IMG/VR virus record: IMGVR_UViG_3300042547_000164
Coordinates: 1 to 20,228 of that record
Length of the DNA stretch: 20,228 nucleotides
Direction: 5' to 3' (one strand)
Source: a virus
The notes beneath the pieces were generated by a model, which did no database searches, had not been told where the DNA came from, and saw only the letters and a program-made list of their open reading frames with translations. Both the position numbers and the translations under genes were made by a program. Shown here piece after piece: positions 1 through 20,228 of the stretch. Each line of letters begins with the position of its first letter. Positions within the stretch are counted from its first letter, which is position 1.

Positions 1-141
1 GTATGCCCACAAGTCAACCATGACCATACCGAAGTCAGAGGCTTCACGTGACGTCCATTCAGGTATTTGAATAGAGGCACGGGCCAATAAGTCAGCCTGA
101 ATAGATGAGTAATCTCGGCTTGTGTAATCAAAAGTGGTCAT
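1..141 (-). CDS. Baseplate J-like protein, N-terminal fragment
   Basis: This is the first 47 codons of a gene that runs off the left edge. It starts at the ATG at 139-141, which overlaps the stop of the gp25-like gene as ATGA. The visible residues begin MTTFDYTSRDYSSI and continue through a W-T-S-R-E-A-S-D-F-G segment to V-D-L-W-A-Y. That opening, with an N-terminal aromatic/Asp stretch followed by a 'D-G/F...W-A-Y' helix, is how many phage baseplate wedge (J/gp6-like) proteins start. Position supports it: in contractile-tailed phages the J/gp6 gene usually follows the gp25 gene. Only the N-terminus is seen, so the family call rests on this short segment plus synteny. Confidence 0.7.
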   Translation of the reverse strand, partial: MTTFDYTSRDYSSIQADLLARASIQIPEWTSREASDFGMVMVDLWAY

Positions 142-551
142 ATCAAAGACTCCTCAGTAAGGCCAGTAGGTGTTGCTATTTTAAATGAGAAAACTTTGCT
201 ATTAGAAAAAGCCATGCTGTATTGAACTTTTATTTCAATTACAACAGAAGCGTCCTCATCAACATAGGGTGTGTCAGATGGCTGAATGCTTAAGTTACTA
301 ATAGATGCAATGCTTAATTGTTTATTTAATTCCATTAAAGCATCTGTTTTAAATTCTCCATAAATTAAGTCGTCAACTGGTTCATAGAGTAATTGGGTAG
401 CCCCAGCGCCATACGTTGGGCGCATTACTCTTTCAAATCTAGACGTTGTCAAAACGTCAATGATTTGTTGTTCGGCAATTCGTTCTGGCGTGCTTGTTTT
501 AGCGACTCGCCCAGCATTGTCAATTCTAAATGGTGTGTATATAGATGGCAT
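138..551 (-). CDS. gp25/GPW-like baseplate wedge protein
   Basis: This 137-residue protein is the size of T4 gp25/P2 gpW-like (lysozyme-like fold) wedge proteins, which attach to the hub and help start sheath assembly. It shows the expected order: an early F-x-I-D-N-x-G segment, a helix, then the family hallmark R-F-E-R-V-M-R-P-T-Y-G-A-G (about residues 38-50). A strongly amphipathic central helix follows, and a final beta segment (V-V-I-E-I-K-V-Q-Y). It lies between the OB-fold spike gene (2-nt gap) and the J-like gene (ATGA overlap), the canonical baseplate order. No enzymatic activity is expected. The family call is confident; the precise wedge role is by analogy. Confidence 0.85.
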   Translation of the reverse strand: MPSIYTPFRIDNAGRVAKTSTPERIAEQQIIDVLTTSRFERVMRPTYGAGATQLLYEPVDDLIYGEFKTDALMELNKQLSIASISNLSIQPSDTPYVDEDASVVIEIKVQYSMAFSNSKVFSFKIATPTGLTEESLI

Positions 552-553
552 AG

Positions 554-937
554 TTACCCAAATATTCTTAAGAGTGAGGCGTCTTTATAGGATTCTAGTT
601 CAGTAACTCGGTTGGTGAGGCTGTCTAGCGACGCTGTGTGAGACCCCACGGTGGAGTTTATTGCGTCTATTTGCCCTTGAATACCTGTCAAAGAAGTGGC
701 AGGATCAGGGGCTACCTGTAACCAAAACACGTTAGTGAGATTGGTGTCGTCAGCGGTGACTACGATTTGTGAACCAATTGATGGGACTGCCCAGACTCCA
801 TTATACGCTGTTCTACCAACATACGAAATTGGAATAATGCCGTCTATACCCGCAAGGACAGGCACACGCACCTTGATTTCTCCAGTAGTGCTATTGGAGT
901 AAATAACCGTTCCTCGGTACACAGGGTTATTAAACAT
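554..937 (-). CDS. Baseplate spike protein with OB-fold (gp5/gpV N-terminal type)
   Basis: The chosen start is the ATG at 935-937, giving 127 residues and an 8-nt overlap with the hub gene. It sits 6 nt after a GGGG run on the minus strand; another ATG is two codons upstream at 941-943. A longer reading frame back to 1015 lies inside the hub gene and adds a non-conserved-looking leader. Residues about 5-75 read like the OB-fold of phage baseplate V/gp5: Y-R-G-T-V, then E-I-K-V-R-V-P-V-L-A-G and a P-x-x-G-S-Q-I-V-V strand. Residues about 80-120 (I-Q-G-Q-I-D-A-I-N ... L-T-N-R-V-T-E-L) look like a trimeric coiled coil. No long beta-helix or lysozyme domain is present, so it is a short spike; wall cutting is encoded in the tape measure instead. 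Confidence 0.75.
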   Translation of the reverse strand: MFNNPVYRGTVIYSNSTTGEIKVRVPVLAGIDGIIPISYVGRTAYNGVWAVPSIGSQIVVTADDTNLTNVFWLQVAPDPATSLTGIQGQIDAINSTVGSHTASLDSLTNRVTELESYKDASLLRIFG

Positions 938-2099
938 AAACATCCCCAAAAGCCTTAGAAGCAATCCAGCCCTTATCAGTGAGTGTTGGGGTAGGCGGAA
1001 GTGTGTACGCAGCAACAGGTCGCACTTCTGGGTTTTTACCGTTTGTAGAGTCTGTGGATATTGTCAATTCTGTAAGGAAATTAGAACGAGTGACCGTGTG
1101 CTTAACAGCCCGCACCAGCCAGTAACCATCAAAATTAGAATCATAATTGTCAATTTTGGCAATAGATCCTGGTAGTGGTTCTGGTATTCCTGTGACCTTT
1201 ACTTTTGCATTATATGGGTACCCCGTGCGAGCCGCAGCGCCAGCAAACTTATTGAGCATTCCAACAGAAGATACGTTTGTATTAACAGTGTGCGTATATC
1301 TAGAAGGGACAGCAACTCCTAATTGGCTATATGTTTCATCAGTTGTTGTGGAAGTAATGGCTCTACCAGAGGAATCAATACCAACATACTCATGACGGTT
1401 GGAATCACCGTCTGGAGTTACATCACCGAATGTTCCTGTGAATTCCATAATACGTCCTGGAACGTAGTCTAGGTCACCATAAGCACCACGAACTGTAAGT
1501 AACTCTACATAAGGTAATTTACGACCAATTGCTTTAAACGGATCATAAAGATTTAAGTGGGTACCATTAGTTAATAATGAGTAACCAACTGACGAAGCAG
1601 TTTCTGCAAGGAACGCCCAATCTGATTGTTGGTTTTGTAATAGACGACTCCAAACAAACTGGTCATCGGGAACACAGTATGAATAATTGTAAGCACCTGC
1701 AAGTGCCTCAACAATGTTAGGGAGTGTTACGTTTTCCCATACCTTGTTCTTAGTACTAGACATGTCATAACTGGAACCAAAGCAAACTACTGTAGCGGCT
1801 TGAACAGGGCTGTTGTTAATTAATCCCTTGCGTGTAACCATCTCTGGCTCTACGTACGTAACATAACCATAAAAATAAGTTATTTGTGCTGGACTTAATG
1901 CTATTGAAATGTATACAGGTGTGCCTACATAGTCTGTTATTGCAGCAGGCAAAAGCCCAACAAACTCAATAGTTGCCATGTCATGCTTGTTTTCTTCAAT
2001 GTGAAGAGTAACAGTTTGAATAGACGTGTAGTCAACAGAAACACCACTCAACACAACAGAAACATCTGGAGAATTAGGAAACTTGCTTTTAAAGATCAT
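930..2099 (-). CDS. Baseplate hub protein, gpD/gp27-like
   Basis: This 389-residue protein occupies the hub slot between the LysM gene (ATGA overlap) and the spike. Features of late-control-D/gp27/VgrG hub proteins are visible. There is an N-terminal beta-rich domain (residues about 1-85), then a Y-F-Y-G-Y-V-T-Y-V-E-P strand. A central W-E-N-V-T-L-P-N-I-V-E-A-L-A segment is followed by W-x-F-L-A-E-T-A-S-S-V-G-Y-S-L (about residues 160-175), the classic 'W-F-L..L-A...G' region of this family. The C-terminal third holds a G-x-P-x-P-L-P-G-S-I-A-K-I barrel strand. It would form the trimeric hub joining the tube to the spike. Confidence is high for a hub role, lower for the exact subfamily. Confidence 0.8.
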   Translation of the reverse strand: MIFKSKFPNSPDVSVVLSGVSVDYTSIQTVTLHIEENKHDMATIEFVGLLPAAITDYVGTPVYISIALSPAQITYFYGYVTYVEPEMVTRKGLINNSPVQAATVVCFGSSYDMSSTKNKVWENVTLPNIVEALAGAYNYSYCVPDDQFVWSRLLQNQQSDWAFLAETASSVGYSLLTNGTHLNLYDPFKAIGRKLPYVELLTVRGAYGDLDYVPGRIMEFTGTFGDVTPDGDSNRHEYVGIDSSGRAITSTTTDETYSQLGVAVPSRYTHTVNTNVSSVGMLNKFAGAAARTGYPYNAKVKVTGIPEPLPGSIAKIDNYDSNFDGYWLVRAVKHTVTRSNFLTELTISTDSTNGKNPEVRPVAAYTLPPTPTLTDKGWIASKAFGDVYV

Positions 2100-2347
2100 A
2101 CAGGTATTCTAAGTTGTGTACCTACAGGTATTTCGTTAGGAAACTTTACATGAGGGTTAATGTTTGCAATTCGCCAATACTGAGTAGGGTCTCGGTATAC
2201 ACGGGTAGCAATGATGTCAAAACTATCCCCATCCTTAGAAACGTACGTGCTGTAGCGTTCTGAAGACACCTCTTTTGGAAGCGCAATAAGTGTAGATGTT
2301 GTTGGGTCTTTGTACGTTGTATAACGTGATGAGGAGTTAAGAGCCAT
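2096..2347 (-). CDS. Small LysM tail/baseplate adaptor
   Basis: An 83-residue protein, most of which is one LysM-type module (residues about 35-83). It contains S-K-D-G-D-S-F-D-I-I-A (the G-D-S/T start of LysM), then Y-W-R-I-A-N-I-N and the closing P-x-G-T-Q-L-R-I-P-V. In contractile phages and extracellular injection systems, such LysM proteins (gp53/gpX/Afp7-like) sit between tube and hub; peptidoglycan binding is not implied. Its ATG shares one base with the stop of the upstream CIS-tube-like gene (TAATG), and its stop overlaps the hub start (ATGA), suggesting tightly coupled stoichiometry. Confidence 0.8.
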   Translation of the reverse strand: MALNSSSRYTTYKDPTTSTLIALPKEVSSERYSTYVSKDGDSFDIIATRVYRDPTQYWRIANINPHVKFPNEIPVGTQLRIPV

Positions 2348-3954
2348 TATTCCAACTCCGCTCGTCGTGGGTCATTTGCCCAGTCTTTACCTTGTAACGC
2401 TCTTCCTACAATCCAAGAATCTCCATATAGTAATTCTTTTTCTGCTATGGAAACCTGCGTTGACCTAACGTTTCCTGATGCAGAAGTTAGATCGTAGTAG
2501 ACTATTAATTCTACTTTATATTTAGCATTACTTGCTCTGTCAAACGATTTGCTAACACCTTGTTCTGGGTTTGTGATTACATCAAAAATAATGCTGTCTC
2601 TTCCTTTACCTACATTTGACATGTTAGGTGTGGCTCTACTAAGCCCTTCAAAAGCAATACCATTTACTGCATATGCAAGGTTGGTTGCTGGAGGTGCTGA
2701 CCCTCTTCCTAAATAAGTCATCTTAATTTTAAGAGATGCAGAAATAGTTCCTTTGTTTTTTGTTACAAAGGTTTTAGTAGATTCACTAAAAATAGCGTTA
2801 ATTTGAAATCTATTAGTTCCACCTTTGCCGTCACCTAATATGCGGAATGGACTAAAACTTTCATAAGCATATGCAGTACCTGCGGCGTATCCTTTTACTA
2901 AATCTTTACCGATACTTTTAAGCGCTGCAATTTCTGCTGGTGTACCTGATACTTGAGATCCAAAAGCGGTAGACGCATCAAAGTCTTTATATAGCGTTGT
3001 CAAGTACGTATCTTTATTAGCAAACCCAATATACATGGCTTGCATTTGTACGTTAACTATGCATTGTGTTGGGACCATTGACGGGTTAAATTTGTTAAAT
3101 GAAACCATTGTGCTTGTAACAAAGCCTTCAACCATAAACGTAGATGAAAATACAACACGTATTGGTTGAGCAATTAGAAACGCTGAGTTTCCAATGTTCG
3201 TTCCTAAAAACGTACTTGTTTTAGCGGCGTCAAAAGGTATCTCTTTATCCGCAGTATCCTCTGTTCCCCCACCAGGGTTTGCTAAGTTATAAGCAGCAGT
3301 TACTTCTCCTGCTTTTTTAACTATTGCAGCAATAAGATCTTGGTTCATGCCTTGACCGATGATTTGGTCAAAAACCATAATGTCGGCAAGAACCCCAATG
3401 TCTGTTACCCATGATGGGTCATAAGGACTATCTGTAAACCCTGTAGTAACTGGCCTACTTGGATGCCCTCCTCCAAACGTTGATTTCCTTGTTAAGTTTG
3501 CTGCTTTGTTATTTTTAACAAGTGCGCCATTTCTGTTACGGTATGAGGCACTTGCCAATTCGGCTTCTCGGTTAAATAGAAGTTCAAATGAAAAGTTTGC
3601 ATCTCCAGGAATTGGTTGAGTGAATTGAAAGGGGTCTTGGTTTTGCCATTGTTGGATGTCATTGCGAGCATTAACGGCCCTGGTTAAAGTGTCAGGGTTA
3701 AACTGAAAATGAAGCCTGCGCTTATGTAAATTACTATCTTTACTTAATGAGTCTCCATATGCACTAGTAATCATCTTCATGTAACCACGTTTTACCGCTA
3801 CAGTGCCTTGTGGTCCAACAGCAGCATTTTTATTGACACTGCTAGGCCATATGAACTGCGGGTTATCTTGGTCAGTGCGGCTATTAGGATTACCTATACC
3901 TGACTCGTAGTTTCCAAAGTTATAGAATTGGTTGTTTGCATACCGATCAGCCAT
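2347..3954 (-). CDS. Contractile-injection tube/hub adaptor (Afp7/CIS-tube-like)
   Basis: A 535-residue protein encoded between the tape measure and the LysM protein, with TAATG overlaps on both sides. Residues about 78-130 show a K-R-R-L-H-F-Q-F-N-P-D-T-L-T-R segment followed by F-S-F-E-L-L-F-N-R. This matches the 'F-N-P...F-x-L-x-F' pattern of the N-terminal domain of contractile injection system tube/Afp7 proteins. In those, that domain is often fused to LysM; here LysM is a separate 83-residue gene immediately downstream. The rest is beta-rich and I recognise no catalytic motif. It is probably the tube-initiating adaptor of the baseplate. The N-terminal family resemblance is fairly clear, while the roles of the other roughly 400 residues are unassigned. 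Confidence 0.6.
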   Translation of the reverse strand: MADRYANNQFYNFGNYESGIGNPNSRTDQDNPQFIWPSSVNKNAAVGPQGTVAVKRGYMKMITSAYGDSLSKDSNLHKRRLHFQFNPDTLTRAVNARNDIQQWQNQDPFQFTQPIPGDANFSFELLFNREAELASASYRNRNGALVKNNKAANLTRKSTFGGGHPSRPVTTGFTDSPYDPSWVTDIGVLADIMVFDQIIGQGMNQDLIAAIVKKAGEVTAAYNLANPGGGTEDTADKEIPFDAAKTSTFLGTNIGNSAFLIAQPIRVVFSSTFMVEGFVTSTMVSFNKFNPSMVPTQCIVNVQMQAMYIGFANKDTYLTTLYKDFDASTAFGSQVSGTPAEIAALKSIGKDLVKGYAAGTAYAYESFSPFRILGDGKGGTNRFQINAIFSESTKTFVTKNKGTISASLKIKMTYLGRGSAPPATNLAYAVNGIAFEGLSRATPNMSNVGKGRDSIIFDVITNPEQGVSKSFDRASNAKYKVELIVYYDLTSASGNVRSTQVSIAEKELLYGDSWIVGRALQGKDWANDPRRAELE

Positions 3955-6650
3955 TACATACTCCTCATAGCAGCCCGTTGAAGGTCTTGGGTCATTATCT
4001 TGGCAACTTCCTGAGCGGCTCGGTGTGCATCAGCAGTGTTACTTCCTGAACTTTGAATGTAGATGCTAGGTGCAATAGTAATACCACCACCAGATACTAC
4101 GGTAGTTGAGCCACCTCCACGCATTGGGGTTGTTGGGTCACCCGTAGTTGGCAAATTCATGCTCTGTGCAATCTTCTTACTTTGTGCCATTTTGTCTGGA
4201 TCAATGCCATTTTTCCAGTCACCTTTAACATTCCAAGGTGAGAGGTTGCCGCCACCATAAGTGATACGAGCGGCTTTAACGTTAGTTGCTGGATCAAATA
4301 GTTCGTTGTCTTCAGCGATACCGAAATACTTACGGCGTGCTTCTCCTAAATTACCTTTCATATTTATTTGAAAGAGTCCATAAGAGTCATCAACAGGACC
4401 GACGTTGCGTACTGAAGGAATCCAGCGTGATTCACGATGAGAAATAGCCAGCATCTTCCAGATATCTTCTTTTTTAAATCCACGTTTTAATAGCATTTGA
4501 GCAATGGATCGGGGGTCCATTGCCGTGCCTGTTGTAACAGACCCAGAAGTTTGAGTTGAATTATTAGGTGAACCAATGGTGCGTCCACGACCAGTTACTT
4601 TTCGCCCACCAGCACCACCGCCACCCATTGTTAATTGGGTTGCAGCACGGAATGCAATCAATTGGTCACTCATACTCATTTGACCAAACGAAGGGACACT
4701 TCCACCTTTACCTAAATCCATTAAGGTGTCTGAAACTACACCGTTAGATCCCATTCCTTCAAACTTACTGTTTGGGTCAAAGCGTTCAGCGCCAGCAACT
4801 GTCCCCCACTTTGCTCCTGCTTTCTCGTAATCTCGTCGGCTATTTGGTAATTCAGCAGGCTGTACGTGCCAAGGTTCATTGTTTACGTCAGCAAAAGTCT
4901 TTAGACCATACTTATCAGCATTCTGTTGCACCCAGTTAAGGTCACCTGTAAGGTCAGCCGCCAAACCAATTTCGTGCATGGATAGACCTGGAGGAGCCGC
5001 ATCAGCAACACCCGAGTTCTTTTTCCAATAAGCACCATCCCAGAATGTGCCTGTCTTATCAGTAGTACGAGAATAACGGGACAAAAACAATGTGCGCTGT
5101 TGGGCACTTGTACGGAAGCCATTACCAACACCTACGTTGGGGTTGTCTTCCATCATCTTTTCAAGACGTTGTCTAAACGTTGTATTTAAACTATTTAAAG
5201 AAGAAGAAGCCTTCTTATTGCTAACTACTTTAGCGCCCTTGGTCTTACTGCTAGTTTCAGTACCATCACCTACGTTTGTAAGCGCACTACCAGCCAGTCC
5301 TAAACCAGCAGAAGCCATACCAATTCCCAGTGGAGCACCAACGCCAGTAAAGCCAACCATTGCCCCACCAGCAACCATTCCTAAACCAGCAATACCTTTA
5401 AGCGCTCGTGCAGCAATAGAACCACGGGTAGATATACGACTACCAATAATTCCAGATGCCAATTCTTCCATGGTCGTTTGTAACTTGATCAATGCTTGAG
5501 TGTTCTGCTCCATTGTTGCAAGGTTGTCTTTTTGACGGTTGTAGTACTTCTCATCACGCAATTCAGATAGGCGAGTAGTCTCTTCACGCTGTGTAGCAAG
5601 GTTGCCTTCAATGCCCATGGCTTGGCGTTGTGCCTTGTTTTCAGGGTTATACATACCCTGACGACCACCAGTTTTCTTTTGAAACTGTACGTTTGATTGA
5701 GCGTACTGAAGTACAAGGTCTTGCATGTCTTCGGGAACGCCCATAGCGCTTAAACGAGCACGAGTCATAGACCCTTGCTGCATCGCTCCTTGTACTGTGC
5801 GTTCGTTGGTTAGACCAGCACCACGAGTAATACTTTGGAAGATGTCGGTTATAGACCGTTGCTTGCCACCTACGCCATATAGACCTGTACCAAGCGTCAT
5901 GGTCATACGGTTGTTTACTTGCGGTGATGCAAGTGTCTGCAACATCTGGGCCATTTGGTCAGTGCTAAATGAATATCCTGAAACTGCTCGCAATCCTGCT
6001 ACACCACTGGCTTGCGTCCCTGCCTTAATACCTGTGCGGGCTTGTAAAGCCAAAAGACTGTTAATGCCACCAGCACCGAGACGTGCACCTTGGATAGGTT
6101 GACGAAATTGGTCATAGTATTGTTGTTGATTAATACCCTGTGTTTGCTGGTATAGAACAGCCAATTGGTCGTTCTGAAGCATTCTTGGGTATGCAGAATT
6201 AGTGCGAGCGTCTATAGCACCAAGTACTTGCCCACCCGCTCGCATGGCACCACTTGCAAGATTTGCATAACCTGCGCCACCACCAGCACTAAGCCCACCA
6301 CGCATGTTGGCAAAGAACCCGCCACCACCTCCACCCATAGCGGCGGCTGAGGCAATAGGAGCGCTACCAACTTGTGCTCTGGAGTTGGCTACTGCTTGAG
6401 CAATAGCACCACCTGAAGTTGTTGCCGAACTGGAAGAAGTACCAGCGGAACTTGTTGCTGCCTTTAAGGCTGCTGCAAAAGCCTTAATTTGTGCAGAGGC
6501 TTTATCTAAACGATCAGAAAACTTATCAACAAGTTTAGGGACCTGTGCAAGTGTTAGTGCGGCGTCACTTTTACCTGATGTTGGTGCAGGGACGAAGGAG
6601 TCACCGAACGCACCACCACCAATACTCGGTTCATTAGGCATTTCCGCCAT
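3954..6650 (-). CDS. Tape measure protein with M15 peptidase and lytic transglycosylase domains
   Basis: An 898-residue protein in the tape-measure slot, starting at 6650 with GGAG 8 nt upstream. Residues about 1-150 are Ala/Gly/Ser-rich and low complexity; about 415-457 form a glycine-rich hydrophobic stretch that could cross a membrane. Residues about 480-615 resemble VanY/M15 D,D- or L,D-peptidases. Metal-site residues are visible: H559 and D566 in S-M-H-E-I-G-L-A-A-D, and H595 in E-P-W-H-V. Residues about 720-840 resemble a lytic transglycosylase/lysozyme: candidate catalytic E740 in I-S-H-R-E-S-R-W and D-D-S-Y-G-L-F-Q-I-N at 754-763. The protein would set tail length and, once ejected, cut both peptide and glycan bonds of the cell wall. 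Its start overlaps the end of the frame-shifted chaperone reading frame. Domain calls are strong; exact bond specificity is inferred. Confidence 0.88.
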   Translation of the reverse strand: MAEMPNEPSIGGGAFGDSFVPAPTSGKSDAALTLAQVPKLVDKFSDRLDKASAQIKAFAAALKAATSSAGTSSSSATTSGGAIAQAVANSRAQVGSAPIASAAAMGGGGGGFFANMRGGLSAGGGAGYANLASGAMRAGGQVLGAIDARTNSAYPRMLQNDQLAVLYQQTQGINQQQYYDQFRQPIQGARLGAGGINSLLALQARTGIKAGTQASGVAGLRAVSGYSFSTDQMAQMLQTLASPQVNNRMTMTLGTGLYGVGGKQRSITDIFQSITRGAGLTNERTVQGAMQQGSMTRARLSAMGVPEDMQDLVLQYAQSNVQFQKKTGGRQGMYNPENKAQRQAMGIEGNLATQREETTRLSELRDEKYYNRQKDNLATMEQNTQALIKLQTTMEELASGIIGSRISTRGSIAARALKGIAGLGMVAGGAMVGFTGVGAPLGIGMASAGLGLAGSALTNVGDGTETSSKTKGAKVVSNKKASSSLNSLNTTFRQRLEKMMEDNPNVGVGNGFRTSAQQRTLFLSRYSRTTDKTGTFWDGAYWKKNSGVADAAPPGLSMHEIGLAADLTGDLNWVQQNADKYGLKTFADVNNEPWHVQPAELPNSRRDYEKAGAKWGTVAGAERFDPNSKFEGMGSNGVVSDTLMDLGKGGSVPSFGQMSMSDQLIAFRAATQLTMGGGGAGGRKVTGRGRTIGSPNNSTQTSGSVTTGTAMDPRSIAQMLLKRGFKKEDIWKMLAISHRESRWIPSVRNVGPVDDSYGLFQINMKGNLGEARRKYFGIAEDNELFDPATNVKAARITYGGGNLSPWNVKGDWKNGIDPDKMAQSKKIAQSMNLPTTGDPTTPMRGGGSTTVVSGGGITIAPSIYIQSSGSNTADAHRAAQEVAKIMTQDLQRAAMRSM

Positions 6651-6653
6651 ACA

Positions 6654-6824
6654 TTAATCTCCAGATTTACGCCATTTACCCATTGCAGACCAGTAGCGCC
6701 TTTGGCGTACCGTCATATTTTGTAAGTCAGTGAGCGTAAAGCCCTTGTAAACCGTGGCGATCAGATCGTATTCCCAGTATATATGAGTTAGGTTAACCAA
6801 ATAAAAGGGATGCCCAATCAAGCG
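6654..6824 (-). CDS. Second reading frame of tail assembly chaperone (probable frameshift product)
   Basis: The 143 bases between the 260-residue gene and the tape measure are not empty. The +1 frame (equivalently -2) is open from just after a TAG at 6825-6827 to the TAA at 6654-6656. It ends in about 45 very protein-like residues: T-H-I-Y-W-E-Y-D-L-I-A-T-V-Y-K-G-F, then a T-V-R-Q-R-R-Y-W segment and a basic C-terminus. There is no convincing ribosome site or ATG before residue M31 of the tail. The likely expression route is a ribosomal frameshift near TCC CTT TTA TTT GGT TAA at 6793-6810, giving a fusion of about 306 residues. This mirrors lambda G/GT-type chaperones, always just upstream of the tape measure. 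The slip site is inferred. Confidence 0.6.
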   Translation of the reverse strand, partial: RLIGHPFYLVNLTHIYWEYDLIATVYKGFTLTDLQNMTVRQRRYWSAMGKWRKSGD

Positions 6825-7575
6825 CTAGAACCATTGGTTCACCACACGTGGCGCATTGGGCATTCACCTCCCCTACGACAGGTCCTGGCTGGTTGTCCAG
6901 CAGGAGTTTGACAAGGTTGGCTCGGTCTTTTAGTCCCAGTCCTTTTGCCCAGTTTTCAGCATTAGTAATGTGAGCGCTGCTGACACAACGGGCAATCATA
7001 AACGTATTTTGTTCTGCGGTGCTCTTTGCCTTCTTGGCTACGAACTGACTATCTCCGCCTGTAGGAAGTCGGAACTCCACTTTAGAACCATCTACCAATG
7101 TACCTATTAATGGTTTGTGTACATCCATGTCTGTTTTTTTGGTTTCAAACTCATCCATAGAAACAACCACATCGTTAGATGCCGAGCATGAACCGCAAGT
7201 AACTTGGTACTCACGGTTTTTTCCATAGGTTGCTTCAACTACACCTAAGAACAATAGGTCACGGTCACCAATAATTAGGTTGTCAATAACTGATGGGTTA
7301 TCAGCAATAATGATAGAACCAATAGAAATTACGGCACGCTTTAGTAGCGTTGACATATACTCTGCGTAAACAAGACTGCGGTTATCTAAAGAAGCCAAAG
7401 CCTCTTCATCAAAGCCATTTAATTCACGAACAATAGCCGTAGTATCCCACGACTCAAGTTCAGTATTAAAAATACCCCGAATGAGTTCAACCACCGTATT
7501 TGGCGCTGGTTTCATTTCAGGTATGGCATCTGCTAGTGCAGAGTTAATAGAGTCAGCCTGTTGCTTTGCGTCCAT
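6793..7575 (-). CDS. T4-baseplate-like/tail assembly chaperone protein with two CxxC motifs
   Basis: A 260-residue protein preceded by a good AGGAG site and placed between tube and tape measure. Residues about 40-140 resemble the T4 baseplate (gp26/gp51-like) family: a helix V-Y-A-E-Y-M-S-T-L-L-K-R, then I-I-G-D-R-D-L-L-F-L and Y-G-K-N-R-E-Y-Q-V-T-C-G-S-C. Cysteines at 127/130 and 241/244 form two CxxC knuckles that could bind one metal ion. Its gene position and the overlapping out-of-frame extension at its 3' end are those of the tape-measure chaperone pair. It may do either job or both. I am confident that it is a tail assembly or baseplate factor, less sure of which. Confidence 0.7.
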   Translation of the reverse strand: MDAKQQADSINSALADAIPEMKPAPNTVVELIRGIFNTELESWDTTAIVRELNGFDEEALASLDNRSLVYAEYMSTLLKRAVISIGSIIIADNPSVIDNLIIGDRDLLFLGVVEATYGKNREYQVTCGSCSASNDVVVSMDEFETKKTDMDVHKPLIGTLVDGSKVEFRLPTGGDSQFVAKKAKSTAEQNTFMIARCVSSAHITNAENWAKGLGLKDRANLVKLLLDNQPGPVVGEVNAQCATCGEPMVLALDWASLLFG

Positions 7576-7607
7576 TTTGTGCTCCTAAATTGTGTAATTA
7601 ACGAATG

Positions 7608-8243
7608 TTATTTGGTATCAATATTAGCGATATCGGCATCACTCCATGCAACGTAGAAACCTTCGTGGTGAACTGTCATTGACTGAATGAGGATACCATT
7701 GTCTCCAGCGTTCAAGTCGGTAAGTGCGTAAGCGCCAGGCCATGCATTAAAGAGTTTAAATGCAAACTTTACGTTACCTGGAGCAATGGAGTCACTCTGG
7801 GTGCCACCATCCCACTGGTACTTCAAGTTTCCGCTGTTCAGTTCGCTTGCGGTGTGTGGGTGATCATAGACCCGAACGACAATGTCGCAACGATAGTCGC
7901 CATCGCCCATTGCCAAGCCCTGTTCACCAGAGACGCCGCCGCCCAGCCATGCATGGATGAACTTTTGCCATTTCCATAGTTGGTCCTGACCTGCAAAGGC
8001 GCCTCGTGCAAACGAGACAGGGGCAAAGTCAGACTGAGCAACCATCTTGTGAGGATGCGTATTCATGCCACCTTCACGGTACGAAATGACTTCGTTGGTT
8101 ACTGAGATACCACTTACTTGAGCAAAACCAAGTTCACCAATTTGACTGAGGTTATTAGCCAAGTTGCCACTGGATGACTTTGGCGAGATGCTCACTCGGA
8201 ACTTAAAGTTCCTAAGTGGATCAGTGCGTAGTGTATATGCCAT
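7608..8243 (-). CDS. Tail tube protein, T4 gp19-like
   Basis: A 211-residue protein directly after the sheath gene, with ribosome site AAGGAGC upstream of ATG 8243. It carries the gp19-family pattern. N-terminal D-P-L-R-N-F-K-F-R-V-S-I (residues about 8-19) is followed by G-F-A-Q-V-S-G-I-S-V-T-N-E-V, then the Y-R-E-G-G-M-N motif (about 55-61). F-A-R-G-A-F-A-G-Q-D-Q-L-W-K-W follows. The protein should polymerise as stacked hexameric rings forming the inner tail tube through which DNA and the tape measure pass. Somewhat longer than the compact tube proteins of small myophages because of loops about residues 100-160. Confidence 0.9.
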   Translation of the reverse strand: MAYTLRTDPLRNFKFRVSISPKSSSGNLANNLSQIGELGFAQVSGISVTNEVISYREGGMNTHPHKMVAQSDFAPVSFARGAFAGQDQLWKWQKFIHAWLGGGVSGEQGLAMGDGDYRCDIVVRVYDHPHTASELNSGNLKYQWDGGTQSDSIAPGNVKFAFKLFNAWPGAYALTDLNAGDNGILIQSMTVHHEGFYVAWSDADIANIDTK

Positions 8244-8261
8244 GTTCTATATGCTCCTTGA

Positions 8262-9839
8262 TTAGATAGTTCCAGCGGAGTTGCCGCCAGCCCATTGGGT
8301 GAGGTTGATTACAACGAATTCGGCTGGGTATTGCAGAGCGACACCAACCTCAATGTTTACATAGCCATCTTCAATAGACGATTGGGTATTGTTTGTCGCA
8401 TCACAAATGATGTAAAACGCACTGTCTGGATTTGCACCTCGCAAGTTGCCCTTAGCCCAGAAGTCGGTCAAGTTGCTGGAAAGAGCAATCTTGATGCGGC
8501 TCCAGAGTCGCTCATCGTTTGGCTCAAACACAGCAAACTGTGTCTGGTCTGCAAGAGCAACACGCAAGAACGAAAGGGTACGGCGGATGGTGATGTACTT
8601 GTCTGGACGAGTCTTTGACAAGGTACGGGCACCATTGATAATGGTTCCCCCACCAGCAATAGTGCGGATGCAGTTGACATGGTTTACGTTGTACAGTTCA
8701 CCTTGATCGGCGTCTGTAAGAGTTGAAACGAGACCAAAGACGTTTTGCAGATCCAAGAAGTAGCCCGCAGGTGCTTTAGCAACACCACGAAGGTTCTCGG
8801 AACGCACGTAGGCTCCTGCGATTGCTCCACCTGTATAGGTGTCACGGATAGCAGTTGGGCCACTCTTTGATGGGTCGTACATCTTCAATGCTGGGAAGTA
8901 AACCGCACCGAAGGCACCATTGCTCGTGCTGTAGCCTGCTATTGCTGTTTGCACATCAACCTTGGTAGTTGAGGTTAATGCAGAGTCAATGATGACAAAG
9001 GCGTCAGCACGGTCTGCTGCATAAGCAAGGGCTTGGTTAACACGGACGCTGGAAGTTTGTCCAACAAGGTTGATCAACAAAGGACCATTTACAAGATCCA
9101 AGTTAGTTACAGCCGTTGCCCATTCGGTGTCAGGTGACACAGTGTTAGGAGCAGTAGCATCAGAACCGCTTGCAAAGTTTAAAGTTTTTGCATAGGTACC
9201 CGCAATAACTCCATCAATTGCAATTGTTGAGTTAGCCGCAATGGTGGCTGGTGTACCTTGTACTTTAACGTACGAAGAATAAAGGTCAAGGACGCTCTTG
9301 AAGTAGCGGCTTGAAGTTGCATCAAAAGACAACTCTTGCCAGCGCTCTACCTCAACAGTAGAACCAGCCCGTACTTGGTTAACAGCCAAGGAGAACAAAG
9401 TGGTTGACTGCACCTTAGGTGTGCCAGCAGGGTCAAACAAAGTGTTTTGATCAAAAGTAATAACTGCTGAAAGATCGTTACCCCAAGCACCCTTAGAGGC
9501 CGCTTCTAGTGTAAACAGAACACCAGCGGACGATGCGCCCGTTACTGTTCCTGAGAATGCAATAACAGCAGATGCGGCGGTGGTGTCTAGGACACGAGAG
9601 ATGTAAGCGTCACGTCCACCGTTAGCGAAGTAATGGTACACAGCGTAACCAATGTCATAAGTGTTGGAGATTTCTCCAAACTTTGCCTTGTAGTCATTCC
9701 ACGAGGAAATCAAGGTTGGGGTCGCTGGACCACGCTCTGCGGTGCCTACAAAGGCTGCTGCCGTTGTGGCGGCTCGGGGCGTAATGTTGCTGGTGAATGG
9801 AGTCTCTCTTACGTAGACTCCTGGACGGTCGTATGCCAT
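8262..9839 (-). CDS. Contractile tail sheath protein
   Basis: A 525-residue protein with the clear architecture of phage tail sheath subunits. The N-terminus M-A-Y-D-R-P-G-V-Y-V-R-E provides the exchanged strand. It is followed by A-A-F-V-G-T-A-E-R-G-P and a W-N-D-Y-K-A-K-F-G segment. The conserved C-terminal domain (residues about 385-515) includes R-T-I-A-G-G-G-T-I-I-N-G-A-R-T, then Y-I-T-I-R-R-T-L-S-F-L and F-E-P-N-D-E-R-L-W. The middle is a variable beta-rich insertion. ATG 9839 has TTTAGGAGT upstream. It defines the virus as contractile-tailed; subunits surround the gp19-like tube and contract on attachment. Confidence 0.95.
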   Translation of the reverse strand: MAYDRPGVYVRETPFTSNITPRAATTAAAFVGTAERGPATPTLISSWNDYKAKFGEISNTYDIGYAVYHYFANGGRDAYISRVLDTTAASAVIAFSGTVTGASSAGVLFTLEAASKGAWGNDLSAVITFDQNTLFDPAGTPKVQSTTLFSLAVNQVRAGSTVEVERWQELSFDATSSRYFKSVLDLYSSYVKVQGTPATIAANSTIAIDGVIAGTYAKTLNFASGSDATAPNTVSPDTEWATAVTNLDLVNGPLLINLVGQTSSVRVNQALAYAADRADAFVIIDSALTSTTKVDVQTAIAGYSTSNGAFGAVYFPALKMYDPSKSGPTAIRDTYTGGAIAGAYVRSENLRGVAKAPAGYFLDLQNVFGLVSTLTDADQGELYNVNHVNCIRTIAGGGTIINGARTLSKTRPDKYITIRRTLSFLRVALADQTQFAVFEPNDERLWSRIKIALSSNLTDFWAKGNLRGANPDSAFYIICDATNNTQSSIEDGYVNIEVGVALQYPAEFVVINLTQWAGGNSAGTI

Positions 9840-9877
9840 TGTTTACTCCTAAATCAGGGGTGACAGGGTTTTAATAA

Positions 9878-10513
9878 TTAATTTGTCTGTTCAAGTGTAG
9901 TTGATACAGACAGAACTTTCTTGAGGCCAAGTAGTGCGGTCGTCGGGATTTCTGACGTCATTTGGAGCGTGTATACCTTACGGAAAATACGTTTGCGATA
10001 ACCAGCCTCAGGGTCTAACAGGTCCGCAGTGGACCAATCTAGAAGGTCCAAACGACGAGACGTACCATCCGCCTCAATCATTATGGAACTGTACCTAAAG
10101 GGCACTATATTCGCAAGCATTTGTGAAGCGAGTTGTCGGTCGTGTATAGCACTTCTTGTAAACGTAGAAACTTGATATAAAAGGTCTACTGGGGTAAATT
10201 CAGTAGTCCTGAAGGAGTCAAACCCTACCACATTAGGGGAACTAGCCGATGAGGTGCTAGGCCAATAGTCAAGGTTATTAGGGTGCCCAGCACGGTGGGT
10301 GTCTAGGTAGGTCTCTGAGTGTTGACGGTTCTTTGCATGAATAACGTCAATCAGTTCAATGGTGATGAAGGGATACTTACGCTCAGTCTCACCTTCTGGA
10401 TAACGGAAGAACACCTGTACGGGGCGGTCATTGTCACGGTCATCTGAAACCGTCAGAGTAGCAAAACGCTTTTTAATAGCCTCGTCTTCAGCAAAAAGAA
10501 AGCCTGTTTTCAC
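9878..10513 (-). CDS. Putative tail terminator/neck protein
   Basis: A 211-residue protein starting with GTG at 10511-10513, which overlaps the stop of a 22-codon mini-ORF (GTGA). I do not recognise a definite family. It has an N-terminal helix, a strand-rich core (V-Q-V-F-F-R-Y-P-E-G-E then Y-P-F-I-T-I-E-L-I-D-V) and a late helix/strand pair with many basic residues (Y-R-K-R-I-F-R-K-V-Y). Sitting between the neck proteins and the sheath, with this size and fold pattern, it fits a tail terminator/tail completion protein that caps the tube and sheath. The function is inferred mainly from synteny. Confidence 0.5.
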   Translation of the reverse strand: MKTGFLFAEDEAIKKRFATLTVSDDRDNDRPVQVFFRYPEGETERKYPFITIELIDVIHAKNRQHSETYLDTHRAGHPNNLDYWPSTSSASSPNVVGFDSFRTTEFTPVDLLYQVSTFTRSAIHDRQLASQMLANIVPFRYSSIMIEADGTSRRLDLLDWSTADLLDPEAGYRKRIFRKVYTLQMTSEIPTTALLGLKKVLSVSTTLEQTN

Positions 10514-10578
10514 TTAGGGGCACCTACACGGATAGCAGAACTAGAACTCAAAGGCAACACAGATGACAAGCCGATCAT
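10510..10578 (-). CDS. 22-residue coupled mini-ORF
   Basis: A very short reading frame, ATG at 10576-10578, with an AAGGA ribosome site 7 nt upstream. Its TGA overlaps the GTG start of the tail-terminator candidate (GTGA). The peptide is MIGLSSVLPLSSSSAIRVGA followed by P-K: Ser/Leu-rich with a single basic end. It may be a real minor peptide, but a leader whose translation feeds ribosomes to the weak GTG start is equally possible. It fills the gap between the connector gene and the terminator candidate, which otherwise contains only a small hairpin. Confidence 0.35.
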   Translation of the reverse strand: MIGLSSVLPLSSSSAIRVGAPK

Positions 10579-10609
10579 GGCACATCCTTAAGTTCTAGGC
10601 GTTGGACCC

Positions 10610-10625
10610 CTTAGCGCTCGCTAAG
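10610..10625. other. Short perfect hairpin in a neck intergenic gap
   Basis: CTTAGCG and CGCTAAG form a perfect 7-bp inverted repeat around a 2-base centre (alternatively 6 bp with a 4-base loop). It lies 15 nt after the stop of the connector gene and just before the mini-ORF. There is no T-run after it on either strand, so it is not a convincing terminator. It could pause or stabilise late mRNA. Confidence 0.35.
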
Positions 10626-10640
10626 ATTGTTCTAAGTTTA

Positions 10641-11177
10641 TCAAATATTAGGCAGCGCTGTAGGCCAAGGAAGGTCTTGAATACCCATAGAAGTTGGTCC
10701 TACGTCAAAAGGCATTTCTTGATTTATATATACTTCAATGCCTTCAACGACCACTAACACGTCATCTCGTAAGCGTCCACGCACACGGTAAGTTGCAAGG
10801 CTGAAGTAACGACCATCATAGAGAAACATGTCGTTCAGGTGCTTCTGGTACTCAAAAGGATCTGTCACCCCTGCATTTCTAAAGTCTTCAATAGAGGCTA
10901 CAAAGTTAGTTAGTTCAACAGGCTGGCGACCTTCTGGGATGGCTCGCTTCTGGTCTTCTGTTTCGGTAATCATGAGGACAGGAATGACTACACCGTCTTT
11001 ATACTTACGCCCACCGACCCCGATAATGCCTTCGTCGTACACATCGTCAAACTGAGACCCAGCGCTGGCTGGAGACGTGTTTGTTTGGTACTCAAACCAC
11101 ACCACCGTCTCGCCATGGTTCCTCGTGTACTCACGATAATGGCGGCGGATGTTCGTTAATTCACGCCGTAGATCCAT
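10641..11177 (-). CDS. Neck/head-completion protein (putative)
   Basis: A 178-residue protein whose ATG shares a base with the stop of the preceding connector gene (TAATG). It begins with a basic amphipathic helix (D-L-R-R-E-L-T-N-I-R-R-H-Y-R-E-Y) and continues as a beta-rich domain (W-F-E-Y, V-V-I-P-V-L-M-I-T-E, Y-F-S-L-A-T-Y-R-V-R-G-R-L, D-D-V-L-V-V-V-E-G-I-E-V-Y). It ends in a Pro-rich tail. Such an N-terminal helix plus small beta domain suits a head-closure or stopper protein linking the portal-connector to the tail. No signature motif was recognised, so the role comes from its position between connector and tail terminator candidates. Confidence 0.5.
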   Translation of the reverse strand: MDLRRELTNIRRHYREYTRNHGETVVWFEYQTNTSPASAGSQFDDVYDEGIIGVGGRKYKDGVVIPVLMITETEDQKRAIPEGRQPVELTNFVASIEDFRNAGVTDPFEYQKHLNDMFLYDGRYFSLATYRVRGRLRDDVLVVVEGIEVYINQEMPFDVGPTSMGIQDLPWPTALPNI

Positions 11178-11989
11178 TAGATGTAGGTGTTATTCGTGTA
11201 GCCCGTTGGGGGAGTTGTGTCAATGTAGACATCTTCACGCAAGTTATCAATAGGCGCTTCTTCCAATTGAATAATTTCTTTATCTTGATTTGGAAATACT
11301 CGCTCAATTGGGCCGTATTCTCCAAGTTCTTTAGCCTTAAAGATAGGCACGTAGCGGTTCGTAGTTCTGGAAACACGGCGTAGATTAAATATTTCAATTC
11401 TGTCAACACCGATGTTAAGAGCACGAGCCTGCGTGGTGTACTGGTTAGACCAATAAGCCAAAAGGCTTTGAACCATTCTAAAGCGCTGACTGGCTGGGAT
11501 ATGGATAGATTCAGAAGTCATCACGTCAATGTCTCGGCTGAACTCAGACATTAGAGCGCCTAGTGCTTCAACGATTGTTCCAATACCGATGGTTTCAATG
11601 ATGAGTGCAGACATGTTCTCAAGAGGAATGTCCAAACTAAAAGTGTGCTGAGAAATGGACTGGCGAGCGTAGAACTCTAGGTCAGCAGGCGATACCCATT
11701 CGTAGTAGTAGCCCTCAACCATAATCTTGGCGTTGGCTGCTGGGGTGGTGTTTAGGCGCAGAATGCCGTTACGGCTGTCTAGAGAGTACTGGGAGGTTGT
11801 GAGGGCAGTTACAGATGCCCCAACGTTGGTAGCGATCCACAACGTCTCAGTGTCAATGTTAGGGCTACCAAGTTCATAGGTACGGCCCACAGCGTCAAAA
11901 GACACCTGAAAGAACCGTGGAAAGTCACGGAGGTAGTTACGGGCTACCGTTGTGACTTCATCTAGTATTGCCGAAGAGTAGATAGCCAT
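11177..11989 (-). CDS. Head-tail connector/neck protein (putative)
   Basis: A 270-residue protein, first of the neck pair. Residues about 1-100 contain an amphipathic start and a beta-rich domain (L-W-I-A-T-N-V-G-A, then Y-S-L-D-S-R-N-G-I-L-R-L-N and I-M-V-E-G-Y-Y-Y-E-W-V). Residues about 105-200 are helical (A-D-L-E-F-Y-A-R-Q, I-G-T-I-V-E-A-L-G-A-L, F-R-M-V-Q-S-L-L-A-Y-W), and the C-terminus is polar. The 'R-N-G-I-L...A-x-I-x-V-x-G-Y' strand pattern is common in adaptor proteins of environmental myophages. It likely docks onto the portal. The next gene overlaps at TAATG. The call is by layout and fold impression, not a diagnostic motif. Confidence 0.5.
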   Translation of the reverse strand: MAIYSSAILDEVTTVARNYLRDFPRFFQVSFDAVGRTYELGSPNIDTETLWIATNVGASVTALTTSQYSLDSRNGILRLNTTPAANAKIMVEGYYYEWVSPADLEFYARQSISQHTFSLDIPLENMSALIIETIGIGTIVEALGALMSEFSRDIDVMTSESIHIPASQRFRMVQSLLAYWSNQYTTQARALNIGVDRIEIFNLRRVSRTTNRYVPIFKAKELGEYGPIERVFPNQDKEIIQLEEAPIDNLREDVYIDTTPPTGYTNNTYI

Positions 11990-12008
11990 GCTACCAGTTT
12001 ACTTCAAA

Positions 12009-12164
12009 TTACTGATCCCCTGATCCAGGACCAGGGACAGTGTCTCGGTACGGCTGGTTTACTTCTGGTTGCTGTTCACGGTGTCTGTGGGACATTGTTC
12101 CAAGTACACGAGTGATGTCTGCAACAGTTCCTGTTGGTTTAGGGATAGGGCGTTCAGTGGTCAT
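12009..12164 (-). CDS. Small hypothetical protein, 51 residues
   Basis: A short gene whose ATG (12162-12164) overlaps the stop of the preceding gene as ATGA and whose TAA lies 20 nt before the connector start. The product is polar and Pro-rich: M-T-T-E-R-P-I-P-K-P-T-G-T-V, a short helix (A-D-I-T-R-V-L-G-T-M), then a His/Arg/Gln stretch and a Pro/Gly-rich end. I see no known domain; it looks largely disordered. The overlap and the way it fills the interval argue that it is translated. The function is unknown; a minor virion or assembly factor is possible. Confidence 0.55.
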   Translation of the reverse strand: MTTERPIPKPTGTVADITRVLGTMSHRHREQQPEVNQPYRDTVPGPGSGDQ

Positions 12165-12478
12165 TGGGCTGCTTTTGCTTGTAGCAATGCTCGCTCATAA
12201 GGCAACCAATGCTGGTGTACGTACATCGTGTAGGCATGGGTGGCATTTATGTATGAGTGAACACTGCTATTAGGGAGGATCATGTTTTCTTTAAAGCCCT
12301 CTTTAAGGTTATCTACGGCCTCAGTGATGCCATCTAAAATGTGGGCTTTAAGTGTTTGTAAGAACTCTGGATTTTGTTCAGTGATATCAAAGAGGTCATT
12401 GTGGTCAGAAATGGTGTAAAAGTTATCCCCTGACTGAATCAAAGGACCATTACTTGTTTTGATGATTTTGTATGTCAT
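12161..12478 (-). CDS. Hypothetical protein, 105 residues
   Basis: I chose the ATG at 12476-12478; an alternative TTG six codons earlier would run into the upstream zinc-protein gene. The sequence starts with a beta hairpin-like segment (Y-K-I-I-K-T-S-N-G-P-L-I-Q-S-G-D-N-F-Y-T-I). It continues with helices (F-L-Q-T-L-K-A-H-I-L-D-G-I-T-E-A-V) and an aromatic/His-rich stretch (H-A-Y-T-M-Y-V-H-Q-H-W). I do not recognise the family. It lies between the small zinc protein and a 51-residue gene with which it shares an ATGA overlap, forming a compact cluster of three small genes between the fibre genes and the connectors. Confidence 0.6.
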   Translation of the reverse strand: MTYKIIKTSNGPLIQSGDNFYTISDHNDLFDITEQNPEFLQTLKAHILDGITEAVDNLKEGFKENMILPNSSVHSYINATHAYTMYVHQHWLPYERALLQAKAAQ

Positions 12479-12482
12479 GTTG

Positions 12483-12638
12483 TTACCACTTTCCAATTGG
12501 GCACTTTTGAGATTTGATGTGTGTCTTCACTTTCATAAAGCAACCACACTCTCTACAGGTCATGGTTGGCTTAAAAAGCCGTTCACAACCTTTACAAATT
12601 TCAAGTCTTTCTTCTGCGGTTAATTGTGTCTGTTCCAT
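12483..12638 (-). CDS. Small zinc-binding protein, 51 residues
   Basis: A complete small gene in the interval before the cysteine-rich protein's downstream neighbours; ATG at 12636-12638, TAA at 12483-12485. Cysteines lie at residues 15, 18, 28, 31, 33 and 46. The arrangement is I-C-K-G-C-E, then T-C-R-E-C-G-C-F-M-K-V-K-T, then K-C-P-I-G-K-W at the end. This is a known kind of tiny phage zinc-ribbon-like protein found in many environmental phage structural modules. It probably folds around one zinc. The role is not established; it may help assembly or be a regulator. The family resemblance is good, the function open. Confidence 0.8.
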   Translation of the reverse strand: MEQTQLTAEERLEICKGCERLFKPTMTCRECGCFMKVKTHIKSQKCPIGKW

Positions 12639-12647
12639 ATTTGTATC

Positions 12648-13724
12648 CTATACCGTGTAATCAAAGCGGTCTACTTGGGTTGACTGAGCACCTGCTGTAG
12701 TTGGGGACAATATAATACCGTGTTTTGTAGCAAAGGCTGCTGGTGTTCCAGAAGCAGAGCCGCTATTCGTAAGACCATTACGTAAGCCAGACCACGTAAT
12801 AGCAGAACCATTAGTAGTTACTGTTAGAGAAGTAAAATAAATAGGAGTAGTTTGCTCTGCTCCATGTGATTGTGTGGCAACAACAGACAGTACCCCTGCT
12901 TCTTTTTTAATTAATTTAAAACTATGGGTATAAGTTGTTATGGTTTGAGTTGTAGCCGTTGCTGCATAGTTACAGGAGTACGGGTTACATGCGTAAGGGT
13001 TGCAAGGGCCGCAGTTGCAAGAAGTGTACGTAGTGTTGCCTGTGTATGATGAAGAACTAGGGGGAACAACTGTGCATGGGTAACAGTTGTATGAAACACC
13101 AATGCCAAACATGCCTACTTCCCACCGACAGGCTTGGCACCCACCGTCACCGCAGTTAAAAGCACCACCAGGGGATTGAGGGCTTGAACCACCACAGTTA
13201 TAGCCATCACATGAGCACCCGCCTGGGTTATAAGTACTACAGGTGTATACGTTGTTACCGTCACAAGCGCCAGACCCACCACTAGGGCAAGAGCCACCAG
13301 AGCAACATGAACCACAACAAGTTTGATAACAAGTTTGATAACAAGTATTTATACAAGTAGTTCCAGAGAGAGTGCCACCACTAGGGCATGTGTAGACAGT
13401 TCCCGATGCTTGAGTAGTGACAACATCACTAACTACTGCCCACCAATTGTTAGCGTCCGCTACCCAAAAAGCAACGCCAAACCCAGCACCAGACCCACCA
13501 TTAAATGCTGTAACAGTTACATCTTGTCGTAATGACTCAATCGCAGCAAGTGGGTAAGAAACAGCCGTAGTAGCGCTGTATGCGGTGTTGGAAGCAATGT
13601 CCCAATCACCTACGATGTCTACCCAATCAAGATTAGTGGTTGCAAGGGATGCTGCATTAGCACGATTAAAGGTGTCACTAAATGATGGTAACCACCGTGA
13701 GGCTTCAACGATTCCTGGAATCAT
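12648..13724 (-). CDS. Fibre/decoration protein: jelly-roll-like domain with a cysteine-rich insertion
   Basis: A 358-residue protein placed 4 nt after the fibre gene. Residues about 15-105 resemble concanavalin/LamG-like phage domains: D-T-F-N-R-A-N-A-A-S-L, then W-V-D-I-V-G-D-W-D-I-A-S-N-T-A and F-G-V-A-F-W-V-A-D-A-N-N-W-W-A-V. The matching C-terminal strands resume at about 262 (Y-T-H-S-F-K-L-I-K-K) and close with a G-I-I-L...F-D-Y-T-V end. Between them, residues 113-251 hold 24 cysteines, all those in the protein, including C-Y-Q-T-C-Y-Q-T-C-C and C-N-P-Y-A-C-N-P-Y-S-C, in a Gly/Ser/Pro/Tyr setting. I infer a surface module inserted in a loop, either disulfide-stabilised or metal-binding. 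It may decorate the capsid or neck and contact cells; no enzyme motif is seen. Confidence 0.65.
   Translation of the reverse strand: MIPGIVEASRWLPSFSDTFNRANAASLATTNLDWVDIVGDWDIASNTAYSATTAVSYPLAAIESLRQDVTVTAFNGGSGAGFGVAFWVADANNWWAVVSDVVTTQASGTVYTCPSGGTLSGTTCINTCYQTCYQTCCGSCCSGGSCPSGGSGACDGNNVYTCSTYNPGGCSCDGYNCGGSSPQSPGGAFNCGDGGCQACRWEVGMFGIGVSYNCYPCTVVPPSSSSYTGNTTYTSCNCGPCNPYACNPYSCNYAATATTQTITTYTHSFKLIKKEAGVLSVVATQSHGAEQTTPIYFTSLTVTTNGSAITWSGLRNGLTNSGSASGTPAAFATKHGIILSPTTAGAQSTQVDRFDYTV
13318..13345 (-). repeat. 12-bp tandem direct repeat within the cysteine-rich insertion
   Basis: On the plus strand the unit CAAGTTTGATAA occurs twice in tandem, followed by a CAAG start of a third. It encodes the C-Y-Q-T repeat of the cysteine-rich insertion. 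This suggests local duplication or slippage as a way the module grows or shrinks. Confidence 0.7.
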
Positions 13725-13728
13725 AGCC

Positions 13729-14910
13729 TTATGCGATCAGGTTGCCGATAAGCACCCACGTGTTTGCGCCACGGTTAATGAGTGTTGCTCCAGCCCATTG
13801 ACCTTTTAATTTCCTTCGGTTACCTTCAGCGTTAACCGTTACGCCTGTGTCACCTTGCACAGTAACCGTGTAAGCGCTGTTGCTATTAGTTGCAAGCAAG
13901 TCAATTCGGTCACCGTCTGTAAAACCAGTACCAGGAACTGTAACTGTCATAGAAGCGGCAGTTGGGTTTAATTCAATTAACTTACCAAGGTCACCTACAC
14001 CTAATGTGTAGTTGTTACTGGTAATTGGAGCCACAGCACGGGTGGAGTTAAACCCTGCACGGGGCGCTCCTGTAGCCAGTTTTGCAACTGTTATAGAAGC
14101 ATCTGTAATCTGAGTAGAGCCTACGGTTCCTGCATTTAAAGCAGAACCTGGGATGCTCGTAAGAGAAGCACCAGAGCCACTGAAAGCAGTAGCCGTGATT
14201 GTGCCTGCGGTAAAGTTACCACTGGCATCACGCACAACCAAGTTGTTAGCAGTGTTTGCGGAAGCCATAGCAACGTAGGTTGCCAAGTTGGTCCATGAAC
14301 CCGCAGCGGTCTTTACATAAATCTGTGATTGCCCTGTGTTTGAAGGGCTTGTTGTATTTACGTAAGTATCACCAACAGCGCCGATACTTCCAGAAGGTGC
14401 TCCCGAGGCAACACGACTTAGTGAGGACGAAGCAAAGGCTCGCTTATCAACAAGTAGTTGAGTTGTGTATGTGGTGTTGAAGGTGTTCTTTACGTAGACG
14501 GCGTACAGAGGAATCTGTGTGGCATTGAGTGTAGGGAACACAGGGTTTGTAGCGCTATTGGTTCCTTGAACAACATCAAATTGAAAAGTACCGCTGTTGT
14601 TATACGCAACAATAACGTCAAAGCGTGTGTCGCTGCTATTTGCAGCAGCAGGGACAACTACAGTGCCACCTGTGATAGTTCCATAGGTGTTATCAATGCG
14701 AACCTCTACAGTGCTTAAAGCAACGTTAAGGTAAGCAGGCGTGGCGTTACCAGCAGCACTTGCTACTGATGTAATGTTTCCGCCACTAATTACACCATGT
14801 CGGTGATCGCCAATACTGGAGAAGTCAAGAGAGTCTGGCTCTGACTGATCTAATGAGGCAATGTTCCCAAGCCCAAAATCAGTTGCGTTGGGGACTGTAA
14901 AGCCTGCCAT
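13729..14910 (-). CDS. Fibre-like virion protein (head fibre or receptor-binding candidate)
   Basis: A 393-residue Thr/Ser/Ala/Gly-rich protein. The N-terminus contains D-F-S-S-I-G-D-H-R-H-G-V-I-S-G-G, a pattern seen near the start of many phage fibre and appendage proteins. Residues about 220-275 have the fibre shaft motif N-N-L-V-V-R-D-A-S-G-N-F-T-A-G-T-I followed by a short F-S-G-S-G-A-S-L-T repeat. The C-terminal roughly 110 residues form a beta-rich tip ending with N-T-W-V-L-I-G-N-L. No endosialidase, chaperone or enzymatic motif is visible. Its location between the capsid protein and the neck, away from the baseplate, favours a head- or neck-attached fibre rather than the main tail fibre. 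The fibre nature is fairly sure, the attachment site inferred. Confidence 0.7.
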   Translation of the reverse strand: MAGFTVPNATDFGLGNIASLDQSEPDSLDFSSIGDHRHGVISGGNITSVASAAGNATPAYLNVALSTVEVRIDNTYGTITGGTVVVPAAANSSDTRFDVIVAYNNSGTFQFDVVQGTNSATNPVFPTLNATQIPLYAVYVKNTFNTTYTTQLLVDKRAFASSSLSRVASGAPSGSIGAVGDTYVNTTSPSNTGQSQIYVKTAAGSWTNLATYVAMASANTANNLVVRDASGNFTAGTITATAFSGSGASLTSIPGSALNAGTVGSTQITDASITVAKLATGAPRAGFNSTRAVAPITSNNYTLGVGDLGKLIELNPTAASMTVTVPGTGFTDGDRIDLLATNSNSAYTVTVQGDTGVTVNAEGNRRKLKGQWAGATLINRGANTWVLIGNLIA

Positions 14911-14918
14911 TATTTACC

Positions 14919-15149
14919 TCACAGGGTGTCGTAGATGTTGCCGCTCTTGCGCAAGTAATTGTAGAGGTCTTGCGGGATGCTGTAGCGAACACCATCCTCA
15001 AAATTAAATGACCGTGTTCCCCAAAACATCACCCATGTGCCTTTTACTCGGGCACTGATCATGTCACTGGATACAACGGTCGGTTGCACTTCAGTTGCCT
15101 CTTCTGCTTCTACAGGTTCGGCAAAGATGTTGGCTTTTTTGGTTGCCAT
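14919..15149 (-). CDS. Small conserved-type head-region protein
   Basis: A 76-residue gene with a good ribosome site (AAGGAGTAATCCC before the ATG). The N-terminal third is acidic and likely disordered (E-P-V-E-A-E-E-A-T-E-V). The rest looks folded, with V-K-G-T-W-V-M-F-W-G-T, then F-E-D-G-V-R-Y-S-I-P-Q-D-L-Y and a closing Y-L-R-K-S-G-N-I-Y-D-T-L. The first gene after the capsid protein hairpin, it may be a minor head or connector-associated protein. I do not recognise a named family. Confidence 0.6.
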   Translation of the reverse strand: MATKKANIFAEPVEAEEATEVQPTVVSSDMISARVKGTWVMFWGTRSFNFEDGVRYSIPQDLYNYLRKSGNIYDTL

Positions 15150-15184
15150 GGGATTACTCCTTGTTGTTTAAGTTTCGTATTAAG

Positions 15185-15210
15185 TAAGGGGCGGGTTTCC
15201 CCGCCCCTTA
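15185..15210 (-). terminator. Strong hairpin with GAAA tetraloop after the capsid gene
   Basis: An 11-bp perfect, GC-rich stem closed, as read on the minus strand, by a GAAA tetraloop. It lies 27 nt after the stop of the major capsid gene. After the stem the minus strand reads ACTTAATACG, without a run of Ts, so termination is probably partial. It would leave downstream fibre and tail genes expressed at a lower level than capsid and could protect the capsid mRNA end. Confidence 0.65.
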
Positions 15211-15237
15211 ACTCTACTGCATTTTACTTTCTAAAAA

Positions 15238-16326
15238 TTAGAAAGCGTCGTTAATTGCTCCACCCTTGGTGTTGATCAACACTCGGGATTCGTGCGTGAT
15301 TACGCCGAAGCCCCAGATTGCGTACCAAGCGAGACCATGCTCACGACCGAAGTCAATGACGCCACCGTCACGGAGTTCAACTGGCAAGGCAATTGCCTGA
15401 CCGAATGCGTTGTCACCGATCATCATAGCGCTGTATGAGGTTGCGCTTGGATCCTGGTAACCAGCGGTTCCTGGAGCCAAGTCAACGATGTCAGTGCCAC
15501 CCTGAAGTACTTGCGTGGTTTCAATGAAAACAACGTCGTAGATACGACCGATTTCACCGAGCATGAAGTTGCCAGGAGCGGCGTACTTCGTGACTTCAAT
15601 GAATTCAGGCCAGTCACGGAGCGAACGGCTCTGCGATGGGTGAACGAAGCACACGTAGGTGTCGCCAAGGCGTGGGATGTTCTGACCAGCAAGGACTTCA
15701 ACTGCGTCCTTGATAGTTGCTGGGGAGAGGTAGCCAGGAGCCGAAGCCGAGCCTGCTACTGAGTACTCATAAGGAGCAATAGAGCCACGAGTGCTGCCGT
15801 TGGTCTTGCGACCGAAGACAACGCTTGGTGCTACTGCATTACCACCACCGAATGGAATGCCTGGGGCGTACAGCGTGTTGCGTGCCTGAACGTCCATGGA
15901 CTGTGCCATGTGACGACCGAGCAAGCGGCTGGACGATGCCATAACATCATCAAACGATGCGTTCAAGAGCAACTCGGTTACTGCAACCGACTTACCTTGT
16001 TCCTTAACTGTGATCTGGATCTGCGAAGCAGTCAGGGCCGATGGCTCCATGCGAACGCCTTCTACCAATTCCGAGCCGCCTGCTTCAACCGAAAGGTTGT
16101 TGTAGCGCATGAAGTTGACGGTGAGACCTGGCATAACGCCGAGTTCAGTCTTCTTTACTGCGAACTGCTCAAAACGAAGTACTGGCATTGCTTGGAACAA
16201 GATTTCCTTGGACCAGATTTGCTGAATTGCGGGTGAAAGTGTTGCATCACTTGAGTAACCTGTGGTCGTAATTGACGCAAGGTTTGCTCCTGTAACTGCT
16301 CCACCTGTTGGGGCTGGAAAAGCCAT
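15238..16326 (-). CDS. Major capsid protein, N4-gp56-like family
   Basis: A 362-residue protein with an excellent ribosome site (AGGAGG, 8 nt before ATG). Typical features of the N4-gp56-type HK97-fold capsid family are visible. There is an I-W-S-K-E-I-L-F-Q-A opening helix, then a K-T-E-L-G-V-M-P-G-L-T-V-N-F strand and E-Q-G-K-S-V-A-V-T-E-L-L-L-N. F-V-H-P-S-Q is at residues 227-232, L-R-D-W-P-E-F about 236-242, and G-E-I-G-R-I-Y-D-V-V-F-I-E-T at 257-270. The position after a coiled-coil scaffold and before a strong hairpin fits the most highly expressed gene. No long N-terminal delta domain for proteolysis is evident, so scaffolding is presumably supplied by the preceding gene. Subfamily is by motif memory. 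Confidence 0.88.
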   Translation of the reverse strand: MAFPAPTGGAVTGANLASITTTGYSSDATLSPAIQQIWSKEILFQAMPVLRFEQFAVKKTELGVMPGLTVNFMRYNNLSVEAGGSELVEGVRMEPSALTASQIQITVKEQGKSVAVTELLLNASFDDVMASSSRLLGRHMAQSMDVQARNTLYAPGIPFGGGNAVAPSVVFGRKTNGSTRGSIAPYEYSVAGSASAPGYLSPATIKDAVEVLAGQNIPRLGDTYVCFVHPSQSRSLRDWPEFIEVTKYAAPGNFMLGEIGRIYDVVFIETTQVLQGGTDIVDLAPGTAGYQDPSATSYSAMMIGDNAFGQAIALPVELRDGGVIDFGREHGLAWYAIWGFGVITHESRVLINTKGGAINDAF

Positions 16327-16330
16327 GTTC

Positions 16331-16347
16331 TAATCCTCCTAGGATTA
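16331..16347 (-). promoter_or_regulatory. Hairpin containing the capsid-gene ribosome site
   Basis: TAATCCT and AGGATTA form a perfect 7-bp inverted repeat around a 3-base loop. On the minus-strand transcript the AGGAGG ribosome site of the capsid gene spans the loop and the 3' arm. The hairpin could partly mask the site or hold it as a tuned, stability-conferring element. Confidence 0.45.
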
Positions 16348-16363
16348 ATGGTTGTTATAGGTT

Positions 16364-17161
16364 TTAGAACCGACCCCTATTGGGGCGGGCATTAAGTAGC
16401 CGATCACGCATTTTCGCATACTGATCCATTGTCATGTTGCGGATGTCATCCGCATTCAACGATTGATATTCCGTTTGAGTTTCCATTGGCCCTACAGGAG
16501 GCGCCGTTACTGGTGCCCCCCTCAAACGACCTTGCTGTTGCGCAGTCGCTTGTTGGATTGATTCAAGGATAGCAGAACTTCGGTCACGAAGTACACTAAT
16601 AGATGTTTCAATCTCATCTTCCGAATTACCAGACACGAGGTCTATCAATTCTGGAATGATTGTTTCCTGCTCCTCTGACAACCTACGGTTGCGATAGGAG
16701 CCAATTTCTTGGAGGCGGCGCTCTTTTTCAATGATTGCCTCTTGGGCTTGGCGCTGTGCCTCAATCTCCTCAAAGCGGCGCTTGTAGTCACCGTCAATTT
16801 CCTTGAGTTTCTGGTTGAATTCGTCTTCACGCTTCACCAGTAGTTCTTTGGCGCTCAGTTCCTCAAGTTCCCGTTGACGAAGCAACTCGGTTTCCTTGTG
16901 GGCACGCTCATCAGCCTCTTTGCGGGCTGCTTCACGCTCTGCGGCAATTAGAGACATTTGCTCTTCCATGCTTTTAACACGGGTATCCGCTTCTTCAATG
17001 CGCTTGTACAACTTGTCTTTCTCCTGCTTACGGATGCTTTCAACTTCCGTTTCAGTGAAGACTTTGGTAGTTTTAATTGCGTTATCTACAAACTGCTCCA
17101 CTGCTGGGGCGTCCATAGGTACGTTAATGATGTCCCCTTCGGGACCGTTGCTCTTAGCCAT
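16364..17161 (-). CDS. Capsid scaffolding protein
   Basis: A 265-residue highly charged protein between portal and major capsid genes. After a short N-terminal region, residues about 38-155 are almost pure Glu/Lys/Arg/Gln helix with heptad-like spacing (V-K-S-M-E-E-Q-M-S-L-I, then E-L-L-R-Q-R-E-L-E-E-L and E-E-I-E-A-Q-R-Q-A-Q-E). That indicates a long coiled coil. The C-terminus (M-D-Q-Y-A-K-M-R-D-R-L-L-N-A-R-P) is a small basic helix, the usual capsid-binding end of scaffolds. It would guide capsid assembly and then exit or be degraded. No protease domain is fused to it. ATG has AAGGAAA upstream. Confidence 0.82.
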   Translation of the reverse strand: MAKSNGPEGDIINVPMDAPAVEQFVDNAIKTTKVFTETEVESIRKQEKDKLYKRIEEADTRVKSMEEQMSLIAAEREAARKEADERAHKETELLRQRELEELSAKELLVKREDEFNQKLKEIDGDYKRRFEEIEAQRQAQEAIIEKERRLQEIGSYRNRRLSEEQETIIPELIDLVSGNSEDEIETSISVLRDRSSAILESIQQATAQQQGRLRGAPVTAPPVGPMETQTEYQSLNADDIRNMTMDQYAKMRDRLLNARPNRGRF

Positions 17162-17209
17162 AATGCTTTCCTTAGTTTGTTTGGCGGTTAATAACTTATG
17201 TTTTGAACG

Positions 17210-18898
17210 TTATTTGTCTTCGTCTGGGTTACGGCGCTGGGCGAACCTTGCTCCGTATGCCCGTGAAACTATCTTGTTTACTAACTCTTCTTCAATTGGT
17301 GGTACCCCTAGTAAAGGAGCACTACCACTATCCGATGAAGCCACATTACCATCTTCAGATGAGGTGGGTGCGGGAGCCGCCCCTCCGTCTGGGGTGGCGA
17401 CCATACCTGTAGCCAGCATAATGGCCTGCTGAATTTGGGCACGCATCATGTCAAGAGCGCCCTGATCCAAGGCGTCATTCTGGAGTTCTTCAAAGATTTC
17501 AAGCATTTTCTCGTTGGGGAATTCTTCACCCAGTAGAGCCAAAGCGCCACGCTTGGATTCCAAACCAAGAGCCATCTTGGCTTGTACTTCATTTAGTTTG
17601 ATCAACTGGTCAACAGGCAACGGTTCAGGCCAGTGAACAGACGTACGGTAGGTAACAGGGTCAGCGGGGTTTAGTTGGGTCAACTGGTCTGGCTCTGGCT
17701 CTGCTGCGATAGATGGGTTGTATGTCAACCACTCTGGTTGAAAGATAGCCACTGTGCGAATAACGATCTCGTTAACTCGCTCCAGACCTTTTGTAAAGTG
17801 AACCTTTTTCATCATGAAACGGTTCATCATTGGCTGGTATTGGATAGCAAGAGCAACACCTGAAGTGTTGGATACTGGTTGGAATTGACCTAATGCTGTC
17901 TCAGGTACACCAGTGATTTCATGCATGGTGCGCTTAATAAATTGAATGTACTCCAACGCACCAGCCATCTCACCACGGGATTCAAGGTTAAACACGTTGG
18001 CGTCTTTAGGAAGACCAGCCCAAACCTTTTTAGGACCACGCTCTAGTTGTGATGCCTTAGCGCCAGTGATGATGGTTACTGGAGCAGCGTGGTAGTTGAT
18101 GATGTCAGAGACTTCCACCATCTTTTCGTTAAGTTCACGGTTCAAGGGGATGATGTCCCAGATGTCTGATTGACCCCATGGCGAAGACGAGATGGTCGTA
18201 TTTGGGATATGAACGATGGGGATAGTTCCTAATACGTTTTCGTATTGGTCAATGATCTCATCGTTGATGAACTGTTGAACAGTATCGTCAGTAAGGATTT
18301 CAGTAAAAGTATAAACCTGGCGAGTACCTTCTGGTGAAGTTCCCCAGAAGCGATACTTAAGTTTGAAACGAATCAAACGGTCACGGTCATGCGGGTGGTA
18401 TTCAGGGAAGCAGTGCGCTGGGTTCAATGGAATGATGCGAACACGGCCCTCATGCGGGATGCCCACGCTGTCTACGTATGGTTCTTCATAAGCAACTTTG
18501 ACAAACACGTCACCAGTTACAGATGCAAGTTGACCCATTTCCCAAAGAACATAATGCTTATTGTTGTCTTGATCCCATACCTTGTGAAGGATGTGCGGGG
18601 TAATAGCACCGTTTTGCTCAGGCACTTTAAATTGAACACCCTTACCAAAACAAAAGTTAGTAATGTAATCCGACATAGTGCGGACATAGTTCATATAGAA
18701 CTGGGACTCGCCCATCTCTCGGCGGTAACTCCAGTGGTGGCCTAGGTACCAAGCCCATGCAGCAGAATAACGATTTAATCGTGGACCATGAACTTCAAAC
18801 TCTTCATCTGCGAGTTCAACCAAGCCCAACGGGCTAATAGCAACGGTAAGGTCACTTGAGGATGCTCGGTATGATGGTGACCAGAAATCTATAGCCAT
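17210..18898 (-). CDS. Portal protein
   Basis: A 562-residue protein at the head of the structural operon with the features of SPP1-gp6-type portals. N-terminal aromatic and Arg-rich helices (Y-S-A-A-W-A-W-Y-L-G-H-H-W) lead to a Y-V-R-T-M-S-D-Y-I-T-N-F-C-F-G-K-G-V segment. G-D-V-F-V-K-V-A-Y-E-E-P comes next. The stem region I-P-I-V-H-I-P-N-T is followed by S-D-I-W-D-I-I-P-L-N-R-E-L-N, then T-G-V-P-E-T-A-L-G and S-G-V-A-L-A-I-Q-Y-Q-P-M-M. The C-terminus is Ala/Gly/Ser-rich and acidic. It would form the dodecameric DNA entry ring. A purine-rich site (AAGGGG) lies about 11 nt before the ATG. Confidence 0.92.
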   Translation of the reverse strand: MAIDFWSPSYRASSSDLTVAISPLGLVELADEEFEVHGPRLNRYSAAWAWYLGHHWSYRREMGESQFYMNYVRTMSDYITNFCFGKGVQFKVPEQNGAITPHILHKVWDQDNNKHYVLWEMGQLASVTGDVFVKVAYEEPYVDSVGIPHEGRVRIIPLNPAHCFPEYHPHDRDRLIRFKLKYRFWGTSPEGTRQVYTFTEILTDDTVQQFINDEIIDQYENVLGTIPIVHIPNTTISSSPWGQSDIWDIIPLNRELNEKMVEVSDIINYHAAPVTIITGAKASQLERGPKKVWAGLPKDANVFNLESRGEMAGALEYIQFIKRTMHEITGVPETALGQFQPVSNTSGVALAIQYQPMMNRFMMKKVHFTKGLERVNEIVIRTVAIFQPEWLTYNPSIAAEPEPDQLTQLNPADPVTYRTSVHWPEPLPVDQLIKLNEVQAKMALGLESKRGALALLGEEFPNEKMLEIFEELQNDALDQGALDMMRAQIQQAIMLATGMVATPDGGAAPAPTSSEDGNVASSDSGSAPLLGVPPIEEELVNKIVSRAYGARFAQRRNPDEDK

Positions 18899-19000
18899 TA
18901 GGACAGACGCCCCTTAATCAATATTGTAGGTGTATAAATTGTAGCCTGAGATAACAATAGCGTGTTGTGGATCGGTACGGGAGGAGGTATCGTGGTCTTC

Positions 19001-19171
19001 ATGGGAACTGGAGTATGGGAAAACATAGAACGTTTAGTCAAATCACCAACATGCGTGGTATGTGGTGCTGAGACAAACCTGGGTGGAAAAGGAAAGCATG
19101 AGTTGTGCAAAAAGCACAACTCGTGGATGACTTACTTCTTCTTACGATTTAAGCGTTCTTCAGAAGCGTAA
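19001..19171 (+). CDS. Small putative zinc-binding protein on the opposite strand
   Basis: The only plausible gene on the plus strand, 56 residues from ATG 19001. A strong GGGAGGAGG site lies just upstream and is actually better spaced for an in-frame GTG at 18992 (4 nt versus 13 nt), so the start is unsettled. It contains T-C-V-V-C-G-A-E-T-N, then G-K-G-K-H-E-L-C-K-K-H: a C-x2-C ... C-x2-H pattern typical of zinc-finger, HNH-adjacent or ribbon proteins. The 3' end runs 40 nt antiparallel into the 194-residue gene. The competing minus-strand frame in the same interval is Pro/Thr-rich and lacks a ribosome site. It is probably a small DNA- or RNA-binding factor, but could be a chance frame. Confidence 0.45.
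   Translation: MGTGVWENIERLVKSPTCVVCGAETNLGGKGKHELCKKHNSWMTYFFLRFKRSSEA
19100..19122. terminator. Perfect 9-bp hairpin after the 194-residue gene
   Basis: GAGTTGTGC and GCACAACTC flank an AAAAA centre (TTTTT on the minus strand). It sits 10 nt beyond the stop of the 194-residue minus-strand gene. There is no clear T-run after the stem, so termination is uncertain, and the repeat also lies within the plus-strand zinc ORF. It may act as a processing or partial stop signal between the right-edge genes and the portal operon. Confidence 0.4.
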
Positions 19172-19716
19172 ACGCCAGCCATTTCTTCTCGGCTAGGCGT
19201 GATTTTCACAGTTTTGCCTGATTGGGAAACCGCTGGTTTCATTGGGTCTTTTGCAGTTCCAGTAGACCATTCCTGTCCTGAATGCAGGTGCTCTGGGATA
19301 TCAATACTTCCTGCGTAACCACCTGTTTCATCTACTTCACCGATTGCTTGTTGACGATTACGAGCGCCTTTTGTGTAGGCGGTCATAAAGCCCTCATCGG
19401 TGCGTGGTAGCGCTTCTGATACGTCCTGAGTGCCTGTGCCTTCAGATGGTACCCAACCACCGTGGTACATGCCAGGGGTGCTTAAAAGACCTTTGAACTT
19501 CTTTTGGTAGCGGCTAAGAGTACGAGACTGAACAGGGGCTTTAATCGTTTCTTCTACTTGTTCTTTAGGTAAAGAGACCATGTATGAATCTTTAGCCTTT
19601 GCCCCAGCATTGCTACCGTATGCAACTCTAGACCAACCTGAACTGCCCTCTTGGGCAATCTCTGTATTTACAAGTCCAGCAAGTTTAGAGACTTCTCTCT
19701 TGGGCATTTTTGCCAT
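19132..19716 (-). CDS. Hypothetical protein, 194 residues
   Basis: An unrecognised basic protein whose ATG shares its last base with the stop of the two-helix membrane protein (TAATG), so the two are translationally coupled. The N-terminus is Lys-rich (M-A-K-M-P-K-R-E-V-S-K-L). The middle is Gly/Thr/Ser-rich with little predicted hydrophobic core (G-M-Y-H-G-G-W-V-P-S-E-G-T-G-T), and it ends R-L-N-R-K-K-K. It looks mostly extended or disordered, as in minor virion or DNA-associated proteins. No signal peptide, membrane segment or enzyme motif was seen. Confidence 0.65.
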   Translation of the reverse strand: MAKMPKREVSKLAGLVNTEIAQEGSSGWSRVAYGSNAGAKAKDSYMVSLPKEQVEETIKAPVQSRTLSRYQKKFKGLLSTPGMYHGGWVPSEGTGTQDVSEALPRTDEGFMTAYTKGARNRQQAIGEVDETGGYAGSIDIPEHLHSGQEWSTGTAKDPMKPAVSQSGKTVKITPSREEMAGVYASEERLNRKKK

Positions 19717-19997
19717 TACTTTTTAGCAGCGGCTTTTTTAGCAGCAGCCTTCTTCACAGGGGCTGGATCTGCTTTTGCAGGTGCAGCAGCAATTGCCTTA
19801 GTGGCAACGCTCAAAAGAAGGGCGGTGTTCTTTGGTCCAATCTTGGTGGACACTACCGAGATAACGGCAGCAACGGCTGGCAATGCCAAAGCAACAATCT
19901 CTGCTGAGACGTTGTACTTAGCGGCAGCAAATGTCAGGATGCCAAGAGCGGCACCTTTAATAGCGGCGTCAGCATGTGCGGTCTTTAGTTCGTTCAT
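19716..19997 (-). CDS. Small two-helix membrane protein with lysine-rich tail (holin candidate)
   Basis: A 93-residue protein with an AAGGAG site before its ATG. Two hydrophobic helices are apparent: residues about 12-28 (A-I-K-G-A-A-L-G-I-L-T-F-A-A-A) and 32-52 (E-I-V-A-L-A-L-P-A-V-A-A-V-I-S-V-V-S). A weaker third lies about 58-72. The C-terminus is a run of A-A-A-K-K repeats with Pro, like the basic tail of holins or of histone H1-type proteins. Size and topology suit a class II holin that would permeabilise the membrane at lysis. No endolysin gene is beside it in the window, so the lysis role is a hypothesis; a membrane-anchored or DNA-binding protein is the alternative. Confidence 0.5.
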   Translation of the reverse strand: MNELKTAHADAAIKGAALGILTFAAAKYNVSAEIVALALPAVAAVISVVSTKIGPKNTALLLSVATKAIAAAPAKADPAPVKKAAAKKAAAKK

Positions 19998-20024
19998 AAT
20001 ACTCCTTGAATAGGTTTAGATTGA

Positions 20025-20228
20025 TTATACCGTTTTACGGGATCGGGCGTTTTCTTGCTCCTGTACAAAGGTGTGGTACGGAGGCCCTGTGTGGGGGTCA
20101 AAGCGAGCAGCGATGTTTAAAGCCTTAATGGCATTGGTTTTAGCCTGCTGAATAGTTTGCTTTTTATTATGTGTCAGGACTTGCATCGCACCTAGTGCAT
20201 AAGCAGCACCTGACCCAATGGCATAAAC
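20025..20228 (-). CDS. HslV/proteasome beta-like Ntn hydrolase, C-terminal fragment
   Basis: The last 67 codons of a gene that enters from the right edge; stop TAA at 20025-20027. The visible residues start V-Y-A-I-G-S-G-A-A-Y-A-L-G-A-M, which is the strongly conserved 'G-S-G..y-A-l-g-A' segment of proteasome beta/HslV-type peptidases. A helix A-I-K-A-L-N-I-A-A-R-F-D-P-H-T-G-P-P follows, matching the 'A...A...D..t-G' end of the fold. The catalytic N-terminal threonine (or serine) lies outside the window. It is encoded just upstream of a holin-like and a basic protein and then the portal. I am fairly sure of the fold family; substrate and role are unknown. Confidence 0.75.
   Translation of the reverse strand, partial: VYAIGSGAAYALGAMQVLTHNKKQTIQQAKTNAIKALNIAARFDPHTGPPYHTFVQEQENARSRKTV

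Follow-up and report, generated by a model that had tools for sequence, protein, structure and literature searches.

The locus and its cysteine-rich protein

The window analysed here, meaning the whole stretch of DNA, is a virus record of 20,228 bases with matches to tail sheath, baseplate-wedge and major head proteins. The window head protein shares 59% identity with its counterpart in Streptomyces phage BRock, so that an actinobacterial host is plausible, if not shown. The following features were delineated around an adhesin-like gene:

12648..13724, minus strand: adhesin-like protein, whole (ORF of 358 residues)
13389..13724, minus strand: N-terminal half, predicted ConA-like lectin domain (residues 1–112), from AF2 pLDDT and the CBM66 alignment
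13389..13448, minus strand: predicted outgoing long ribbon beta-strand (residues 93–112), an AF2 strand with pLDDT about 90; its role as a stalk is inferred
13353..13388, minus strand: basal Cys hairpin CPSGGTLSGTTC (residues 113–124), both cysteines conserved in a 17-sequence alignment
13302..13355, minus strand: arm A, (C-Y-x-T)n type, CINTCYQTCYQTCCGSCC (residues 124–141), from the sequence repeat
13020..13301, minus strand: putative hypervariable Cys-rich knob between the arms (residues 142–235), with low pLDDT and variable in relatives
12972..13019, minus strand: arm B, (C-N-P-Y-x)n type, CNCGPCNPYACNPYSC (residues 236–251), from the sequence repeat
12900..12959, minus strand: predicted returning long ribbon beta-strand (residues 256–275), an AF2 strand with pLDDT above 90
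12648..12971, minus strand: C-terminal half, predicted ConA-like lectin domain (residues 252–358) plus stop, from AF2 and structure alignment
13729..14910, minus strand: upstream protein of 393 residues, probable fibre partner, with a C-terminal domain (about residues 258–393) that is shared with other loci

The 358-residue protein contains 24 cysteines, all of them at residues 113–251 (nt 12972–13388) and none elsewhere, and the probability of such clustering into one 139-residue stretch by chance is about 8e-9; the window's remaining main ORFs contain 0–5 cysteines. Translation of the ORF thus bears out the initial annotation, which had placed every cysteine in this segment and had reported the repeats CYQTCYQTC and CNPYACNPYSC, both of which we found in the protein. 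That annotation had also conceded that an assembly error or a frameshift would undo its reading; such an artefact is ruled out by dozens of independent contigs with homologues, in which the same frame is open and the Cys-rich loop lies at the same position. Elsewhere in the window, positions 6793–7575 encode a protein with two CxxC pairs (CGSC and CATC), which may simply be a structural protein of ordinary zinc-ribbon-like type.

The C-terminal domain of the 393-residue protein also occurs shortly upstream of genes for the Cys module described below in unlike phages (L001, L088, L090, L092, L093 and L105), and is possibly a fibre attachment or trimerisation unit. In L083 and L092, the proteins immediately upstream have matches among tail-fibre PHROGs; around other carriers, neighbouring proteins were matched to PHROGs for tail fibres and collagen-like fibres. 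At one further locus (L015, ORF starting at 12394) a Gly-rich multi-domain protein sits at the gene position of the adhesin, which is what one would expect if the fibre-tip gene were exchangeable; the locus seems to swap tip domains that are unrelated to one another.

Carrier fold

The 358-residue protein has no match in Pfam up to E 1 (including none to Gly_rich_2) and none in PHROGs up to E 0.1. An AF2 model was built with 17 relatives in the alignment, in which the flanks of the Cys segment gave block-mean pLDDT values mostly of 82–95 (from residue 11), with lower values at residues 1–10 (47) and 21–30 (65); residues 133–244 fell below 50 and no confident knob structure was obtained. The best Foldseek matches to this model were lectin-like domains, none of them reaching E 0.001. 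On re-alignment of the Foldseek candidates, CBM66 (4b1m) gave Z 17.2 with rmsd 2.5 over 151 residues (model residues 16..358), and legume lectins gave Z about 13; residues 690–876 of the Douge central fibre protein gp20 (PDB 8ZDP) aligned to the model at Z 16.3, with both flanks covered.

The model of the flanks, together with the structural matches to CBM66 and Douge, supports a carrier in which both flanks form one predicted ConA-like lectin domain, much as first proposed (a jelly-roll-like domain interrupted by the segment); sugar binding is inferred, with no binding data. In the same model, the Cys segment would be inserted into a single loop of the lectin domain, where a long beta-ribbon ends. 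Of the two basal cysteines, C113 is invariant and C124 is at least 90% conserved in the 17-sequence alignment.

Cysteine number in relatives

A profile scan for relatives of the carrier yielded 80 loci, and the relatives read have 4 to 46 cysteines in the stretch following an FWVxDxNNWW motif. With truncated ORFs left out and loops clustered at 80% identity, the loop cysteine count was even in 41/41 clusters (range 4 to 46; p = 4.5e-13), as it was in 50/50 clusters at 95% identity and 27/27 at 60%. No cysteine occurred in the stretch of 80 residues preceding the loop in the carrier relatives of this set, and neither empty loops nor odd counts were seen among the relatives read. As a control, other ORFs from the relatives’ loci had even counts in 102/171 cases (60%); measured against that null, 41/41 has p about 8e-10.

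The simplest reading that fits this parity is that every loop cysteine may be disulfide-paired, with pairs gained or lost together, although the disulfide chemistry itself is inferred from counts in sequences. Because the number is even in all 41 clusters, disulfide pairing is favoured over four-cysteine metal sites, and the observed counts include 6, 10, 14, 18 and 22, none a multiple of four. The disulfide-bonded knob and the metal-binding module, originally offered as alternatives, have accordingly parted company: the former is strongly favoured and the latter has lost ground.

Variation of the loop

Among 61 close pairs, mean identity was 92% and 86% in the two flanks and 69% in the loop, where it went down to 35%; the loop is hypervariable relative to the lectin core. 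This variation extends beyond substitutions alone to changes in length and in cysteine pairs, the number of cysteines among close relatives differing in even steps, by two or four (10/12, 10/6).

A recurrent two-arm element

Part of the Cys segment belongs to an element with two arms, (C-Y-x-T)n and (C-N-P-Y-x)n, either of which may come first. A search for the insert among environmental phage proteins, suggested at the outset, found two-arm repeats in unrelated viral carriers: scans of viral contigs with DNA patterns for CYQTCYQTC and CNPYxCNPY retrieved two-arm proteins, and the untruncated IMG/VR matches to CYQTCYQTC all carry both repeat types. Distinct matches with both arms numbered 23, or 22 once one partial duplicate was dropped, and a scan of viral contigs for CYxTCYxTCYxTC retrieved no further two-arm protein. 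The viral carriers are ConA-like, Gly-rich (L001, L090, L093, L105) or a combination of FN3 and Gly-rich (L088, L092, L097, L109); L001 matches Pfam Gly_rich_2, and L092 has only a weak match to fn3. In L105, on the minus strand, an in-frame TAA lies between the arms of the Gly-rich carrier and reflects either a genuine truncation or an error in sequencing.

Bacteria carry the element too. Scanning 84,980 species genomes for CNPYxCNPY gave 37 stretches, seven of which are long ORFs with both arms (L267, L274, L277, L285, L295, L299 and L300); the remainder, being short, off-frame or without a second arm, were set aside. L277 has a T9SS sorting tail, a feature typical of Bacteroidota, and L300 combines a prepilin-type start with a bacterial surface Ig-like domain. 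The contig of L277 was binned as Saccharibacteria despite its T9SS tail and is probably mis-binned. The bacterial pattern looks sporadic, with 1/395 genomes (the starting one) and 0/289 in the two classes sampled. The initial annotation was right about the Cys repeats and did not see that, in part of the segment, they make up a module of two arms that recurs in unrelated carriers and in bacteria.

The distance between the arms ranges from a 5-residue tip in L277 to about 280 residues in L267. In several proteins the arms have equal numbers of cysteines: 13:13 (L300), 9:9 (L102), 6:6 (L295 and L267) and 5:5 (L277). Over 17 representatives the arm counts correlate (r = 0.88, permutation p 0.0008); without the two longest, L300 and L102, the correlation is not significant (p 0.17). 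The arms of the window protein are short and degenerate, with about 4 versus 3–5 cysteines. Some Gly-rich carriers have one cysteine outside the module (L001 has 17 in total, 16 of them in the module), so that in such carriers parity holds for the module only.

No entry in Pfam, NCBIfam, PHROGs or the PDB covers the two-arm element, and no description of such a Cys repeat was found in the libraries and open literature searched. A PDB sequence search with the module found no homologue, and the carrier profile gave a single chance-level defensin match. Against cultured phages, tblastn with the window protein and L083 as queries gave no matches, and the module gave weak matches only, several of them to proteins annotated as pentapeptide-repeat proteins; the plasmid search likewise gave weak matches only. 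Modelled in isolation with AF2, the module had a mean pLDDT of 46 and a helical CYxT arm, a confidence too low for use.

We consider it an even bet that this is an undescribed recurrent element, in which complementary Cys arms of period 4 and 5, in either order and 5 to about 280 residues apart, are zipped by a disulfide ladder and used by unrelated phages and bacteria to close off and display a variable loop or domain outside the cell. The connectivity of the zipper is inferred.

Proposed mechanism and alternatives

We propose that the locus encodes a lectin adhesin of a myovirus tail-fibre tip bearing a disulfide-laddered stalk and a hypervariable receptor-binding knob, a reading that we hold to be fairly probable, with pairing, structure and receptor inferred and not shown. 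On this view the 358-residue protein is probably the adhesin at the tip of the tail fibre; judged by its head protein, the myovirus has BRock as its nearest cultured relative. One loop of the lectin domain would extend as a two-stranded beta-ribbon and end in the hypervariable Cys-rich knob, all loop cysteines being disulfide-paired by bonds that would form once the virion is outside the reducing cytoplasm. Near the base, the (CYxT)n and (CNPYx)n arms would run antiparallel and be cross-linked rung by rung as a disulfide zipper; by closing the loop, they would leave the intervening sequence free to vary as a receptor-binding surface.

The predicted carrier fold, the even cysteine number, the hypervariability of the loop and the recurrence of the two arms in unrelated carriers are computed results. 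Disulfide as opposed to other pairing chemistry, arm-to-arm connectivity, post-lysis oxidation and receptor binding are inferences from them. Host attachment, a possibility raised from the first, gains support from the lectin-like fold, the fibre-like neighbour genes and the loop hypervariability, without being directly shown. Points that count against this reading are the absence of a confident knob or module structure from AF2, the dependence of the arm-count correlation on L300 and L102, the short and degenerate arms of the window protein, the single cysteine outside the module in some Gly-rich carriers, and the lack of a thioredoxin (PF00085) gene in four relative records, which bears on the route of oxidation.

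The Cys loop could instead merely stabilise the fibre tip or act as a spacer in it, without a role in recognition, its variation being neutral drift. The receptor is not known, and the element occurs also in bacterial proteins of unlike architecture, both of which would suit a purely structural function; yet in close relatives the loop changes far more rapidly than the lectin core, always at the same place and with parity kept, whereas drift alone would be expected to give the odd counts and empty loops that were not seen among the relatives read. We regard this explanation as unlikely.

Another candidate is a metallothionein-like knob, in which Cys clusters would bind zinc or form Fe-S centres in the reducing cytoplasm and so stabilise the loop. 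Metal-stabilised phage fibre tips are known, for example the histidine-coordinated iron in T4 fibre tips, and the very regular Cx3C spacing and the synthesis of the protein in the cytoplasm are compatible with such a knob. However, metal clusters tolerate odd numbers of cysteines, and neither the unbroken parity nor the many counts not divisible by four would be expected of them; the bacterial carriers, moreover, are exported, as judged from the T9SS tail and from the prepilin start with its surface Ig-like domain. Taken together, these points make the metal knob improbable.

Diversification by a diversity-generating retroelement (DGR), as in Mtd of phage BPP-1, a DGR target and receptor-binding phage protein whose surface is hypervariable, would account for a hypervariable region in a phage adhesin but is scarcely credible here, given that the fold differs from that of Mtd, that the variation includes length and Cys-pair changes and not substitutions alone, and that no reverse transcriptase (PF00078) was found in five relative records, four of them of 95–98 kb (the window record being a fragment of 20 kb), in a search whose control run found PF00078 in 3/14 known genomes.

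Comparison with known systems

The receptor-binding surfaces known in phages take the form of protein loops, lectin sites and DGR-variable surfaces. The disulfide-laddered adhesin that we favour is closest in fold (Z 16–17) and in probable placement at the fibre tip to the tip of Douge gp20 and other CBM66-type domains, from which the window protein differs in sequence (about 14–16% identity) and in having one loop expanded to about 140 residues with 24 cysteines. The C-terminal domain of the mycobacteriophage Douge fibre tip binds mycobacterial surface glycans (PMC13033339).

Hypervariable recognition loops on a constant scaffold at the fibre tip, as in the window protein, are also found in the gp38 adhesins of T2-type phages, S16 and PP01 (PMC12892980). 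The gp38 scaffold is a polyglycine sandwich, whereas the window carrier has a predicted lectin fold with no Gly-rich sandwich (the L001 carrier does match Gly_rich_2), and the loops of PP01 gp38 are short and not described as Cys-rich (PMC12892980).

The proposed loop has an analogue in the bovine ultralong CDR-H3, in which a beta-ribbon stalk rises from a beta-sandwich domain and ends in a disulfide-bonded knob with variable cysteine number and pattern (PMC5994613). The antibody loop is unrelated in sequence and organism, has no two-arm Cys repeat and varies by somatic mutation, whereas the phage loop has been diversified over phage evolution. Hypervariable phage-adhesin loops (gp38, PMC12892980) and disulfide stalk-and-knob loops (cow antibodies, PMC5994613) are thus known already; no description of a disulfide stalk-and-knob combined with a phage lectin-type adhesin was found in the libraries and open literature searched. 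If our reading is true, the locus encodes a phage equivalent of the ultralong CDR of cows, and a virion protein made in the cytoplasm relies on many extracellular disulfides. Since the two-arm repeat is also found in surface proteins of bacteria, it may represent a general means of stapling a protein hairpin.

Further two-armed loops

By eye only, other two-armed Cys loops with different repeats were noted on the ConA-like carrier in L447 (46 cysteines), L455 and L451, which suggests that the design, rather than the exact motif, may recur. The arms of L455 have periods of 11 and about 12, with 5 versus 5 cysteines, and those of L447 are period-10 runs, one GNCATYSTVP-like and the other YPCNATNAAA-like.
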